64,000 nt of DNA from Streptomyces sp. NBC_01478 (lineage in GTDB: Bacteria > Actinomycetota > Actinomycetes > Streptomycetales > Streptomycetaceae), in the NCBI RefSeq assembly GCF_036227225.1, contig NZ_CP109444.1:10955501-11019500 (forward strand). Reading direction: 5' to 3'. Positions within the stretch are counted from its first letter, which is position 1. Each line of letters opens with the position of its first letter. The notes beneath the pieces are model-generated. The model ran no database searches, was not told the origin of the DNA, and was given only the letters and a program-made list of their open reading frames with translations. Made by a program: the position numbers and the translations under genes. Shown here in pieces: positions 1 through 64,000 of this stretch.

Positions 1-703
1 ACTGCTTCCACAGTGACAGTGCGGCGACGCCCTTCGCCGAGTCGAGCTTGGTCAGGTCCCCGCCCGCGCCCCAGAACCAGGGCAGGAACTGGAAGCTGCC
101 CTCCTCCGTGTTGATCGCGGAGAACGTGATGCCCTTCTTGCCCGCCGACTTGACCTTCTTCAGCGCCGCCGTGAGCGAGTTCCAGTCCTTGATGGACGCG
201 GGGTCGACGTGGGCCGCGGTCAGGATCTTCTTGTTGTAGTAGAGCGCGAGGGTGTTGGCACCGATGGGCACTCCGTAGGAGGCGTTGTCGATGACGCCCG
301 CGCCGAGGATGTTCTTCTGGATCGACGACGTGTCGAGGCCGAGGTCGCCGGTCTTGTTGAGGATGCCCGCCTCCACGAGCGTGGAGACGACCGGGTTGTC
401 CACCAGCATCACGTCGGGGGCGTTGCCCTGCTGGGCGGCGAGCAGCGCCTTGTTGCCCAGGTCGGTGGTGTCCATGCTGGTGCGCTTGACCTTGACCCCG
501 GCGTCCGTGCCGCACTTGGTGACGAGCTTGCCCCAGGCGGAGGAGGCGTCGAACTGGGGGTACGGGTCCCAGAAGTTGTACGTCCCGCCGGCCTTCCCGG
601 AACCGGAGGCGGAGGAGTCGGAACCGCTGCCGCAGGCGGCGACAGCGGTGAGCGCGCCGACGGCGGCTATGGCGGTGAGGAGGGTGCGGCGGACGTTTCT
701 CAC
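1..703 (-). CDS. sugar ABC transporter solute-binding lipoprotein (5' part only)
   Basis: Extracellular solute-binding protein family 1, the lipid-anchored receptor of a carbohydrate ABC importer. Reading leftwards from a GTG start at 703, with GAGG about 10 nt upstream, the protein opens with a short basic region, a hydrophobic stretch and a lipobox ending AVAACGSGS. It continues with the typical YNFWDPYPQFDASSAWGK, then NAPDVMLVDNPVV and YGVPIGANTLALYYNKK. About 234 residues lie in the window of a family usually about 420 long; the C-terminus is beyond base 1. It begins 47 nt after the end of the GH127 gene on the same strand, so the two probably form one operon that continues outside into permease genes. 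The sugar is unknown; arabinose or arabino-oligosaccharides are an inference from the neighbour. Confidence 0.85.
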   Translation of the reverse strand, partial: MRNVRRTLLTAIAAVGALTAVAACGSGSDSSASGSGKAGGTYNFWDPYPQFDASSAWGKLVTKCGTDAGVKVKRTSMDTTDLGNKALLAAQQGNAPDVMLVDNPVVSTLVEAGILNKTGDLGLDTSSIQKNILGAGVIDNASYGVPIGANTLALYYNKKILTAAHVDPASIKDWNSLTAALKKVKSAGKKGITFSAINTEEGSFQFLPWFWGAGGDLTKLDSAKGVAALSLWKQ

Positions 704-750
704 GGTGACCTCGTTGTCTTGGTGCGGCTCGTAGGGAGGGGAAACGGGGG

Positions 751-2727
751 TCAGGAGGTGGGCAGCCAGACGCGCATGCCGCCGTCCTGGCGGTTGGCCC
801 ACGCGTAGTAGGGAATGGCGGTGAGCTCGACCGGCGCACCGTCCGTTTCCGGTGCCTCGCCGTCGGCGGCGGTGTACGGCCACCAGCCCGCGTCGGGGAT
901 GTGGCGCCGCCGGCCGACTGCCGTCACCGTCGTCACGCCGCCCAGCAGGTCGGGCCGATGCTGCACGGCGAGCGCACCGGTACGGTTCAGGACGATGTCG
1001 TCCAGGCCGCCGCCGGGGTTGTCCACCTGCTCCAGGCAGTAGACGAGCGGCCCGCGCTCGATGGCCACGCAACCGCGCGCGGCGTCCACGCGAGGGTCGG
1101 CCGCGGTCAGGCGTGGCGCGAGGGCGAGTTCGAGAACGACCCGGTCGCCTGGTGCCCAGGTGCGCTCAAGCCGTAGCCAGCCGTCGGCCACGGGGGCGTC
1201 GGTCTGGTCGTACTCCGTGTCCCCGCACCGCACCCGGTACTCGGCGCACCACTGCGGGACGCGCAGCGAGAGGGTCCAGGGGCGGTCGGCCGGGGACTCC
1301 TCGACGGTCAGGCCGATCGCACCCTGCCACGGGTACTCGGTCTCGACGCTCACCGCGACCGAGGTGCCGTCGAGGTCGCCCGTGTAACGACCGGTGGTGT
1401 ACTGGTGGATCTGGAGTCCGCCGGTGTCGCTGGTGGCGAGATAGTGTTCCAGCGAGGCCAGCAGCCGCATCACGTTCGGCGGGCAGCAGGCGCAGCGGAA
1501 CCAGCGGGTGCGGCGGGCCGACTGGTCGCCGCCCGGGTCGGTGTGGCCGTCGCGGACCTGGAGCGGATTGACGTACAGCCAGCTCTCGCCGTCGAGCGAC
1601 ACCCCGGCCAGAAAGCCGTTGTACAGGGTGCGTTCGATCAGGTCGGAGTAGCGGGCCTCGCCGGTGAGCAGGGCCATCCGCCAGCTCCACTGGACGGAGG
1701 CGATGGCGGCGCAAGTCTCGCAGTAGGCACGCTCGTTGGGGAGTTCGTAGGGGTCGCCGAAGTCCTCCTCGTCGTGGTGAGCGCCGAGACCGCCGGTGAG
1801 ATGGGTCTTGGTGGTGGTCATCGCCCGCCACAACCGTTCGCCCGCCGCCCGGAGTTCGGCGTCCCCGGTCTCGGTCGCCAGATCGGTGGCGGCGGCCAGC
1901 AGGTACAACTGCCGTACGGCGTGGCCCTCCACGGTGTCCGCCGCGCGCAGCGGCACCCGGTCCTGGCAGTACGCCTCACCGCCCAGCAGGCCGTGGCCGA
2001 ACCGGTCGACGAAGTAGCCGGCCAGCTCGAGGTAGCGGCGCTCACCGGTCTCCCGGTACAGCTCCACCAGCGCGGTCTCGACCTCGGGGTGGCCGTCGAT
2101 GCCGTCGATCTCCTTGCCGCTGCCGGGAAGGCCGAACACGGAGTCGATGTGGTCGGCGAACTTGCGCGCCACGTCCAGGAGTTGGGGCCGACCGGTGGCC
2201 CGGTGGTGAGCGACGGCCGCCTGGATGAGATGACCGGCGCAGTACAGCTCGTGACCCCAGCGCAGGTCCTTGTACCGCTCGCCTCCCTTGAGCAGTTGGA
2301 ACCACGTGTTCAGATAGCCGTCGGGCTGCTGCGCGCCGGCGACCAGGGCCACGATCCGGTCGACCTCCGACTCCAGTTCGCCGTCCGGCTGTTGGGCGAG
2401 TTGCCAGGCGGCGGCCTCCAGCCACTTGTAGACGTCCGTGTCCACGAACGGGTACGCGCCCCGGAACTCGCCCTCCGCCGTGCCCGCCGCCAGCCGCAGG
2501 TTGTGCAGATTCCCCGCCGACTCCAGCAGCCCGGGGCCCTGCGGGAGCGAGACACGTGCGTTCACCTCGCGCCGGGTGCTCCAGAAGCCGGCGCGCACCT
2601 CGACCGCGGCAGGCGCGAGTGCGGCCTTGGCGCCCGGTCCGAGACGTACCGGCCCGGTGGAAGTGCCTGTCCGTCCGGACGGGGCCGAGGCCGCGGAGGA
2701 AAGCGCGGTGGAACGTGGGCGGGGCAT
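751..2727 (-). CDS. glycoside hydrolase family 127 protein (beta-L-arabinofuranosidase-like, DUF1680)
   Basis: Predicted 658-residue retaining beta-L-arabinofuranosidase of the GH127/DUF1680 group. The family uses a zinc-bound cysteine as nucleophile, with one Glu and three Cys as zinc ligands. Here E337 and C339 sit in YCETCA and C414/C415 in RCACCPPNV, matching the known family positions almost exactly, so the active site looks intact. The barrel core shows WLEAAAWQLAQQPDGELE and QQPDGYLNTWFQ. I start at ATG 2727 (preceded by CGGAGAGCC) rather than the in-frame ATG at 2784. No signal peptide is visible, so it probably works on imported oligosaccharides. It is the first gene of an operon with the binding lipoprotein and lies opposite a LacI regulator with an operator between them. 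Confidence 0.88.
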   Translation of the reverse strand: MPRPRSTALSSAASAPSGRTGTSTGPVRLGPGAKAALAPAAVEVRAGFWSTRREVNARVSLPQGPGLLESAGNLHNLRLAAGTAEGEFRGAYPFVDTDVYKWLEAAAWQLAQQPDGELESEVDRIVALVAGAQQPDGYLNTWFQLLKGGERYKDLRWGHELYCAGHLIQAAVAHHRATGRPQLLDVARKFADHIDSVFGLPGSGKEIDGIDGHPEVETALVELYRETGERRYLELAGYFVDRFGHGLLGGEAYCQDRVPLRAADTVEGHAVRQLYLLAAATDLATETGDAELRAAGERLWRAMTTTKTHLTGGLGAHHDEEDFGDPYELPNERAYCETCAAIASVQWSWRMALLTGEARYSDLIERTLYNGFLAGVSLDGESWLYVNPLQVRDGHTDPGGDQSARRTRWFRCACCPPNVMRLLASLEHYLATSDTGGLQIHQYTTGRYTGDLDGTSVAVSVETEYPWQGAIGLTVEESPADRPWTLSLRVPQWCAEYRVRCGDTEYDQTDAPVADGWLRLERTWAPGDRVVLELALAPRLTAADPRVDAARGCVAIERGPLVYCLEQVDNPGGGLDDIVLNRTGALAVQHRPDLLGGVTTVTAVGRRRHIPDAGWWPYTAADGEAPETDGAPVELTAIPYYAWANRQDGGMRVWLPTS

Positions 2728-2835
2728 GGCTCTCCGAAGGCGTAGGTGGGAAGCAAGTCGGGACCCGACGCATGAGGGCGTCATGGCGTCCCGGAGATCG
2801 GACGGGCGTTGCTCCGTCTCTCGAACCCGCTAAGG

Positions 2836-2845
2836 AAAACGTTTT
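2836..2845. promoter_or_regulatory. LacI-type operator AAAACGTTTT
   Basis: A perfect 10-bp palindrome with a central CG, inside GGAAAACGTTTTTC, as typical for LacI/GalR proteins. It lies between the divergent GH127 gene (start 2727) and the lacI-like gene (start 2987), 109 bp upstream of the former. The neighbouring regulator probably binds it to control both directions. Confidence 0.65.
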
Positions 2846-2986
2846 TCTGCCGGGAAAGGTAGGAAGGGGTGCGCGGGTGCGTCAAGAGGTACGCCCAAAT
2901 ATCTTCGTCGCCTGCTTGGGACTGGCCTGCCGCCGCGAAGGGTGCCAGGATGTTTCTGCAGACGTCATCTAGGAAAAGGGTTGCGC

Positions 2987-4006
2987 GTGACCGTCGTTCC
3001 CAGTCCTCCGCCCACCGGGCGGGCGAAGCTTACCGACGTTGCCAGACTGGCCGGTGTCAGTGTCGGGACGGCCTCGAAGGCGCTGAACGGCAGTGGCAGC
3101 ATGCGCCCGGAGACCCGGCAGCGGGTCCTGGACGCCGTGGAAGAGCTCGACTTCCGCCCCAACCAGCAGGCGCAGAGTCTGCACACCGGCCGTAGTTGGA
3201 CCGTCGGGTTGATGACCACGGACGGCATCGGTCGTTTCAGCACGCCCGTCCTCCTCGGGGCCGAGGACGCGCTCGGCGCCGGAAAGATCTCCGTGCTGCT
3301 GTGCGACACCCGAGGCGACGCCATCCGCGAGCAGCACCACCTGAGCAACCTCATGGGCCGCCGGGTCGACGGCATCATCGTGACCGGCCGACGGACCGAC
3401 CCGCGCCCGCCGTTGAAAGGCGTCGAACCGATTCCGACGGTCTACGCACTCTCGCCGTCCACCGATCCGGACGACATCTCCGTCGTGTCCGACGACCGGA
3501 GCGGCGCCCATCTGGCCATCGAGCACCTGCTGGCCGCCGGCCGCACCCGCATCGCGCACATCACCGGCCCGGCCCACCACGCGGCCGCCCGCGACCGCGC
3601 CCACCACACCCTCGAACTGCTCCAGCACTCCGCCATGGAACTCGCCACCGGCCGGGTGCATTTCGGGGAGTGGAGCGAGGCGTGGGGCCGCCGCGCCGCC
3701 GAAGCGGTACTGCGCACCGCACCGGACACGGACGCCTTCTTCTGCGGCAACGACCAGATCGCCAGAGGCGTCGCCGACGCGCTCCGCGAGAACGGCCTGG
3801 ACGTCCCCGGCAGGGTGTCGATCGTGGGCTACGACAACTGGGACGTCATGGCGCTGGCCTCCCGTCCGCCCCTCACCACGATCGACACGGACCTCTCCGA
3901 GATCGGCCGACGGGCCGCCCTTTTGCTGCTGGACGCCATCGGCTCCGAGCCGGCGCCCGGGCTGCACACCGTTCCCTGTCGTCTCGTGGTCCGCGAATCG
4001 ACGTGA
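2987..4006 (+). CDS. LacI family transcriptional regulator
   Basis: 339-residue LacI/GalR repressor. The N-terminal helix-turn-helix reads LTDVARLAGVSVGTASKALN followed by the hinge region; the rest is a periplasmic-binding-protein-like sugar sensor (DGIIVTGRR, AFFCGNDQIARGVADAL, VSIVGYDNWDVMALASRPPL). I choose GTG 2987, preceded by GGAAAAGGG, over the GTG at 2942 because it places the HTH close to the N-terminus. It is divergent from the GH127/ABC operon and faces the AAAACGTTTT palindrome, so it is most likely the local repressor responding to the imported sugar. Confidence 0.88.
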   Translation: MTVVPSPPPTGRAKLTDVARLAGVSVGTASKALNGSGSMRPETRQRVLDAVEELDFRPNQQAQSLHTGRSWTVGLMTTDGIGRFSTPVLLGAEDALGAGKISVLLCDTRGDAIREQHHLSNLMGRRVDGIIVTGRRTDPRPPLKGVEPIPTVYALSPSTDPDDISVVSDDRSGAHLAIEHLLAAGRTRIAHITGPAHHAAARDRAHHTLELLQHSAMELATGRVHFGEWSEAWGRRAAEAVLRTAPDTDAFFCGNDQIARGVADALRENGLDVPGRVSIVGYDNWDVMALASRPPLTTIDTDLSEIGRRAALLLLDAIGSEPAPGLHTVPCRLVVREST

Positions 4007-4011
4007 GCTGT

Positions 4012-4494
4012 TGGGCGAGGTCTTCCGTGGTCGCCGGAGGGCTGATCACCGCCGCCGTGTGCGACTACCGGGTCGCCGTCGCCGACGGATCAGCGCGCCT
4101 CGGTCTCAACGAGGTGCCGATCGACATTCCGATGCCCGCGGTGTACGTCCGCATGCTCGCGCACACCTGGGGCGAGCCGGTCGCCGCCCGCACCTGCCTG
4201 CTCGGGGAGATCTTCACCCCGGATCAGGCTCACGCCCTGGGCATGGGGCACGAGTTGGCCCCGGCGGGGGAGCTGCTGAAGCGTGCCATCGCCGTCGCCG
4301 AGCGGACACACGACGACTGCGTCGAGCAGTACGCGTTCACCGAGCGGGTATGCCAGGCAGCCGCGCCGCGCGACATCGCCGAGCTCGCCGACCCGCTCGA
4401 CACCGAACTCCCCGCCGGCATGACGAGCGACCGGGCCCGCCACGCCCACCGGCGCTACTTGCAGGAACTCAAGGGGTGCCCGGCCGAGTGGTGA
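4012..4494 (+). pseudogene. truncated enoyl-CoA hydratase/isomerase remnant
   Basis: C-terminal part of a crotonase-fold enoyl-CoA hydratase. The readable frame begins near VVAGGLITAAVCDYRVA, which is the second oxyanion-hole strand of the family, and continues through LGLNEVPIDIPMPAVYVRM and DQAHALGMGHEL to a normal C-terminus. The first half (about 95 residues with the first oxyanion-hole loop) is missing, and homology begins within about 20 bp of the stop of the preceding lacI gene. A GTG at 4027 could start a fragment, but the fold would be incomplete. Most likely a deletion remnant abutting the LacI gene. It has no functional link to the sugar genes around it. Confidence 0.7.
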
Positions 4495-4547
4495 GCCACG
4501 TCCGGGGACGTACACCTCAACTTGCGTTCCCCGCAGGGAGGTTGCCG

Positions 4548-4712
4548 ATGGACGACGGGAACGGCGACGGGCGGTGCGGGCTACCTGAGATACGGCGCTG
4601 TCGCGACCGCGTGCCTCGCTGGGTGACCGAGGACGGCGGACCGGCCCGGCTGACCGGGCGCGGTCCTGTACTCCTGCACTCTTGTATCCGGTGTATCCGG
4701 TGTATCCGGTAG
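4548..4712 (+). CDS. possible small hypothetical ORF ending in a triplicated CIR motif
   Basis: ATG 4548 is preceded by AGGGAGG at good spacing and opens a 54-codon frame, rich in Arg, Gly and Asp, whose last nine residues are CIRCIRCIR, encoded by a 9-bp tandem repeat immediately before the TAG. No homologous family is recognised. It lies between the truncated hydratase and a convergent isomerase gene. Coding status is doubtful; the good Shine-Dalgarno sequence is the only support. Confidence 0.2.
   Translation: MDDGNGDGRCGLPEIRRCRDRVPRWVTEDGGPARLTGRGPVLLHSCIRCIRCIR
4683..4709. repeat. three tandem copies of a 9-bp unit TGTATCCGG
   Basis: Three perfect head-to-tail copies of TGTATCCGG, 15 bp before the stop codon of the convergent sugar isomerase gene. 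The unit is a multiple of three and encodes Cys-Ile-Arg if the small frame at 4548 is translated. It looks like a slippage-type minisatellite. Confidence 0.8.
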
Positions 4713-4723
4713 GGGAGTTGGCC

Positions 4724-5722
4724 CTAGACGGCGGCCGCGGCGGCGTGCAGGTTCTTGGCGGCCAGGGCCAGCCCCTCGGTCTGGGAGTAGGCGGCGTCCT
4801 CGTGCTCGATGTTGACGGCCATGTCCGGGTCGACCTCGGCGAGAGCGCGCAGGAACTCCGTCCAGTACGCGACGTCATGGCCGACGCCGACGGCGACGAA
4901 CTTCCACGCCGGGTTCTCGGGCCAGGAGTTGCACCAGAAGCCGTAGCCGGTCGGCACCTTGTCGGGTGCGTCGGCCGGCACGCGGGTGAACGAGGTGTCC
5001 AGCACACCGCGGATGTCGGCGCCGGGGCAGAGCGTCGCGTCCTTGGCGGCGGCGTGGAACACCAGCGGGCCGAGCCACTTGATGGAGGCGACGATGTCCA
5101 TGCCCTGCCACATCAGGTGCGAAGGGTCCATCTCCGCACCGACGTTGGTCGCGCCGGTCGCGTCGACGAGGCGCTTCAGGGTGACCGGGGAGAAGACGAG
5201 GTTGTGCGGGTGCATCTCGATGGCGACCCGGACGTCGTTCTCCCGGGCCAGCGCGTCGATCTCCTTCCAGAACCCGACCGCCACGTCCCACTGGTAGTCC
5301 AGGACGTCCATGTAGACGCCGTCCCACGGATTCACCACCCAGGAGGGGTACTTGGCGTCCGGGTCGGAGCCCGGTGTGCCCGACATCGTGACCACGTGCC
5401 GCACCCCGAGCAGCCCCGCGAGGCGGATCGTACGGCGCAGGTCGTCCGCGTGCTTCGGGCCGACCCCGGGGAGCGGGTTGAGCGGATTCCCGTTGCAGTT
5501 GAGGCCGGTCAGCTCCATCCCGCGGTCGGCGAAGCTCGCCAGGTATTCCTCGCGCGCCGTCGCCGAGGACAGCAGCAGGTCGACCGGGCAGTGCGGGGAG
5601 GGGATGAACCCGCCGGTGTTGACCTCGACGGAGGTCAGGCCGTTCTCCTTGAGGATGTCGAGGGCCTCGGCCAGCGGGCGGTCGTGCAGACAGGCGGTGT
5701 AGGCGCCGAGCTTGAGGGACAT
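4724..5722 (-). CDS. sugar phosphate isomerase/epimerase (AP endonuclease 2 / xylose isomerase-like TIM barrel)
   Basis: 332-residue cytosolic TIM-barrel protein of the xylose-isomerase-like superfamily. The usual divalent-metal ligands are visible at strand ends: Glu in VAIEMHPHN, Asp and His in VGAEMDPSHL, His in LVFHAAAKD, and Glu in VNIEHEDA. The N-terminus MSLKLGAYTACLHDRPLAEA is typical. It starts 29 nt after the end of the Gfo/Idh dehydrogenase gene and is the last gene of that minus-strand group. In related loci such pairs interconvert keto-inositols or keto-sugars; the exact substrate is not readable here. It shares fold but little sequence with the second barrel at 7646-8503. Confidence 0.85.
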   Translation of the reverse strand: MSLKLGAYTACLHDRPLAEALDILKENGLTSVEVNTGGFIPSPHCPVDLLLSSATAREEYLASFADRGMELTGLNCNGNPLNPLPGVGPKHADDLRRTIRLAGLLGVRHVVTMSGTPGSDPDAKYPSWVVNPWDGVYMDVLDYQWDVAVGFWKEIDALARENDVRVAIEMHPHNLVFSPVTLKRLVDATGATNVGAEMDPSHLMWQGMDIVASIKWLGPLVFHAAAKDATLCPGADIRGVLDTSFTRVPADAPDKVPTGYGFWCNSWPENPAWKFVAVGVGHDVAYWTEFLRALAEVDPDMAVNIEHEDAAYSQTEGLALAAKNLHAAAAAV

Positions 5723-5751
5723 GCGGGTGCTCCTTGGATGGGTGCGGGGGG

Positions 5752-6948
5752 TCAGACGGCGGCCGGGACGGTGACGGCGGTGCCGCCGGCCTGCGAGGAC
5801 TCGACGATCGCGCGGATGATCTCCATGGTCCGCAGTCCCTCGGCGAACGAGGCGCAGGCCGGGAGCGGTTCAGCGACCCCCGCGACCTGGTCGAGGAACG
5901 CCCTTGCCTGGTAGGTGAAGTTGTCGGCGTTGCTCGCGCCCACGCCCGGCGCCTCCATCGGCACCCCGCCCGCGAAGTACGGCAGTTGGGGACCGGCGAT
6001 GATCTGCCGGGCACCGCGGGTACGGACGTCGGGCTGGGCGTCGTCGAAGAGGTACTCGGCCGGTCGGTGCTGGTCGAACGCGGCCCGCCCGCCGACCCCG
6101 AGGACGTCGAAGGCGAGCCCGTTGGGCAGCCCGAAACCGGTACGGGTGACGGAGAAGGTACCTACGAGCCCGGACTCGAAACGGGCCGTGAAGGACGCGG
6201 TGTCCTCGTTCTCCACCTCGCCGAACTCGTCGGAGACGGGAGCGGCGTTGTGCCCGACGACCGCGCCGAGCGGCAGCGGACGCTTCGCGATCTGCGTGGA
6301 CAGCGTGGCACCGGAGACCGAGGCGATGGGACCGGCGACGTACTCGGCAACGTCGATGACATGCGAGCCGACATCGCCGAGCGCGCCGGAACCGGCACCC
6401 CCCTTGAAACGCCAACTCAGCGGCCCCCTGGGGTCGGTGGCGTAGTCGCACCAGTAACGTCCGCTGAACAGGGTGAGGTCACCCAGCTCGCCGCGCCGCA
6501 CATGGTCGCGGATCGCGGCGATGCCGGGCGAGCGGCGGAAGGTGTACCCGACGGCGGTCACGACATCGGTGGACCGCTCCAACTCGGCCATCGCACGCGC
6601 GTCTTCGAGCGAGCCGGCCAGCGGCTTCTCGCACAGCACGTGCTTCCCGGCGGCGACCAGCGCCTCGGCGATCGGCCGGTGCAGCGCGTTCCCGACGACG
6701 ATGCTGACAGCGTCGATCGTCGGGTCCTCGGCGACGGCCTCCCAGCTCGGCAGTGCCTTGTCGAAGCCGTAGCGACGGGCGGCGTCCTCGGCGAGCGCGG
6801 TGTTGGCGTCGGCAATCGCGGCCAGCCGTACCGGCGGCAGTCCCGCTCCGAACACGGTGTTGGCGTTGCGGTATCCGGCGGCGTGGCTGCGGCCGGCCAT
6901 ACCGGCTCCGATCACCGCGACGGACAAGGGCTTGGCGGAGGAGGTCAT
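5752..6948 (-). CDS. Gfo/Idh/MocA family NAD(P)-dependent oxidoreductase
   Basis: 398-residue dehydrogenase. The Rossmann motif is VIGAGMAGRSHAAGY at residues 12-26; EKPLAGSLEDA contains the family EKP motif whose Lys is catalytic, and GALGDVGSHVIDVAEY carries the conserved Asp/His pair of the catalytic C-terminal domain. Family members oxidise a hydroxyl of myo-inositol, scyllo-inositol or a hexose to the ketone. Setting next to two xylose-isomerase-like barrels, an inositol/ribose-type ABC importer and an iolC/iolB remnant suggests an inositol-like polyol, but Gfo/Idh proteins are broad. It starts 24 nt after the end of the iol remnant, so it is probably transcribed from the operator-bearing promoter near 7.58 kb. 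Confidence 0.87.
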   Translation of the reverse strand: MTSSAKPLSVAVIGAGMAGRSHAAGYRNANTVFGAGLPPVRLAAIADANTALAEDAARRYGFDKALPSWEAVAEDPTIDAVSIVVGNALHRPIAEALVAAGKHVLCEKPLAGSLEDARAMAELERSTDVVTAVGYTFRRSPGIAAIRDHVRRGELGDLTLFSGRYWCDYATDPRGPLSWRFKGGAGSGALGDVGSHVIDVAEYVAGPIASVSGATLSTQIAKRPLPLGAVVGHNAAPVSDEFGEVENEDTASFTARFESGLVGTFSVTRTGFGLPNGLAFDVLGVGGRAAFDQHRPAEYLFDDAQPDVRTRGARQIIAGPQLPYFAGGVPMEAPGVGASNADNFTYQARAFLDQVAGVAEPLPACASFAEGLRTMEIIRAIVESSQAGGTAVTVPAAV

Positions 6949-6972
6949 GAAGGTGTCCCTTGAGAAAAGAGG

Positions 6973-7530
6973 TCAGTTGGGGGCGGGAAGGTCGAAGGCG
7001 GCCGGTGGCCGGCGGTTAGTGGCGACCGTGGTGCGGGTGCGGGTGCGGATGCCGAATTGGCGCGCGGCCTCGCCGGAGACGGTGAACAGGGCGGTTCTGT
7101 CGCCGTACGGGTCGGTGTTCTCCTTGGGCCCGTACCGAGCGGAGAGTGAGCTCCGCTCGGTACGGGCGGGGGGCAGTGCGAACGTCCCACCGTTCGCACT
7201 GCGGACAAGGGCCTCCGACGCGCGCGGCAGATGCGCGCAGTCGGTGGCCGAGGCGAACACGCCTGTCCGGCCGGTGAGTTCGAGGGCCGAGCCGTCCGCG
7301 GTGACGGTGCGGGAGCCCGTCAGCGGCAGCACCAGGAACTCGGAGTCTCCGGTGGACAGGGCGTGCGCCTCGCCCGGCTTCAGGGTCAGGCTCCTGAAGT
7401 CGGAGCATCCCCGGCCCGCCGACGCGGGCGTGGCCAGGAGGTCGCAGGAGCCGTCGGCCAGGCCTACGCCCGTCCGGAGCGGATACATGTCCACTCCGAC
7501 ACGGCCCATGGTGAGCACTTCCAACGGCAC
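6973..7530 (-). pseudogene. chimeric remnant: IolC N-terminus joined to the N-terminal half of IolB
   Basis: The first ~25 residues (VLTMGRVGVDMYPLRTGVGL) match the start of 5-dehydro-2-deoxygluconokinase (IolC), including the MGR-GVD-YP signature. From about residue 40 on (LTLKPGEAHALSTGDSEF, then ELTGRTGVFASATD, GGTFALPPARTER, ARYGP) the match is to the first cupin half of 5-deoxy-glucuronate isomerase (IolB). The kinase body and the second IolB cupin, with its metal ligands, are missing, and the last ~45 residues resemble neither. At 185 residues against ~320 and ~290 it cannot perform either reaction as known. It is the first frame after the operator at 7579-7590, so it may survive only as a translated leader for the dehydrogenase gene. 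Confidence 0.72.
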
Positions 7531-7578
7531 TTCGCGATTCCCCTCGCTCCGGGCTCCCAGGGGAGAGGCTGGGATGGA

Positions 7579-7590
7579 TAAAGCGCTTTA
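7579..7590. promoter_or_regulatory. LacI-type operator TAAAGCGCTTTA
   Basis: Perfect 12-bp palindrome with a central GCGC, 49 bp upstream of the iol remnant that heads the Gfo/Idh transcript. The same core recurs at 11781-11794 beside the lacI gene at 11869, so both sites probably bind that regulator. Confidence 0.72.
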
Positions 7591-7645
7591 AGGGCGCTTA
7601 CGGCGGAGCACGGCACCCGCGCCGAAAAGTCATGTCAACGGTTTG

Positions 7646-8503
7646 TTACGACGATGCGGCGAGGTACTCGTCGATCTTCGCGCGCATGAACAGCGAGGAC
7701 TCCTTGGCCCGTTCCTCCCAGGCGAAGACGCACGCGGTCAGGGTGCCGTCGAAGCCGTTCTCCCGCAGGGCTCGGAACAACTCGCCGAAGTCGACCTCGC
7801 CCTCGCCCATGTCGAGATGCTGGTGGATCCGGGCCGTGGTGCCGGGCGGGTTGAGGATGTAGCGGTTGCCCGAGGACGCGGTGTGGTCGAACGCGTCGGC
7901 CAAGTGGACATGGGTGAGCAGATCGCCCGCGTGCCGGATGATGCCGGGGGCGTCGTCACCGATGTGGAAGGTGTGCGGGGCGCAGTAGAGGAAGCTGACG
8001 CTCGGGTGGTTGATGCCCCTGATGAAGTCGACCGCCTGGTGGCCGTCCTCGATGAAGTCGTCGGGGTGCGGTTCCAGGGCCAGTCGGATGCCCTCCTGCT
8101 CGAAGAGGGGGAGGAGTTCGTCCATCGACTTCCAGAACTGGGCCTCGCTGCGGTCCGCTTCCTCGGGCCGGCCGTTGAACTCCGAGATCATGCTGGCCAC
8201 GCCCAGCTCGGAGGCGATCTGGATCGACCGTTTCCAGTAGCGCACGGCGGCCTGCCGGGCGTCCTCGTCGGGGCCGGACCAGCGGAACAGCGGCAGCAGG
8301 GAGGAGATCCCGACGCCGGCCGCGTCCAGTGCCTTGCGGAACTTGCGCACGGTGGCGTCGTCCACCCGGGGGTGCCGGAAGAACGGGATGAAGTCCTCGC
8401 GGGGTGAGAGCTCGATCCACTCGTAGCCCAACTCGGCCACCACACCGGGTAGTTCGAGCAGCGGGACATGGCGGATCATGTACGGGTCGAGGGCGATCTT
8501 CAT
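7646..8503 (-). CDS. sugar phosphate isomerase/epimerase, second xylose isomerase-like TIM barrel
   Basis: 285-residue TIM barrel of the IolE/IolI/xylose-isomerase-like superfamily. It opens MKIALDPYMIRHVPLLELP and has metal-ligand positions in LALEPHPDDF (Glu), APHTFHIGDDAP (His), LTHVHLADAFDH (His) and the C-terminal strand. Start ATG 8503 gives a full-length protein. It follows the ABC ATPase gene by 50 nt and is the last gene before the intervening TAAAGCGCTTTA operator, so it probably belongs to the transporter transcript. Expected role: isomerisation or dehydration of a keto-inositol or keto-sugar produced by the Gfo/Idh enzyme. Which of the two barrels acts first is not readable from sequence. 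Confidence 0.85.
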   Translation of the reverse strand: MKIALDPYMIRHVPLLELPGVVAELGYEWIELSPREDFIPFFRHPRVDDATVRKFRKALDAAGVGISSLLPLFRWSGPDEDARQAAVRYWKRSIQIASELGVASMISEFNGRPEEADRSEAQFWKSMDELLPLFEQEGIRLALEPHPDDFIEDGHQAVDFIRGINHPSVSFLYCAPHTFHIGDDAPGIIRHAGDLLTHVHLADAFDHTASSGNRYILNPPGTTARIHQHLDMGEGEVDFGELFRALRENGFDGTLTACVFAWEERAKESSLFMRAKIDEYLAASS

Positions 8504-8553
8504 GGGGGAATGCCTTCGGGTGTAGGGGAGCGGGGGTGCGTCTGAAGCCGCCG

Positions 8554-9444
8554 TCAGCCGACTGTGAGTGTGGTCTTCTCGTCGGGGAGTTGTTCGGTGT
8601 CGAGGCCGCGGACCTGGGACAGCTCGTGTTTGAGTGCGGCGAGTTCGGTGCCGCCGGCCATGTGGTTGGTGAGTTCTTCCAGGGTGATCTCGCTGCGTTC
8701 GGCGGAGAGTTCCATGGTGCCCAGGCGCAGGACGCTGAAGTGGTCGCCGACCATGTAGGCGTGGTGCGGGTTGTGGGTGATGAAGATGACCCCGAGACCG
8801 CGTTCCCGCGCCGCCGCCACGTACTTCAGGACCACACCGGACTGTTTGACGCCGAGGGCGGCGGTGGGTTCGTCGAGGATGAGGACGCGGGCGCCGAAGT
8901 AGACGGCGCGGGCGATGGCGACGCACTGGCGCTGCCCGCCGGAGAGGGTGCCGATGGGCTGTTCCAGGTTGTCCAGGACGATGCCCATGTTGCGGAGTTC
9001 CTCGTCCGCGGTCTTCTTCATCCGCTCGATGTCGAGGCGGCGCAACGGCCAGGGGCCCTTGGTCATCTCCGAGCCGAGGAAGAAGTTGCGCCAGACCGGC
9101 ATGAGCGGGACGACGGCCAGGTCCTGGTAGACGGTCGCGATACCCCGGTCCAGGGCCTGGCGGGGGGTGGTGAAGTGCACCGGCCCGCCGTCGACGAGGA
9201 ACTCGCCCTCGGTGTGCTGGTGCAGCCCGGAGATGATTTTGATCAGGGTCGACTTGCCCGCGCCGTTGTCGCCCAGCACGCAGGTGACCTGGCCGGGGCG
9301 GACGGTGAGGTCGACGCCGTGCAGGGCGCGGACGTTGCCGTACGTTTTGCCCGCGTTGCGCAGTTGGACGATCGGCGCGTCCGCGTCGCTCGGCGCCGTG
9401 TCTTGGAGGATGGCGCCGTGAGTGCCGGATTCGTTGCTTGCCAT
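8554..9444 (-). CDS. sugar ABC transporter ATP-binding protein (single-domain, FrcA type)
   Basis: 296-residue ATPase of the ribose/fructose/inositol-type importer family. Walker A is GDNGAGKST, the signature is LSGGQRQ, Walker B is [13 protein letters not shown], and the switch His is in [12 protein letters not shown]. Only one nucleotide-binding domain is present; RbsA-type proteins have two, whereas FrcA-type are single and work as dimers. Start ATG 9444 follows AGGTGACCTTC. It sits just after the permease (5 nt gap), giving receptor, permease, ATPase order. Confidence 0.92.
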
Positions 9445-9449
9445 GAAGG

Positions 9450-10532
9450 TCACCTCCGGGTCGCGGTGCGCTGGACCCACAGATTGATGAGGACGGCGCC
9501 GAGCAGCATCACGCCCAGGAACGCCTTGAACCAGTCGGGGTTCCAGCCCGCGTAGACGATGCCCTGCTGCACCATCCCGAACATGAACGCCCCGAACACC
9601 GGGCCGATCGCCGAACCGGCACCACCGGTCAGCAGGCAGCCGCCGATCACGGCCGCGGAGATGTAGATCAGCTCCTGGCCGACGCCCTCGCCGGACTGGA
9701 CGGTGTTGAAGGAGAACAACTGGTGCATGCCGATGAACCAGGCACCGAAACCGACCAGCATGAACAGGGAGATCTTCGTGAACGCCACGGGCACGCCGAC
9801 GGCCCGCGCCGAGTCCTTGTTCCCGCCGACCGCGAAGACCCAGTTGCCGTACTTCGTGCGCAGCAGGACCCAGGTCGCGATGGCCGCGAACACCAGCCAG
9901 TAGATGATGGTGATCTTGACGTTGACGCCGCCGACCTCGAACGAGGACGCGAAGACCTTCTTGGCCTGGCCGAAGCCGTCCATGTTGCTGATGTCGTCCG
10001 TCGCCACGTTCCCGGTGACCAGCTTCGTCACCGCGAGGTTGACGCCCTGGAGGATGAGGAAGCTGCCCAGGGTGACCAGGAAGCTGGGCAGTCCGGTCTT
10101 GACGACCATCCAGCCGTTGAGGAACCCGACCCCCAGCGAGACGAGCAGGGCGACGGTCACACCGACCCATACGTTCATGGTCAGTTGGTAGCTGAGCATG
10201 CTCGCGGTGAGTGCGGAGGTGATGACGGCGACACCGGCGGAGAGGTCGAACTCCCCGCCGATCATCAGCAGCGCGACCGGCAAGGCCATGATGCCGATGG
10301 TCGAGGAGCTGTAGAGGATGTTCGCCATCGACGCGCCCTCGCGCACCGGCGGAGCGGCGATCAGGAAGAACACGTACACCGCGGCCGCACCGAGGAAGAC
10401 ACCCACCTCGGGACGCGCCAACAGCCGGAGCGGCAGAGGCCGTTCGGAGGTCCGCCCGTCCGTCTGGGGGACCGGCGGAGCCGGCGACGGGGAACCCGTC
10501 GCCGGAGCCGTGAGCTGAGTCATGGGCGTCAC
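9450..10532 (-). CDS. sugar ABC transporter permease (RbsC/FrcC family)
   Basis: 360-residue inner-membrane permease with a Pro/Ala/Ser-rich cytoplasmic N-terminus (about 40 residues), then eight to ten hydrophobic segments. The family motif is [19 protein letters not shown]. The loops [20 protein letters not shown] and [14 protein letters not shown] are characteristic of the BPD_transp_2 group. The GTG start at 10532 overlaps the stop of the binding-protein gene (GTGA) and has AAGGGAAC upstream; an in-frame ATG at 10523 is the alternative. The overlap indicates translational coupling. Confidence 0.92.
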
Positions 10533-11548
10533 CGCGTTCCCTTGGCGGCGAACTCGGCGACCTTGGCGACGTTCGTCTTGTCGACGAAGGCCGGCCCGGT
10601 CAGCACCGGCGCCTCACCACCACCGCTGTAATTGCCGTTCGTCTTGTACAGCCACAGCGAGTCGACCGCCAAGTAGCCCTGGAGATACGGCTGCTGGTCC
10701 ACCGCGAACTGGATGGTGCCCTTCTCGATCGCGGAGATGAGGTCCTTGTTGAGGTCGAAGGTGGCGACCTTCGCCTTGCTGCCCGCGTCGGACACCGACT
10801 GCACGGCGGTCAGGGCGAACGGGGCGCCGAGGGTGACCACGTCGTCAATGGTCTTGTCCTGCGTGAGCTTGGCCGTGATCGTCGACTTCACCGACGGCAT
10901 GTCCGTACCGTTGACGTACAGGATGTCGGTCTTGCCGGTAAACGACTTCTTCACGCCCGCGCAGCGCTGTTCGAGGTTGACGTCGCCCTGCGCCTGGATC
11001 ACGCACAACGTGTGCTTGACGCCGGTGGAGTTGAGCTTGGTGCCGAGTGCCTGCCCGGAGACGGCCTCGTCCTGCCCGAAGAAGGACAGCAGACCCTGCT
11101 TCTGCCAGTCGCTCAGCCCGGCGTTGAAGCCCACGACCGGGATGCCGGCCTGCTCGGCCTTGGCGACGACGGCCTTCATGGCCTCGGGCTTGGCGAGGGT
11201 GACCGCGATGCCGTCGACCTTCTGGTCGATCGCGTTCTGCACCAGGTTGGCCTGGTCGGCGGCGGTCTCGTCGTTGGAGTAGATGAGCCGGACGTTGTCC
11301 TTGGCGGCGGCAGCCTGCGCGCCCTTGCGGATGGTGTCCCAGAAGGTGTCGCCGGAGGGCGCGTGGGTGACCATCGCGATCGTCATACGCGGTGTGGTCG
11401 CCTTGCCCGCGGAGACGTTGCCCGCGGACTCGTCGGACTTCTTGCCGCCGGAGCTGCTGGAGCAGCCCGCGAGGGTGAGCGCGGCCACGGCGGCGACGGC
11501 CACGGCGGGGGCGATTCTGCGGGAGCGGGGAAGGGATGTACGGCTCAT
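10529..11548 (-). CDS. sugar ABC transporter substrate-binding lipoprotein (Peripla_BP_4, RbsB/inositol type)
   Basis: 339-residue receptor with a lipoprotein signal peptide ending [10 protein letters not shown], a Ser/Gly/Lys linker, then a type I periplasmic-binding fold ([72 protein letters not shown]). It is the first gene of the transporter operon. Its promoter region (11549-11868) carries the TTAAAGCGCTTTAA operator and is shared with a divergent lacI gene. A pentose, fructose or inositol ligand is expected from the family; the iol remnant and Gfo/Idh gene favour an inositol-like ligand. Confidence 0.9.
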
Positions 11549-11780
11549 GGTTCGTGCACCTCGCTGTGCGACTGAAAGAGGTAGCAGGGCGGTGGGTCCG
11601 CGGCTGCTTGATGGGCCGGGGTCGGTATGGAGGATCGGAGTCGGCTCGCAGGGAGCTGTGGCGGCCGGCCGCGCCGGCCGCGACCGCTTGTCCGCCTTGT
11701 GGGCGGCGTCGACGGTGAGCGAGTGTCCCCGCCGGTCGCGGGCGACGGGCCGACGGTCTTCGTCGGAACGTCAGGACAAT

Positions 11781-11794
11781 TTAAAGCGCTTTAA
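11781..11794. promoter_or_regulatory. LacI-type operator TTAAAGCGCTTTAA
   Basis: Perfect 14-bp palindrome in the 320-bp divergent spacer between the transporter operon (start 11548) and lacI (start 11869), 75 bp upstream of the latter. It shares the TAAAGCGCTTTA core with the site at 7579-7590. Likely the autoregulatory and operon operator. Nothing else was recognised in the spacer. Confidence 0.78.
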
Positions 11795-11868
11795 TTCCTG
11801 GTACTATCGACTCGTTTCGAGGGCGTGTCAAGGGCGTTGCGCGAGAAGATTGCGGCCGGGAGGCACAA

Positions 11869-12897
11869 GTGGAGGACGGGGCGGAACATCGCCGGGCAGC
11901 CGCGAAGAAGCGCCCGCGACTGGAGGACGTAGCGGCACGCGTAGGTGTCTCCACCGCGTCCGTCTCCCTCGTGCTGCGCGGTGTGGCGGGCCCCAGTGAA
12001 CGGACTCGGCAGCGTGTCCTGAAGGCCGCCGCCGACCTCGGGTACCAGGTGGACCGCACCGCCAGCCTGCTGGCCAGCAGGCGCACCAGGATGCTCGGCG
12101 TCATGGTCGACGTCCACAGCCCCTTCCACGCCGACCTGGTCGAACACCTGCACTCGGCCGCCGAGGAGGTCGGCTACGACCTCGTCCTGAGCACCCAGAC
12201 CCGCACCCGTGACGAGCGCACCGCCATCGAGACGCTGCTGGCCTTCCGCAGCGAGGCGTTGATCCTGCTCGGCCCGACCGCGCCCGTCGACACGCTCGCC
12301 GCACTCGACGGCAAGGCCCCCGTCATCGTCGTGGGCCGTCGTATCGAGGACGGGGAACTGGACGTGGTGCGCACTGCGGACGACGACGGCGTGGGGCAGA
12401 TCGTCGACCGGCTGGTAGCGCTCGGGCACCGCGAGATCACGTACGTCGACGGCGGCAAGGGCGTGATCGCAACCGACCGGCGGCGCGGATACCGCACCGC
12501 CATGCGGCGGCACGGTCTGGACGCGCACATCAGTGTGCTGCGCGGCGACAACACCGAGGCGGCCGGCGAGCGCGCCGCCCGCCACCTCCTGGAGGCGGGC
12601 GAACTGCCCACCGCCGTGGTCGCGTTCAACGACCAGAGCGCGATCGGCGTGCTGGCCGCTCTCGCCCGCGCCGGTGTGTCCGTCCCCGGCGAGGTGTCCG
12701 TCGCGGGGTACGACGACGACAGACTCTCCCGCCTGAGCTGCTTCGACCTGACCACCGTCAGCCAGGGCGCCGAGGAGCAGGCGCGCTACGCGGTGGCCGC
12801 GGCGGTGGAACGTCTCGATCAGGGCCGTACCGAGCCCCGAGAGGTGGTTCTGGCTCCGCATCTCGTCGTCCGCAGCACCATGGCCAAACCGCGCTGA
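11869..12897 (+). CDS. LacI family transcriptional regulator of the polyol/sugar transporter regulon
   Basis: 342-residue LacI/GalR regulator. The HTH is LEDVAARVGVSTASVSLVLR near residue 20, followed by the hinge GYQVDRTASLLASRRTRMLGVM and a sugar-sensing core (AVVAFNDQSAIGVLAAL, VSVAGYDDDRLSRLS). The GTG start at 11869 has GGGAGG ten bases upstream. It is divergent from the ABC importer operon, with the 14-bp palindrome between them, and a matching palindrome 4 kb away before the dehydrogenase transcript. It probably represses both until the imported polyol or a product binds. Confidence 0.9.
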   Translation: MEDGAEHRRAAAKKRPRLEDVAARVGVSTASVSLVLRGVAGPSERTRQRVLKAAADLGYQVDRTASLLASRRTRMLGVMVDVHSPFHADLVEHLHSAAEEVGYDLVLSTQTRTRDERTAIETLLAFRSEALILLGPTAPVDTLAALDGKAPVIVVGRRIEDGELDVVRTADDDGVGQIVDRLVALGHREITYVDGGKGVIATDRRRGYRTAMRRHGLDAHISVLRGDNTEAAGERAARHLLEAGELPTAVVAFNDQSAIGVLAALARAGVSVPGEVSVAGYDDDRLSRLSCFDLTTVSQGAEEQARYAVAAAVERLDQGRTEPREVVLAPHLVVRSTMAKPR

Positions 12898-12975
12898 CGG
12901 GGTTGGCCGCTCTCTCGCCCCAACTGGTCCGCGGAATCGGGGAGTTCGACGCGGTGATCCCCCGTAGTGGAGTCA

Positions 12976-12992
12976 CTGACCGGAACGGTCAG
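12976..12992. other. inverted repeat CTGACC-N5-GGTCAG
   Basis: Six-bp arms around a 5-bp spacer, 78 bp after the lacI stop and about 150 bp before the NTPase gene. It has no T-tract, so it could be a weak terminator hairpin or an operator for the downstream pair. Undetermined. Confidence 0.3.
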
Positions 12993-13143
12993 GAAATCGC
13001 TGCCATCTGCCGATGCGACCGTAAAAGAAGCACATAATCCGTCACATCGGCAATGAGGCGGATTTCCACCCCCTTCTGCCCCTACCTTCGGTCCCTCGGT
13101 GCCGCGGCCGCACGGTGCCGGTGCGAAGGGGGTTGAGGGGACA

Positions 13144-15207
13144 GTGGTCGAACGGCTCTACGGGGTGGACCCGTTGCTCGACGGGTTGGTGCCCGGGCTC
13201 GTCGGGCTCGACCGGAGCGGCGGTCGGTGCGAGCGGGTGGAGCTGCCCGGCGGCAACCCCGTCATCGAGCTGGTCGGTGGCCGGTGCAGCGGCAAGACCG
13301 GCGTGCTCGCCGCCCTGTCCGCCGCCTACACGCCCCTCGTCCCGCTGGTGCGCGTGGACCTCGCGGCACCCGACTTCGGCGACCCGCTCCTCGCCGATCT
13401 GGCCGACACCCGCCCGGACGGTTCGCGCCTCACCGACCTGCTGTACCTGCTGTCGTACAAACTCGGCCTGAGGGTCCGCCGGACCACGCAGCTCCTGCGC
13501 TTTCCCCGGCTGGCCCTCGGCCTGCTGGTCGTGACGGCCTGGAGCCCCGACGGGACGCCCGACGGGGCCGCGGTGGCGCCGCAGGATCTGCGCCGCGCGG
13601 AGAAACGCCTCAAGGAGGTCATCGACCAGAACGGCGACCGCGGACAGGAGCGCCAGGCACTCCTCGCCGCGTGGGTCCCGCTCGCCGAACACGCCGTTTC
13701 CGCAGGGCTGTTGGGGAACGAACCATGGGTGGGCGCGGGCCGGGCCGCGCTCAGGGCCGTGGTGCCCCGGCTGTTCCGTTCACGGGTGAACCGCGGCGCG
13801 CTGCGCTGGTGGGGCGAGCACCTGGAGCACGAGCAGGGCGACGCCGTACAGAAACTGCTCGGATTCGTACGGGACTTCCGGCGGCCGGGCGGCGACCAGG
13901 CCCGCCTGGAAGAGATCCTGGTCAGTGCCTTCCTCGCGGACATCGCGCACCACTACGGCCCGCTGCGCCGCCAGAACGAGGTGCCCCCGCCCCTGATCCT
14001 CCTCGACAACGCCCATGCGCCCCTCGGTTCCCGCTTCCTGGGGCCCCTGCGGCGAAAGGGCACCGACAAGGACGCGGTGGGCCCGGTCCTGGTGGCCGCC
14101 CTGCTCGGTGACGCGACGGACCATCGTCCGTTGCGGCAGGTCGCCGACCCCACGGCCGCGATCGGGGACGAGGAGGGCGGCGTACTGCGGCTGGCCCTGC
14201 CCTCGTTGGAGCGCGGCGACATCGTCCGCGTCCTCGGCGCCTCGGACCGACCGGCGTATCTGCCGCTGCTGATCGACCGGTTCGCCGGCGATCGCGCCGG
14301 CAATGCCCGGACCCTCGCCGAGGCGGCGGACGCCGTCGCCCACGGCCGCGCACCCGATACCCGCCCGGCGGCTTCGCTGCTCGACGCCGCAGCCCCGGAC
14401 GGGAGCGGTACGACAGTGGAGCGGTTGCTGGCCGTGCTGTTGCCCGACCCCACGAAGTGCGACCGGCTGACAGAGCTGTCCCCGGCACTCGACGTCACCG
14501 CCGCCCACCGGCTGTGGACCGGGCTCCACTCCGGCGCCACCCGGGCGCGACGCGTGGACGAGGCCCTCGAACTGCTGGAGGACGTCTGCTGGTCGTCCGC
14601 TCCCTGGCCGGGCACCGACGGGTCCCTGCCCCTCGTCGCCGACCGGGCGCTACGGCACCTGCTCCTCCACCGCCTTCGGACCCGGACCGAACCCGAACGC
14701 TGGCGGCAGATCCATCAGCACCTGCGGAGCGGCTACGTACCGGAGGAGCCACCGGGACAGATCCCGTCCGCGTACCTGCACCACACCCTCGCGCTGGGGC
14801 TCACGGAGTCGGTCGTCCGCTCCCTGCACCACCGGCTCGGACACAGCACCCCGGGCGCGTGGCTGTCGGCCGTGAACATCGTCTGCGCCGCACCACGTCC
14901 ACCGGCGGGCTTCGAGGCCGCGCCGGACGACGGACCGTGCGGCGGTTGCGGCCGCGACGAGCCGGCCGCCCGCGACGAGGTCGTGCACCGAGCCGTGGCC
15001 CGGCTCCTGGAATCCCTGTGGGTGCAGTCGGACCCGCTCAACGCCCCCTGCCCCGACCGTATCGACCAAGTGGAGTCCGCGTTGCGCACGTTGTACGAGC
15101 ACCAGACCACCGACGCCTTCCGGCAGGCCCGCCGGCACTGGCCCACGCAGTTGCTCGAGGGTGTCCAGGCCCCGTACCTGACCGTGCCGGAAGGGAACGG
15201 CCGATGA
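13144..15207 (+). CDS. P-loop NTPase of unknown function, coupled to a membrane-anchored binding protein
   Basis: 687-residue cytosolic protein. Walker A is GGRCSGKTG (Lys51), and a Walker B-like strand LILLDNAHA has Asp288, placing the ATPase in the first ~400 residues. The C-terminal half is helical and contains a CGGCGRDEPA cysteine pair near residue 600 that may hold a metal. I start at GTG 13144 after TTGAGGGG; a GTG at 13099 is in frame but lacks a good ribosome site. The stop overlaps the next start (ATGA), so it is translated together with a single-pass periplasmic-binding-like protein. No known family name is recognised. It could be an AAA/STAND-like signalling ATPase whose partner senses an extracellular ligand. 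Confidence 0.7.
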   Translation: MVERLYGVDPLLDGLVPGLVGLDRSGGRCERVELPGGNPVIELVGGRCSGKTGVLAALSAAYTPLVPLVRVDLAAPDFGDPLLADLADTRPDGSRLTDLLYLLSYKLGLRVRRTTQLLRFPRLALGLLVVTAWSPDGTPDGAAVAPQDLRRAEKRLKEVIDQNGDRGQERQALLAAWVPLAEHAVSAGLLGNEPWVGAGRAALRAVVPRLFRSRVNRGALRWWGEHLEHEQGDAVQKLLGFVRDFRRPGGDQARLEEILVSAFLADIAHHYGPLRRQNEVPPPLILLDNAHAPLGSRFLGPLRRKGTDKDAVGPVLVAALLGDATDHRPLRQVADPTAAIGDEEGGVLRLALPSLERGDIVRVLGASDRPAYLPLLIDRFAGDRAGNARTLAEAADAVAHGRAPDTRPAASLLDAAAPDGSGTTVERLLAVLLPDPTKCDRLTELSPALDVTAAHRLWTGLHSGATRARRVDEALELLEDVCWSSAPWPGTDGSLPLVADRALRHLLLHRLRTRTEPERWRQIHQHLRSGYVPEEPPGQIPSAYLHHTLALGLTESVVRSLHHRLGHSTPGAWLSAVNIVCAAPRPPAGFEAAPDDGPCGGCGRDEPAARDEVVHRAVARLLESLWVQSDPLNAPCPDRIDQVESALRTLYEHQTTDAFRQARRHWPTQLLEGVQAPYLTVPEGNGR

Positions 15208-16745
15208 GGTTCCGTACTCCGGGGCGACTCGTCCGCCGCGCGCTCCTCGTGGTGTTCCTCCTCGTTGTGTCCGTGGGCCTGGGGTACGGCTACCACGTCT
15301 ACGACGACAACTCCTGCGGCACAGGCGTCCAGTGGGAGTCGTCCCCCCACGAATGCGTCGGTGTCACGGACGGCGGCATGAGCTTCGATCCGGCTCTGGA
15401 CCAGGTGTTCGCCCGCATCAAGGCCGAGAACGACAGGGTGACCAAGTCCGGTGCCCCGTACGCCACCATCGCGCTGATGATCCCGATGTACTTCCCCCGC
15501 CTGACGGCCCCGGTCGACCGGAAACACGCCCTGTGGGAGGTGCAGGGCGCCTACTTCGCCCAGTACCGCGCCAACCACAATGCCAACGGCCGGGCACCCG
15601 CCATCCGTATGGTGCTCGCCAACCCCGGCCTCGGGGGCGGGCATTGGCGCTCGGTGGCCGACCGGCTCGCGCGCATGGCGGCCTCGCCCGACCACCGGCT
15701 GCGCGCCGTCTTCGGGTTCGACATCAGCCTGCCCACCACCCAGCGCTCCATCGACTATCTGACGAACGTGAAGCACATCCCCGTCGTCGGCGGCGCGCTC
15801 ACCGCCGACGACATCGCCAACACGCCTCAACACCCGCACGCCTACGAGGGGTTGGTGCGGGTCAATCCCAGCAACACCGACCAGGCCGCCGCCCTCGCCC
15901 ACGCCGACCACGGTGTCCCGGTGCGGCAGACCGTGCTGGTGGAGGACGCGCGGAACGACGACAACTACATCACCAGCCTCCGCAAGGTCTTCGAAGCGCG
16001 GACCGAGGGGGCCTCACTGGCCCCCGAGCAGTTCAGGTCCCCGTCGGACATCACCACGGAGGGCACGACGTCGAACGACTTCCGGCAGATCATCGCCAAC
16101 ATCTGCGCATCCCCGGCGAAGGAGATCTACTTCGCGGGCCGGCCGGTCCAACTGCGCCAGTTCCTCAACGAACTCGGCAACCGGGGCTGCCGCGCCCACA
16201 CGTACACCGTCATCACGGGACCGGCCGCCAACGCCCTTCCCCTGGACGGCGCTCTGGAGTGGGACACCCTCCGGCACGGCGTCACGCTGCGGCTCACCGC
16301 CTCCTCGCACCCGGACGCCTGGACCGGCCCGGACACCCCGGCCACCGGCGGCTCGGCCGAGGCATTCAAGACGCTCAATGACCTGACGAACCCTCAACTG
16401 ACAGGCCCGGTAGGGCCGGTGGACCTGACCGACTCCCGCGCCATCATCACCTACGACTCGGCCTGGACCGCGATCGAGGGCATCCGCGACGAAGCCGTCC
16501 ACGGTCACACGGTCCCCTCGGCCGACGAGGTCCGCAACGCCTGGCTGCGCCTGCACGGCGCCCACCGCGTCGAGGGCGCCAGCGGCTGGATCTGCCTCGA
16601 CAACCAGGGCAACCCCTACGACAAGGCGGTCGCCGTCGTCCGCCTCGACCCCACCACCCGCACCGGTCACTTCGTCACCCTGTCCTGGCCGACGGGCCGT
16701 CCCCCGAACGGGAGTTGCACCGCGCCGCGCACACCGGTGACCTGA
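15204..16745 (+). CDS. membrane-anchored periplasmic-binding-protein-like protein
   Basis: 513 residues. A basic N-terminus and one hydrophobic helix (residues ~12-28, LLVVFLLVVSVGLGYGY) anchor it with the rest outside. The exported part resembles type I periplasmic ligand-binding (Leu/Ile/Val receptor-like) proteins: YATIALMIPMYFPRL, PAIRMVLANPGLGGG, VFGFDISLPTTQRSIDYL, VPVVGGALTADDIA-type strands and a late AIITYDSAWTAIEGI. There is no lipobox and there are no permease or transport ATPase genes nearby, so transport is unlikely. The ATG overlaps the stop of the NTPase gene. It likely acts as a receptor or sensor for that ATPase; the ligand is unknown. Confidence 0.7.
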   Translation: MRFRTPGRLVRRALLVVFLLVVSVGLGYGYHVYDDNSCGTGVQWESSPHECVGVTDGGMSFDPALDQVFARIKAENDRVTKSGAPYATIALMIPMYFPRLTAPVDRKHALWEVQGAYFAQYRANHNANGRAPAIRMVLANPGLGGGHWRSVADRLARMAASPDHRLRAVFGFDISLPTTQRSIDYLTNVKHIPVVGGALTADDIANTPQHPHAYEGLVRVNPSNTDQAAALAHADHGVPVRQTVLVEDARNDDNYITSLRKVFEARTEGASLAPEQFRSPSDITTEGTTSNDFRQIIANICASPAKEIYFAGRPVQLRQFLNELGNRGCRAHTYTVITGPAANALPLDGALEWDTLRHGVTLRLTASSHPDAWTGPDTPATGGSAEAFKTLNDLTNPQLTGPVGPVDLTDSRAIITYDSAWTAIEGIRDEAVHGHTVPSADEVRNAWLRLHGAHRVEGASGWICLDNQGNPYDKAVAVVRLDPTTRTGHFVTLSWPTGRPPNGSCTAPRTPVT

Positions 16746-16872
16746 ACACGTGCCGGGTACGTCGACCGGTGATCTCGATCTCGTTGCGGATACCCGCCCC
16801 CAAGGCCAACTCCGCCGAGTCCAGGGCAAGATCGGGATCACGTCGGTCAACGCCGCCCCACAGGAGTCACCC

Positions 16873-17655
16873 ATGCCGAAGCTCGAAGTCGACGGCGCAC
16901 TGCTCGTGTACGACGACGAGGGCCCCCGTGACGGAGACGGCGTGCCGTTCGTGTTCATCCACGGCTGGACGGCCGACCGGCACCGCTGGGACGACCAGTT
17001 CGCGCACTTCGCGGTCGGGCGGCGGGTGATCCGGCTCGATCTGCGAGGACACGGGGAGAGCACCGGGGCGGGGGCGCGGACGGTCGACGAGCTCGCCGTG
17101 GATGTCGTCGCGCTGCTCGACCATCTTGAGGTGGACCGGTTCGTGCCGGTCGGGCACTCCATGGGCGGGATGATCGCCCAGACCCTCGCCCTCGCTCATC
17201 CCGAGCGCGTCGAACGCGTGGTGCTGGTCGACTCGATCAGCCGCATGACGTACAGCCGGGCGCGCGGTCTGCTGCTGGCGGTGTCCACGCTGCTGCCGTT
17301 CAAGCTGTTCGTCGCCGTCAACATCCAGCGCGCCTTCGCCCCCGGCTATCCCAAGGACAAGATCCGCGCCTACATCGACGCCTCCGCCGCCACGCCCCGA
17401 GAGGTCGTCATGACCTGCTACGGCGCGATGCGGGCCTTCGACGTCCTCGACCGCGTGCACGAGATCACCGCGCCGACGCTCATCGTGCACGGTTACCACG
17501 ACATCCAGTTGCCGCTCTCGCAGATGCTGCGGATGGCCAACGCCTACCCGGACGCCGTCGTGCGGATCGTCGACGCCGGGCACGAACTGCCCGTGGAGAA
17601 ACCGGCCCGGCTCACCGCGCTGATCGACGGGTTCGTGACCGCGCCGGCGGCCTAG
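16873..17655 (+). CDS. alpha/beta-hydrolase fold protein
   Basis: 260-residue soluble alpha/beta hydrolase. The oxyanion segment FVFIHGWTADRHRWDD is followed by LDLRGHGEST, the nucleophile elbow GHSMGG (Ser), an acid-region strand TLIVHGYHDIQLPL, and the catalytic His in DAGHELPVEKP. Start ATG 16873 has CAGGAG at good spacing; the earlier in-frame codons lack a ribosome site. It stands alone, convergent with the response regulator gene 10 bp beyond. Substrate cannot be predicted: esterase, lactonase and C-C hydrolase are all possible. Confidence 0.85.
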   Translation: MPKLEVDGALLVYDDEGPRDGDGVPFVFIHGWTADRHRWDDQFAHFAVGRRVIRLDLRGHGESTGAGARTVDELAVDVVALLDHLEVDRFVPVGHSMGGMIAQTLALAHPERVERVVLVDSISRMTYSRARGLLLAVSTLLPFKLFVAVNIQRAFAPGYPKDKIRAYIDASAATPREVVMTCYGAMRAFDVLDRVHEITAPTLIVHGYHDIQLPLSQMLRMANAYPDAVVRIVDAGHELPVEKPARLTALIDGFVTAPAA

Positions 17656-17665
17656 GAACAAGGAC

Positions 17666-18322
17666 TCAGGCCGGCCGTACCAGCCCGGCGTCGTACGCGA
17701 AGATCACCGCCTGGACCCGGTCCCGCGCGCCGATCTTGGCGAGGATGCGGCTGACGTGGGACTTCACGGTGGACTCGGCGAGGCACAGGCGTTCGGCGAT
17801 CTCGGTGTTGCTCCAGCCGGCCGCCATGACGGTGAGCACCTCGCGCTCCCGGTCGGTCAGGGCGTCGAGGCGGCGGTCCTGTTCGGGGGTGCGGCCGGGC
17901 ATCCGGTCGGCGAAGGCGTCGATCAGTTTGCGGGTCAGGCCGGGGGAGATGACGGCGTCGCCGGCCGCCACCGCCCGGATGCCCGCGACGAGTTCCTCGG
18001 GCAGCGCGTCCTTCAGGAGGAAGCCGCTGGCCCCGGCGCGCAGCGCGGCGTACGCGTACTCGTCGAGGTCGAAGGTGGTCAGGACCAGGACGCGGGAGCG
18101 CCCGCCCGACTGCACGATCCGGCGGGTGGCCTCGATGCCGTCCATGCCGGGCATGCGGACGTCCATCAGGACGACATCGGGCCGCAGTTCGGCCGCCAGC
18201 CGCACCGCCTCGACGCCGTGCGTGGCCTCGCCGACGGTGCTCAGGTCGGGGTACTGCTCGATGAGCATGCTGAAGCCGAGCCGTTGCAGGGCCTGGTCGT
18301 CGACGATGAGGACGGTGGTCAT
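17666..18322 (-). CDS. NarL/LuxR-type response regulator
   Basis: 218 residues. The receiver domain spans residues 1-120 with acidic pocket DD (8-9), phospho-acceptor Asp54 in VLMDVRMPGM and the Lys in FLLKDALPEE; the C-terminal LuxR HTH is LTDREREVLTVMAAGWSNTE and on. Its ATG overlaps the stop of the histidine kinase gene (ATGA), so the two are translationally coupled. It probably regulates the MMPL exporter gene encoded just upstream on the same strand. Confidence 0.93.
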   Translation of the reverse strand: MTTVLIVDDQALQRLGFSMLIEQYPDLSTVGEATHGVEAVRLAAELRPDVVLMDVRMPGMDGIEATRRIVQSGGRSRVLVLTTFDLDEYAYAALRAGASGFLLKDALPEELVAGIRAVAAGDAVISPGLTRKLIDAFADRMPGRTPEQDRRLDALTDREREVLTVMAAGWSNTEIAERLCLAESTVKSHVSRILAKIGARDRVQAVIFAYDAGLVRPA

Positions 18323-19641
18323 GCCGGGTGCTTCTCCATGAGGTCGGGGGCGGTCGAGGTGAGGTGGAGGAGGGCGCTGACGGTCCAGCCACCACGGGAG
18401 TTGGGGCCCGCGGCGACCTGTCCGCCGTAGAGCGCGGCCCGCTCGCGCATGCCGACCAGGCCCTTGCCCGGTTCGTCGGTGCCGGCCGCCTGCCGCGGGC
18501 CGGTGTCCTCGACGGTGATGTGCACGGCCTCCGCGTCGGCCGTGACCGTGACCTCGACGGTCGTGTCCGGTGCCGCGTGCTTGAGCGTGTTGGTGAGGGC
18601 TTCCTGCACGATGCGGTAGACGGCGAGCTGAAGCCCCTGGGGGAGACAGGCGAGCCGGCCCTCCAGACGCAGGGCGGCGGCGGGGCCCGCCGACCGGACC
18701 CGCTCCATCAGGGCGCCCAGATCGGCCAGGCCGGGCTGGGGCGCGAGCGGAGTCTCGCCGGGCTCGTCCTCGTCCTCGTGGATGACGGCGAGCAGCCTGC
18801 GCAGTTCGGCCAGCGCGCCGCGCCCGCTCTCGGCGATGATCCGCAGCGTGTCCGCGCCCCGCTTCGGCTTGGTCTCGGCGAGCCCGGCGGCACCGCCCGC
18901 GAGGCCGACGATCACGGCGAGGGTGTGGCCGAGGATGTCGTGCATCTCCCGTGCCACGCGGGCGCGTTCGGTCGCCGCGGCCAACTGGGCGCGCTGGTCG
19001 CGCTCCAACTCCAGCCGTACGGCGTGTTCCTGGAGCGCTTCGATGTAGGCGTTCACCAGTTTTCCGGCCAGCCCCAGCGCGGCCATCGACAGGATGGCGA
19101 CCACGGCCAGGAACGCCAGCACCGGGGTGCTGGCCGCGGCGCGCGACATGTTGGCGCTGTTGAAGAAGAGGATCGACACGAAAGTCTGCGTGAGGTTGTA
19201 GGCGACGGCGACGGCCAGTTGGCCGGGAGCCCCGAAGCGCCCCAGGTTGAGCAGCGCCACCAACTGGGTGGCGCTCGAACCCGAGTCCACCCCCAGGGCC
19301 AGCGACACCTCGGAGAGGACGACCAGGACGGCGAACACCAGCCCGGGCCGCTGCTTCCGCCACAGCAACGGCACGGTGTACCCCGCCGTGATCGCCAGCG
19401 TCAGCACGAACGCGGGGGCGGAGTCGTGGGCACCGCGTACCAGCGCCGGAACACCGCCGAGAGCGTAAAAGGCGGGCACCCCCCACAACCTGACCCGCGG
19501 ATGGGCCACATCGGCCGCCCGCACCCGCCCCAGCCAGGCGAGCAGCCGGACGACCGAGCGGTACTCGGAGTCGCCCAGGCGAGTCCGTCCCATCAGGTTC
19601 TCGGGCTTGAGCGGCCGATCCGTCGTCGGCGGTGCGGTCAC
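18319..19641 (-). CDS. sensor histidine kinase (HisKA_3 / NarX-LiaS-DesK type)
   Basis: 440-residue membrane sensor with four to six N-terminal hydrophobic segments (residues ~50-190). The dimerisation/phospho-acceptor motif REMHDILGHT carries His234. The HATPase_c domain has IVQEALTNTLKHA (N box), VEDTGPRQAAG and KGLVGMRERAALYGG (G boxes). The GTG start at 19641 has ATGGAGGG upstream. The short extracytoplasmic loops suggest it senses the membrane itself, as in cell-envelope stress systems. It pairs with the overlapping response regulator and follows an MMPL exporter. Confidence 0.92.
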   Translation of the reverse strand: MTAPPTTDRPLKPENLMGRTRLGDSEYRSVVRLLAWLGRVRAADVAHPRVRLWGVPAFYALGGVPALVRGAHDSAPAFVLTLAITAGYTVPLLWRKQRPGLVFAVLVVLSEVSLALGVDSGSSATQLVALLNLGRFGAPGQLAVAVAYNLTQTFVSILFFNSANMSRAAASTPVLAFLAVVAILSMAALGLAGKLVNAYIEALQEHAVRLELERDQRAQLAAATERARVAREMHDILGHTLAVIVGLAGGAAGLAETKPKRGADTLRIIAESGRGALAELRRLLAVIHEDEDEPGETPLAPQPGLADLGALMERVRSAGPAAALRLEGRLACLPQGLQLAVYRIVQEALTNTLKHAAPDTTVEVTVTADAEAVHITVEDTGPRQAAGTDEPGKGLVGMRERAALYGGQVAAGPNSRGGWTVSALLHLTSTAPDLMEKHPA

Positions 19642-19781
19642 GGGACACCCTCCATGGTGCAGGCGGGCCGCCCGCCGGTCCCGGGGGGAAGGGGACCGAC
19701 GGGCGGGGACGGTGTGGTCGACAGAGGCGGGAGCCGTACGGTCGTGGTCCGCGCCCTGGTGTGGATCGTACGGCGGCTGCC

Positions 19782-22016
19782 TCAGCTCTTGCCGGTGGTG
19801 ACGGGCGACACGGGCGCGTGCTCCCCCTTGCCGGACTCGTCCGGGGTCTCGGCCAGCAGGTGGCGCAGGCGTTCACCTTCCACGTCGACGTTGGGCAGCG
19901 CCCGGTCCAGCCGGCCGGGCAGCGCCCAGGCGCGGCGGCCGAGCAGGGTCATGACCGCGGGCACGATCGTCATACGGACGACGAAGGCGTCGAAGAGGAC
20001 CGCGGAGGCGAGGCCCAGGCCGATCGACTTGATGAGCGCCACGTCGTCCAGCAGGAACCCGGCGAACACGGAGATCATGATGACCGCGGCGGCCGTGACC
20101 ACCCGGGCGCTGTACCGGAAGCCCGCGATCACCGCTTCCGTGGGCTCGGCCCCGTGGACGTACGCCTCACGCATCCGGGTCACCAGGAACACCTCGTAGT
20201 CCATGGCGAGTCCGAACACCACGCCGATCATGAAGATCGGCAGGACGCTCACGATCGGCGAGGTCTGGTCGACGCCGAACAGGTCCGCCAGCCAGCCCCA
20301 CTGGAACACCGCGACCACGACACCGAGCGTGGCGAGCACGCTGAGCAGGAAGCCGAGGGCGGCCTTGAGGGGGACCAGGATCGAGCGGAAGACGAGGAGC
20401 AGCAGGACCAGGGCCAGGCCGACGACCACACCCAGGTAGGGGATCAGAGCGCCGCTGAGCTTGTTGGACACGTCGATGTTCAGCGCGGTGGTGCCGGTGA
20501 CCATCAGTTCGGCGCCGGTGTCGGACTTCAGCGCCGGGCCCCGGTCGCGGATCTCGGAGACCAGGTCGACGGTGGCCTGGCTGCTGGGGGAGCTCTTCGG
20601 TACGACGGAGATCAGGGCCACGTCGCCGTTCTGGTTGAACACGGCGGGGCGTACGGCGGCGACGTCGGACAACTTGCCGAGCTGGGCGACCGCGTCCTGC
20701 GCGGCGGTCTTGGCGGCGCTGCCGCTCGGGCCGTCGATGACCACGGTCAGCGGGCCGTTGTAGCCGTCGCCGAAACCCTTGGTGATCGTGTCGTAGGCGA
20801 TGCGCTCGCTGGTGCCCGGCGAGGACGTGCTGTCGTCGGGCAGGGCCAGGCGCATCGACAGCGCGGGGATGGCCAGGACACCGAGCCCGACGACCGAGAC
20901 GACCAGCATCTTCAACGGGTTGCGGGTCACGAACCGGGCCCAGCGCACGCCCGTCGTCTCGCCCTCGCCGCGCTCCTGGATCGCGCGCATCCGGCGGCTG
21001 GTGAACCGGCTGCCCATGATCCGCATCCCGGCGAAGCCGAGGACGGCGGGCAGCAGGGTCAGCGCGATCAGTACCGCGACGACGACCGCGAAGGCGGCGC
21101 CCAGCCCCATCGTGGTCAGCATGCTGATGCCGATGATGCTCAGACCGGCCAGGGCGATGACGACGGTGAGACCGGCGAACACCACCGCGGAACCGGCGGT
21201 GCCCAGCGCGCGGCCCGCGGCCTCCTCCGGTTCATGGCCGTCCCGGATCTCGCTGCGGTACCGGGAGACGATGAACAGGGCGTAGTCGATGGCCACCGCC
21301 AGGCCCAGCATCAGCGCCAGCGTCGAGGCGGCCGAGCTGAGGTCGAAGAACGCGCTCGCGACCGTGATGGCGGCGACCGCCGTCCCGACCCCGAAGATCG
21401 CCGTCAGCAGCGGCAGCCCCGCCGCGAGCAGCGACCCGAACGTGATGACGAGCGCCACGGCCGCGATCAGCAGACCGAGCAACTCGGCGCTGCTGCTGCC
21501 CGCCTTCTCCTGTACGGCGTTGCCGCCCAGGCTGACCGCGAGGCCGGCCTTCTCGCCCTTGTCGGTCACGGAGTGCAGCGCGTCGCGCGCCGCGTCGGAG
21601 ACGTCGGGCTGGCCGACCTTGTAGGTGACCTGGGCATACGTGATGGTGCCGGACTTGCTGATCAGGCCGCTCTGGTACGGGTCGGAGACGTTCGCGACCT
21701 GGGGCGCCTTCTTGAGATCGGCGATCAGCGACTGGACCTCGGTCCTGTCGGCGCCGGAGGACAGCGTGTGCCCCTTGGGCGCTTCGAACACCACGCGCGC
21801 GGTCGCGCCGGAGGCCGACGCCTGCGGGAACTCCTTCTCCAGCAGGTCGATCGCCTTCTGCGACTGCGTGCCGGGGAGGGTGAAGCTGTCGGACGTGCTC
21901 GTCGAGACATTCATGGCACCGATGCCGACGACCGCCAAGGCGGCGATCCACAGCATCAGGACGAGCCGTCGCCGCCGGAACGAGAACCGGCCCAGCCGGT
22001 AGAGGAAGGTGGCCAT
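19782..22016 (-). CDS. MMPL family RND transporter
   Basis: 744-residue membrane protein with the MMPL layout: TM1 (LVLMLWIAALAVVGIGAMNV), a large periplasmic domain (residues ~35-175), a five-TM bundle, a cytoplasmic loop rich in Arg, then a second repeat with TM7, periplasmic domain and TM8-12. Motifs VAIDYALFIVSRYR and GLAMDYEVFLVTRMREAY are the paired GxxxDY signatures that carry proton-relay residues. Family members export lipids, siderophores or drugs. The kinase/regulator pair lies 140 bp downstream on the same strand, and an 18-bp inverted repeat lies upstream of its start. Confidence 0.93.
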   Translation of the reverse strand: MATFLYRLGRFSFRRRRLVLMLWIAALAVVGIGAMNVSTSTSDSFTLPGTQSQKAIDLLEKEFPQASASGATARVVFEAPKGHTLSSGADRTEVQSLIADLKKAPQVANVSDPYQSGLISKSGTITYAQVTYKVGQPDVSDAARDALHSVTDKGEKAGLAVSLGGNAVQEKAGSSSAELLGLLIAAVALVITFGSLLAAGLPLLTAIFGVGTAVAAITVASAFFDLSSAASTLALMLGLAVAIDYALFIVSRYRSEIRDGHEPEEAAGRALGTAGSAVVFAGLTVVIALAGLSIIGISMLTTMGLGAAFAVVVAVLIALTLLPAVLGFAGMRIMGSRFTSRRMRAIQERGEGETTGVRWARFVTRNPLKMLVVSVVGLGVLAIPALSMRLALPDDSTSSPGTSERIAYDTITKGFGDGYNGPLTVVIDGPSGSAAKTAAQDAVAQLGKLSDVAAVRPAVFNQNGDVALISVVPKSSPSSQATVDLVSEIRDRGPALKSDTGAELMVTGTTALNIDVSNKLSGALIPYLGVVVGLALVLLLLVFRSILVPLKAALGFLLSVLATLGVVVAVFQWGWLADLFGVDQTSPIVSVLPIFMIGVVFGLAMDYEVFLVTRMREAYVHGAEPTEAVIAGFRYSARVVTAAAVIMISVFAGFLLDDVALIKSIGLGLASAVLFDAFVVRMTIVPAVMTLLGRRAWALPGRLDRALPNVDVEGERLRHLLAETPDESGKGEHAPVSPVTTGKS

Positions 22017-22132
22017 GGGGTACTCCCACCAGGTTCGATAGAAAGTGGAGGGCCTGCGCGACCCACGCCTTCACGCTAAGAGCGGCTTTCCTCGCATCCG
22101 CAGCACCGGGGAAGTGAAAACGGCCGGGGTGA

Positions 22133-22150
22133 CTAGTACCGGGGTACTAG
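22133..22150. promoter_or_regulatory. inverted repeat CTAGTACC-GG-GGTACTAG
   Basis: Perfect 8-bp arms with a 2-bp spacer, in the 273-bp divergent region between the MMPL gene (start 22016) and the Ser/Thr kinase gene (start 22290). Its position 117 bp upstream of the exporter suits binding by the encoded LuxR-type response regulator, which is an inference. Confidence 0.6.
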
Positions 22151-22289
22151 ACCCTCTCCACCCTCCAGAGCAGAGGGCCCCGCCCTCCAGTGCGGAAGGG
22201 CGCCGTGATCCTCCCCATACGAATCCGGAACAAGAGCCGGTTATGGTGACCAGGCGAATCGAACAGGGACAGAACCGGCGGAGGACACC

Positions 22290-23792
22290 GTGTCGGACGA
22301 AGGGCGTCGCATCGCCGGGCGCTACCGGCTGACCGAGCAGATCGGCCGGGGCGGCATGGGCACCGTCTGGCGGGCCGACGACGAGGTGCTCGGCCGCCAG
22401 GTCGCGATCAAGCGGCTCCACGACCGGCCGGAACTCTCCGCCGACGAACTCGCCACGCTCTACGAGCGCACCCGCCGCGAGGCCCGCAGCGCCGCCCGCA
22501 TCGCGCACCCGAACGTGATCGTCGTCCATGACGTCGTCGACGACGAAGGACGCCCCTGCATCGTCATGGAGTACGTCCCGGGCCCCACGCTCGCCGAACT
22601 CCTCAAGGACGGCCGCACCCTCCCGTACCAGGAGGCGGCCCGGTTCGGCCTGGACATGGTCGCCGCCCTGCGCGCGGCCCACGCCGCCGGCGTCCTGCAC
22701 CGCGACGTCAAGCCCGGCAACGTCCTGCTCGGCGCAGGCGACCGGATCGTCCTCACCGACTTCGGCATCGCCATGACGGACGGGACATCGACCCTGACGA
22801 AGACCGGTGAGATGGTCGGCTCCGTCCACTACATGGCCCCGGAGCGGATCCGCGGGCTCACCCCCGGAACCGCCTCCGACCTGTGGGCCCTGGGCGCCAC
22901 GCTCTACCAGGCCGTCGAGGGACGTCCGCCCTTCCGCCGGGCCACCGCGATGGAGACCGCGTACGCCATCGCCGTGGACCCGCTGGAACCCATGAAGCAG
23001 GCCGGACCGCTGGAGCCGATCGTCGAGGCGCTCCTGAGCAAGGAACCCGAGGAACGACCGACGGCGGAACAGACGGAACGGGCCCTCCAGACCGCGTGGT
23101 GGGGCGAGTCGACGGCCGAACTGCCCCCGGCCCCCGGCGAGTTGACCGCCGCAACCCCTGGGCCCAAGCCGGCGGGAGACTCGGGCCGGGGGCGGCGGCG
23201 GGGCCGTAAGAGGCTTCTCCTCGGAGGGATCGCCGTCGCGGTGGCCGCGGCCGTGGCGGCCACGGCGTTCGTGCTGCACACGACGTCGACGTCCGCACCC
23301 GGGAACGCTGCGAGCCCGCCCACGACCACGGCCTCCGCGTCCCCCCTGCCGGAGGGCTATCACCTCGTACGGGACCGGCAACTCGGCGTCTCCTTCCCGG
23401 TGCCGGACGGCTGGAAGGCCGGCAAACGGACGGCGGAGCAGATCACCTACACCGACGGGACGGGCCTGGCCGGGCTCACCATCGGCGTCGTCGACCCCGC
23501 GGGACCCAACCCCAGCACGCACTTCGCGGACATCGAGGCCAACACCAAGGTCAACTACCCCACGTACCGCAGGCTCCGCATGCAGCAGACCACCTTCCGC
23601 CAACAGCCCGCCGCCATCTGGGAGTTCACCTTCCAGGGCCGGGTCCGGATGTTCCGCGCCATCAACCTCGGCTTCGGCCGGGAGGGCGACCGCGAGTACG
23701 ACATCTACCTCTCGGCGCCGGACGCGAAGTGGGACACCTACCGTCCCGTCTTCGACACGGCCAGGGACGGCTTCGTGACGAGCGCCTCGTAA
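22290..23792 (+). CDS. eukaryotic-type serine/threonine protein kinase with a C-terminal extracytoplasmic domain
   Basis: 500 residues. The kinase domain (about 10-270) has glycine loop IGRGGMGTVW, Lys in VAIKRL, catalytic loop LHRDVKPGNV, DFG in LTDFGIA, and SVHYMAPE. An Arg-rich juxtamembrane stretch precedes one TM helix (about residues 311-330, GIAVAVAAAVAATAFVL); a Thr/Ser/Pro linker and a ~140-residue outside domain end the protein (LGVSFPVPDGWKAG, QQPAAIWEFTFQG). There are no PASTA repeats; the outer domain resembles the PsbP/lipoprotein-like tails seen on other actinobacterial kinases. The GTG start has GGAGG 7 nt upstream. It is divergent from the MMPL gene. Confidence 0.92.
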   Translation: MSDEGRRIAGRYRLTEQIGRGGMGTVWRADDEVLGRQVAIKRLHDRPELSADELATLYERTRREARSAARIAHPNVIVVHDVVDDEGRPCIVMEYVPGPTLAELLKDGRTLPYQEAARFGLDMVAALRAAHAAGVLHRDVKPGNVLLGAGDRIVLTDFGIAMTDGTSTLTKTGEMVGSVHYMAPERIRGLTPGTASDLWALGATLYQAVEGRPPFRRATAMETAYAIAVDPLEPMKQAGPLEPIVEALLSKEPEERPTAEQTERALQTAWWGESTAELPPAPGELTAATPGPKPAGDSGRGRRRGRKRLLLGGIAVAVAAAVAATAFVLHTTSTSAPGNAASPPTTTASASPLPEGYHLVRDRQLGVSFPVPDGWKAGKRTAEQITYTDGTGLAGLTIGVVDPAGPNPSTHFADIEANTKVNYPTYRRLRMQQTTFRQQPAAIWEFTFQGRVRMFRAINLGFGREGDREYDIYLSAPDAKWDTYRPVFDTARDGFVTSAS

Positions 23793-23801
23793 CTCGCGCG
23801 C

Positions 23802-24695
23802 TCACGCCGGGTGTTCGGCGCAGAGGCAGCCGACTCCCTTGTCGATCCAGTCCGGTTCGGCCCACTCGGGATGCCGCTCGACCATGAGTGCCCGGACCTC
23901 CTCGACGATCGTCTCCTCGCTCATCGCCGAGTCGCGCCGCACCCACGTCTCGTCCCGCAGCAGCCGGAGATAGTCGCGGACGTCCGCGAGCAACTCCGGC
24001 CCGCCGACGGCCCCGTGGCCCGGCACCACGACCCGCGCCCCCTCGCCCGCGAGCCGCTCCATGACCGCGAGCCAGCGCGTGCCGGAGACATCCGTGTCGT
24101 ACGGCGGGAACCACGGGAAGATGGCGAACTGTCCCGCCTCCACCAGGTCCCCCGTGAACAGTACGTCCGCGTCCGGCACCCGCACGACCTGGTCGCCCCT
24201 GCTGTGCGCCCGGCCGGTGGCCCTCAACTGCACGACCCGGCCGCCCAGTTCGAGGTCGTACGCCTCGTCGTACACGAGGTCGGGCTCCGGCAGTACGACG
24301 CCTTCGAGCTGCCGGGCGACCGGCTCGCCGAGCCCCCGGAACATGTCGAGATAGCCCGGCCCCTTCACCTTCAGGTCCTCGGCCTGCGCGCGGTTCACGA
24401 GGAAGGTCGCCTCGCCCGCGAAGACCTGCGCCCCGAACGCGTGCTCCGGGTGGAAGTGGGTCGTCGTCACATACAGCCTGCGCCCCCGGGCGTACTCGGA
24501 CGCGAACTCCAGTACCTTCTCGGCGTTTTGGGGCCCCAATCCCGTCTCCACGACGAGCACCGCGTCCCGGCCCCCGATGACACCGATATTGGGCACCAAC
24601 GGCACCCGCCGGTCCGGTACGACCACCAAGTCCCGGTCCAGTTCCCGCACTTCGGCGATGTGCACGACGGGGTCGGGCAGCACACGGTCGGCCAT
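23802..24695 (-). CDS. MBL-fold metallo-hydrolase with HxHxEH motif
   Basis: 297-residue metallo-beta-lactamase-fold hydrolase. The metal motif reads THFHPEHAFG (H80, H82, E84, H85), with Glu where the classic HxHxDH has Asp; further ligands appear in GRAHSRGDQVV (His), VLFTGDLVE (Asp) and VVVPGHGAVGG (His). No signal peptide is seen, so it is cytosolic. It lies divergent from a LysR regulator across a 115-bp spacer with a LysR box, so its expression is probably controlled by that protein. Substrate unknown. Confidence 0.87.
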   Translation of the reverse strand: MADRVLPDPVVHIAEVRELDRDLVVVPDRRVPLVPNIGVIGGRDAVLVVETGLGPQNAEKVLEFASEYARGRRLYVTTTHFHPEHAFGAQVFAGEATFLVNRAQAEDLKVKGPGYLDMFRGLGEPVARQLEGVVLPEPDLVYDEAYDLELGGRVVQLRATGRAHSRGDQVVRVPDADVLFTGDLVEAGQFAIFPWFPPYDTDVSGTRWLAVMERLAGEGARVVVPGHGAVGGPELLADVRDYLRLLRDETWVRRDSAMSEETIVEEVRALMVERHPEWAEPDWIDKGVGCLCAEHPA

Positions 24696-24783
24696 GGTGA
24701 CTCCTCAGCAGTACGACGTTCTCGTCCGGCCACCACTCCACCGCCGGACCGAGTCCGGTGTCCAAGTCCGATCCTGTCCGGCC

Positions 24784-24800
24784 GATACCGCGTCGGTATC
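24784..24800. promoter_or_regulatory. LysR box GATACC-N5-GGTATC
   Basis: Perfect 6-bp inverted repeat containing a T-N11-A core (ATACCGCGTCGGTAT), located 10 bp before the LysR start and 88 bp before the divergent MBL-fold gene. This is the expected placement for an autoregulated, divergently acting LysR protein. Confidence 0.75.
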
Positions 24801-24810
24801 ATCGCCGGTC

Positions 24811-25698
24811 ATGGAGCTACGCACGCTGCGCTACTTCGTGGCGGTCGCCGAGGAACTCCACTTCGGCCGGGCCGCCGCGCGCCTGCGGATGACCCAGCCG
24901 CCGCTGAGCCGGGCGATCCGGCAACTGGAGACCGAACTGGGCTGCGCCCTGCTGCTCCGCTCGCCCACGGGGGTCGCCCTGACCCCGGCCGGCGCCCTGC
25001 TCCACGAGGAGGCGCGCGCCCTGCTGGCTCAGGCCGACCGGGTGCGGGCCCGGGTGAGTGACTTGGCCGGACCGGTCACCCTGACGGTGGGCACCCTCGC
25101 GGACAGCGCGGAGCAGTTCGGCACCCGGCTCGCCGCCGTCCACCGGGAGCACCACCCCGCCACCCGCATCGTCGTCCGCGAGTCGGACCTGACCGATCCG
25201 ACCGCCGGACTACGGGCCGGACTCGTCGACGTGGCGCTGACCAGGGCGCCCTTCGACGACACCGGCATCGCCACCCGGACCCTGCGCTCGGACCCCGTCG
25301 GCGTGGTCCTGCGCACGGACGACCCACTCGCCGGCCGCGAGGACCTGTGCCTGGCCGACCTCGCCGAGCGCCGCTGGTTCCGCTTCCCGGACGGCACGGA
25401 CCCGGTGTGGCAGGCCTACTGGACGGGCGCGGCCGACGACGGCAGCCGCCGTGACGGGCCCGTCGTACGGACGGCTCACGAGTGCCTCCAGTCCGTGCTG
25501 TGGAACGGCACCGTGGGGTTGATGCCGCTCGGGCACGCCCTGCCGGAGGGGCTGACGGTGGTGCCGTTGACCGACATGCCGCCCAGCCGATTCGTCATCG
25601 CCTGGCGCGCCGCCGACACCACTCCACTGATCCGGTCGTTCGTGCGGATCGCCGAGGCCGTGCACGGCACGACTACCGGGCCGGCGCCCGGCCGATGA
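24811..25698 (+). CDS. LysR family transcriptional regulator
   Basis: 295 residues. The winged HTH is at the N-terminus (LRYFVAVAEELHFGRAAARL, MTQPPLSRAIRQLE, PTGVALTPAGALL), and the substrate-binding LysR domain follows (VTLTVGTLADSAEQFGTRL, GLVDVALTRAPF). Start ATG 24811 places the HTH at residues 3-60 as usual. It is divergent from the MBL-fold hydrolase with the LysR box between. Its 3' end overlaps the convergent CoA-transferase gene by 26 bp. Confidence 0.92.
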   Translation: MELRTLRYFVAVAEELHFGRAAARLRMTQPPLSRAIRQLETELGCALLLRSPTGVALTPAGALLHEEARALLAQADRVRARVSDLAGPVTLTVGTLADSAEQFGTRLAAVHREHHPATRIVVRESDLTDPTAGLRAGLVDVALTRAPFDDTGIATRTLRSDPVGVVLRTDDPLAGREDLCLADLAERRWFRFPDGTDPVWQAYWTGAADDGSRRDGPVVRTAHECLQSVLWNGTVGLMPLGHALPEGLTVVPLTDMPPSRFVIAWRAADTTPLIRSFVRIAEAVHGTTTGPAPGR

Positions 25699-28039
25699 CC
25701 CCGTCGGCCTCCAGCACGGCGATCTCCCGTTCCGTCAGGCCGAGTTCGGCCAGCAGCTCGTGGTTGTGCCGGCCGAGCAGGGGAGCGTGGCGAAGACGGC
25801 GGTGGACAGGGCTCCGGGAGAGCCGTACCGGCAGGGTGCTGTAGCGGGCCCGGCCGCTCACGGGGTGGTCGATCTCCTCGAAGAAGCCGCGGCACCGCAA
25901 CTGCTCCAACTCGGCCTGCCGGTGCGGCTGCATCACCTTGCCCACCGGGACACCGGCCCGCCAGAGGCGGTCGACGATCTCGTCCGCACCGCGCTCACGG
26001 CACCAGGCGGCGAGCTGCTCGTCGACGGCGTCATGGTGCTTGTGCCGTCCCTCCGTGGTGGACAGCTCGGGGCTCGACGCCCAGCCGGGGTGGCCGAGAG
26101 CGTCGCGCAGCGCCTCCCACTGTTCGTCGGTGGCCACGGCTATCGCCACCCAGGAGTCCCGTCGGCCGAACTCGTCCTGTTCCGCGGTGAGATACAGGTT
26201 CTGCGGGGCCGCGCGAGGCCCGCGGTTCCCGGCCCGCTCCAGCAGCGCGCCGTAGGCCGAGTACTCGATGACCTGCTCGGCGGCCACGTTGAGAGCCGCG
26301 TCGACCATGGCCGCCTCCACCAGTGCTCCCTCGCCGGTTTGGCGCCGGTGCTCCAGGGCCAGCAGCAGACCGTTCAGCGCGTGGACGCCGGCGTTCGGGT
26401 CGCCGATCGAGTACGGCTCGACGGGATTGCTCTCCGGGTGGCCGGTGAGCCAGGTCAGTCCCGACGCGTCCTCGATGACGAAGGCGAACGCGGCGTTGTC
26501 GCGCCACGGTCCGTCGAGGCCGAAGCCGGGCATGCGGACCATGATGGTGTCGGGGCGCAGGGCCCGTACCGCCTCGTAGTCCAGGCCGAGTTGGTCCAGG
26601 ACCCGCGGGGTGTAGTTCTCGACGATCACATCGCAGGTCGCGATCAGGCGGCGCAGCAGGTCTCGTCCCCGCTCGGTCCGGAAGTCGAGTGTCAGGCTCT
26701 TCTTGTTGGTGTTGAGGCCCGCGAAGATCGGCGACCGCTCCCACCACTGGTCCACGGTCGGTGGGACGCCCGCGATCAGCCGGGTGCCGTCGGGCCGCGA
26801 CGTCGACTCCAGGTGGATCACCTCGGCCCCGAGCAGGGCGAGCACGTGCGTGCACGAGGGTCCGGCCCAGAAGGCGGTCATGTCGAGGACCCGCAGACCG
26901 CTGAACGACAGTCCGGCGCCCGTCTTCCCGCTCGCCCGACGCGCCGTGCCACGGTGGCTCCCGGTGTGCTCGCCGAGACGCGGGGCCGGGCCCGGCGGAC
27001 GTAACCGTGCGGGTTCCAGACGGAAGGGAGGGACAGGCTGGAGGAAGCCGTCGCGCGGGTTGGGCAGGAAGCTCCGGCGGGCTTCGAAGTGGTCCATGGC
27101 CGGGGCGTTGGCGCCGTTGACGACCGCGGAGTTGGGGATGCGGAACGCCGTGGCCAGCTCGCGCACCTCCGCGACCGTCCGGCCGGCGATCCACTCCTGG
27201 ATCACCGGGGCCGTCGCGGTGGTCCGTTCGCCGATCGAGACCGGGTTCTTCTCGTCGATCCACTCCGGGTGGCCGACCATCGCGCACAGGTCGAAGAACT
27301 GCTGGGCCGTCGCACACCCGAGCGCCACGAGTCCGTCCTTGGCAGTGGCCACACCCGGCATGTTCAGCCTCCGCGTCTGCTGCCACGGCCGGTCCAGCAT
27401 GTCCCGGAACGTCACCGGGTGGTAGGTCAGGGACAGGACATGCACTTCGAGCATGGAGAGATCGATCAGTTCGCCGGTGCCGGGAGCGCGCAGTCGTACG
27501 GCCATGGTCGCGGCGGCGGCGTACGCCCCCGACACCCAGTCACCGACCTGACCTCCCACGTGGACCGGCGCCCGGTCCGGTGCGCCGCGCCCCAGCCCGA
27601 CGATGCCGCCGGACCAGGCCTGCAGCGTGAACTCGGTGGCCGCGCGGTCCCGCCACGGCCCCTCAAGACCGAACGGCGTGATCGACGTGACGACCAGGTG
27701 CGGGTGGGTGCGGTGGATCTCCTGGGGGGACAGGGGCGAGCCCGGCGACCACACCGCGACGTCCGCCGATGCCAGGAGTCCGCGCACCAGCTCCGGATCG
27801 CCTACGACGCTCTCCTTCGAGCAGGCCAGGAAGCTGAACAGGGCGCCGTCGTCGCCGGGTTGGATCGTGGCGCCGGATGCCGACCAGCGTCGTAGCGGAT
27901 CGCCTTCCGGAGGTTCGACCTTGACGACCTGGGCGCCCCCGTCGGCGAGCAGCTTCGTGCAGTAGGCGCCGGGGATTCCCGTGGACAGGTCCACCACGGC
28001 GCAGCCGGTGAGCGGGGGGTCGGCGGGCGTGAGGGTCAA
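25673..28039 (-). CDS. tandem CaiB/BaiF-family CoA-transferase (two fused copies) with a TTA codon
   Basis: 788-residue protein made of two CaiB/BaiF (family III CoA-transferase) units: residues ~10-340 and ~370-785. Unit 1 has VVDLSTGIPGAYCTKLLADG and VVKVEPPEGDPLR; unit 2 has VLDMTAFWAGPSCTHVLALL and VIVENYTPRVLDQLGLDYEA. The catalytic Asp that forms the acyl anhydride fits VEAAMVDAALN in unit 2, while unit 1 has Glu at the equivalent place (SMLEVHVL), so unit 2 is probably the active half. A TTG start at 28039 overlaps the upstream stop (TTGA), with GGGACGA ahead. A TTA leucine codon at 27002-27004 (residue 346, in the linker) makes translation bldA-dependent if this is Streptomyces. It activates a carboxylic acid to its CoA thioester. 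Confidence 0.88.
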   Translation of the reverse strand: MTLTPADPPLTGCAVVDLSTGIPGAYCTKLLADGGAQVVKVEPPEGDPLRRWSASGATIQPGDDGALFSFLACSKESVVGDPELVRGLLASADVAVWSPGSPLSPQEIHRTHPHLVVTSITPFGLEGPWRDRAATEFTLQAWSGGIVGLGRGAPDRAPVHVGGQVGDWVSGAYAAAATMAVRLRAPGTGELIDLSMLEVHVLSLTYHPVTFRDMLDRPWQQTRRLNMPGVATAKDGLVALGCATAQQFFDLCAMVGHPEWIDEKNPVSIGERTTATAPVIQEWIAGRTVAEVRELATAFRIPNSAVVNGANAPAMDHFEARRSFLPNPRDGFLQPVPPFRLEPARLRPPGPAPRLGEHTGSHRGTARRASGKTGAGLSFSGLRVLDMTAFWAGPSCTHVLALLGAEVIHLESTSRPDGTRLIAGVPPTVDQWWERSPIFAGLNTNKKSLTLDFRTERGRDLLRRLIATCDVIVENYTPRVLDQLGLDYEAVRALRPDTIMVRMPGFGLDGPWRDNAAFAFVIEDASGLTWLTGHPESNPVEPYSIGDPNAGVHALNGLLLALEHRRQTGEGALVEAAMVDAALNVAAEQVIEYSAYGALLERAGNRGPRAAPQNLYLTAEQDEFGRRDSWVAIAVATDEQWEALRDALGHPGWASSPELSTTEGRHKHHDAVDEQLAAWCRERGADEIVDRLWRAGVPVGKVMQPHRQAELEQLRCRGFFEEIDHPVSGRARYSTLPVRLSRSPVHRRLRHAPLLGRHNHELLAELGLTEREIAVLEADGVIGRAPAR

Positions 28040-29007
28040 GAGTCGTCCCTTCGCTTGCGGCCCGACCTGCTCAGCCGGAAGTCCGGCGGGAAGCGGTCGT
28101 CGTTGCTGCGGACCGCGTTGGGTACGCCGCCGTCGACCGTCTCCTGGTCGAGCATCAGGTCGTTGCCGTCGGCCCGGGCCATGCCGCCGACCGATTCGAA
28201 GAGACCGGTGAGCAGGGAGCCCATGTACTCGCCCTGGTGCTGTTTGAAGATCTCGAAGAAGACCTTCTGCATGAACACCGTGTCGGTCGGCCGGGTGCGT
28301 GCGCAGGCCAGTGCGTACTTGTCCACCTCCTTCTCCAACTCGTCCCGGGGGACGACGCTGTTGAGGAAGTTGCACTCGTACATCTCCAGGGCCGTGAAGG
28401 GCCTGCCGGTGAACACCATCTCCTGGAACTTCCGCAGGCCCATCGTCTGCGCCCAGGTCCACATCCGGGGTGCCCAGCCGACGTAGCGGAAGGAGGGGTG
28501 GCCGAAGAGGGCGTCGTCGGCGGAGATCACCAGGTCGGCGTCGGCCGCCTGGTAGAAGTGCCAGCCGTAGCAGTAGCCCTTGACCTCCAGGATGCTGATC
28601 TTCTTGAAGTCCTGGAGGCTCCGGCAGCCGGCCCCGGGATTCGCGTACCACTGGGACGGGGTTCCGCCGTAGCGGTAGGAGCCCTTGGGCGGATAGCGGA
28701 CGTCGTCGTCCTCGTCGAGCCCGAGCTCCGACAGGAGGGGGCCTGAGGTCGGCGCCGCGTGCATCTCCATCGTTTCCGTGATGTCGGCGCCCGAGCCGAG
28801 GTCGTCGCCGATGCCCCGGATCACCAGGACCTTCACCTCGTCGTCGACGTTGGCGCGGTGCAACAGGTCCCCGAAGCGCAGCCGGGCCGCCGCGGTCGGT
28901 GCGTTCAGGGCGTCGGGCCGGTCCAGGGTGAGGGTGGCGATCTTCGTCTTGGGGTCCTTCTCGTAGCGGATGATCTCCTCCGCCGAGGGACGCGAGCTGT
29001 CAGCCAT
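28036..29007 (-). CDS. crotonase-fold (enoyl-CoA hydratase/isomerase family) protein, atypical active site
   Basis: 323 residues, longer than the usual ~260 because of an inserted acidic/aromatic loop (residues ~85-125). The oxyanion loops are GSGADITETM and VKGYCYGWHFYQAADADLV; the second has Trp-His-Phe in place of the usual Gly-Gly. The first catalytic Glu of hydratases (in QPEI) is replaced, since the segment reads FGHPSFRYVG; the second is retained in KFQEMVFTG. The reaction may therefore not be simple hydration; C-C hydrolysis or isomerisation, as in other divergent crotonases, is possible. It sits between the M24-like gene (11 nt) and the CoA-transferase (overlap), so it probably acts on the CoA ester they supply. 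Confidence 0.83.
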   Translation of the reverse strand: MADSSRPSAEEIIRYEKDPKTKIATLTLDRPDALNAPTAAARLRFGDLLHRANVDDEVKVLVIRGIGDDLGSGADITETMEMHAAPTSGPLLSELGLDEDDDVRYPPKGSYRYGGTPSQWYANPGAGCRSLQDFKKISILEVKGYCYGWHFYQAADADLVISADDALFGHPSFRYVGWAPRMWTWAQTMGLRKFQEMVFTGRPFTALEMYECNFLNSVVPRDELEKEVDKYALACARTRPTDTVFMQKVFFEIFKQHQGEYMGSLLTGLFESVGGMARADGNDLMLDQETVDGGVPNAVRSNDDRFPPDFRLSRSGRKRRDDS

Positions 29008-29018
29008 GTGGGTCCTAA

Positions 29019-30143
29019 CTACCGTTTCCAGACGGGACTTGAGGTCAGCGATTCGGCGCCGTCCTGGGTGATGAGCACCGCCTCCCGGCGCAGGACCGCG
29101 CCCACGCCCCGCCGCCAGACGTAGCCGGTCACGGCCAGCGCCATACCGGGTTCGAGCCGTTCCTCGGCCGCGGTGGCCGGCAGGCCGGAGGTGACCACGG
29201 GCGGGTCGAAACCCAGCCCGAGGCCGCGGGCCACGGGCATCGGGGGCAGGGGTTCGCCGGCCGTGTCGTACGCGGCGAGCAGGTCACTGGCCGGCGCGCC
29301 CGGCCGGCAGGACACGAACAGCAGCTCCCACAGGGCGGCGGAGCGCCGGTACAGGTCACGGACGGCGTTCCGGTCGCCGCCCTCGACCGGCCAGGTACGT
29401 CCGACCTCACCGATGTACCCGCCCGCGACCACGCCCGCCGTGAGGGACACGAGGTCGCCCGGGCCTACCCGGCCGCCTCCGTCCACCCGCCGCCAGGGGT
29501 GGTCCCGGGACGTCACCCACGCCACCTCCTGGGTCGCCGGGGTGGTCACGCCACCGGCCGCCGCTGCCTCCAGCAGTACGCCCGACAGGTGCTGCTCGCT
29601 GACGCCGGGCCGTAGTTCGGCCACCACCGCCGCCAGGCTCGCCTCGGCCACGCCGATGGCCTGCCGGAGAGCCGACACCTCCTCCGCCGTCTTGACCCGG
29701 CGGGCGGCGCGCATGGCGGGTTCGCCGTCGACCAGGTCGGCGAACGGGAAGGCCAGGGGCAGGAGTTGGGCGAAGGTCGGCGAGATCGTGTCCGTGCCCA
29801 CCCGGCGGGCCGTGGCCGCTCCCTCGATGTCCCGGATCACCGTCACCCAGTTCATCGGGTTCCACGTCAGGCCGTACAACTGCTCGTGCGGGATGTCGTC
29901 GGGGATGCCCTCGTCCCAGGTGCTGAGCATGTGGATGGCGCCCGTGGCACGGACCACCACGGCGGCCGGGGCGAAGGGATGGGTGCCCGCGGTCCACAGT
30001 CCCCGAGCACCGGTGACGTAACGGACGTTGGCGCTCCGCCCGAGGACGAGGACGTCGAGGTCGTGGGCCTCCATGTGTGCCAGCGCACGCTCCCGCCGTC
30101 CACTGCGGAGAGCGCGGTCGTCCGGCAGGACCTCAGTCGCCAT
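29019..30143 (-). CDS. M24 (creatinase/aminopeptidase P)-fold protein lacking the metal site
   Basis: 374 residues with the two-domain creatinase-like layout: N-terminal domain (MEAHDLDVLVLGRSANVRYV) and pita-bread C-terminal domain (AEEVSALRQAIGVAEASLAA). Compared with its intact neighbour, the metal ligands are largely replaced: the two Asp become Thr and Glu (VSLTAGVVAGGYIGEVGRTW), the His becomes Arg (MPVARGLGLG), one Glu becomes Thr (LAVTGYVW), and only the last Glu remains (RREAVLI). It overlaps the upstream paralogue by 11 bp. It may be a non-metal creatinase-type hydrolase or a partner subunit. Peptidase activity is unlikely. Confidence 0.82.
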   Translation of the reverse strand: MATEVLPDDRALRSGRRERALAHMEAHDLDVLVLGRSANVRYVTGARGLWTAGTHPFAPAAVVVRATGAIHMLSTWDEGIPDDIPHEQLYGLTWNPMNWVTVIRDIEGAATARRVGTDTISPTFAQLLPLAFPFADLVDGEPAMRAARRVKTAEEVSALRQAIGVAEASLAAVVAELRPGVSEQHLSGVLLEAAAAGGVTTPATQEVAWVTSRDHPWRRVDGGGRVGPGDLVSLTAGVVAGGYIGEVGRTWPVEGGDRNAVRDLYRRSAALWELLFVSCRPGAPASDLLAAYDTAGEPLPPMPVARGLGLGFDPPVVTSGLPATAAEERLEPGMALAVTGYVWRRGVGAVLRREAVLITQDGAESLTSSPVWKR

Positions 30144-31344
30144 AAGGGGCGTAGGAGTAGTCGGTCAGGGCTGTCCAGCCCTCTTCCTCGATCACCAGGA
30201 CCTCCTCGCTGCGGTAGCCGCCGGTGCCGTCCTCCCAGACCACGGGTTCCAGGACGAGCACCATGCCGGCCTCGAGCACCAGTCGCGCGTCGAACTCCTC
30301 ACCCAGGTCGGTGCCGACGAAGGGCATCTCGGCGGGGTCCGTGCCCATGCCGTGGCCCAGGTAGAAGTGGGGGAGCCAGGGTTTCGAGCCGCCGTTCGCC
30401 GTGATGGCGGCCCGGGTCAGGTCGGCGGCGGTGGCCCCCGCCCGCAGCACGTCCTTGACCGCGCTGTGGATGTCCCACCACTTGGTGAACTGCGCCCGCT
30501 GGCGCGGGTTCGGGTCCCGTCCGACGATCCATGTGCGGCCGAAGTCCGAGCAGTAGCCCGCGTAGTTGATGCTCACGTCGGTCCACAGGACGTCTCCCTC
30601 GGCCAGTTCCCGCTCCGTCGTCAGCAGCGGGAGGGCGAGGTCGCCGTGGGTGGTCCACACCCCGGCCGCCCGGGAGTCCGGCATCACCTGCCAGATGGGG
30701 TCGAGCACGTTGGCCAGGGCGCCGTGTTCGTAGGCCCGGCGCACGAACGCCGCCGACAGGTCGATCTGCCGCATCCCCGGTGCCAGGGACCCCTCGATGT
30801 CGGCCATGGCCCGCTCGGTGATCCGCAACGCCGTACGGATGCAGGCCAGTTCGTCGGGCGTCTTGATCATCTTGGCCGCGCTCAGGACCATTGCGGCGTC
30901 GCCGGGCGGTCCGCCCGGGAACAGCGCCTTCTGCGCTCTGCGCATCGCCCCGGTCACCTCGTCGACCGCGACACTCGCCCCGCCGGGCACGAGGTCGGCG
31001 ACCACGGCCGCGAAGTTCCGCACCCCTTCGTCGAACTCCAGGTAGACCGGGGGATGGACGTGGTCGGCGGGCAGCGGCGACTGTGCGGAGGTGCCTTCGC
31101 GGAACGGCATGAAGAGATGGGGCCACGGGTCGTCCGCCACCACCACCGCCACGGGACGGTCGACGTGCGCGAGACCGGAGTCGCCGAGCGGCCAGCTCGC
31201 TCCGGTCGCATAGGTCACCGCGTTGTTGCCGAGCAGGATCAGGGTGTCAACACCCTGCCCCGCCATGGCCGTTCGCAGCCTTGCGCCGCGTTCACGGTTC
31301 ATGCGGGTCAGGTCGGGTGCGGCCGGGATGTCGATGACGGTCAT
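30133..31344 (-). CDS. M24 family metallopeptidase-like hydrolase (Xaa-Pro peptidase/creatinase fold), intact metal site
   Basis: 403 residues. The N-terminal creatinase domain (MAGQGVDTLILLGNNAVTYA) is followed by the pita-bread domain with all five expected metal ligands: Asp in LWTDVSINYAGYC and SDFGRTW, His in YLGHGMG, Glu in LVLEPVVWE and Glu in RSEEVLVI. Start ATG 31344 has GAGGGAGAC upstream; the ATG of the overlapping next gene follows within its 3' end. In catabolic clusters such proteins often cleave C-N bonds of small molecules rather than peptides. The substrate is presumably an intermediate of this pathway. Confidence 0.86.
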   Translation of the reverse strand: MTVIDIPAAPDLTRMNRERGARLRTAMAGQGVDTLILLGNNAVTYATGASWPLGDSGLAHVDRPVAVVVADDPWPHLFMPFREGTSAQSPLPADHVHPPVYLEFDEGVRNFAAVVADLVPGGASVAVDEVTGAMRRAQKALFPGGPPGDAAMVLSAAKMIKTPDELACIRTALRITERAMADIEGSLAPGMRQIDLSAAFVRRAYEHGALANVLDPIWQVMPDSRAAGVWTTHGDLALPLLTTERELAEGDVLWTDVSINYAGYCSDFGRTWIVGRDPNPRQRAQFTKWWDIHSAVKDVLRAGATAADLTRAAITANGGSKPWLPHFYLGHGMGTDPAEMPFVGTDLGEEFDARLVLEAGMVLVLEPVVWEDGTGGYRSEEVLVIEEEGWTALTDYSYAPYGD

Positions 31345-31404
31345 TGCCGTCTCCCTCACGAGGTCATGGAACTTCGCCGTCGTTTCTCGTGGTCCGGGCC
31401 GGCA

Positions 31405-32571
31405 CTACAGGCCGAGGTACTCCTTGACGTTGCCGCTGACCACACGGGCGGCCTTCTCGGGCCCTACGGCGTCCACGACCATGGCGATCGACTTCTCCGA
31501 GTAGCCGAACGTGCTCTCGTTGTGCGGGTAGTCGGCCGACCACATGACCCGGTCCACCCCGATGCGGTCGACCAGTTCGAGGCCGAGCGGATCGACCATG
31601 AAGGACGCGTACATGTGGTGGTCCCAGTAGTGCTGGACGTCGTGCTCGACGGGCCGGTCGAGCATGTGCCGGTAGGAGGCGAGGAGATGTTCGGCGTCCT
31701 GGAGCGCGGAGGGAACCCAGTTCACGCCCCCCTCGAACCACCCGACGCGCAGCCTCGGATGACGGTCGAGGATGCCGCCGAGCACGTACCTCCCGAACAT
31801 CTCCCGGTACGGCGCCACGTTGGCCACCATGCCGACGGCGATGGCGTTGACCTCGCACGGGGCCTTGAGCCCGGTCTCGCCGATGTGGTGGGACACCGGG
31901 AGCCCCGCCTCCTCGATCGCCTCCCAGACCGGGATCATCGCGGCGCCGGAGTAGTCGATGGGGTTGCCCGCGTCGTCCTGTCCGGGGTTCAGCGGCATGA
32001 GGAAGGTCTTGAGCCCCAGGGCCTTCATCTCCTCGAGGGTGCGGCGAGTCCCTTGCGCGTCCCACCAGTTGATGAGCCCGACGCCGTGGAAGCGGCCCCC
32101 GGAGCGTTCCTGCAACCCGGCGATGTACTCGTTGTAGATCCGGAAGCAGAGCTCGCGGACCTCCTTGTCGGGGTAGTGGAACAGGGCCAACAGCGCGTTG
32201 GGGAACGCCAGTTCTTTCGTGATGCCGTCCGTGGCCAGTTCCTCGATACGGCCTTCGAGATTGTTGCTGCCTGCGCCCGTCAGGGGGTCGTACTGCATGA
32301 GCACATGGCTGAACTCGCCCGGCAGGAACGACTTTCCGCCCATTCCCAGCTCGTAGGCGCCGTCCTCGTACCAGACCCGCGGCGCCTGGTTCCTGAGCCG
32401 CTCGGGGAAGCGGTCGTAGAAGATGTCGTCCGCGAGGGAGATGTGGTTGTCGGCGGAGAACACCTCCGTGCCCGGCGGAAGGCCCGGCGAGGAGCCGTCG
32501 GCGTGGCCGTGCCGGTCCTTGGGCGGGCCGAAGCCCTCGGGGGGATACAGGGTGGATGACTGGCTGGACAT
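31405..32571 (-). CDS. amidohydrolase 2 family protein (ACMSD-like TIM barrel)
   Basis: 388 residues. Features of the amidohydrolase 2 family: metal-site entry FSADNHISLADD (D-x-H in place of H-x-H), His-His in LPVSHHIGETG, RLRVGWFEGGVNWVP, and the C-terminal Asp in VMWSADYPHNESTFGYSEKS. Members are metal-dependent hydrolases or decarboxylases of carboxylic acids. Start ATG 32571 is six bases from GGAGG; the adjacent ATG 32574 is too close to it. It is transcribed 60 bp ahead of the M24 pair and 79 bp behind the SDR gene. Confidence 0.87.
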   Translation of the reverse strand: MSSQSSTLYPPEGFGPPKDRHGHADGSSPGLPPGTEVFSADNHISLADDIFYDRFPERLRNQAPRVWYEDGAYELGMGGKSFLPGEFSHVLMQYDPLTGAGSNNLEGRIEELATDGITKELAFPNALLALFHYPDKEVRELCFRIYNEYIAGLQERSGGRFHGVGLINWWDAQGTRRTLEEMKALGLKTFLMPLNPGQDDAGNPIDYSGAAMIPVWEAIEEAGLPVSHHIGETGLKAPCEVNAIAVGMVANVAPYREMFGRYVLGGILDRHPRLRVGWFEGGVNWVPSALQDAEHLLASYRHMLDRPVEHDVQHYWDHHMYASFMVDPLGLELVDRIGVDRVMWSADYPHNESTFGYSEKSIAMVVDAVGPEKAARVVSGNVKEYLGL

Positions 32572-32650
32572 CATTGTCCTCCAAGGGGAGCTGCGGGTTT
32601 CACGTCCGTGCGTGGTTCGTCTGCTCCTGCCGGGCGGGGGAGTGGGCGGG

Positions 32651-33448
32651 TCAGGCCCGGGGCTTCGGGCCCGCCGTCGTCCCGCCGTCGATCGTCAGTA
32701 CCGTGCCGGTGGTGTGCAGCGAGCGGTCGCCGCCCAGGTAGGCGACGGCTTCCGCCACGTCCCGGGGAGTGCCCTGTCGCTGTAGTGGCTGGACGGCCGC
32801 CATGTGGGCGCGGATCCGCCGGGTCATCTCCTCGGCGTCCCCCTCCTGCCCGGCCGCCGTCGCCGAGGCAAGCAACTGCGTCGGGATGCCGCCCGGCGCC
32901 ACGCAGTTGACGCGGATGCCGTACTCGGCCAGGTCGACGGCCACCCCCTTGGTGAAGTGGATGACCGCTGCCTTCGAGGCGCGGTAGGTCGGTACGCTCG
33001 CGCCGGCCTGGATCCCGCCTATGGAGCTGACGTTGACGATGGAGCCGCCGCCGTTCGCCGCCATGTGCCGGGCCGCGGCCTGGGTGCCGACCATCACGCC
33101 GAGCAGGTTGACCGAGAGGACGCGCTGGAAGTCGGCGAAGTCCTCGTCGAGGAAGTGCTGGTGCATGGCGCCGGACACACCGGCGTTGTTGACCATGAGG
33201 TGCAGGCCGCCGAACTCCTTCACCGCGAAGTCGACGAGTCCCCGGACCTGTTCGGCGTCCGCGACGTCCGTCCGCCGGAAACGGACGTCCGGGCCGTAGC
33301 CGTTCGCCAGCGACTCGCCGAGGTCCGGGTCGAGATCGGCGATGACGACCCGGGCCCCGTCCTCGAGAAGCCTTTCGACGGTCGCGCGCCCCAGGCCCGC
33401 CGCTCCGCCGGTGACCACGGCGACCTTGTCCGACAGTTCCTCGGTCAT
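32651..33448 (-). CDS. short-chain dehydrogenase/reductase
   Basis: 265-residue classical SDR. Cofactor motif VVTGGAAGLGRA, acidic residue in VVIADLDPD (NAD preference), NNAGVSG, catalytic Ser in IVNVSSIGG, and YRASK (Tyr-x-x-x-Lys). The C-terminus VLTIDGGTTAGPKPRA is ordinary. Start ATG 33448 is chosen because GGGAG is 8 nt upstream; the gene begins just after the P450 stop. It probably oxidises the alcohol made by the P450. The longer loop typical of mycofactocin-dependent SDRs was not evident, so an exchangeable NAD is assumed. Confidence 0.9.
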   Translation of the reverse strand: MTEELSDKVAVVTGGAAGLGRATVERLLEDGARVVIADLDPDLGESLANGYGPDVRFRRTDVADAEQVRGLVDFAVKEFGGLHLMVNNAGVSGAMHQHFLDEDFADFQRVLSVNLLGVMVGTQAAARHMAANGGGSIVNVSSIGGIQAGASVPTYRASKAAVIHFTKGVAVDLAEYGIRVNCVAPGGIPTQLLASATAAGQEGDAEEMTRRIRAHMAAVQPLQRQGTPRDVAEAVAYLGGDRSLHTTGTVLTIDGGTTAGPKPRA

Positions 33449-33453
33449 CGCGG

Positions 33454-34713
33454 TCACTCCCATGTGACGGGCAGCGAATAGACGCCGTAGGCCAGCCGGT
33501 CGTGCTTGAACGCGATCCGGTCCAGCGGCTCGGCCAGGCGCAGGGTGGGGATCCGGCGGAAGAGCGTGCCGTAGACGACCTGGAGCTCCACGCGGGCGAG
33601 TTGCTGGCCCACGCACTGGTGGATGCCGAAGCCGAACGCGTTGTGGTGCCGGGCGTTCTCCCGGAGCAGATCCAGAGCGTCGGGGTCGGGGAAGACGTGC
33701 GCGTCCCGGTTGGCGCTGAAGAGTTCCACGACGATGCCCTCGCCGGCGCGGATCACCTCGCCGCCGATCTCGATGTCCTCTTTGGCGATCCGCCGCTGGC
33801 CGCCGTGGATGATGCCCAGGTAGCGCAGCAGTTCCTCCACCGCGCCCGCGACGACCTTCGGGTCGTCGGTGTCCCGCAGGACCGCCAGTTGGTCGGGGTG
33901 CTCCAGCAGTGCGACGACGGCGAGGCCGATCATGTTGGCGCTGGTCTCGTGGCCCGCGATGAGCAGCCCCGTGCCCATCATGGCCGCCTCGGACACGCTG
34001 ATGTCGCCGGAGGTGACGAGTGCCGCGATCTCGGACAGCGCGTCGTCCGCGGGTTCGGCGGCCTTCTTCTCGACGAGCCGCACCAGGTACTCGTTCAGGG
34101 CCCCAAAGGTCCGCATGCTCTCCTCGGCGGACACGTTGTGGGCGATCCCGCGCGCGGCGTTCTCCTGGAAGAAGTCGTGGTCCTCGTAGGGCACGCCCAG
34201 CAGTTCGCTGATCATCAGGGTCGGCAACGGCAGTGCCAGCGCCTCGACGAGGTCGGCCGGCTTGGGTCCGGCCAGCATCGCGTCGATCAGCTCGTCGGTG
34301 ATCTTCTGGATGCTGGGGCGCAGCGCCTCCACCCGCTTGAAGGTGAACGGCTTGGTCATGATCCGGCGGAACCCGGTGTGCTCGGGGGCGTCCGAGTTGA
34401 AGACCGAACGCGGGCGGTAGTCCACCGCCGCCGCCATGCCCTCGTGCCAGTGCGGGAACCCGGGCAGCCGTTCGTCGACACTGACCCGGGGATCGCCGAG
34501 CAGAGCGCGCTGCTCGACGTGGCCGGTGACGATCCAGGGGGTGCTGCCGTCCCAGATCCGCACCTTGGCGAGGGGCTTCTCGGCGGTCAACTCCCGCAGG
34601 GCCGGGGGCGGATCGAACGGGCAGCCCTCCGCCCGTGGCATCGGCCACTCGGGGACCTCGGCAGGGCTGCCGGTCGCGGCGCCTGTCAGTGCGTCGGGCA
34701 TGTCCATCCTCAC
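33454..34713 (-). CDS. cytochrome P450
   Basis: 419-residue soluble bacterial P450. I-helix LLIAGHETSANM with the acid-Thr pair, K-helix ExxR in EELLR, heme loop FGFGIHQCVGQQLAR with the thiolate Cys367. The substrate-recognition N-terminus is ordinary for class I enzymes. The GTG at 34713 follows GGACGA; ATG codons at 34707 and 34701 are alternatives, the last with GAGG ten bases upstream. It lies directly after a 3Fe-4S ferredoxin gene (17 nt), its likely redox partner; no reductase gene was seen nearby. It probably makes the first hydroxylation in this catabolic operon. Confidence 0.92.
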   Translation of the reverse strand: MRMDMPDALTGAATGSPAEVPEWPMPRAEGCPFDPPPALRELTAEKPLAKVRIWDGSTPWIVTGHVEQRALLGDPRVSVDERLPGFPHWHEGMAAAVDYRPRSVFNSDAPEHTGFRRIMTKPFTFKRVEALRPSIQKITDELIDAMLAGPKPADLVEALALPLPTLMISELLGVPYEDHDFFQENAARGIAHNVSAEESMRTFGALNEYLVRLVEKKAAEPADDALSEIAALVTSGDISVSEAAMMGTGLLIAGHETSANMIGLAVVALLEHPDQLAVLRDTDDPKVVAGAVEELLRYLGIIHGGQRRIAKEDIEIGGEVIRAGEGIVVELFSANRDAHVFPDPDALDLLRENARHHNAFGFGIHQCVGQQLARVELQVVYGTLFRRIPTLRLAEPLDRIAFKHDRLAYGVYSLPVTWE

Positions 34714-34730
34714 GGTGTCGTCCGGGGTGT

Positions 34731-34925
34731 CTACTGCGCGATGTGGATCGCCAGCGCGGGGCAGACGGCGGCCGCTTCACGGACGTCGTCGGCCAGTTCG
34801 GCGGGCGGGTCGTCGGTCAGCAGGACGACGACTCCGTCCTCGTCACGCTGGTCGAAGACGTCCGGTGCGGTCGCCGCGCACTGGCCGGCCGCGATGCATC
34901 TGTCCTGCTCGACGGTTATTTTCAC
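34731..34925 (-). CDS. 3Fe-4S ferredoxin
   Basis: 64-residue ferredoxin with Cys-x5-Cys (DRCIAAGQC) and a distant Cys-Pro (AVCPALAIH), the three-cysteine pattern of P450-associated 3Fe-4S ferredoxins. I use GTG 34925 (MKITVEQDRC) because AGGGAG lies six bases upstream; an ATG at 34940 is in frame but lacks its own site. First gene of the catabolic operon, with the TCAATCGATTGA palindrome 93 bp upstream. It should transfer electrons to the adjacent P450. Confidence 0.9.
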   Translation of the reverse strand: MKITVEQDRCIAAGQCAATAPDVFDQRDEDGVVVLLTDDPPAELADDVREAAAVCPALAIHIAQ

Positions 34926-35017
34926 GGGTTGCTCCCTCATGGCCGTCGGGGCAAGACGGCGCCCTTGGTGGGCTCCGTCGACCGCGCCTTCGAGTGAACT
35001 CCCGGCCTCCTGCTAAG

Positions 35018-35029
35018 TCAATCGATTGA
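35018..35029. promoter_or_regulatory. palindrome TCAATCGATTGA upstream of the ferredoxin-P450 operon
   Basis: Perfect 12-bp palindrome in an AT-rich stretch of the 175-bp gap between the ferredoxin start (34925) and the 3' end of a TetR gene (35101). Local base composition and position suit an operator/promoter; one of the two adjacent TetR proteins is the likely ligand. No copy was found between the two TetR genes. Confidence 0.65.
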
Positions 35030-35100
35030 TTCAAAATTTACTGAGACGGGTCGGTGGATCTTCTGTGGTTGCGCGGTGGGGCGAGGAGGTTGACGGTCCG

Positions 35101-35751
35101 TCAGGAGCTGTGTGTCACGGGTGCCGCCCACAGTCCGACGATCGCGTCGACCAGTCCGTCCGCGGCATCGTGCCAACTGGCTCTAGGTGTCGGGGTGTTG
35201 AGGGCCAGGGCACGCTCACGCTCGGCGCACGTGTAGAGGATCACGTTCCGGGTCATCGAGGTGCGTTCCGCGCGCACCTCGGCCGGCAGGTCGGGCAGGC
35301 ACCGGTGCAGGCCGTCGAGGATCTGCCGCCACACCGGCAGGTCGAGGGTCTCGGCGACCAGGATCTCGTGCAGCGCGGGGTCGGCCATCACCTGGGCGCA
35401 GAACCGCGCGAACCACGTGGGGCTGCCCAGCTCGGCCAGGTACTCGGGGGTCGGCCGCACCAAGCACGCCACCCAGTCCCGGAGTTGGGCGGAGTCTCCG
35501 GTCTCGGCCAGCAGGCGCTCGCTCAGGCGCTGGATCCGCTCGGCGTGATGACGGGCGATCGCCCGCACCAGGTCCGTCTTGGTGCCGAAGTGGTAGCCGA
35601 CCACGGCGGTGTTGCCCTGCCCCGCCGCCTCGCTGATCTGCCGGTTCGACACGGCGTACACACCGCGCTCGGCGAACAGGCGCTCCGCCGTGCTCCGGAT
35701 GAGCTCCCGGGTCACTCTGACCTGCTCGGCCCGGACACTCCTACCCGTCAT
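35101..35751 (-). CDS. TetR family regulator, copy 1 of a paralogous pair
   Basis: 216 residues. The N-terminal HTH is AERLFAERGVYAVSNRQISE and YHFGTKTDLVRAIARHHAE; the C-terminal helical ligand domain ends DAADGLVDAIVGLWAAPV. I take ATG 35751; a GTG at 35760 is in frame. Nearly the same HTH and C-terminal motif occur in the divergent gene at 35902, so the two arose by duplication. It is transcribed in the same direction as the P450 operon and ends 175 bp before the operon start. Confidence 0.88.
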   Translation of the reverse strand: MTGRSVRAEQVRVTRELIRSTAERLFAERGVYAVSNRQISEAAGQGNTAVVGYHFGTKTDLVRAIARHHAERIQRLSERLLAETGDSAQLRDWVACLVRPTPEYLAELGSPTWFARFCAQVMADPALHEILVAETLDLPVWRQILDGLHRCLPDLPAEVRAERTSMTRNVILYTCAERERALALNTPTPRASWHDAADGLVDAIVGLWAAPVTHSS

Positions 35752-35901
35752 GTCCACCACCGTACCGGGACCGTACGCGGCCGGTCGCTCCCACCTGCCC
35801 CTGGACGGAAATCAACCGGGTGACTTACGTTCTAGGCGCGTCGGACCAACGGGACAAGTCGTCGCGAGACGGTGCCATGTCCCGGAACGGCGGTGGGGAC
35901 G

Positions 35902-36567
35902 ATGGCCGACAGGACGCGGCGGGACGAACAGGTCAGGGCGACACGGACAGCGCTCCTGGACGCGGCGGAGCGCCTGTTCGCCGAACACGGCGTGCACGCG
36001 ATGTCCAACCGGCAGATCAGCGAGGCCGCGGGCCAGGGCAACAACACCGCCGTCAGCTACCACTTCGGCACCAAGGCCGATCTGGTGCGGGCCATCGTCC
36101 GACGGCACGCGGAACAGATCGAGCGCATCCGCGTCCGCATGCTGGCCGACATCGGGGACTCCACCGAACTCCGCGACTGGGTGGACTGTTCGGTGCGCCC
36201 CGTCACCGGCCACCTGGCGGCACTCGGCCGTCCGAGCTGGTACGCCCGGTTCATCGCGCAGGTCTCGGCCGATCCCGCCCTCTACGCCATCACGGAGGAG
36301 GAGTTCTTCGGGGCCTCCCCGTCGCTGTGGAAACTGGAGGAGGGCCTGACCCGCTGTGTGCCCGTCCTGCCGGCAGGGGTGCACGCCGACCGCGCCGTGA
36401 TGACCCGGCACCTGATCGTGCAGATGTCCGTCGAGAGGGAGCGAGCCCTGGCCGACGACACCCCCACCACCCGGTCGACCTGGCACGACACCGCCGACGG
36501 CCTCGTCGACGCGATCGTCGCGCTGTGGCAGGCGCCGGTGACGACGGGGCCGCCGCTGGCGAAGTGA
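35902..36567 (+). CDS. TetR family regulator, copy 2 of a paralogous pair
   Basis: 221 residues. HTH AERLFAEHGVHAMSNRQISE and YHFGTKADLVRAIVRRHAE; C-terminus HDTADGLVDAIVALWQAPVT, closely paralogous to copy 1. Start ATG 35902 has GGTGGGG upstream; an earlier ATG at 35872 is weaker. It precedes the FAD dehydrogenase gene by 149 bp on the same strand. The two TetRs probably sense different pathway metabolites or one represses each arm. Confidence 0.88.
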   Translation: MADRTRRDEQVRATRTALLDAAERLFAEHGVHAMSNRQISEAAGQGNNTAVSYHFGTKADLVRAIVRRHAEQIERIRVRMLADIGDSTELRDWVDCSVRPVTGHLAALGRPSWYARFIAQVSADPALYAITEEEFFGASPSLWKLEEGLTRCVPVLPAGVHADRAVMTRHLIVQMSVERERALADDTPTTRSTWHDTADGLVDAIVALWQAPVTTGPPLAK

Positions 36568-36716
36568 CCGTGGGCGGGCCGCAGTTGAGGAAGAAGAATT
36601 GCCGTTCCACTCACTGGGAGTGCGCATACCGCGCCCGGCCTTCGTACCTACCGTGTGCTCACCTGTCGGCACCCGGTCAGGGGCTGCCGCGCCGGAACGC
36701 GGAGGGAGACAGGCCG

Positions 36717-38408
36717 ATGACCGACTGGGACCACTCGACCGACTTCTTGGTGGTGGGCAGCGGTGCGGGCGTCACCGGAGCGATCCGGGCACGTGCGCTC
36801 GGCAAGGACGTTCTCGTCGTGGAGAAGACCGACCGGTTCGGCGGGTCGACCTGCATGTCGGGCGGTGTGATGTGGCTTCCCGACAACCCGCTCATGCGAC
36901 GCGAGGGCGTGACCGACTCGGCCGACGCCGCACTCAGGTACTTCGCCACCGTCGTCGGTGACGCGGGTCCGGCGTCGTCGACCGCCCGCAGGCAGGCCTA
37001 CGTCAGTGCCGGCGCCGAGATGGTCGACTTCCTGGAGTCCGAAGGCCTGGAACTCCGGCGCTGCGAGGGCTACAGCGACTACTACTCCGGCGTCCGGGGC
37101 TGCGAGGGCGGCTCGGCGCGCGGCAGGTCCATCGAGGCGAAGGTCTTCGACAAGAAGCGGCTCGGGCCGTGGCAGGACCGGATCCGCCCCGGCTTCGCGG
37201 GCGGCCTCGCCGTCTACACCGGTGAGGCGTCACGCCTGACCCTGATGCGGACGCGGGTCGGGCTGACCGTCCTGGCCAGGGCGGGGGCACGTACAGCCCT
37301 CGGCCGGATCCGCCGGCAGCGGCTCGTGACGAACGGGGTGGCACTGTCCGCCCGCCTGCTCCAGATCCTGCTCCGGCAGGACGTTCCCGTCTGGCTCGAA
37401 TCTCCCCTCACCGACCTCGTGGTCGAGGACGGGCGGGTCGTCGGCGTCGTGGTCCACAGGGGCGGTCGTGACCTCAGGATCCGCGCCCGGGACGGCGTGC
37501 TGCTCGCCGCCGGAGGCTTCGCCCGCAACAAGGAGATGCGCGCACAGCACTCGGGAGGCCGGCCCACCAGCGACCGGTGGACCTCGGCCAACCCGGGCGA
37601 CACCGGGGAGACGATCCGGATCGCCATGGCACACGGGGCCGCCACGGACATGCTGGACGAGGCGTGGTGGATGCCCTCGTGGATCATGCCCGACGGCACC
37701 CCCAACATGTGCATGTCCGAACGCACCAGGCCCGGCTCGATCATCGTCGACACGGAGGGCCGCCGGTACTTCAACGAGGCGGTCGCCTACCAGGAGGCCG
37801 GCCAGCAGATGTACGCCCACGACCGGGAGTCCGGAGGCGCGGTGCCGTCCTGGCTCGTCATCGACGCCCGGCACCGCAGCCACTACCCGTTCGGGATGTC
37901 CCCTCCCGGCCGCACCCCGAAGGAGTGGATCACCAGCGGCGCGATGAAGCGCGCCGACAGTCTGGAGGACCTCGCCCGGCAGTGCGGAATCGACACCGGC
38001 GGACTCCTCAAGACCGTCGAGCGGTTCAACGCGCTCGCGGCGCGAGGCGTCGACGAGGACTTCCACCGCGGGGAGGGCGACCACGAGAAGTTCTACGGCG
38101 ACCCCACCCACGCCCCCAACCCGTGCCTGGGACCCGTCTCGAAGCCGCCGTTCCACGCGGTCGCCCTGTACCCGGGGGACATCGGCACCAGCGGGGGAAT
38201 CCTCTGCGACGAGTTCGCCCGGGTGCTCGACACCGAGGCCAACCCCGTCGCCGGGCTCTACGCCACCGGCAACTGCACCGCGTCCGTGATGGGACGCAAG
38301 TACCTCGGCGCGGGCGCCAGCATCGCCGCGTCGGCGGTGTTCGGACACGTGGCGGCGAACCACGCGTCCTCGGCGGGACGGGGGCCGGGCTACAACGACG
38401 CCGACTGA
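36717..38408 (+). CDS. FAD-dependent dehydrogenase (fumarate reductase / 3-ketosteroid delta-1-dehydrogenase-like)
   Basis: 563 residues. FAD Rossmann motif FLVVGSGAGVTGAIRARALG, adenine-ribose segment VLVVEKTDRFGGSTCMSGG, and the C-terminal FAD closure NCTASVMGRKYLGAGASIAA. The fold matches the FAD-binding-2 family that includes 3-ketosteroid dehydrogenases and fumarate reductases. Start ATG 36717 has GGAGGGAGA upstream. It may introduce a double bond next to a ketone in the P450-cluster substrate; a steroid-like, terpenoid or cyclic-ketone substrate is possible, not shown. Confidence 0.87.
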   Translation: MTDWDHSTDFLVVGSGAGVTGAIRARALGKDVLVVEKTDRFGGSTCMSGGVMWLPDNPLMRREGVTDSADAALRYFATVVGDAGPASSTARRQAYVSAGAEMVDFLESEGLELRRCEGYSDYYSGVRGCEGGSARGRSIEAKVFDKKRLGPWQDRIRPGFAGGLAVYTGEASRLTLMRTRVGLTVLARAGARTALGRIRRQRLVTNGVALSARLLQILLRQDVPVWLESPLTDLVVEDGRVVGVVVHRGGRDLRIRARDGVLLAAGGFARNKEMRAQHSGGRPTSDRWTSANPGDTGETIRIAMAHGAATDMLDEAWWMPSWIMPDGTPNMCMSERTRPGSIIVDTEGRRYFNEAVAYQEAGQQMYAHDRESGGAVPSWLVIDARHRSHYPFGMSPPGRTPKEWITSGAMKRADSLEDLARQCGIDTGGLLKTVERFNALAARGVDEDFHRGEGDHEKFYGDPTHAPNPCLGPVSKPPFHAVALYPGDIGTSGGILCDEFARVLDTEANPVAGLYATGNCTASVMGRKYLGAGASIAASAVFGHVAANHASSAGRGPGYNDAD

Positions 38409-38602
38409 CCGTACGGGCACCACGCGGTGGCCGGAACCCGTGCCGCCCCGGGTGCGCACATCCCCGCAGGCCGAACCGCACGAGACCCCCTGCACCGGTC
38501 TTGCCTCCGCAGCCCGCGTCCCGTTACGTTGCGGCAAAGTTACTGGCCAGGTACGCGATGCGGTCCGGCGCATCGGTGTTCGGCGAGCGGAACGGGCATC
38601 GG

Positions 38603-39643
38603 GTGACAGGTCGCGGCAAGGGACAACTGGAGGCGCAGTACGGCCTCCTGACGAGCATCGCCACGGAGGCGGGTGTCTCGCTCAGCACGGTGTCCAAAGT
38701 GGTGCACCGGCGCCGGGACGTCGGCGCCCGGACCCGCGAGCGGGTCGAGGAACTCCTCGCCCGGCACGGCTTCGTCCGGCCCTGGGAGCGCGATCCCGCG
38801 ACACCCCGGCAGATCATCGCGGTGTTCCGGGACCTGTCCGGGCCGTACACGCTGGAGGTGGTCCGCGGCATCGTGGACGCGGCCGGAGCACTCGGCATCG
38901 ACGTGGTCACCGGCACGACGAGCCGGCGGTCGATCTCCGGGTGGCTGGAGCAGTGCGTGGCGCTCGGCGCGGCCGGGATCGTCATCGTGATCTCGATGCT
39001 CTCCGAGGAGGACCAGCGCCGTATCGTCGAGCAACGGCTCCCGGTGGTGCTGATCGACCCGCTCAGCGCGCCCTCCGAGGACATCCCCAGCATCGGCGTG
39101 ACGAACTGGAGCGGCGCCCGCGACGCCGTACAGCACCTGCTGGAGCTCGGGCACACCCGGATCGGCATGATCGCGGGCCGCTCGCACTCCCTGGCCGGGG
39201 CCGCGCGCGTGCACGGCTACCGGGCCGCGCTGGAGGAGGCGGGGATCGCCTACGATCCGACGATCGTCCGCTCCACCGACTTCGACTACGCCGAGGCGCT
39301 CGCCACCGCCGGCCAGATCCTGCGGGCCGACGACCCGCCCACGGCCGTCTTCGCGGCCAGCGACGCGCAGGCGCTCGGCGTCCTGGAGGCAGCCCGGCAA
39401 CACGGGCTCGCCGTACCGGACGACCTGGCGGTCATGTCCTTCGACGACACCCTCGTCGCGGCGATGGCCTGTCCACCGCTCAGCGCGGTACGCCAGCCCT
39501 TCGAGGAGCTGGGGCGCGAGGCCACCCGCGTACTCCTGGAACTCGCCCAGGGCAGGCCGCCGGTGTCCCCGCGCATCGAGCTGGCCACGGAACTCGTGCT
39601 GCGGACTTCGACGTCCGTGCGGCGACGCGTCAATAGCGCGTAA
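38603..39643 (+). CDS. LacI family transcriptional regulator of the glycosidase locus
   Basis: 346 residues. HTH LTSIATEAGVSLSTVSKVVH, hinge RERVEELLARHGFVRPWERD, then a sensing core (IIAVFRDLSGPYTLEVVRG, AVFAASDAQALGVLEAARQ, LAVMSFDDTLVAAMACPPLS). The GTG at 38603 puts the HTH about 14 residues in; ATG 38558 would add 15 residues. Transcription runs into the ricin-lectin glycosidase. A CGAAA-centred palindrome begins 13 bp after its stop and three more follow, so this protein is the likely repressor of the local carbohydrate genes. Confidence 0.88.
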   Translation: MTGRGKGQLEAQYGLLTSIATEAGVSLSTVSKVVHRRRDVGARTRERVEELLARHGFVRPWERDPATPRQIIAVFRDLSGPYTLEVVRGIVDAAGALGIDVVTGTTSRRSISGWLEQCVALGAAGIVIVISMLSEEDQRRIVEQRLPVVLIDPLSAPSEDIPSIGVTNWSGARDAVQHLLELGHTRIGMIAGRSHSLAGAARVHGYRAALEEAGIAYDPTIVRSTDFDYAEALATAGQILRADDPPTAVFAASDAQALGVLEAARQHGLAVPDDLAVMSFDDTLVAAMACPPLSAVRQPFEELGREATRVLLELAQGRPPVSPRIELATELVLRTSTSVRRRVNSA

Positions 39644-39655
39644 CTCCCCATTCTG

Positions 39656-39668
39656 CGAAACACTTTCG
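39656..39668. promoter_or_regulatory. LacI-type operator CGAAA-CAC-TTTCG
   Basis: 13-bp palindrome with a 3-bp centre, 80 bp upstream of the glycosidase start. One of four similar sites in this locus. Confidence 0.65.
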
Positions 39669-39747
39669 AAACGCGCCGGTGACATCGGTATGTCGGCTAC
39701 GAATACTGGCTTCCTGCCCGGACCCCCTCCCGGTGAAAGGAAAGCCG

Positions 39748-41940
39748 TTGACAAGAACCTGGGTGCGAAAGGCTTTCGCGTGGGCGACAGCCTTCGGCAC
39801 AGGCGTGGCATTCGCCATCGCCTCCGCGACAGGCGCCTCCGCCTATCAGCCGAGCCCCGCCAATCTGTATACGGCGACGAACACCGCCGCGTGCAGCAAG
39901 AGCCCGTGTGTTCTCTACCCGAAGTCGGCCCAGTTGGCGGACGGCCGGATCGTGGCCACTTTCGAGAACGACCAGACCGCTCCGGTCGGCCAGACACTGC
40001 CCATATACAAGAGCGACGACTCCGGCACGACCTGGGCGAAACTCTCCGACGTCAAAGCCCCCGCCTATCTCTCCAGCGACTCCAAGTACGCGAAATACAC
40101 GAGCAATTGGACCAACCCGTATCTCTACGTCCTGCCGCAGAACGTCGGCGGCCTGAGCGCGGGCACGCTGCTGCTCGCGAGCATCGTCTCCGGCGACGAC
40201 TACTACTACCAGGAGCAGAAGGCCGCCAACTCCGGTTGGACGCCCACCAGTGACGGCGACCGCAAGGACGTGGCGCTCGCCCTCTACTCCAGCACCGACG
40301 ACGGCGCGACCTGGACCATCCAGAACATCATCGCCGCCGGTGGCTGGCAGGGCGGCAGCGCGGGCAGCGTCGGCCGGGTCTCCACGGCCAACACCTACGC
40401 CCAGGTCGACCCCGTCTGGGAACCCCATCTCCTCGCCCACAACGGCCAACTCATCGCCTACTACTCCGACGAGGACGACTACACCGGCTACAACACCACC
40501 ACCGGCGCCCCGACCCTCGACCCGGACAACGCCACGGCGACGGACTCCGGCGGCCAGGTCCTCCTCCACCGTACCTGGGACGGTTCCAGCTCAACTGCCT
40601 GGAGTTCCCCGGTCGTTGACGTGCCGGGATCCACGGTGAGCATGGGCAGCGGCAAGACGGAGATCGGCGGCGGCCGGCCCGGCATGACGACCATCGCCCC
40701 GACGACCGACGGCAAGTGGCTTCTGACGTACGAGTACTGGGGCGGCGGCACGAACGTCCGCTACCGGATCTCCGACGACCCGACGAAGTTCTTCTCCGCC
40801 ACGGACAACGCGATCACCGCACTGCCCGTGCCCTCCGGCGGGGCCACCCTGTCCACCGGCGGCAGCCCCGTCCTCCTCCCGATGCCGGACGGCCGGATCG
40901 TCTACAACGCGGCGGGCAGCGGCGACGTCTGGGTCAACGAGTCCGGGCTCAGCACCGGCACCTGGAAGGAGTACAAGACGTCGATCGCGGCCGGGTACAG
41001 CCGCATGCTCCAGTACGTCGACGGCACCGGACGCGTCCTCGTCCTCCAGGCATCATGGAGCGGCACCAGCGTCGGCCCCGTGAAGTACGCCGAGGTCGAC
41101 CTCGGCCGCTCCGACGGCGCCTACTACAGCCTCGTCAACCGGCTCACCGGTCAGGTGCTCAGCCCCGCGTCCGGCAAGACCCAGGACGCCAACCTCACCG
41201 GGAACACCCCAGACCTGGTCCTGAGTGCCGCCAACTCCACCGACGCCACTCAGCGTTGGCACTTCACCGCCAAGGGGAGCAACATCACGCTGCTCAACAA
41301 GGCGGGGGGCCGCTCGGTCGCCATCTGGACCGGCACCGCGACGGCCGGGCAGAAGCTGGCCCAGTGGGTCGACGACGGCGCGACCGACAAACAGTGGACC
41401 CAGGTCGCCTCCTCGACCAGCGGCTACTACAAGCTCCGCTCCGTCCTCAACACCGGCCTCTACATGACCGGTTCGACCGCAGGCGGCTCCGTCACCGTGG
41501 CGGCCGCGACCACCGACGGCTCGCAGGACTGGCAGTTGGTCCAGGACCCGCTCCCCACGGCCTCGACCTTCACCCTGAAGGGCGCGTACTCCGGCCGCTG
41601 CCTCGACGTCCCGAACGGTGCGACGGGCGTCCAGGTCCAGATCTACGACTGCTCGGGCAACGCCTACCAAACCATCACGCAGACCACGGCCGGCGAACTC
41701 CGCGTCAACGGCAACTGCCTGGCGGCGAACGGTGACGGCACCACCGCGGGCACCACGCTCATCCTCTGGGCCTGCAACGGAAAGTCCAGCCAGAAGTGGG
41801 CGTTCCGCGGGGACGGCACCATCGTCAACCGCTCCAACGGCCTGGTCATCGACGTGACCAACTGGGGGACGGCCAATGGCTCGAAGGTGGAGCTGTGGAC
41901 GGGGCTGGGCACCGCCACCCAGCAGTGGACTCGTAGCTAG
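39748..41940 (+). CDS. secreted sialidase-fold glycosidase (GH93-like) with ricin-type lectin repeats
   Basis: 730 residues. TTG 39748 follows GAAAGGAAAGCCG; a Sec signal (FAWATAFGTGVAFAIASATGA) ends near ASA-YQ. Residues ~40-450 form a beta-propeller-like domain with BNR/Asp-box-like blades (IYKSDDSGTTWAK, LYSSTDDGATWTI) and PVWEPHLLAHNGQLIAYYSD, as in GH93 exo-arabinanases and related sialidase-fold enzymes. Residues ~455-590 and ~595-730 are two ricin-B-like modules (KGAYSGRCLDVPNGATG, QIYDCSGNAYQ, LILWACNGKSSQKW). An operator overlaps the start of the coding region. GH93 is preferred over true sialidase, as the FRIP motif and arginine triad were not evident; specificity is inferred. Confidence 0.8.
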   Translation: MTRTWVRKAFAWATAFGTGVAFAIASATGASAYQPSPANLYTATNTAACSKSPCVLYPKSAQLADGRIVATFENDQTAPVGQTLPIYKSDDSGTTWAKLSDVKAPAYLSSDSKYAKYTSNWTNPYLYVLPQNVGGLSAGTLLLASIVSGDDYYYQEQKAANSGWTPTSDGDRKDVALALYSSTDDGATWTIQNIIAAGGWQGGSAGSVGRVSTANTYAQVDPVWEPHLLAHNGQLIAYYSDEDDYTGYNTTTGAPTLDPDNATATDSGGQVLLHRTWDGSSSTAWSSPVVDVPGSTVSMGSGKTEIGGGRPGMTTIAPTTDGKWLLTYEYWGGGTNVRYRISDDPTKFFSATDNAITALPVPSGGATLSTGGSPVLLPMPDGRIVYNAAGSGDVWVNESGLSTGTWKEYKTSIAAGYSRMLQYVDGTGRVLVLQASWSGTSVGPVKYAEVDLGRSDGAYYSLVNRLTGQVLSPASGKTQDANLTGNTPDLVLSAANSTDATQRWHFTAKGSNITLLNKAGGRSVAIWTGTATAGQKLAQWVDDGATDKQWTQVASSTSGYYKLRSVLNTGLYMTGSTAGGSVTVAAATTDGSQDWQLVQDPLPTASTFTLKGAYSGRCLDVPNGATGVQVQIYDCSGNAYQTITQTTAGELRVNGNCLAANGDGTTAGTTLILWACNGKSSQKWAFRGDGTIVNRSNGLVIDVTNWGTANGSKVELWTGLGTATQQWTRS
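39765..39779. promoter_or_regulatory. LacI-type operator GCGAAAG-G-CTTTCGC
   Basis: 15-bp palindrome with 7-bp perfect arms, located inside the glycosidase coding region just after its TTG start. A bound repressor here would block initiation or early elongation. Confidence 0.65.
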
Positions 41941-41950
41941 CCCGGGAACA

Positions 41951-41987
41951 GAAGCGGCGCCACCGTCCCCGACGGTGGCGCCGCTTC
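41951..41987. terminator. strong bidirectional hairpin terminator
   Basis: Perfect 17-bp GC-rich inverted repeat (GAAGCGGCGCCACCGTC) with a CCC loop, in the 65-bp convergent gap between the glycosidase stop (41940) and the chimeric remnant's end (42006). It would terminate both transcripts. Confidence 0.88.
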
Positions 41988-42005
41988 TCGTGGGTGTCCC
42001 CGCCG

Positions 42006-42449
42006 CTACTCGCGCTCGACGCTCACCGGAACCGCGTGCTGCCGCAGCACCGTCGCGTCCCGCTCCTCGCCGACGAGCCGGATCGTGTCCCGGACCGGTG
42101 TGTCCAGGCTGGAGGAGCCGAGCTGGAGCCGGATCTCGCCGGGCTCGACGATCCGTCCGCCGTTCAGGCCGGTGAAGGCCAACCGGTCGCTGTCGACGTG
42201 GAAGCGGACCGTCGCCCGCTGGCCGGGCTCCAGGGGCAGCTTGGCGAACCCGAGCAGGTACGCGTCGACCGACTGCTTGAGGATCGTCTGGTCGTTCAGC
42301 GCCCACATCGTCAGGCCCTTCGACGACGAGGTGGTGGACGGACCCGAGGACCCGCAGGCGGCCAGGCCCGCGGCCAGGGTGACCGCGGCTGCGACGGAGC
42401 GTCGAATTCTCGGGCTTCCGAGATGTCCGGTGACCGGGATTCCCCGCAT
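42006..42449 (-). pseudogene. chimera: ABC binding-lipoprotein N-terminus fused to GH3 C-terminal domain
   Basis: 147-residue frame. Residues 1-~65 are a lipoprotein signal peptide (AVTLAAGLAACGSSGPSTTS) and the start of a family 1 binding protein (LTMWALNDQTILK). The rest, from ~67 (LLGFAKLPLEPGQRATVRF, DRLAFTGLNGGRIVEPG), matches the fibronectin-III-like C-terminal domain of GH3 beta-glucosidases/xylosidases. Both fragments are incomplete and neither function can survive. The join suggests one deletion removed most of an ABC-GH3 operon. Start ATG 42449 follows GAGAGGCACACC. Two operators of the third LacI regulon lie just upstream, consistent with former sugar-regulated expression. Confidence 0.78.
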
Positions 42450-42513
42450 GGTGTGCCTCTCTTCTCTCGGCATGCCGTAGGTGCGCAGGACAGAGGCGGA
42501 AACGGATACCGGA

Positions 42514-42528
42514 CCGAAAGGCTTTCGG
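42514..42528. promoter_or_regulatory. LacI-type operator CCGAAAG-G-CTTTCGG
   Basis: 15-bp palindrome, 65 bp upstream of the chimeric remnant start. Same core as 39765-39779, so the same LacI protein probably binds it. Confidence 0.7.
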
Positions 42529-42614
42529 ATGCCCCACCGCGGGTCGCCTGCCTGCTGGCCGGGAAACTGACACGGAATTCACACCCAGGACAAGCACGGG
42601 AAATTCCTCAGTTA

Positions 42615-42627
42615 CGAAAGACTTTCG
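42615..42627. promoter_or_regulatory. LacI-type operator CGAAAG-A-CTTTCG
   Basis: 13-bp palindrome, 166 bp upstream of the remnant start and 31 bp beyond the end of the next minus-strand gene. Its spacing from 42514 (about 100 bp centre to centre) would allow looping. Confidence 0.62.
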
Positions 42628-42657
42628 CAGCACCGGGGGCGCGCTTGCCCCGAAGGC

Positions 42658-43011
42658 TCATCGGAACTCGTGCACCACCTGGATCTCGCCGACGATGTGG
42701 GCGTTGAACTCGTCCAGCTCCTCGGCCGGCACCCACAGCTCCAGAATCGTCCGGCCACCCGCCTGCTGGACGGGATACCGGGTCAGGAACTCCGACTCCA
42801 CCTCGAACCGCGTCACGAAACCGGCGCCGTCGTGCTTGACGTTCCAGTCCCGCGCGATCCTGATCGCGTAGTCCTCGTTGAGGACGGGGTAGAAGATCGG
42901 CTGCTCGGGCAGCCGGGGCGGCCAGGCACGCCAGTCGAGCGCGCGGACCAGGTCCAGCTCCACGGGGCCGGTAGGGCGCCAGAGGGTGGTCGTCGGTCGC
43001 CGGTTCGTCAT
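42658..43011 (-). CDS. conserved actinobacterial protein of the ADP-ribosylation/crystallin J1-annotated family
   Basis: 117-residue small cytosolic protein, with blocks TLWRPTGPVELDLVRALDWR, FYPVLNEDYAIRIARDWNV and TILELWVPAEELDEFNAHIV seen in many Streptomyces genomes, where homologues are often annotated ADP-ribosylation/crystallin J1, a label whose function is unproven. Start ATG 43011. It stands alone, with the third LacI regulon's outermost operator 31 bp beyond its stop. Confidence 0.78.
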   Translation of the reverse strand: MTNRRPTTTLWRPTGPVELDLVRALDWRAWPPRLPEQPIFYPVLNEDYAIRIARDWNVKHDGAGFVTRFEVESEFLTRYPVQQAGGRTILELWVPAEELDEFNAHIVGEIQVVHEFR

Positions 43012-43230
43012 CGGAGTCGCTCTCTGCGTCAGGGGGCAGGTCAGGTCAGGGGTTAAGTCCGGGATCAAGGGGTCGCAGCGGACGATATCGGCGGCATTCA
43101 GGGGCCGGCCACAGAGTTTCGACCCCGGGTGACCGACGCCCGACCCCGACCCGATGCCGCCGCACCACGGGTCGCTACCGCCCGAACGCCCGCGCGGGTG
43201 TTGGGATGGGGACGGCAGAAAGGGGCCGTG

Positions 43231-44472
43231 GTGGACGGCGACGACGGGGTCAGTGGGTCGGAGAGGTCGGAGAAGGGCTCGGCGGATCGGTTCGCGCTCG
43301 CGCGGCGGGCGGTCTCCGCCATCGGGTCGACGCTCGACGAGCGCAGGACGGCGGCGGAGTGCGCGCGGTTCCTCGTCGACGGGCTGTGCGACGCCGCGGC
43401 CGTGGACCTGTTCGCGCAGGACGAGGCGCGCCCGGCACCGCACGGCATGCTGCACCCGATGGCGGCCGCGGGCCGCAAGGAACTGCTGGACAGCCTGCGC
43501 ACCGCGCCACGCGAGGACGTCATGGTCCGCGCCCTGGACGCGGGCCACCCGATCACCACGTCGTTCACCACGAACGACCACGGTGTCCTGGCCGCCCTCT
43601 CCGTGCCGCTGACCGCCTGGGGCAAGGCGTACGGCGCGCTCCTCGCGATCCGCGCCGGACGGACGTTCGCCGACGACGAGGCCGCCGCCGTGCACTACGC
43701 CGCCCGGCTCACCGCGGCCCATCTGCACCACGCCGTCGAACACCACCGGCTGCGCACCACCGCCCTGAACCTGCAACAGGTCCTGCTCACCGAACCCAGC
43801 CGCCCCCACCCCAACGTCGACATGGCCACCCGCTACCTGCCCGCGGGCAGCGGCACCCTCGTCGGCGGCGACTGGTTCGAGGCCGTACGACTGCACTACG
43901 GCCGCACGCTCCTCGTCATCGGCGACGTCATGGGGCACGGCCTGGACGCGGCGGTCGACATGAACGCCTACCGCTCGATGCTGCGCTACGTCGCCTCCAC
44001 CGACCTGCCGCCCCACCGCATCCTGCGCCAGGTGGACACGGCCATGTCCGAGGAGCACAGCCGCCGCCCCGCGACCTGCCTGCTCGCCCTCCTCGACCCG
44101 GAGCGGGGCACGGCCGCGTTCGCCGGCGCGGGCCATCTGCCACCCGCCGTCTTCCACCGCGACGGCGCCGGCGAACTGATCCCCGTCCCCGTCGGACCGC
44201 CCCTCGGCACAGGTCTCGCCGACTACGAGATGACCACGCTCGCCCTCACCCCCGAGGACACCCTGGTCATGTTCACCGACGGGCTGGTCGAGCGCCGCGG
44301 CGAGGACATCGACGTCTCCCTCGCCCGCCTGGCCCGACTGCGCCTGCACCCCGGCCAGGGCGTCTCCCGCCTCCTCGACGACATCGTGCTGCGCCTCCAC
44401 GTCCAGGATGCGGAGGACGACGTGGCCGCGATCGCCGCCCGGCTGCGCCCCCGAGGCCCGATTCCCGGTTGA
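43231..44472 (+). CDS. GAF + SpoIIE (PP2C-type) protein phosphatase
   Basis: 413 residues. GAF-like sensor (residues ~20-165, ECARFLVDGLCDAAAVDLFA, SFTTNDHGVLAALSVPLTAW), then a PP2C/SpoIIE domain with metal-ligand motifs VGGDWFEAVRL, VIGDVMGHGLDAAV, VMFTDGLVERR and EDDVAAI. Family members dephosphorylate anti-anti-sigma factors. GTG 43231 fits AAAGGGG; upstream in-frame starts reach 43129. No kinase or anti-sigma gene is nearby, so the target is unknown. Confidence 0.86.
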   Translation: MDGDDGVSGSERSEKGSADRFALARRAVSAIGSTLDERRTAAECARFLVDGLCDAAAVDLFAQDEARPAPHGMLHPMAAAGRKELLDSLRTAPREDVMVRALDAGHPITTSFTTNDHGVLAALSVPLTAWGKAYGALLAIRAGRTFADDEAAAVHYAARLTAAHLHHAVEHHRLRTTALNLQQVLLTEPSRPHPNVDMATRYLPAGSGTLVGGDWFEAVRLHYGRTLLVIGDVMGHGLDAAVDMNAYRSMLRYVASTDLPPHRILRQVDTAMSEEHSRRPATCLLALLDPERGTAAFAGAGHLPPAVFHRDGAGELIPVPVGPPLGTGLADYEMTTLALTPEDTLVMFTDGLVERRGEDIDVSLARLARLRLHPGQGVSRLLDDIVLRLHVQDAEDDVAAIAARLRPRGPIPG

Positions 44473-44725
44473 CTTCGCAAACGGGAAACAAGTACGGCGG
44501 CCGATGTCCCCGGCCGGGTCGGATCATGAGCCGGCCAGCCGTCCCCCAAGGTTGGGCAACACCTCGGCAACGCCCGGATGTTGCCGGTCACGGCTTGGCC
44601 AACCCCTTTCCGCGCGTTGGCCGCAAATTCATCGCACGCCCCTGACACCCCTTGCCGAGCAAGGCGGAGAGTGATCCGAGGTCTGGTCCACGAGATCCCT
44701 CGAAGCTCTTCAAGAAGGGGCAATC

Positions 44726-46153
44726 ATGGCCGAGTTGACACGTCGTAGACTCCTGGGTTCGGCCGCGGGCGCGCTGGGCGGCGCCGCGGCGCTCTCCCTC
44801 CTCCCGCCGAGCGTCCAGAAAGCCGTCGCCGCCGAGCCGCCGAAGAACGGCTCGCTGCGGGACATCGAACACGTCGTCATGCTGATGCAGGAGAACCGGT
44901 CGTTCGACCACTACTTCGGAACCCTGTCCGGCGTTCGCGGATTCGCCGATCCGCACGCACGCAAACTCGACACCGGGCGCAGCGTCTTCTACCAGCCGGA
45001 CGCCGTGAACCCGAAGGGCTACCTCCTCCCGTTCCACCTCGACACCCACACCTCCAGCGCGCAGGCCATCCCGTCCACCAGTCACGCATGGTCGGTGCAG
45101 CACCAGGCCTGGAACAACGGCAAGATGGACCAGTGGCTGCCCGCCCACCGCGCGGCCGACGGCGTCAACGGCCCCTATGTGATGGGCTATTACACGCGCG
45201 AGGACATCCCGTTCCAGTTCGCGCTCGCCGAGACCTTCACCATCTGCGACAACTACTTCTGCTCGGTGTTCGGACCGACCTGGCCCAACCGGTTGATGTG
45301 GATGACCGGTTCGATCGACCCCGGCGGCACCCAGGGCGGCCCGATCATCAGCAACGTCGCGCCGACGCCCTACCGTTGGACGACGTACGCGGAACGCCTC
45401 CAGAACGCGGGCGTGAGCTGGAAGGTGTACCAGGAGGAGGACGACTACGGCACCAACATGCTGGAGCAGTTTGCCTCGTTCAGGAACGCGCAGCCCGGGT
45501 CCGACCTGTACGAGCGGGGTGTACGGCCGCAGCCGCACGGCACGTTCGAGGACGACGCGCGCAACGACCGGCTGCCGACGGTGTCGTGGATCTGCCCCAC
45601 GAGCTACCAGTCGGAACACCCGGACTACCTCCCGGCCGCCGGTGCCGACTACGTCGCGTCGAAGATCGAGGCGATCGCCTCGAACCCGAAGGTGTGGCGC
45701 AAGACCGCGTTCATCCTCAACTACGACGAGAACGACGGCCTGTTCGACCACGTCGTCCCGCCGACGCCGCCCGCGGGCACGAAAGACGAGTTCATCCAGG
45801 GCCTGCCGATCGGCGGTGGCTTCCGCGTCCCCGCCATCATCATCTCGCCCTGGACCGTGGGCGGTTGGGTCGCCTCGGAGGCCTTCGACCACACCTCGGC
45901 GCTGCAGTTCCTGGAGCGGTTCACCGGCGTCGAGGAGCCGAACGTCACCGATTGGCGCCGGGAGACCTTCGGCGACTTCACCACCGCGTTCCGCTTCCGC
46001 GACGCCCGCCCGCGCTCGCCCCGGCTGCCCCACGACACGGCGGAGCAGTTGGAGAAGGCACAGGAGGAAGTGGCGACACTCCCGAAGCCCACGCTGCCGG
46101 GCGCGGACCAGAAGTTCCCGCACCAGGAACGCGGCAGACGCCCGCACGTCTGA
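44726..46153 (+). CDS. Tat-exported phosphoesterase (bacterial phospholipase C / acid phosphatase superfamily)
   Basis: 475 residues. Twin-arginine signal MAELTRRRLLGSAAGALGG followed by a hydrophobic stretch to AVAAEP. The phosphoesterase domain shows VVMLMQENRSFDHYFGTLSG (metal-binding Glu-Asn), VFGPTWPNRLMWMTG, and YDENDGLFDHVVPP. The C-terminal beta domains of the 700-residue actinobacterial phospholipases C are absent, so it is a short form. Start ATG 44726 follows AAGGGG. Substrate: phospholipid or phosphate ester, unresolved. Confidence 0.88.
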   Translation: MAELTRRRLLGSAAGALGGAAALSLLPPSVQKAVAAEPPKNGSLRDIEHVVMLMQENRSFDHYFGTLSGVRGFADPHARKLDTGRSVFYQPDAVNPKGYLLPFHLDTHTSSAQAIPSTSHAWSVQHQAWNNGKMDQWLPAHRAADGVNGPYVMGYYTREDIPFQFALAETFTICDNYFCSVFGPTWPNRLMWMTGSIDPGGTQGGPIISNVAPTPYRWTTYAERLQNAGVSWKVYQEEDDYGTNMLEQFASFRNAQPGSDLYERGVRPQPHGTFEDDARNDRLPTVSWICPTSYQSEHPDYLPAAGADYVASKIEAIASNPKVWRKTAFILNYDENDGLFDHVVPPTPPAGTKDEFIQGLPIGGGFRVPAIIISPWTVGGWVASEAFDHTSALQFLERFTGVEEPNVTDWRRETFGDFTTAFRFRDARPRSPRLPHDTAEQLEKAQEEVATLPKPTLPGADQKFPHQERGRRPHV

Positions 46154-46200
46154 CCGAACCTTCATGGTGGGCGGCCCTGGCTGGTGTGATGCGGCCGGGA

Positions 46201-46440
46201 CCGCCCTTGCGGCTGGTGTGGTCCGGTCGGCATCGCTTGTGTCGCGGGGTTGGTTCGTTCGGCGGAGCCGTGCCGACCGGCGTGGCGTGCGCCGGCAGTG
46301 TCTGGCTTGGACCCCGTGACGGGTGGCCTCGGCCGGTGTGGTCCCGTCGGGGTCGCCCGTGCGCCAGGGGTTGTCCGTTCGGCGCGGCCGGGCCGAGCAC
46401 CGCCGCGTACGCCGGCAGCGTCTGACCTGCCCCCCCCCGT
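46201..46440. repeat. two degenerate 120-bp tandem units between convergent genes
   Basis: 46201-46320 and 46321-46440 align with a 120-bp period; from about the tenth base to near the end of each unit the identity is roughly three-quarters by eye. Both share GGTGTGGTCC-like starts and end with GCCGGCAG(T/C)GTCTG. A third partial unit begins at ~46450 and runs into the end of the kinase gene. No coding frame was supported. Confidence 0.5.
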
Positions 46441-46461
46441 GAAGGTCGGCCTCGGCCGATG

Positions 46462-47325
46462 TCACCCGGTCAGGGCCGCCCGTGCCGCCGACAGTGCCCG
46501 CTCCGCATAGCCGCGGCCGAACAGCACCACGTGCACCAGCAGCGGAAACAGTTGGTGCAGGCCGATCCGGTCGGCCCAGCCGGGGGCGAGTGGCGCGGAC
46601 TCTCGGTAGCCGTCCAGGACCTCGGGCAGGTGTGGGCAGCCGAAGAGGTGCAGCATCGCCAGGTCGGTCTCCCGGTGTCCGCCGTGTGCGGCCGGATCGA
46701 TCAGCCAGACCTGTCCGTCGGCACCCCACAGCACGTTGCCGTCCCACAGATCCCCGTGCAGTCGCGCGGGCGGCTCGGCGGGACCGGCCAGTTCGGGCAG
46801 CCGCTCGCAGACCCGCTCGACCGTCTTGCCCTCGGAGGTGCTCAGCGTGCCTGCGTCGACCGCGCGGCGCAGGTAGGGCAACACCCGTTGCCCGGCATAC
46901 CAGTTGGGCCAGTCGGGGGCCGGCTCGTTGCGCATCGGCGCAAGCCCGATGTACGCGTCCGTCGGACCACCGGGCGGCGGTGCGCCGAACGCGGGTGCGC
47001 CGGAGGCGTGCAGGGCGGCCAGGTCGCGGCCGAACCGGACGGCGGCCCGCGCGCTCGGTGACCCGGTCGGGACGTGGTCGGTGACCAGCCAGTTCCCGAC
47101 CTGTCCCCGCACTGCGGGCACCCGGACCGTCCCGGCGTCCGCCAGCCAGCGCAGCCCCGCCGCCTCGGCCCGCACCGCGCCCGGCGCCGCGTCACCCTTG
47201 ACCACCACCGACTGCCCACCGTCGAGCGCGACTTCGGTGACCGCCCCGGACAACGGACGCTCGCCGATCACCGCGCACCCGGTGAGCCGGGCCACCGCCT
47301 GCCCCGGACTCTCGCCTTCGATCAC
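46462..47325 (-). CDS. fructosamine kinase / aminoglycoside phosphotransferase-like protein
   Basis: 287 residues. Kinase-fold core with the phosphotransferase loop RLHGDLWDGNVLWG (catalytic Asp) and metal Asp in WLIDPAAHGG, followed by RETDLAMLHLFG, the pattern of fructosamine-3-kinases. These phosphorylate glycated amines or lysine to trigger deglycation. The GTG at 47325 is a weak start; ATG 47370 overlaps the previous gene by 26 bp. Co-directional with the P-loop kinase upstream. Confidence 0.84.
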   Translation of the reverse strand: MIEGESPGQAVARLTGCAVIGERPLSGAVTEVALDGGQSVVVKGDAAPGAVRAEAAGLRWLADAGTVRVPAVRGQVGNWLVTDHVPTGSPSARAAVRFGRDLAALHASGAPAFGAPPPGGPTDAYIGLAPMRNEPAPDWPNWYAGQRVLPYLRRAVDAGTLSTSEGKTVERVCERLPELAGPAEPPARLHGDLWDGNVLWGADGQVWLIDPAAHGGHRETDLAMLHLFGCPHLPEVLDGYRESAPLAPGWADRIGLHQLFPLLVHVVLFGRGYAERALSAARAALTG

Positions 47326-47344
47326 GGGAACAGCGTACGACCGG

Positions 47345-47884
47345 TCAACCAACCGTAGATCGAGAGACATCGGACAGGCCGGATTCCCGCAGCACCCGCT
47401 CCACCGTCGCCTCCAGCGGGCTCGCAGCCGGGACCACCGTCTCGACGTCACCGGGCAGCACGTCCAACGGCCGGTACCACTCACGGAGTTGGTGCTCTGT
47501 GACCTCGTCCGCGATGGGCTTCGTGGCGTGCCGGGCCAGGGTCTCCTCGAAGGGCACGTCGAGGTAGTAGCAGTGCGTGCGGCCCGGATGGTCGGCGAGC
47601 AGAGCGGCCAGCATCTCGCCGTAGTGCGCGACGTAGAGCATGCCTTCCAGCACGGTGTGGAAGCCGTGCGCCAGAGCGTGCCGGACGGTCAGGTCGATCA
47701 GGCCGATGTTCGCGCCGCCGGGGATGTCACGCTCACGAAGCACCTCGCGGCGGATGACGTCCTGGCGCACCAGGGCGATGCCCCGGCCGTACCGCTCACG
47801 CAGACCGGTGGCTACCGAGCTCTTTCCGGAGGCGCTGTTGCCGCGCAGCACGATCAGCCGGGCGGGGGAGGAGGGCGTTGTCAC
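47345..47884 (-). CDS. small P-loop kinase-like protein
   Basis: 179 residues. Walker A GNSASGKSS at residues 15-23, then RQDVIRREVL and VLEGMLYVAHY, with CYYLDVPFEETLARHATKP at the lid region, as in adenylate/shikimate-like or AAA_33 kinases. GTG start at 47884. The adjacent fructosamine-kinase-like gene is 20 bp downstream, so they are probably cotranscribed; the substrate is not assigned. Confidence 0.82.
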   Translation of the reverse strand: MTTPSSPARLIVLRGNSASGKSSVATGLRERYGRGIALVRQDVIRREVLRERDIPGGANIGLIDLTVRHALAHGFHTVLEGMLYVAHYGEMLAALLADHPGRTHCYYLDVPFEETLARHATKPIADEVTEHQLREWYRPLDVLPGDVETVVPAASPLEATVERVLRESGLSDVSRSTVG

Positions 47885-48007
47885 CGAGGCACCCTATCCA
47901 CCATGTGGCACTGAGTGACCGAGTAGGTACAAAGCGCCTCCTGGGGCTCGCCCGGTCTGCTTGTGTCGTGGGAAAATGGTGTGATAACGGTGATTGGTGG
48001 CAGGGCC

Positions 48008-49237
48008 ATGACGGACGCGGAGATCGACTACGCGGCGGTGTTCCAGGGGCTGCCCGGCATGGTGGCCCTGCTGACGCCCGACCTGGTGTATGCGGACGCC
48101 AACGAGGAGTTCCTGCGCATGTCCGGCCGCACCCGTGAGCAGGTCGTCGGCCGCTTCCTCTTCGACGTCTTCCCCGACAACCCGAACGACCCGGCCGCCA
48201 CCGGCATGCGCAACCTGGAGACCTCGCTGCGCCGCGTCCTGTCCACGGGCGAACGCGACGCCATGGCCCTCCAGCGCTACGACGTCGAGTCGACGGCCTG
48301 CCCCGGGCAGTGGGACCAGCGCTACTGGAGCCCGGTCAACGCACCCTTGCTCGACCCGGACGGCAAGGTCGTCCTCCTCGTCCACCGGGTCGAGGAGGTC
48401 ACCGAACTGATCCGGGCCCGCGGCGGCCCCGGCAGCAGCCGCACCCGGGTACTGGAGGCCGAGCTGTACACCCGCGCCCGCGAACTCCAGGAGGTGAACG
48501 AACGGCTGCGCAGCGCCCACGCCCGCGAACGCGAGGTCGCCCTGGCCCTCCAGGAAGCGATGCTGCCCACCCGCCGGCAGAGCGCGGTCCACCAGATCGC
48601 CGTCCGCTACCGGCCCGCCGTCGGCTCCCTCAACGTCTGCGGCGACTGGTACGACGTGGTCGGCCTGGTCGGCGGCGACCGCATCGGCGTCTCCGTCGGG
48701 GACGTCGTCGGCCACGGCCTGGCCGCCGCCGGCGTCATGGGCCAACTGCGCAGCGCCCTGAGCGCCACCTCCCGGGTCGCGGACGGCCCCGCCCAGGCCC
48801 TGGACGTCCTGGGCCGCTACGCCCACGTCGTCGACGGCGCCGAATCCGCCACCGTGGTCACGACGTTCGTCGACTTCGACCGGCACACCATCACCTACAG
48901 CAGCGCCGGACACCCGCCGCCCGCCCTGGTCCACCCCGACGGCCGCGTGGAGTTCCTGGACCGGGCCACCGACCCACCGCTCGACGCCCGTCCCGACCCG
49001 ATGCCCAGGCCGCAGGCCACCACCGCGTTCTCCCCGGGCTCCACCCTGGTCCTCTACACCGACGGCCTGATCGAACGCCGCCGCGAGGACATCGACAAGG
49101 GCCTGGCCCGCCTCGCCGACTCCCTGGTCCGCCACCGGAACACCGACCCCGAGGCCCTCGCCGACGCCGTACTCCTCGAACTCCTCCCGCACGGGGGCGC
49201 CACCGACGACACGGCCCTGGTCATCGTGCGGCTCTGA
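48008..49237 (+). CDS. PAS + SpoIIE protein phosphatase
   Basis: 409 residues. PAS domain at the N-terminus (YAAVFQGLPGMVALLTPDLV, DANEEFLRMSGRTREQVVG), a coiled-coil linker with repeats of ER and REREVALALQEAML, and a PP2C-like SpoIIE domain (VCGDWYDVV, GVSVGDVVGHGLAAAG, VLYTDGLIERRR, DDTALVIVRL). ATG 48008 was chosen over the upstream ATG. It should dephosphorylate an anti-sigma antagonist in response to a signal sensed by the PAS domain. Confidence 0.88.
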   Translation: MTDAEIDYAAVFQGLPGMVALLTPDLVYADANEEFLRMSGRTREQVVGRFLFDVFPDNPNDPAATGMRNLETSLRRVLSTGERDAMALQRYDVESTACPGQWDQRYWSPVNAPLLDPDGKVVLLVHRVEEVTELIRARGGPGSSRTRVLEAELYTRARELQEVNERLRSAHAREREVALALQEAMLPTRRQSAVHQIAVRYRPAVGSLNVCGDWYDVVGLVGGDRIGVSVGDVVGHGLAAAGVMGQLRSALSATSRVADGPAQALDVLGRYAHVVDGAESATVVTTFVDFDRHTITYSSAGHPPPALVHPDGRVEFLDRATDPPLDARPDPMPRPQATTAFSPGSTLVLYTDGLIERRREDIDKGLARLADSLVRHRNTDPEALADAVLLELLPHGGATDDTALVIVRL

Positions 49238-49294
49238 CCGGCCGTAGAAAATCCGCGACATACGACGATCCGCGTCATACGGCGATCCGGGGGG

Positions 49295-52198
49295 TCACAC
49301 GACGATGCACGTCATCGCCGCCCACAGCAGCGGCGAGTGCTCGACACCGCCGTCCGCGCGCCAGCGGTCGAGCTGCTCGCGCTGCCAGGCGCCGAGGCTG
49401 TGCACGGGGTCGTCGTCCTCGTGAGCCGCGTCGACGGCGATGATCGCCTCCGACAACGGGCGTACGGAGTCCGGGAGTCGGGCCAGTTGGTGGAAGGCGA
49501 AACTGGTCGGCAGGACCCAGCGGGTCGCGGTGACCAGCTCGGCGCCGTTGTACAGCATCGCCGTCGCCAGGCCGAACGACTCGGCGAACCGCAGATCGCC
49601 GCCGCTCTCGCAGCCGATGAGGGCGACCCGGGGCGGCGCGGGCCAGATCCGGCCGCCCGGCTCACCGTCCGCGCGCAGCGGGAGCGAGCCCAGCAGGAGG
49701 TCCTTGGCGGACAGTGGCCGGTGCGTGCGCAGCGGCTCGGCCAGGCCGGTGGCCCCCGCGGCGCAGCACAGGTGCAGGGTGCCGTCCTCGCTCTGCCCGC
49801 CCTCGACCGGCGCGCCGCTCACATGGCCGACGTACATCAGCCTGCGGGCACCCTTGCGCAGTACACCGCTCAACCAGTCCCGGTCCAGGTCCGTACGGCG
49901 GAAGGCCTCCGCCGGCGTCGCGACGGACGGGACGACGGCGCCCGCGTCGAGGCGGCGCCGGACCAGGGACACCAGCTCCGGGTCGGAGCCCGGCGGCCCC
50001 AGGACCGAGCCGAGCGGAGAATCGGCGCGGAAGCCGGGGACACGGGGGTCGAGGACGAGAACGACCGGGTCCGTGTCGCTGCTCGGTGTCGTTGCGGGCG
50101 CCGGCTCCCGTGGCCGCAGCGACGCCGGCGCGGTGGTCACCACGTCCGCCAGGTCGATGAGCCGTACGTCGGTGCCGTCGTCGACGGAGAGGAGTTCCCA
50201 GGGCACCTGGGCGACGCGGGGCGACGGCTGGATCCGGATCAGCGGACGGCCCGCCCGCTCCGCCACCTGCCGTAGCTGCGCGGTCAGTTGCTCCGGCCAC
50301 AACGCCTCGGCCAGCACCCGTGCGAGCCGGCGCTCACTGTCGTACGAGGCCAGCGCGCCCGAGTCGAACGCCCGCCGCATGCCCTCCGCCCCGTCGCCCG
50401 CCGCCGGCAGCGCGTCGGCCAACACCTGTACCGCCGCGTCGACTTCGGCACCGGGACCGTGACCGGTGCCGAACCCCCGGGCGCCGCCCGCCCATGTCCA
50501 GGTCATGAGCAGGTCGCCGGCGTCGGCCAGTCGGACCTGGACGACGGGGCGGTTCGTCAGGTCGTCGGTGATCCAGAACGGCACCGCGTCCTCGTGCGCG
50601 ATCCGCCGGTGATAGCGGAACTCGGCCGCCGCGATGTACTCCTGGAGCGCGACGCGGCCCGGCCCGGACTGGGCCGACATCCGCACCTTCGGCGGCGGCG
50701 CGACCCGCAGCCCGACCGAGGCGGCGGCCTCCGCCGCGACACCGCCGAGCGCCATCGTGCCCTCGGCGCGGTCGTAGGCGTCCATGACCTTCATGGCCGC
50801 GTTCGGGAACACCGACGCGGGGTCCTCGACCGGCACGGAGGGTGGTGTGCGGTTCAGCGCCAACGAGGCGCCGGCGCACCGGTGTTCGGCCAGTTCGAAG
50901 AGCAGGCCCTGGTCCTGGCGGCGGATCGCGAGGCGGAACACCAACCGCATGGCCTCGTCGGCCAGTTCGAGCCACTGGCTGCGCGCGTGGGCGGTCGCGA
51001 AGTCGTAGCGTGCCGCCTCCAGGGCCAGTGCGGCGGGCAGGGCGAGGGAGAGCGCGTTGGCGATCGACTCCCGCTCGCGGTCGCCGTGGTCCGTCCGGTT
51101 CAGGTTGTCCTCGAGGGTGCGGGCGAGCATGAGGTCGACCTGCGCGCACCGCTCGTACACCTCCCGCTCCTGATACACGTCCCGGGCTGCCTGGGCCAGC
51201 CGCTTCATCTCGTCGATGTCGCCCCGCTCATAGGCGTGTTGGGCGCCCAGCAGCATGGTGTCGGCGGCGCCGATCGAGGCACCGAGCCGCTCGAACCGGG
51301 CCAGGCTCGCCGCCAGCAGCTCCTCCGCGCCGATGGTGTCGCCGCGCCGGCCGGCGAGAAAGGCACGCGCCTGCTCACAGACCGCGAGGTCCCCGAACCG
51401 CCGCTGTCCCTCGAAGAACGCGGACGCTTCGGCGAACAACCGCTCCGCCAGGTCGAGTTCGCCCCGGTGCAGCGCGGCGTACGCCCGGTGCGCGAGCAGT
51501 GTCCGCTGCTCACCGGTGTCTCCGGACTCCCGGAAGCGGTCCTCGGCGCGGGCGAAGAAGTCCTCGGCCGCCTCGAACCGCCCGGTCGAGGAGCAGATCA
51601 GACCCAGGGCGACCAACAGCCGGGGGACGGTCTCCACCGCCGTCTCCGGAGTGGTGGCCAGCAGCGCCGACGCCTGTTCCTCGGCGGCTCCCCACTCGCC
51701 CCGCTCCATCAGCAAGTGCACCCGGGTCAGGCCGAGTTCGGAGGTGCGCAGCCCGTCGGGGTCGTGGAACTCGGGCAGGCGGAGGGCCGCCTCGTCGAGC
51801 CGGGCCAGCGCCTCGTCCAGGCGCCCGGTCCGGCGCAGCAGGTCGGCGTCGGCGATCAGTGTCCGCAGCAGCATCTCCAGCCACAGTTGCCGGCCCTGCG
51901 GCCCCATCGGCTCCGACGCGATGCCGTCGAGCAGCGCGCGGGACCGCGTGTTGGCGTCCTCCGCCCCGGCCAGGTCGGTGGCGACGAGCCGGACACTCGC
52001 GATGTTCGCCAGCAGATGCGCGCGCAGGAACCGGACGTCCGGCGAGTCCTCGAAGGACTCGGCCAGGGCCAGCAACTCCTCGTAGACGGCGACCGCTGCG
52101 GTGAGATCGGCACCGAGCTGATACTCCTCGGCTTGGGCCAGACCGCTGTCGAAGGGCTCACCGTAGAGCTGCGCCACCCCACCGTTCTCGTTCGGCAT
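49295..52198 (-). CDS. TPR-CHAT (caspase-like) protein
   Basis: 967 residues, no signal peptide. Residues ~1-400 are helical TPR-type repeats (FEDSPDVRFLRAHLLANIAS, FRESGDTGEQRTLLAHRAYA, ELDLAERLFAEASAFFEGQ). Residues ~660-967 are a CHAT peptidase domain with the caspase-type dyad: His792 in MYVGHVSGA and Cys863 in ALIGCESGGDLRFAESFG. The middle (FRYHRRIAHEDAVPFWITDD) is beta-rich. CHAT proteases act in regulated-proteolysis and conflict systems. It is last in a three-gene minus operon, with 3 bp between it and the gene before; the two upstream partners are unassigned. Confidence 0.87.
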   Translation of the reverse strand: MPNENGGVAQLYGEPFDSGLAQAEEYQLGADLTAAVAVYEELLALAESFEDSPDVRFLRAHLLANIASVRLVATDLAGAEDANTRSRALLDGIASEPMGPQGRQLWLEMLLRTLIADADLLRRTGRLDEALARLDEAALRLPEFHDPDGLRTSELGLTRVHLLMERGEWGAAEEQASALLATTPETAVETVPRLLVALGLICSSTGRFEAAEDFFARAEDRFRESGDTGEQRTLLAHRAYAALHRGELDLAERLFAEASAFFEGQRRFGDLAVCEQARAFLAGRRGDTIGAEELLAASLARFERLGASIGAADTMLLGAQHAYERGDIDEMKRLAQAARDVYQEREVYERCAQVDLMLARTLEDNLNRTDHGDRERESIANALSLALPAALALEAARYDFATAHARSQWLELADEAMRLVFRLAIRRQDQGLLFELAEHRCAGASLALNRTPPSVPVEDPASVFPNAAMKVMDAYDRAEGTMALGGVAAEAAASVGLRVAPPPKVRMSAQSGPGRVALQEYIAAAEFRYHRRIAHEDAVPFWITDDLTNRPVVQVRLADAGDLLMTWTWAGGARGFGTGHGPGAEVDAAVQVLADALPAAGDGAEGMRRAFDSGALASYDSERRLARVLAEALWPEQLTAQLRQVAERAGRPLIRIQPSPRVAQVPWELLSVDDGTDVRLIDLADVVTTAPASLRPREPAPATTPSSDTDPVVLVLDPRVPGFRADSPLGSVLGPPGSDPELVSLVRRRLDAGAVVPSVATPAEAFRRTDLDRDWLSGVLRKGARRLMYVGHVSGAPVEGGQSEDGTLHLCCAAGATGLAEPLRTHRPLSAKDLLLGSLPLRADGEPGGRIWPAPPRVALIGCESGGDLRFAESFGLATAMLYNGAELVTATRWVLPTSFAFHQLARLPDSVRPLSEAIIAVDAAHEDDDPVHSLGAWQREQLDRWRADGGVEHSPLLWAAMTCIVV

Positions 52199-52201
52199 CG
52201 G

Positions 52202-53446
52202 TCAGTAGTCCTCATCGGTGGTGGCGGCGATCTCGGCGAGGAACGGCCCCGAAGTCCCCTCGTGCGGCGGCGAGTTGGGGACGTCGGCCGCCGCCGCTGC
52301 CGCGAGTCGTCGCCGGACCAGCGCGCGGATCGCGTCCCGGTCGGCGCCCCCATCAGGACCCGGCCCCGGATCGAAGCCGGGCAGCAGCACCCCGATCTCG
52401 ATCCGCGACCGTGTTTCCCCGGCGGCCGGCAGCTCCAGGTCCGCCCGGCCGCTCCACATGTCGTCCCGCCTGGCGAGCGGCACCCGGCTCGGGCGGCCGG
52501 CGTCGACCCCGACCTCCGCGACGAGCAGCGCACCGGCGACGGGCGCCGCGCTGTGGGCGACGACCTCGACCTCGATCCGCCGTCGCGCGCCGAGTGCGCG
52601 GGCGGTCCAGGACACCGCGGTCTCGGAGGCGTCGACGAAGCCGGGCGGATAGCGGCGCCAGTCGTTGGTCCCCGCGCCCCGCGCGATCACCCGGCCGCCG
52701 GAGACGAGCGGATCACCTGCGGCAAGGGCGTAGCCACCGTGCCGTGCGAACAACGCGACGGGATCGACCGCGATGCCGTCCCGACGGGGCCGGTTCAGGG
52801 CCTCCCGAAGGCCGCGCAGCGCCTGCCCGTCCCAACCGGCGCTGTCCGCCGCGTCGTCGACCGACCGCAGCACGCGCTCCAGCCGCCGTGCCGGTTCGGT
52901 CGACGGCGGTGTGGCCTGCCACCAGCGGATCAGCGGGTCGAGGGCAGCCTGGTGGTCCTCGATCAACTCGGCCACGCAGTCGTCGGGTTGATCGCCCTCG
53001 TCGTCGAAGAGCTGCTGGCACTCGTGCGTGAGCGAGGCCAACTCCAGCCCGAGCAGGTCCGGTTCGAGCGCGGCAATTCCGTCGAGGTGCGACGCCGGCC
53101 ACCACCGCGCCGCCCAGTGCCCGAAGCCGAGCCTCGCGGCGCTGTCCGCGAGTGCGGTCCTGTCCGGGGCAACCCGCACATCGGCCAACTCGCCCGCCGC
53201 ACAGGCGTGCACAGCAGCCGCGGTGCGCTCACCGTAGACCGCCCACAGCCACTGCTGCGCCCGCCCCACATCATGGATCTCCGCCGTGGGCGGACCGGGC
53301 GCCGCGAGGACCGGCCAGGCCAGCACCGCACCGGCGACGTCGAGAACCGCACGCGTGACGTCGGAGGAGGCGCCGGGACCGGTGGTGATCCGGATCGTGC
53401 CGTCGCCGTCGCGCGCGACATGGACATCGACAGCGGCCCACGCCAT
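52202..53446 (-). CDS. hypothetical protein, middle gene of the TPR-CHAT operon
   Basis: 414 residues, no membrane segment or signal. The N-terminus MAWAAVDVHVARDGDGTIRI leads into Trp-rich alpha/beta sequence (IHDVGRAQQWLWAVYGERTA, RLGFGHWAARWWPASHLDG), an acidic LTHECQQLFDDEGDQPDD segment and a C-terminal beta-sandwich-like region of about 130 residues (TARALGARRRIEVEVVAHSA, RSRIEIGVLLPGFDPG). ATG 53446 is 1 bp into the upstream TGA, with GAGGAG upstream, so it is coupled to the first gene. It may be a substrate or regulator of the CHAT protease, which starts 3 bp later. No recognised catalytic motif. Confidence 0.6.
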   Translation of the reverse strand: MAWAAVDVHVARDGDGTIRITTGPGASSDVTRAVLDVAGAVLAWPVLAAPGPPTAEIHDVGRAQQWLWAVYGERTAAAVHACAAGELADVRVAPDRTALADSAARLGFGHWAARWWPASHLDGIAALEPDLLGLELASLTHECQQLFDDEGDQPDDCVAELIEDHQAALDPLIRWWQATPPSTEPARRLERVLRSVDDAADSAGWDGQALRGLREALNRPRRDGIAVDPVALFARHGGYALAAGDPLVSGGRVIARGAGTNDWRRYPPGFVDASETAVSWTARALGARRRIEVEVVAHSAAPVAGALLVAEVGVDAGRPSRVPLARRDDMWSGRADLELPAAGETRSRIEIGVLLPGFDPGPGPDGGADRDAIRALVRRRLAAAAAADVPNSPPHEGTSGPFLAEIAATTDEDY

Positions 53447-54837
53447 CACGCGCTCCTCGACTCGGCAACTACGGCTTCGGCTACGGCGGTTGGTGCCGCC
53501 GATGCCGACAACGTCCGCAGTGCCGACCGGACCCTGGCCCGGTGGTCCATCATCACGGAGCGGGCGACCCCGTCGAGCAGGGCCCAGGCCGCCGCGGCAT
53601 CCGTGAGCGGCGCGTCGCGGACGTCCCGCCCGTGCAACCGCACCCACAGCCGCCGCATGTAGGCGGTCCAGGGAGTTCGGAGATCCTGGGCGAGGGCGTC
53701 CAGAACCCCGCCGTCCGGATCAGGGCGGGGCGAGACGGTCATCCGGCGGGCGCGCAGGACCGAAGCCTCTCTGCGCCAACGGCTGTTGACGGCTCGGTGC
53801 GCCGCGGTGCGCCCCGGCGCGGGTTCCTCGATGCCCAACGGGTCCAGGCCGACCGCGAGGCGGCCGCCTAGGACGACAGCGACGCGCAGGCTCTCGTCGT
53901 ACAGCCCGAGCGGAGCGCAACTGCGGCCGACCTCCCGCCCGACGAGCTCCGGCACCGTGGGCAGTTCCTCGCGGCGGGCCGACGACTGGAGCACGACGAA
54001 GAGCCGCTCGAATAGGGTGCGATCCAGCGGCGCGGGCAGGGTGGCCGTCGAGGCACCCCGGCCGACCTGGGGCCGTGGCGGCAACTCCCGTCCGGTCAGC
54101 CCGAGATGAGCCGGCAGCCCCTCCCGCCCCCAGACCCCGCGCGCGTGCGCCCACAGGGCCCGGCCGAGCAGCTCGCCGTGTCCGGCCTCGACCATCGACC
54201 GGTACGACGGTGAGTTCCTCGGCCCCTCCGCCCCGCCGCAGGCCTCCAGGACCTCGCCCGCCAACGCGACCGCAGCAGCCGTATCGACGACCGGAACCGA
54301 CCGACGCCCCTCCCACCCGGCGACCAACTCCCGTTCCAACCGGGCCTGTTGGGTGACGTCTGTCAGATATCGCTTCAGCGCGTCGACCGTACGGCCGCCG
54401 TCCGCGTCCGCGACGTCCTCGACGACGGACCTGGCCAACGCGCCCGCACCGGCGGCGGGTTCACCGTGCTCGGCGGCCAACTCGAAGCACCGCTGGAAGT
54501 ACAGATCCTGAGGATTGCCCGCCACCACGCCCAGCGCCCGGCGGGTCCGCTTGAGCAGCGTGAACCACTGTGCCGTCGCGGCCAGTCGCGCACCGCACTC
54601 CCGTATCAGCGCGTCGAGACGCGCGGCCGGCTCCGGGGCGAGGAAGTCCATCGCGAGGTCGGGACACAGGCCCGGCCGGACGATCAACGGCAGCACGATC
54701 AGCTTGACCGTCCGGGTCAGCGGGGCACCACCGGGGCCGCTCAGCGATTCCAGCCCCGGCCCCAGCGCACGCCACGCACCGTCGATCACCATGGCGCGCG
54801 GTCGGCGCTCGCCGGTCAACTGGGTGGGAAGCGGCAT
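53446..54837 (-). CDS. hypothetical protein, first gene of the TPR-CHAT operon
   Basis: 463 residues. No TM, no obvious catalytic motif. It contains long Leu/Ala/Arg-rich helices (ARLDALIRECGARLAATAQW, FTLLKRTRRALGVVAGNPQ, LYFQRCFELAAEHGEPAAG), a Gly/Pro hinge and a final helical segment (TAYMRRLWVRLHGRDVRDAP). ATG 54837 lacks a clear ribosome site; ATG 54792 is an alternative. The order and coupling resemble CHAT/TPR-associated conflict systems in which an unnamed helical protein precedes a caspase-like effector; that comparison is by architecture only. Confidence 0.55.
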   Translation of the reverse strand: MPLPTQLTGERRPRAMVIDGAWRALGPGLESLSGPGGAPLTRTVKLIVLPLIVRPGLCPDLAMDFLAPEPAARLDALIRECGARLAATAQWFTLLKRTRRALGVVAGNPQDLYFQRCFELAAEHGEPAAGAGALARSVVEDVADADGGRTVDALKRYLTDVTQQARLERELVAGWEGRRSVPVVDTAAAVALAGEVLEACGGAEGPRNSPSYRSMVEAGHGELLGRALWAHARGVWGREGLPAHLGLTGRELPPRPQVGRGASTATLPAPLDRTLFERLFVVLQSSARREELPTVPELVGREVGRSCAPLGLYDESLRVAVVLGGRLAVGLDPLGIEEPAPGRTAAHRAVNSRWRREASVLRARRMTVSPRPDPDGGVLDALAQDLRTPWTAYMRRLWVRLHGRDVRDAPLTDAAAAWALLDGVARSVMMDHRARVRSALRTLSASAAPTAVAEAVVAESRSA

Positions 54838-54963
54838 GTCAGGAGGGTACGTCGTCCGAGATCGGGCGGGCGAACCTGGGATCGGTAGGCGACCGGAGCC
54901 CCCTAGCGTCCACAGGGACAGCGGGAACCACGGGCATCCACCCGACCAGAAGGAGCAACCGAC

Positions 54964-55386
54964 ATGGGAATCTTCGGGCGCCGCAAGAGCCGCGAGGAGA
55001 AGGCCGCCGAGATCGCCGGCCAGGTGGCGAGCGGCAAGGGTTTCTACGGCCGGGCGACCCGCGCCTTCCTCGGCAACGAGGACTACGCCAGGGTCCAGCA
55101 GTCGATGGGGGCGTACAACTCGGGCCTCGGAGCACAGCAGTTGCTCGCGGCGGGAGCGCCGACGACGACCGCCGTCGTCGTGTCGATCGCCGACACCGGC
55201 CAACTGGTCAACCACGACCCGGTCGTGGACCTGGTCGTCCAGCCCACCGGGAGCACCGAGCAGATCCCCCTCCGGACCATCGTCTCCAAGCTGCGGATAC
55301 CCCGCACCGGCGACCAGGTCCTGCTGGTGGCCGACCCGGCTCACCCCGGCGGCTACCTCTACGCGGGCGGCGGCGTGACCCCGTGA
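54964..55386 (+). CDS. hypothetical protein with a conserved beta-rich tail
   Basis: 140 residues. A basic/charged N-terminus (MGIFGRRKSREEKAAEIAGQ) and a helical hairpin-like segment (FYGRATRAFLGNEDYARVQQ) are followed by a ~65-residue beta domain (TTAVVVSIADTGQLVNHDPV, then RTGDQVLLVADPAHPGGYL). ATG 54964 has AAGGAG upstream. The beta domain resembles segments in the two downstream genes. Function unknown. Confidence 0.6.
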   Translation: MGIFGRRKSREEKAAEIAGQVASGKGFYGRATRAFLGNEDYARVQQSMGAYNSGLGAQQLLAAGAPTTTAVVVSIADTGQLVNHDPVVDLVVQPTGSTEQIPLRTIVSKLRIPRTGDQVLLVADPAHPGGYLYAGGGVTP

Positions 55387-55416
55387 CAGGGACACCCGAG
55401 CACGCGGAGCCCTGAC

Positions 55417-55890
55417 ATGACCGACGACGGATTTCGACCCGATCCGGTGCGGATGACGCTGGTCGATCACGTCGGCCCGTGGGACGCCGTGTTCCTGTAC
55501 GTCATCGCCGCGACGGTGTGCCTGTGCGGCCCGGTCATGCTGGGGCCCGCCCTCTTTGCGGGTGTGGACCTCATGGTCGTCGGCATCGTGTTCACGGTGG
55601 TCTTCGTTCCCGTGGGCCTGGGACTGGGGGCCAACACGGTCGGCGAAAGAGAGCAGAACCGGCGGCTCGACGCCGTCGGGGTTCCGGCGACCGCCGAGAT
55701 CACCGAGCTGACCGACTTCGACTGGAACGGTGAGGAATCCGGCGTCGAGGTCGTCCTGCGCGTCAGCGGGCCGGGGCTGCGGACGTTCGAGGCGACCTGG
55801 AGACGCGGGCACCATCCCGGCCTTCGGGTGGGCCGCGGGCTCGCGGCCGAGGTGGACCCGGCCGCCGGTCGGTTCCGTGTCCGGCTATGA
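55417..55890 (+). CDS. small membrane protein with a beta-domain tail
   Basis: 157 residues. Two TM helices (~25-45 and ~52-72; AVFLYVIAATVCLCGPVM and MVVGIVFTVVFVPVGLGLG) and a cytosolic C-terminal domain (TAEITELTDFDWNGEESGVE, RVGRGLAAEVDPAAGRF) like the beta module of its neighbours. It starts 30 bp after the previous gene and is probably cotranscribed. Function unknown. Confidence 0.65.
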   Translation: MTDDGFRPDPVRMTLVDHVGPWDAVFLYVIAATVCLCGPVMLGPALFAGVDLMVVGIVFTVVFVPVGLGLGANTVGEREQNRRLDAVGVPATAEITELTDFDWNGEESGVEVVLRVSGPGLRTFEATWRRGHHPGLRVGRGLAAEVDPAAGRFRVRL

Positions 55891-55913
55891 GCGCATGAAG
55901 GGAGAAGGGAGCC

Positions 55914-57296
55914 ATGCGCAGTCACACCGGTGTGTTCATCGGCCATCTGTTGTTCGCCGCGGTCTGCCTCTCGGGGGCCCCGGTCTTCCTCCTCGTCGGG
56001 TACTTCGCCTGGCCCGACGATCCCGGCTGGGGCTGGCCGGCGTTCGTGTTCGCCTTCGGACTGGTCGGTACGGTCATGATCCCCGTCGTGGCGATCACCG
56101 CCACGAGGCAGGCCTATCCCCGGATCACGCGCAGGGACCGTGTGAAGAAGGCGAGCCATCCGTACCGGGACGACACCTTCGTGATGTGGGCGCCGAAGTC
56201 CCAACAGAGCCACCCGCAGGCCCAGTTGGTCCGCGCGGACGTACTGGAGGCGTCACTCGTCCACTACAGCCCCGACGGCGAGTCGACCTTCACCACCCAC
56301 GGGGGCAACTACACGCCCGACGAGTTCACACCGCTGATCAAGCTGAGGATGCGAGTGCACGACGGCGAGGGGATCGAGGGGTTCGAGGTGACGGGCGAGT
56401 ACCGGGTACCGTCCCTGTGCCTCTCGGCGATCACGGCGGGCCGCCTGGCCGTACTCGTGGGCCCGGTACGTCCCGGGGTGCGGCGAAGCTTCACCCCGCA
56501 GTGGCCGAGCAGCGCACTGCTCGCCGGTACCAGAACGTGCCGGGTGATCGACCTCGAAGGCCGAACGAGCGACGTGACCAGGCGAGTTGACCGTCAGTTC
56601 CAGCAGATGCGGATCTCACGCGAGGTCGGAGGCATCGCCCTGACCGGCGACACGATCGACCTCCGGCGCCTGGACCCGCACACGGCGGCACGCTACGCCG
56701 CCCTGGCCGACCGCCCCGAGGACCAGGCACCGGTAAGCGAACCCGGCGAGGAGGCTCGCCGACTCGCGGACCAACTCCCCGGCGAACAGGGGGCGTTCGG
56801 CTTGGTCGGCCGACGATGGTCGCGTCGCGGCGGAGTGCTGGTGCGCGGCCGCTTCCTGGAGATGCGCGCCCGGACCACCTTCCAGGACCACGGCCCCGTC
56901 CTCGACACGGTCCTGCGCATCCAACCGGCCGACGGCACACCCCCGTTCGACGCCGCCCGCCGACTGACGGTCCCGATGGACTACCTGACGGCCCTCCACC
57001 GCACCAAGGAGGTCGTCCTCGTCGTCAACCCGAACGGCATCTCCTACGACGTCGACTGGGCCCGAAGCAGTCTCCTCGCGGGCGTCGCCGCGGCCACGGT
57101 CGTCGCCCCGGACGGGCGGGAACTCCCGGTGACGGGGCGCCCCGACATCATCTGGGCCCTGATGAACCTCCTCGCCTCGCACGGCATCTCGGTCACGACA
57201 CCTGTCCTGGACCTCCGCAAGCGCCGGATGAACACCGTGGCGGGCGCGGTGCTGCACGTGGTGCGCGGCCACACCGAACCCCGCACCTGTGCATGA
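55914..57296 (+). CDS. membrane protein with repeated beta-rich modules
   Basis: 460 residues. Two TM segments at the N-terminus (~10-30 and ~43-62), then two related soluble beta domains at ~90-190 (RADVLEASLVHYSPDGEST, FTPLIKLRMRVHDGEGIEGF) and ~315-400 (RGRFLEMRARTTFQDHGPV, TVLRIQPADGTPPFDAARRL) with a charged segment between. RBS GAAGGGAGCC before ATG 55914. The last base pairs overlap the next start. It probably belongs to the same transcript as the two preceding genes; function unknown. Confidence 0.65.
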   Translation: MRSHTGVFIGHLLFAAVCLSGAPVFLLVGYFAWPDDPGWGWPAFVFAFGLVGTVMIPVVAITATRQAYPRITRRDRVKKASHPYRDDTFVMWAPKSQQSHPQAQLVRADVLEASLVHYSPDGESTFTTHGGNYTPDEFTPLIKLRMRVHDGEGIEGFEVTGEYRVPSLCLSAITAGRLAVLVGPVRPGVRRSFTPQWPSSALLAGTRTCRVIDLEGRTSDVTRRVDRQFQQMRISREVGGIALTGDTIDLRRLDPHTAARYAALADRPEDQAPVSEPGEEARRLADQLPGEQGAFGLVGRRWSRRGGVLVRGRFLEMRARTTFQDHGPVLDTVLRIQPADGTPPFDAARRLTVPMDYLTALHRTKEVVLVVNPNGISYDVDWARSSLLAGVAAATVVAPDGRELPVTGRPDIIWALMNLLASHGISVTTPVLDLRKRRMNTVAGAVLHVVRGHTEPRTCA

Positions 57297-57928
57297 TGTG
57301 CGCTGTGGACGGTGAGAACGGTGAGCAAGGACAGCGGCAGACCAGAACGGGCCGACCGCCCGCGACCTCGCGGGCCGCACTCGAACGCGTGGGCTTCGAG
57401 CTGTTCGCACGGCAGGGATTCGACCGGACGACCGTCGACGACATCGCCACCGCGGCAGGCATCGGCCGCCGTACCTTCTTCCGCTACTTCGCCTCCAAGA
57501 ACGACCTGGTGTGGGGCGACTTCGAGGCCGAACTGGTCAAGCTCGACGGCCTGTTGACGGCGGCGGATCCGGCCGTCCCGATGATGGACGCGCTGCGCGG
57601 CGCGGTCGTCGAGTTCAACCGTTTCGACCCGGCGGCCGTGCCCTGGCACCGGCAGCGCATGGCGCTCATCCTGCGGGTCCCGACCCTTCAGGCCGACTCG
57701 ACCGTGCGCTACGCCTCGTGGCGCACCCTCGTCACGGAGTTCGCCGCACGGCGCACCGGCAGGGGGGCCTCGGAGCTGCTGCCCCGGCTGATCGGCCACA
57801 CCGTCCTGGCCGCGTGCATCGCCGCCTACGAACACTGGCTGACGGACGAACAGGCGGACCTCGGCGGCCTGTTGGACCTCGGCCTATGCCAACTCGCGGC
57901 CGGTTTTGACGGCCCGGCCCTTCCCTGA
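57293..57928 (+). CDS. mftR: mycofactocin system TetR-family regulator MftR
   Basis: 211 residues from ATG 57293, whose ATGA overlaps the upstream stop (GTG 57305 is an alternative). The HTH FELFARQGFDRTTVDDIATA, GIGRRTFFRYFASKNDLVWGD is the MftR type. It sits at the edge of the mft cluster, convergent with mftG 6 bp away. In mycobacteria MftR represses the mft operon until acyl-CoA is sensed; the same is inferred here. Confidence 0.85.
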   Translation: MMCAVDGENGEQGQRQTRTGRPPATSRAALERVGFELFARQGFDRTTVDDIATAAGIGRRTFFRYFASKNDLVWGDFEAELVKLDGLLTAADPAVPMMDALRGAVVEFNRFDPAAVPWHRQRMALILRVPTLQADSTVRYASWRTLVTEFAARRTGRGASELLPRLIGHTVLAACIAAYEHWLTDEQADLGGLLDLGLCQLAAGFDGPALP

Positions 57929-57934
57929 GGCGCG

Positions 57935-59482
57935 CTACGGCAGGTCGCGCCGCATCGCGTCGGCGACAAGCTCGCCGACGAGCACGGCGGTGGCCGCCGG
58001 CCCGCGCAACGGCGCGGTCGGCAGAATCGAGGTGTCCGCGACCCGCAGCCCGACGACACCGTGCACCCGCCCGTACCGGTCGACAGCCGCCCCGGGATCG
58101 TCGGCGGGTCCCATCGGAACCGTGCCGCAGGTGTGGTGCGAAGTACCGAGCCGCGCCTCCGTCCAGCGGTCGAGCAACCGGTCGTCCGCCAGCACCTCCG
58201 GTCCTGGCTCCAGCAGCCCGAGGGACACCTCCCGGAACGCGTCGGTGGCGACCAACGCGGCTGTGGCGCGGGCGACTTCGCGCAGCCGTCGCCGGTCCTC
58301 GCCGGTCTCCAGATAGCCGTAGTCGACACTCGGGGGAGTGGCGGCGTCGGCGGAACGCGTGCGCAGCCGGCCGCTGAGCCGGGGCGACTGCACCGACGCC
58401 AGGAACGCGAGGGGCGCGCCGGGCACGCTCACCGTTCCGCCGACCAGACCCGCCATGGGAACGAGCGACTGGAGGATCTCCAGATCGCCACCCGGGTGGT
58501 CGCCGTCCGACGAGGACAGGTGTAGGCATCCGCCGAGCCAGGAGTCGACGGGCTCGGGCAGTGGCCGCCGTGGCCGCCACTCCAGCACCAGTTGCGGATG
58601 GTCGCCGAACCGGGCGCCTACGGCAGGGGAGTTGGCGACCACCGCAATGCCCAGGCGCTCCAGTTTGTCGCACGGTCCGATGCCCGACAGGTGCAGGAGA
58701 TGGGCGGAAGCGAACGCCCCGGCGCACAGCACGACTTCGCCGCACTCCAGAGTCGTACGACGCCCGTCGCGCTCGACGACGACGCCGGTCGCCCGCCCGC
58801 GCTCGATGACGACGCGCCGCACCGAACTCCTGCCCTCCACCGTGAGGTTGGGGCGATCGAGCGCCTCCAGGAGATAGCCGGCGCCGGTGTTGACGCGCAT
58901 CCCGTCCACCGAGTTGGACGGCACGGGCCCGAACCCGGGCGTGCCCTGGGCGTTCTTGTCGGGTTCCTCGGGGAAGCCCAACTCCTGGGCGGCCGACCGG
59001 AAAGCCACGGCGGCGGGGTGCCGCAGTCCCGTGCGCCGGATGCGCATCGGCCCCCCGGAACCGTGCGACTCGGTCTCGCCGTAGTCGAGATCGTTCTCCA
59101 GGGAGCGCAGTAGTGGGAGCACCCGGTCGTACGACCAGGCAGCGCCTCCCACCGTCGACCACCGCTCGAAGTCCTGGCGTCGGGCCCGCACGAAGTAGCC
59201 GCCGTTGACGGTCGTCGAACCGCCGAGAAGACGCCCCCGTACGACTGTGTAGGGCCGTCGCGGTGTGAGGTGGACGGCGTACGGCTGGACGGCGGGATGC
59301 CCGGGCTGCGCGCCCGGCACGAGCCGTGCGTCCAGCAACTCCCGTGTGAAAGCAGGGCGTTGGCGTGGCACGGGACCCGCCTCCAGCACCAGCACACCGC
59401 GGTCGGGGTCCTCGCTCAGCCGCGCGGCCAGCGGCGCGCCGCTGCCGCCCGCCCCCACCACGATGACGTCCGGGCGGCTCAA
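57935..59482 (-). CDS. mftG: mycofactocin-associated GMC oxidoreductase MftG
   Basis: 515 residues. FAD Rossmann motif VIVVGAGGSGAPLAARLSED, GMC signature 1 RGRLLGGSTTVNGGYFVRAR, signature 2 LCAGAFASAHLLHLSGIGP, and the C-terminal catalytic-His region TSHHTCGTVPMG with VADTSILPT. The TTG start at 59482 lies in the divergent spacer with mftA. MftG is known to hand electrons from reduced mycofactocin to the respiratory chain. The placement in the cluster supports the name. Confidence 0.88.
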   Translation of the reverse strand: MSRPDVIVVGAGGSGAPLAARLSEDPDRGVLVLEAGPVPRQRPAFTRELLDARLVPGAQPGHPAVQPYAVHLTPRRPYTVVRGRLLGGSTTVNGGYFVRARRQDFERWSTVGGAAWSYDRVLPLLRSLENDLDYGETESHGSGGPMRIRRTGLRHPAAVAFRSAAQELGFPEEPDKNAQGTPGFGPVPSNSVDGMRVNTGAGYLLEALDRPNLTVEGRSSVRRVVIERGRATGVVVERDGRRTTLECGEVVLCAGAFASAHLLHLSGIGPCDKLERLGIAVVANSPAVGARFGDHPQLVLEWRPRRPLPEPVDSWLGGCLHLSSSDGDHPGGDLEILQSLVPMAGLVGGTVSVPGAPLAFLASVQSPRLSGRLRTRSADAATPPSVDYGYLETGEDRRRLREVARATAALVATDAFREVSLGLLEPGPEVLADDRLLDRWTEARLGTSHHTCGTVPMGPADDPGAAVDRYGRVHGVVGLRVADTSILPTAPLRGPAATAVLVGELVADAMRRDLP

Positions 59483-59547
59483 CCGGGCCCCGACACTGCC
59501 GTAGACCGACCGGTCGAAAGAATCATGGCGTCCCCCTCTTCACTTTC

Positions 59548-59560
59548 GGCACCGGGTGCC
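59548..59560. promoter_or_regulatory. candidate operator GGCAC-CGG-GTGCC
   Basis: 13-bp palindrome in the 135-bp divergent spacer between mftG (59482) and mftA (59618). Its position suits binding by MftR; this is a proposal. Confidence 0.35.
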
Positions 59561-59617
59561 ATTACTGTCGACCGCGCAGCCGCCCGGATGCCCCGCCGGA
59601 TGCTCAGGGAGAGTCGC

Positions 59618-59755
59618 ATGAACGAACTCCAGTCCGTACCGACCGTCCCGGCCAACGAGAACCAGGCCGAAGAGCCCGTCACGGAACAGCAGTTGATCGA
59701 GGCCGACGACCTCATCGAGGAGATCTCCATCGACGGCATGTGCGGTGTCTACTAG
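59618..59755 (+). CDS. mftA: mycofactocin precursor peptide MftA
   Basis: 45-residue ribosomal precursor that ends in the conserved IDGMCGVY: MftC decarboxylates and cyclises the final Val-Tyr, and MftE then releases the modified dipeptide. The acidic leader (EEPVTEQQLIEADDLIEEIS) is recognised by MftB. ATG 59618 has AGGGAG upstream and reads into a clean stop. First gene of the mft operon. Confidence 0.95.
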   Translation: MNELQSVPTVPANENQAEEPVTEQQLIEADDLIEEISIDGMCGVY

Positions 59756-59764
59756 GCCGCCCGC

Positions 59765-60040
59765 ATGACCGCGCCGACCCTCGACCGCGCCCTCGGCCTG
59801 CACCCCCAAGTCTCGGTACGCCCCGAACCGTTCGGCGCGCTCCTCTACCACTTCGGCACCCGCAGGCTGACGTTCCTCAAGGACCGCAGACTCCTCGCCG
59901 TCGTCGAGTCCCTCGCGGACGCCCCCACGGCCCGCGCCGCCTGTCTGGCGGCGGGCGTCGAGGAGGCCGAACTGCCGCGCTACGGACGGGCGTTGGCCGC
60001 CCTCGCCGAGTCGTCGATGCTCGTCGGAAGGACCCCATGA
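59765..60040 (+). CDS. mftB: mycofactocin precursor-binding protein MftB
   Basis: 91-residue RRE-type peptide chaperone (HPQVSVRPEPFGALLYHFGT, LTFLKDRRLLAVVESLADAP) that holds the MftA leader for MftC. It starts 9 bp after mftA stop and its stop overlaps the mftC start (ATGA). Confidence 0.92.
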   Translation: MTAPTLDRALGLHPQVSVRPEPFGALLYHFGTRRLTFLKDRRLLAVVESLADAPTARAACLAAGVEEAELPRYGRALAALAESSMLVGRTP

Positions 60041-61245
60041 CCGCCACCGCCGAACCGACACGGCTGGTCGACCTCTTCGAATCCGGACTCGACGCACCGA
60101 TCTGCCTCACCTGGGAGCTGACCTACGCCTGCAACCTCGCCTGCACCCACTGCCTCTCCAGCTCCGGCCGCCGCGACCCGCGCGAGCTGTCCACCGCCGA
60201 AGCCAAGGCGGTCATCGACGAGTTGGAGGCCATGCAGGTCTTCTACGTCAACATCGGCGGCGGAGAGCCCACCGTCCGCGCCGACTTCTGGGAACTCCTC
60301 GACTACGCCACCGCCCACCACGTCGGCGTGAAGTTCTCCACCAACGGCGTCCGCATCACCCCCGAGGCCGCCCGCCGCCTCGCCGCCAACGACTACGTGG
60401 ACGTTCAGATCTCCCTCGACGGCGCGACCGCGGACGTCAACGACGCCGTACGCGGCGCCGGTTCGTACGCGACCGCGCTGCGGGCACTGGAGAACCTCGC
60501 GGCCGCCGGCATGCGCAATTTCAAGGTGTCCGTGGTCTGCACCCGCCACAACATCCCCCAACTCGATGAGTTCAAGGCCCTCGCCGACCACTACGGCGCC
60601 CAACTCCGCCTGACCCGGCTGCGCCCCTCCGGCCGCGGCGCCGACGTCTGGGACGACCTCCACCCGACCGCCGCCCAGCAACGCGAGCTGTACGACTGGC
60701 TGTTGGCCCACGGCGAGAACGTGTTGACCGGCGACTCCTTCTTCCACCTCTCCGCCTACGGCGAGGCACTCCCCGGCCTCAACCTCTGCGGCGCCGGACG
60801 TGTCGTCTGCCTGATCGACCCGGTCGGCGACGTCTACGCCTGCCCGTTCGCCATCCACGAGGAGTTCCTCGCCGGCAACGTCCGCACACCCGGCGGCTTC
60901 ACCGACGTATGGCGCGGCTCGGAGCTGTTCGCGCGGCTGCGCACCCCGCAGCACGGCGGAGCCTGCGCGTCCTGCGCCTTCTACGACACCTGCAAGGGCG
61001 GCTGCATGGCCGCCAAGTTCTTCACCGGACTGCCGTTGGACGGCCCCGACCCCGAGTGCGTGCAGGGCTACGGCGAACAGCAACTGGCCAAGCGCGCCAA
61101 GGGTGTTGGGGACCTCCCCAAGCCGTCCGCCGACCACTCCCGGCGACAGCCCGTGGACCTCGTCCTCACCCGACGCCAAGGCCTGGAGCGGCCCCCGGTC
61201 AGCGACTGCGCCGAGGACCCGCTGGCCGGCCTGCGCCTCACCTAG
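60037..61245 (+). CDS. mftC: mycofactocin radical SAM maturase MftC
   Basis: 402 residues. The radical SAM CxxxCxxC motif is CNLACTHC (C32, C36, C39), with IGGGEPTVRADFW after it, and a C-terminal SPASM region with cysteines in NLCGAGRVVCLIDPVGDVYA and CASCAFYDTCKGGCMA for auxiliary Fe-S clusters. It carries out oxidative decarboxylation of the MftA C-terminal Tyr and then C-C crosslinking to Val. Coupled to mftB by ATGA overlap. Confidence 0.95.
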   Translation: MTATAEPTRLVDLFESGLDAPICLTWELTYACNLACTHCLSSSGRRDPRELSTAEAKAVIDELEAMQVFYVNIGGGEPTVRADFWELLDYATAHHVGVKFSTNGVRITPEAARRLAANDYVDVQISLDGATADVNDAVRGAGSYATALRALENLAAAGMRNFKVSVVCTRHNIPQLDEFKALADHYGAQLRLTRLRPSGRGADVWDDLHPTAAQQRELYDWLLAHGENVLTGDSFFHLSAYGEALPGLNLCGAGRVVCLIDPVGDVYACPFAIHEEFLAGNVRTPGGFTDVWRGSELFARLRTPQHGGACASCAFYDTCKGGCMAAKFFTGLPLDGPDPECVQGYGEQQLAKRAKGVGDLPKPSADHSRRQPVDLVLTRRQGLERPPVSDCAEDPLAGLRLT

Positions 61246-61269
61246 GACCGCAAGAGAAGAGAACACGTC

Positions 61270-62460
61270 ATGGGCAGGAACCCCTGGTTCGAGACGGTCG
61301 CCGAAGCACAGCGCCGGGCGAAGAAGCGACTGCCGAGCACGGTGTACGGCGCGCTCGTCGCCGGCTCGGAGCGCGGCCGTACGATCGACGACAACACGGC
61401 CGCGTTCGCCCAACTGGGCTTCGCGCCCAGGGTCGTTGGACACCACGCGGCGCGCGACCTGTCCACGACCGTGCTCGGCGTACCCACATCCCTCCCCGTG
61501 CTCATCTCGCCGACCGGTGTGCAGGCCGTGGACCCCGAGGGCGAGGTGGCCGTGGCCCGGGCGGCGGCGAGCAGGGATGTCGTGATGGGGCTGAGTTCCT
61601 TCGCCAGCAAGCCGGTCGAGGAGGTCGCCGCCGCTCAGCCGAACCTCTTCTACCAGCTCTACTGGAGCGGAACGCGCGCGACGATGGTGGAGCGGATGGA
61701 CCGGTCCAGGGCGGCCGGTGCCAAGGCGCTCATCGTCACCCTCGACTGGTCCTTCTCCCACGGCAGGGACTGGGGGAGCCCCACCATCCCGGACAGGCTC
61801 GACCTGAAGACCATGCTGAGGTTCGCGCCCGACGTGCTGCCCCACCCCGGCTGGCTGCTCCGGTTCGCCAAGTCCCGCCGTCTGCCCGACCTTTCGGTCC
61901 CCAACCTGCGGCCTCCGGGCGGTGAGGCCCCCACCTTCTTCGGCGCCTACGGCGAGTGGATGCAGACCACACCCCCGACCTGGGAGGACGTGGCGTGGCT
62001 GCGCAAGGAGTGGGGAGGGCCCTTCCTGCTCAAGGGAGTCACCCGCGTGGACGACGCCAAGCGGGCCGTCGACGCCGGAGTGTCCGCCCTCTCCGTCTCC
62101 AACCACGGCGGCAACAACCTCGACACCACTCCCGCCACCATCCGCGTACTCCCCGCGATAGCGGACGCGGTCGGCACGCAGATCGAAGTCCTCCTCGACG
62201 GCGGTGTGCGTCGGGGCGGCGACGTGGCCAAGGCGCTCGCCCTCGGCGCCCGCGCCGTCCTGATCGGCCGCGCCTATCTCTGGGGCCTGGCCGCGAACGG
62301 GCAGGCAGGCGTGGAGAACGTCCTGGACATCCTCCGCAGCGGCCTCGACTCGGCGGTCCTGGGCCTCGGGCACTCCTCCGTCCACGAGTTGACGCCGGAC
62401 GACCTGGTCATCCCCCCGGGCTTCCCCCTCGTCCTGGGCCGCGACACCCCGGCCGCCTGA
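61270..62460 (+). CDS. mftD: mycofactocin biosynthesis FMN-dependent deaminase MftD
   Basis: 396-residue TIM-barrel flavoprotein of the lactate-oxidase/glycolate-oxidase family: LPVLISPTGVQAVDPEGEVA, FYQLYWSGTRATMVERMDR, LLKGVTRVDDAKRAVDAGV, catalytic His in VSNHGGNNLD, FMN-phosphate loop VLLDGGVRRGGDVAKAL. MftD oxidatively deaminates the cyclised dipeptide. It starts 24 bp after mftC. Confidence 0.93.
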   Translation: MGRNPWFETVAEAQRRAKKRLPSTVYGALVAGSERGRTIDDNTAAFAQLGFAPRVVGHHAARDLSTTVLGVPTSLPVLISPTGVQAVDPEGEVAVARAAASRDVVMGLSSFASKPVEEVAAAQPNLFYQLYWSGTRATMVERMDRSRAAGAKALIVTLDWSFSHGRDWGSPTIPDRLDLKTMLRFAPDVLPHPGWLLRFAKSRRLPDLSVPNLRPPGGEAPTFFGAYGEWMQTTPPTWEDVAWLRKEWGGPFLLKGVTRVDDAKRAVDAGVSALSVSNHGGNNLDTTPATIRVLPAIADAVGTQIEVLLDGGVRRGGDVAKALALGARAVLIGRAYLWGLAANGQAGVENVLDILRSGLDSAVLGLGHSSVHELTPDDLVIPPGFPLVLGRDTPAA

Positions 62461-62462
62461 GC

Positions 62463-63212
62463 GTGTTCGGGGACCCGGCGACCGAACTCGCCCACACCGC
62501 CTGGCCGTTGGTGCCGTCCGACGCGCTGGTCCTCCTGCCGATCGGCTCCACCGAACAGCACGGCCCGCATCTGCCGCTCGACACGGACAGCGTCATCGCC
62601 GAGGCTGTCGCGCGGCGAGCGGCAACTGCCGTCCCCCGGGCGCTGGTTGCACCGACCCTTCCCTACGGCGCCAGCGGCGAGCACGCGGGCTTCCCCGGCA
62701 CCGTCTCGATCGGCCACGAAGCGCTGCGCACGGTGCTGGTGGAGGCCGTACGCTCGCTGTCGCCGTGGGCCGGACGGATCGTCCTCGTCAACGGCCACGG
62801 CGGCAACACCGCCACCCTCGGCACCGCCCTGAGGTTGTTGCGCACCGAGGGCCATGACGTGGCCTGGACCGGCTGCGCCGTTCCCGGAGGCGACGCGCAC
62901 GCCGGTCGTTCCGAGACCTCGGTGATGCTCCATCTCGCCCCGGAACACGTGCACTTGGAGGCGGCGGTAGCCGGTGACACCCGTCCGCTGGCCGCGCTCC
63001 TCCCGGACCTGATGGCCCACGGGGTCCGCGCGGTCTCACCCTCCGGAGTCCTCGGCGACCCGACCGGCGCCTCCGCCGCGGAAGGACACAGAGCGATGGA
63101 CACGATGGTGTCGGCGGCCGTCCGCCGGATCACCGCCTGGACCGTGGACAACCGGGGCCGCCTCGCCGAACCGGTCCCGGGGGAATCGGCCCACCAGGTC
63201 GTACGACCATGA
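62463..63212 (+). CDS. mftE: mycofactocin biosynthesis peptidase MftE (creatininase family)
   Basis: 249 residues. Creatininase metal motifs STEQHGPHLPLDTD, VNGHGGNTATL and GDAHAGRSETS are intact. It cleaves the C-terminal Val-Tyr-derived dipeptide from modified MftA. GTG start at 62463, 2 bp after mftD stop; the stop overlaps mftF (ATGA). Confidence 0.93.
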   Translation: MFGDPATELAHTAWPLVPSDALVLLPIGSTEQHGPHLPLDTDSVIAEAVARRAATAVPRALVAPTLPYGASGEHAGFPGTVSIGHEALRTVLVEAVRSLSPWAGRIVLVNGHGGNTATLGTALRLLRTEGHDVAWTGCAVPGGDAHAGRSETSVMLHLAPEHVHLEAAVAGDTRPLAALLPDLMAHGVRAVSPSGVLGDPTGASAAEGHRAMDTMVSAAVRRITAWTVDNRGRLAEPVPGESAHQVVRP

Positions 63213-64000
63213 CGTTGCCCGCCGGCTTCCTGGTCCTGCTCGACCGGCACACCCGGGTCGTGGACGGCGGCCGGGCCCTCGTCGGCGGCTTCCCGACCCG
63301 GCTGATCCGGTTGACCCCGCGGGCCCGACGCCTGCTCAGCGGGCGGACGTTGCGGGTGCGGGACGCGGCCGGCGCGCTGCTCGTGGACCGGTTGCTCGAC
63401 CTCGGCATGGCCAATCCCGTCGTAGCCTCGCTGCCGCTGCCCGCCGACCCCCGCTGCACGGTCGTCGTGCCGGTCCGCGACCGCCCACGTCAACTGGCCA
63501 GGCTGCTCAGCAGTGTTGCCGAGGAACACCCCGTGATCGTGATCGACGACGCGTCACGGCACCCGAGGGCCGTCGCCGCCGTGGCCGCCGAACACGGGGC
63601 CACCCTGGTTCCCTTGACGACGAACGTGGGCCCGGCCGCCGCCCGCAACGTCGGACTTCGGCTCGTCACCACCCCTTTCGTCGTGTTCGCCGACTCCGAC
63701 ATCGTGCTGCCCCCCGACACCGTGCCCACCCTCCTCCGGCACTTCGCCGACCCCGCCGTCGCCATGGCTGTACCCCGCATCACCGGGCTGCCCTCCGCCG
63801 CCCCGACCTGGATCGAACGCTACGAGAACGCACGCTCCTCGCTCGACCTGGGCGCCCACCCGGCCGGAGTCCGCCCCGGCAGCCCCGTCTCCTGGGCCTC
63901 CACGGCCTGCGTCGTGGCACGAGTGGACGCGCTGACGGACGGCTTCGACGAGGGGATGCGGGTCGGCGAGGACGTCGACCTGTGCTGGCGCCTGATCGAA
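63209..64000 (+). CDS. mftF: mycofactocin glycosyltransferase MftF (3' end outside window)
   Basis: 264 codons of a GT2-family glycosyltransferase: N-terminal MftF-type segment (VLLDRHTRVVDGGRALVGGF), nucleotide-sugar fold start CTVVVPVRDRPRQLARLLSS and VIDDASRHP, DxD in VVFADSDIVLP, and GEDVDLCWRL. MftF adds glucose chains to mycofactocin. The ATG overlaps mftE stop. The C-terminus is cut by the window. Confidence 0.93.
   Translation, partial: MTLPAGFLVLLDRHTRVVDGGRALVGGFPTRLIRLTPRARRLLSGRTLRVRDAAGALLVDRLLDLGMANPVVASLPLPADPRCTVVVPVRDRPRQLARLLSSVAEEHPVIVIDDASRHPRAVAAVAAEHGATLVPLTTNVGPAAARNVGLRLVTTPFVVFADSDIVLPPDTVPTLLRHFADPAVAMAVPRITGLPSAAPTWIERYENARSSLDLGAHPAGVRPGSPVSWASTACVVARVDALTDGFDEGMRVGEDVDLCWRLIE

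What the first reader, a model, noticed from the sequence alone, without database searches (positions are those of the whole stretch)
49295..54837. Three-gene TPR-CHAT caspase-like operon with two unassigned partners
Translationally coupled genes (TGATG overlap, 3-bp gap) encode two orphan proteins followed by a 967-residue TPR-CHAT with an intact His/Cys dyad. Domain logic resembles bacterial CHAT/TPR (CATRA-type) conflict modules in which a caspase-like effector is triggered by a sensor. The first two proteins could be sensor and substrate/inhibitor. This is the best candidate for an undescribed system in the window.
Basis: partly seen in the sequence, partly recalled or inferred. Interest (0 to 1): 0.72.

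Follow-up and report, generated by a model that had tools for sequence, protein, structure and literature searches.

The report
Caspase-like protease switch with own promoter
A set of neighbouring genes built around a caspase-like protease is inherited together across many actinobacteria and carries its own DNA control signal, which in related bacteria also sits in front of genes for small exported proteins, so it looks like an undescribed gene-control system rather than a lone killer protein.

Summary
The three-gene operon is real: G1 (463 aa), G2 (414 aa) and a TPR-CHAT protein (967 aa, His792/Cys863). G1 and G2 match no Pfam, NCBIfam or PADLOC family. The set keeps its order in Streptomyces, Kitasatospora, Kutzneria, Streptomonospora, Nocardia and Rhodococcus, is rearranged but complete in the mycobacterial loci read, and appears to move as a unit. 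The element takes the -35 place of a promoter with a -10 hexamer at fixed spacing, and is copied in front of parts that moved. Of 148 genomes of one (mycobacterial) genus, all 102 with G1 hold its 13-bp core, 12 of 46 without; extra copies follow gain and loss of G1 on a tree and sit before exported-protein genes. Best reading: a cassette-encoded regulator (candidate G1), gated by TPR-CHAT with G2, switches a small envelope regulon, much as CRISPR Csx29 frees CASP-sigma. Anatomy is shown; DNA binding, proteolysis and signal are inferred. Defence is neither shown nor excluded.

The parts
53446..54837 (-). G1, 463 aa, basic (pI 9.7), predicted all-helical; candidate DNA-binding regulator
   Evidence: Translation; no Pfam/PADLOC/NCBIfam hit; AlphaFold2 pLDDT 81.4, 19 helices, no PDB fold match; pI.
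52202..53446 (-). G2, 414 aa, acidic (net -20); predicted alpha/beta N-terminal part, helical middle, Ig/CBM-like beta-sandwich at about 252-360, conserved acidic C-terminal tail; candidate inhibitor or protease substrate
49295..52198 (-). TPR-CHAT protein, 967 aa (TPR about 158-263, CHAT 624-964)
   Evidence: PF12770 38.5 bits, PF13424 36.1 bits.
49823..49825 (-). codon of His792 (YVGH), CHAT dyad
   Evidence: Invariant in 77 of 77 and 20 of 20 more.
49610..49612 (-). codon of Cys863 (GCESGG), CHAT dyad
   Evidence: Invariant in 77 of 77 and 20 of 20 more.
54871..54888 (-). dedicated element CTACCGATCCCAGGTTCG; read on the + strand (CGAACCTGGGATCGGTAG) it takes the -35 place of the divergent U1 promoter
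   Evidence: only match at <=2 mismatches in the 12.1-Mb genome.
54904..54909 (+). TAGCGT, -10-like hexamer of the divergent promoter, 15 bp after the element
   Evidence: Same place and TANNNT form in 42 Streptomyces-type and 31 Nocardia-type sites.
54964..55386 (+). U1, 140 aa, divergent fourth gene
   Evidence: tblastn in 43 of 43 Streptomyces-type loci besides the window (in L028 it lies past CHAT, not divergent); alignment.
55417..55890 (+). U2, 157 aa, two hydrophobic segments; less constant member of the divergent operon
   Evidence: 16 other loci; hydrophobicity.
55914..57296 (+). U3, 460 aa, two hydrophobic segments; less constant member of the divergent operon
   Evidence: 14 other loci; hydrophobicity.

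Best explanation
The locus is one self-contained module: divergent envelope-type gene(s), G1, G2, TPR and CHAT (the last two fused in the window) plus a dedicated promoter element. Proposed mechanism: a cassette-encoded DNA-binding factor, most likely the basic helical protein G1, binds the element in place of a -35 box and drives (or blocks) transcription of the divergent genes and its own operon, and in mycobacteria of scattered genes for exported proteins. The acidic G2 is the likely inhibitor or gate, and the TPR-CHAT protease releases the factor by cleaving a partner when its TPR part receives a signal. SHOWN by sequence: the unit, its co-inheritance, the dyad, the element, its -10 spacing, its copies at moved genes, its association with G1 presence, the exported nature of the extra targets. 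INFERRED: that G1 binds the element, that G2 inhibits or is cleaved, that CHAT is active, and what the signal is. The direction of control (activation preferred) is inferred from the element's -35 place.
For: Unit: G2 in 80 and G3 in 78 of 82 G1 loci (L030, L045 and L079 end at contig ends, L054 has a cut G1 and neither partner); G1, G2, TPR and CHAT in 21 of 21 loci. Flanks differ: 80 left flanks fall into 49 groups, 72 right into 38. Four Streptomyces loci carry Nocardia-type G1, G2 and CHAT together. Element: <=3 mismatches within 150 bp of G1 in 70 of 81 loci. A second copy lies 5' of a DUF3592 membrane gene wherever that gene sits 3' of CHAT, in 10 of 11 loci. All 12 mycobacterial-type loci have two copies, one 5' of G1-G2 and one 5' of the PF05481 lipoprotein-TPR-CHAT operon. 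Promoter form. Trans action: of 148 genomes in genus g8, 102 of 102 with G1 and 12 of 46 without hold the 13-bp core; >=2 extra sites in 76 of 102 against 3 of 46; 17 independent pairs on an rpoB tree of 115 genomes, 10.2 with and 0.5 against, median p 0.0039. Targets: 42 of 55 genes called on the promoter side are exported or membrane proteins against 44 of 194 background ORFs; on the other side 9 of 37. Charge: G1 median pI 9.3, G2 4.6. Precedent: passages of PMC10028731 report that TPR-CHAT Csx29 cleaves Csx30, an inhibitor of the sigma factor CASP-sigma.
Against: No experiment. G1 matches no known DNA-binding family or fold; which component binds is a guess from charge and universality. 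A first tree test on 57 genomes, with all 12 G1-negative genomes bearing sites put in on purpose (10 placed; one lacked an rpoB locus and one, G952, likewise), was inconclusive (3.7 against 1.0 pairs, median p 0.375); I then enlarged the sample. Extra sites were estimated as total minus 2. Twelve G1-negative genomes hold the core, one (G973) six times. The 60 targets include orthologues, so its p value is overstated, and the exported call is a crude hydrophobicity rule. The element was not tested by footprint and could be bound by a co-inherited factor encoded elsewhere. In L104-L106 element and divergent gene are degenerate or different.
Confidence: 0.5

Rival explanations
1. Conflict or defence module: TPR-CHAT is a protease effector, G1/G2 sensor and substrate or inhibitor, and the element only autoregulates the module.
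For: CHAT with intact dyad; patchy distribution (18 of 394 genomes of the family), transfer as a unit, varied flanks; TPR-CHAT proteins act in type III-E CRISPR immunity (passages of PMC10028731).
Against: No PADLOC hit for the three proteins; PADLOC scan of 130 flanking ORFs gave at most 4 members per family, led by kinase-type models, with no control set and 25 of 67 families shown; the extra mycobacterial targets are exported-protein genes, which a mere autoregulator does not explain.
Confidence: 0.25
2. The element belongs to a host regulator encoded elsewhere (an activator or sigma factor) whose gene is co-inherited with the cassette; the cassette is a target, not the controller.
For: Promoter-like arrangement with a fixed -10; 12 of 46 G1-negative genomes still hold core sites, G973 six.
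Against: In the window genome the 18-mer at <=2 mismatches occurs once; with the 13-mer, G293 and G755 have one site, at the cassette (G294 none); extra sites follow G1 through independent gains and losses.
Confidence: 0.2
3. An ordinary accessory envelope operon in which CHAT and TPR have a maintenance role and element conservation reflects one strong promoter copied with the genes.
For: Lipoprotein, DUF3592 and membrane partners; in Nocardia the flanks are more stable (19 right flanks in one group).
Against: Invariance of 13-18 bp across families and placement in front of unrelated exported genes far from the cassette.
Confidence: 0.05

Closest known systems
Type III-E CRISPR CASP system (Cas7-11, TPR-CHAT Csx29, Csx30, CASP-sigma)
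   Same: TPR-CHAT protease encoded with non-protease partners and a dedicated promoter motif; passages of PMC10028731 report cleavage of a sigma-factor inhibitor and motif matches in promoters of its own locus.
   Different: No Cas gene among the conserved members; G1 and G2 show no sigma-factor or other Pfam hit; TPR and CHAT are separate genes in most lineages (47 split, 28 fused).
MoxR-vWA ternary conflict systems (VMAP, iSTAND, TERNS3) and the caspase-dependent CATRA systems
   Same: Peptidase-centred gene sets with fixed order, favoured by filamentous bacteria (passages of PMC7159879 and PMC8195603).
   Different: No MoxR or vWA gene among the conserved members; the partners here are unrelated by Pfam scan.
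DegS-RseA-RpoE and other regulated-proteolysis envelope responses
   Same: Proposed logic: a protease frees a transcription factor that controls envelope genes (DegS-RseA is described in the passages of PMC10028731).
   Different: Caspase-like cytosolic protease, new partners, own promoter element; no trans-envelope protease identified.

Membership tests
TPR-CHAT proteins | CHAT domain with His/Cys dyad plus TPR repeats | tested here: met
   PF12770 38.5 bits and PF13424 36.1 bits above cut-off; dyad invariant.
Type III-E CASP | ECF sigma factor partner (CASP-sigma) | tested here: not met
   No Pfam hit at E<=1 for G1 or G2; U1 and X6 show none or subthreshold DUF3592.
Type III-E CASP | Cas7-11/gRAMP effector in the locus | not tested
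   No Cas family was searched for by name; the genes conserved across loci include none by Pfam.
Type III-E CASP | TPR-CHAT cleaves a partner that restrains a transcription factor | not testable with these tools
   Needs biochemistry.
CATRA ternary systems | CATRA-N/CATRA-C domains | tested here: inconclusive
   No Pfam family at E<=1 in G1 or G2; presence of CATRA models in that library was not verified.
MoxR-vWA ternary systems | MoxR ATPase and vWA protein as core genes | tested here: not met
   None of the conserved members has such a hit; flanks of each locus were not scanned for them.
Known PADLOC defence systems | Match to a PADLOC-DB 2.0.0 model | tested here: not met
   0 families at E<=1 for all three proteins.
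DUF3592 (PF12158) for the divergent partners | Score above Pfam cut-off 25.3 | tested here: inconclusive
   L020 29.6 and L029 28.5 bits above; X6 of L060 15.4 and of L053 16.3 below; window U1 and U2 none. Profile comparison of U1 with X6: probability 12%, E 0.0023.

The most novel reading that the evidence does not exclude
A new CRISPR-free class of protease-gated transcription switch: a mobile module whose own, previously unknown DNA-binding protein (G1) recognises TGGGATCGGTAG in place of the -35 box, is held by G2, is released by a caspase-like TPR-CHAT protease, and has recruited genome-wide regulons of small secreted proteins and lipoproteins in mycobacteria.
Probability: 0.4. Interest if true: 0.88.

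Novelty: new variant of a known kind. Interest (0 to 1): 0.76.

Why it matters
It would show that caspase-like TPR-CHAT proteases control transcription outside CRISPR, link a mobile module to the protein make-up of the actinobacterial envelope, and give two orphan families (G1: 627 hits to the window protein, and 1195 to a mycobacterial-type one; G2: 325 hits) a testable function. The element makes it directly testable: one short promoter, one reporter, a handful of gene removals. It also gives a search key: an exact 18-mer scan of 199 genomes of the window's genus found 11 genomes, and G1 lay beside 10 of the 11 sites fetched.

Tried and rejected
CATRA, sigma-factor or known-defence identity of G1/G2: no Pfam, NCBIfam or PADLOC hit and no PDB sequence relative with alignment profiles. 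Fold search of G1 found nothing usable; for G2 only a common beta-sandwich at 252-360 was matched; other parts were barely tested, so no claim of new folds is made.

PP2C-like, kinase-like and phospholipase-like neighbours (47-46 kb side) as members: found only in 6-7 close relatives, rejected. An att-site reading of the element: genomes of the genus without the cassette hold no exact copy (188 of 199 without match) and copies sit at promoters, so rejected. Defence-island test: PADLOC on 130 flanking ORFs, uncontrolled, inconclusive. A first U1 profile drew in antisense G1 stretches and was discarded. Alignment A1 held a wrong-strand row and was replaced by A2.

Full report
1. Observation. CHAT and TPR score above Pfam cut-offs; G1 and G2 match no Pfam, PADLOC or NCBIfam model at E<=1. 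The window lies at 10.96-11.02 Mb of a 12.12-Mb one-contig genome whose nearest named relatives of G1 are Streptomyces.

2. Conservation. G1 was found in 3 of 36 other genomes of the genus in one draw, 18 of 394 of the family (own genome included) and 36 of 393 of the class, in 6 of 122 genera. A scan of named genomes gave 163 relatives, 80 kept: Streptomyces, Kitasatospora, Actinacidiphila, Kutzneria, Streptomonospora, Nocardia, Rhodococcus, Antrihabitans and a few unclassified. Of 82 G1 loci (80, the window, L006), 80 hold G2 and 78 hold G3; three of the four misses in G3 are contig ends, L054 is a true exception with a cut G1. TPR and CHAT are one ORF in 28 and two ORFs in 47 of the 75 loci classed; the fused state changes 5 times on a G1 tree, which cannot tell gain from loss. 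L053 and L107 are the same locus; one search mislabelled L107 as split and one search left it out.

3. Mobility. Left flanks (80) fall into 49 groups and right flanks (72) into 38, so the cassette sits in many contexts; in Nocardia it is more stable (one group of 19 right flanks). Four Streptomyces loci (L090, L109-L111) have G1, G2 and CHAT that all score higher against Nocardia-type than against Streptomyces-type relatives, as expected if the cassette moved whole.

4. The divergent gene. U1 (54964-55386) is found in 43 of 43 other Streptomyces-type loci, divergent in all but L028. In Mycobacteriales and a few others the place is taken by X6, a membrane protein with two DUF3592-like repeats below the Pfam cut-off; Kutzneria L052 has both. 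A PF05481 (19-kDa antigen family) lipoprotein is present in 45 of 48 Mycobacteriales-type loci (Pfam confirmed in five); the three without it (L076, L077, L080) also lack X6 and the element within the flank held. A DUF3592 membrane protein is found in 28 of 43 Streptomyces-type loci: in the U1 operon in 17, beyond CHAT in 11.

5. The element. The U1-G1 intergenic region of 25 aligned loci shares CTACCGATCCCAGGTT. At <=3 mismatches a site lies within 150 bp of G1 in 70 of 81 loci. Of the 11 others, L058, L065, L073 and L074 keep a site by the lipoprotein after an insertion, L050, L063 and L075 have one just outside my limits, and L076, L077, L080 and L086 have none near G1. In the window genome it is unique at <=2 mismatches. 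Among 199 genomes of the genus, 11 have exact matches, 12 sites; of the 11 sites fetched, 10 adjoin G1 and one (L115) does not.

6. Copies follow moved parts. Where the DUF3592 gene lies beyond CHAT, a second copy stands in front of it in 10 of 11 loci, 28 bp from the start codon in seven by ORF call and in L040 by the start; L028 has none in the sequence held. In the 12 mycobacterial-type loci, whose order is lipoprotein-TPR-CHAT, X6 reversed, G1-G2, there are two copies each: 5' of G1 (CTACCGAACCCAA) and 5' of the lipoprotein (CTACCGATCCCAA).

7. Promoter form. Read towards the divergent genes, TGGGATCGGTAG is followed by a -10 hexamer: TA-C-T at +16 to +21 in 31 Nocardia-type sites and TAgCGT in 42 Streptomyces-type sites; in 60 mycobacterial extra sites TgtAcT one base earlier; the 24 mycobacterial cassette sites mix two kinds and show mainly the last CT. 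The element therefore occupies the -35 region.

8. Action in trans. In 12 genomes the 13-mer CTACCGAWCCCAR occurs 0-9 times and its reversed control never; G590, G503 and G777 have only the two cassette copies. In 148 genomes of g8 the core occurs in 114 (reversed control 9 hits in all) and G1 in 102. All 102 have the core (mean 5.4 sites); 12 of 46 without G1 do (mean 0.41; nine with one site, two with two, G973 with six). At least two sites beyond the cassette pair: 76 of 102 against 3 of 46.

9. Control for kinship. rpoB loci of 57 genomes, chosen to hold as many G1-negative site bearers as could be placed, gave 10 independent pairs, 3.7 for and 1.0 against, median p 0.375. I then added 58 placed genomes; with 115, G1 changes 19 times and 17 pairs give 10.2 for, 0.5 against, median p 0.0039, range 0.0002-0.07, for >=2 extra sites; 9.1 to 0 (median p 0.0039) for >=3; 10.0 to 0.9 (median p 0.012) for >=1. 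The enlargement after a first look should be weighed.

10. Targets. I fetched 60 of the non-cassette sites in the cut listing, chosen without regard to genes. The promoter-side gene is exported or membrane-bound by a hydrophobicity rule in 42 of 55 called, the other side in 9 of 37, background ORFs of L092-L102 in 44 of 194. Recurrent targets are small secreted proteins with WCPG and W-D-x-x-x-CH-x-Y motifs, lipoproteins and small membrane proteins. Six of the 60 are from G973, which lacks G1.

11. Mechanism. Co-inheritance of element sites with the cassette argues that a cassette product reads it. Of the constant proteins, G1 is basic (median pI 9.3) and G2 strongly acidic (median 4.6); TPR-CHAT is acidic. 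By analogy with Csx29-Csx30-CASP-sigma (passages of PMC10028731) I propose protease-gated release of G1. This is inference.

12. Literature. Searches for TPR-CHAT, CHAT domain with Streptomyces or Nocardia, CATRA, CHAT protease with gasdermin, and the element's letters listed no description of this gene set or element; only an open-licence library was searched. Papers seen: passages of PMC7159879, PMC8195603 and PMC10028731; the rest as listings.

Noticed in passing
L082:13891-16602: In Rhodococcus opacus two ORFs that read like AhpC and AhpF (label from recall, no family search) are inserted between the TPR and CHAT genes.
   Followed up: no
genome G973, loci L313-L318: Genome without a detected G1 but with six core sites, several before the same exported and membrane families; a recent loss of the cassette or a trans factor elsewhere.
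   Followed up: partly
L115 (G852:C43): Exact element without G1 beside it, next to ORF pieces that may be transposase (recall); possibly a cassette remnant.
   Followed up: partly
L054:10001-10930: Streptomyces lasiicapitis G1 ends at about residue 292 and no G2 or G3 follows in 10 kb: a decayed cassette that still has element and U1.
   Followed up: no
L084 and L085: Two scaffolds of Nocardia albiluteola carry cassettes with identical G1 proteins.
   Followed up: no
L293, L300, L302, L304: Some mycobacterial sites front genes whose N-termini look like PE-family proteins (recall; no family search).
   Followed up: no
window 47963-49237: Plus-strand gene 3' of the operon that reads like a PAS/PP2C (SpoIIE-type) phosphatase (recall); conserved only in seven close relatives.
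   Followed up: partly
G2 C-terminus, window about 52202-52240: Conserved tail of the form P-L/F-L-AEIAA...D-x-D-F/Y at the very C-terminus of G2 across lineages; a possible docking or cleavage motif.
   Followed up: no
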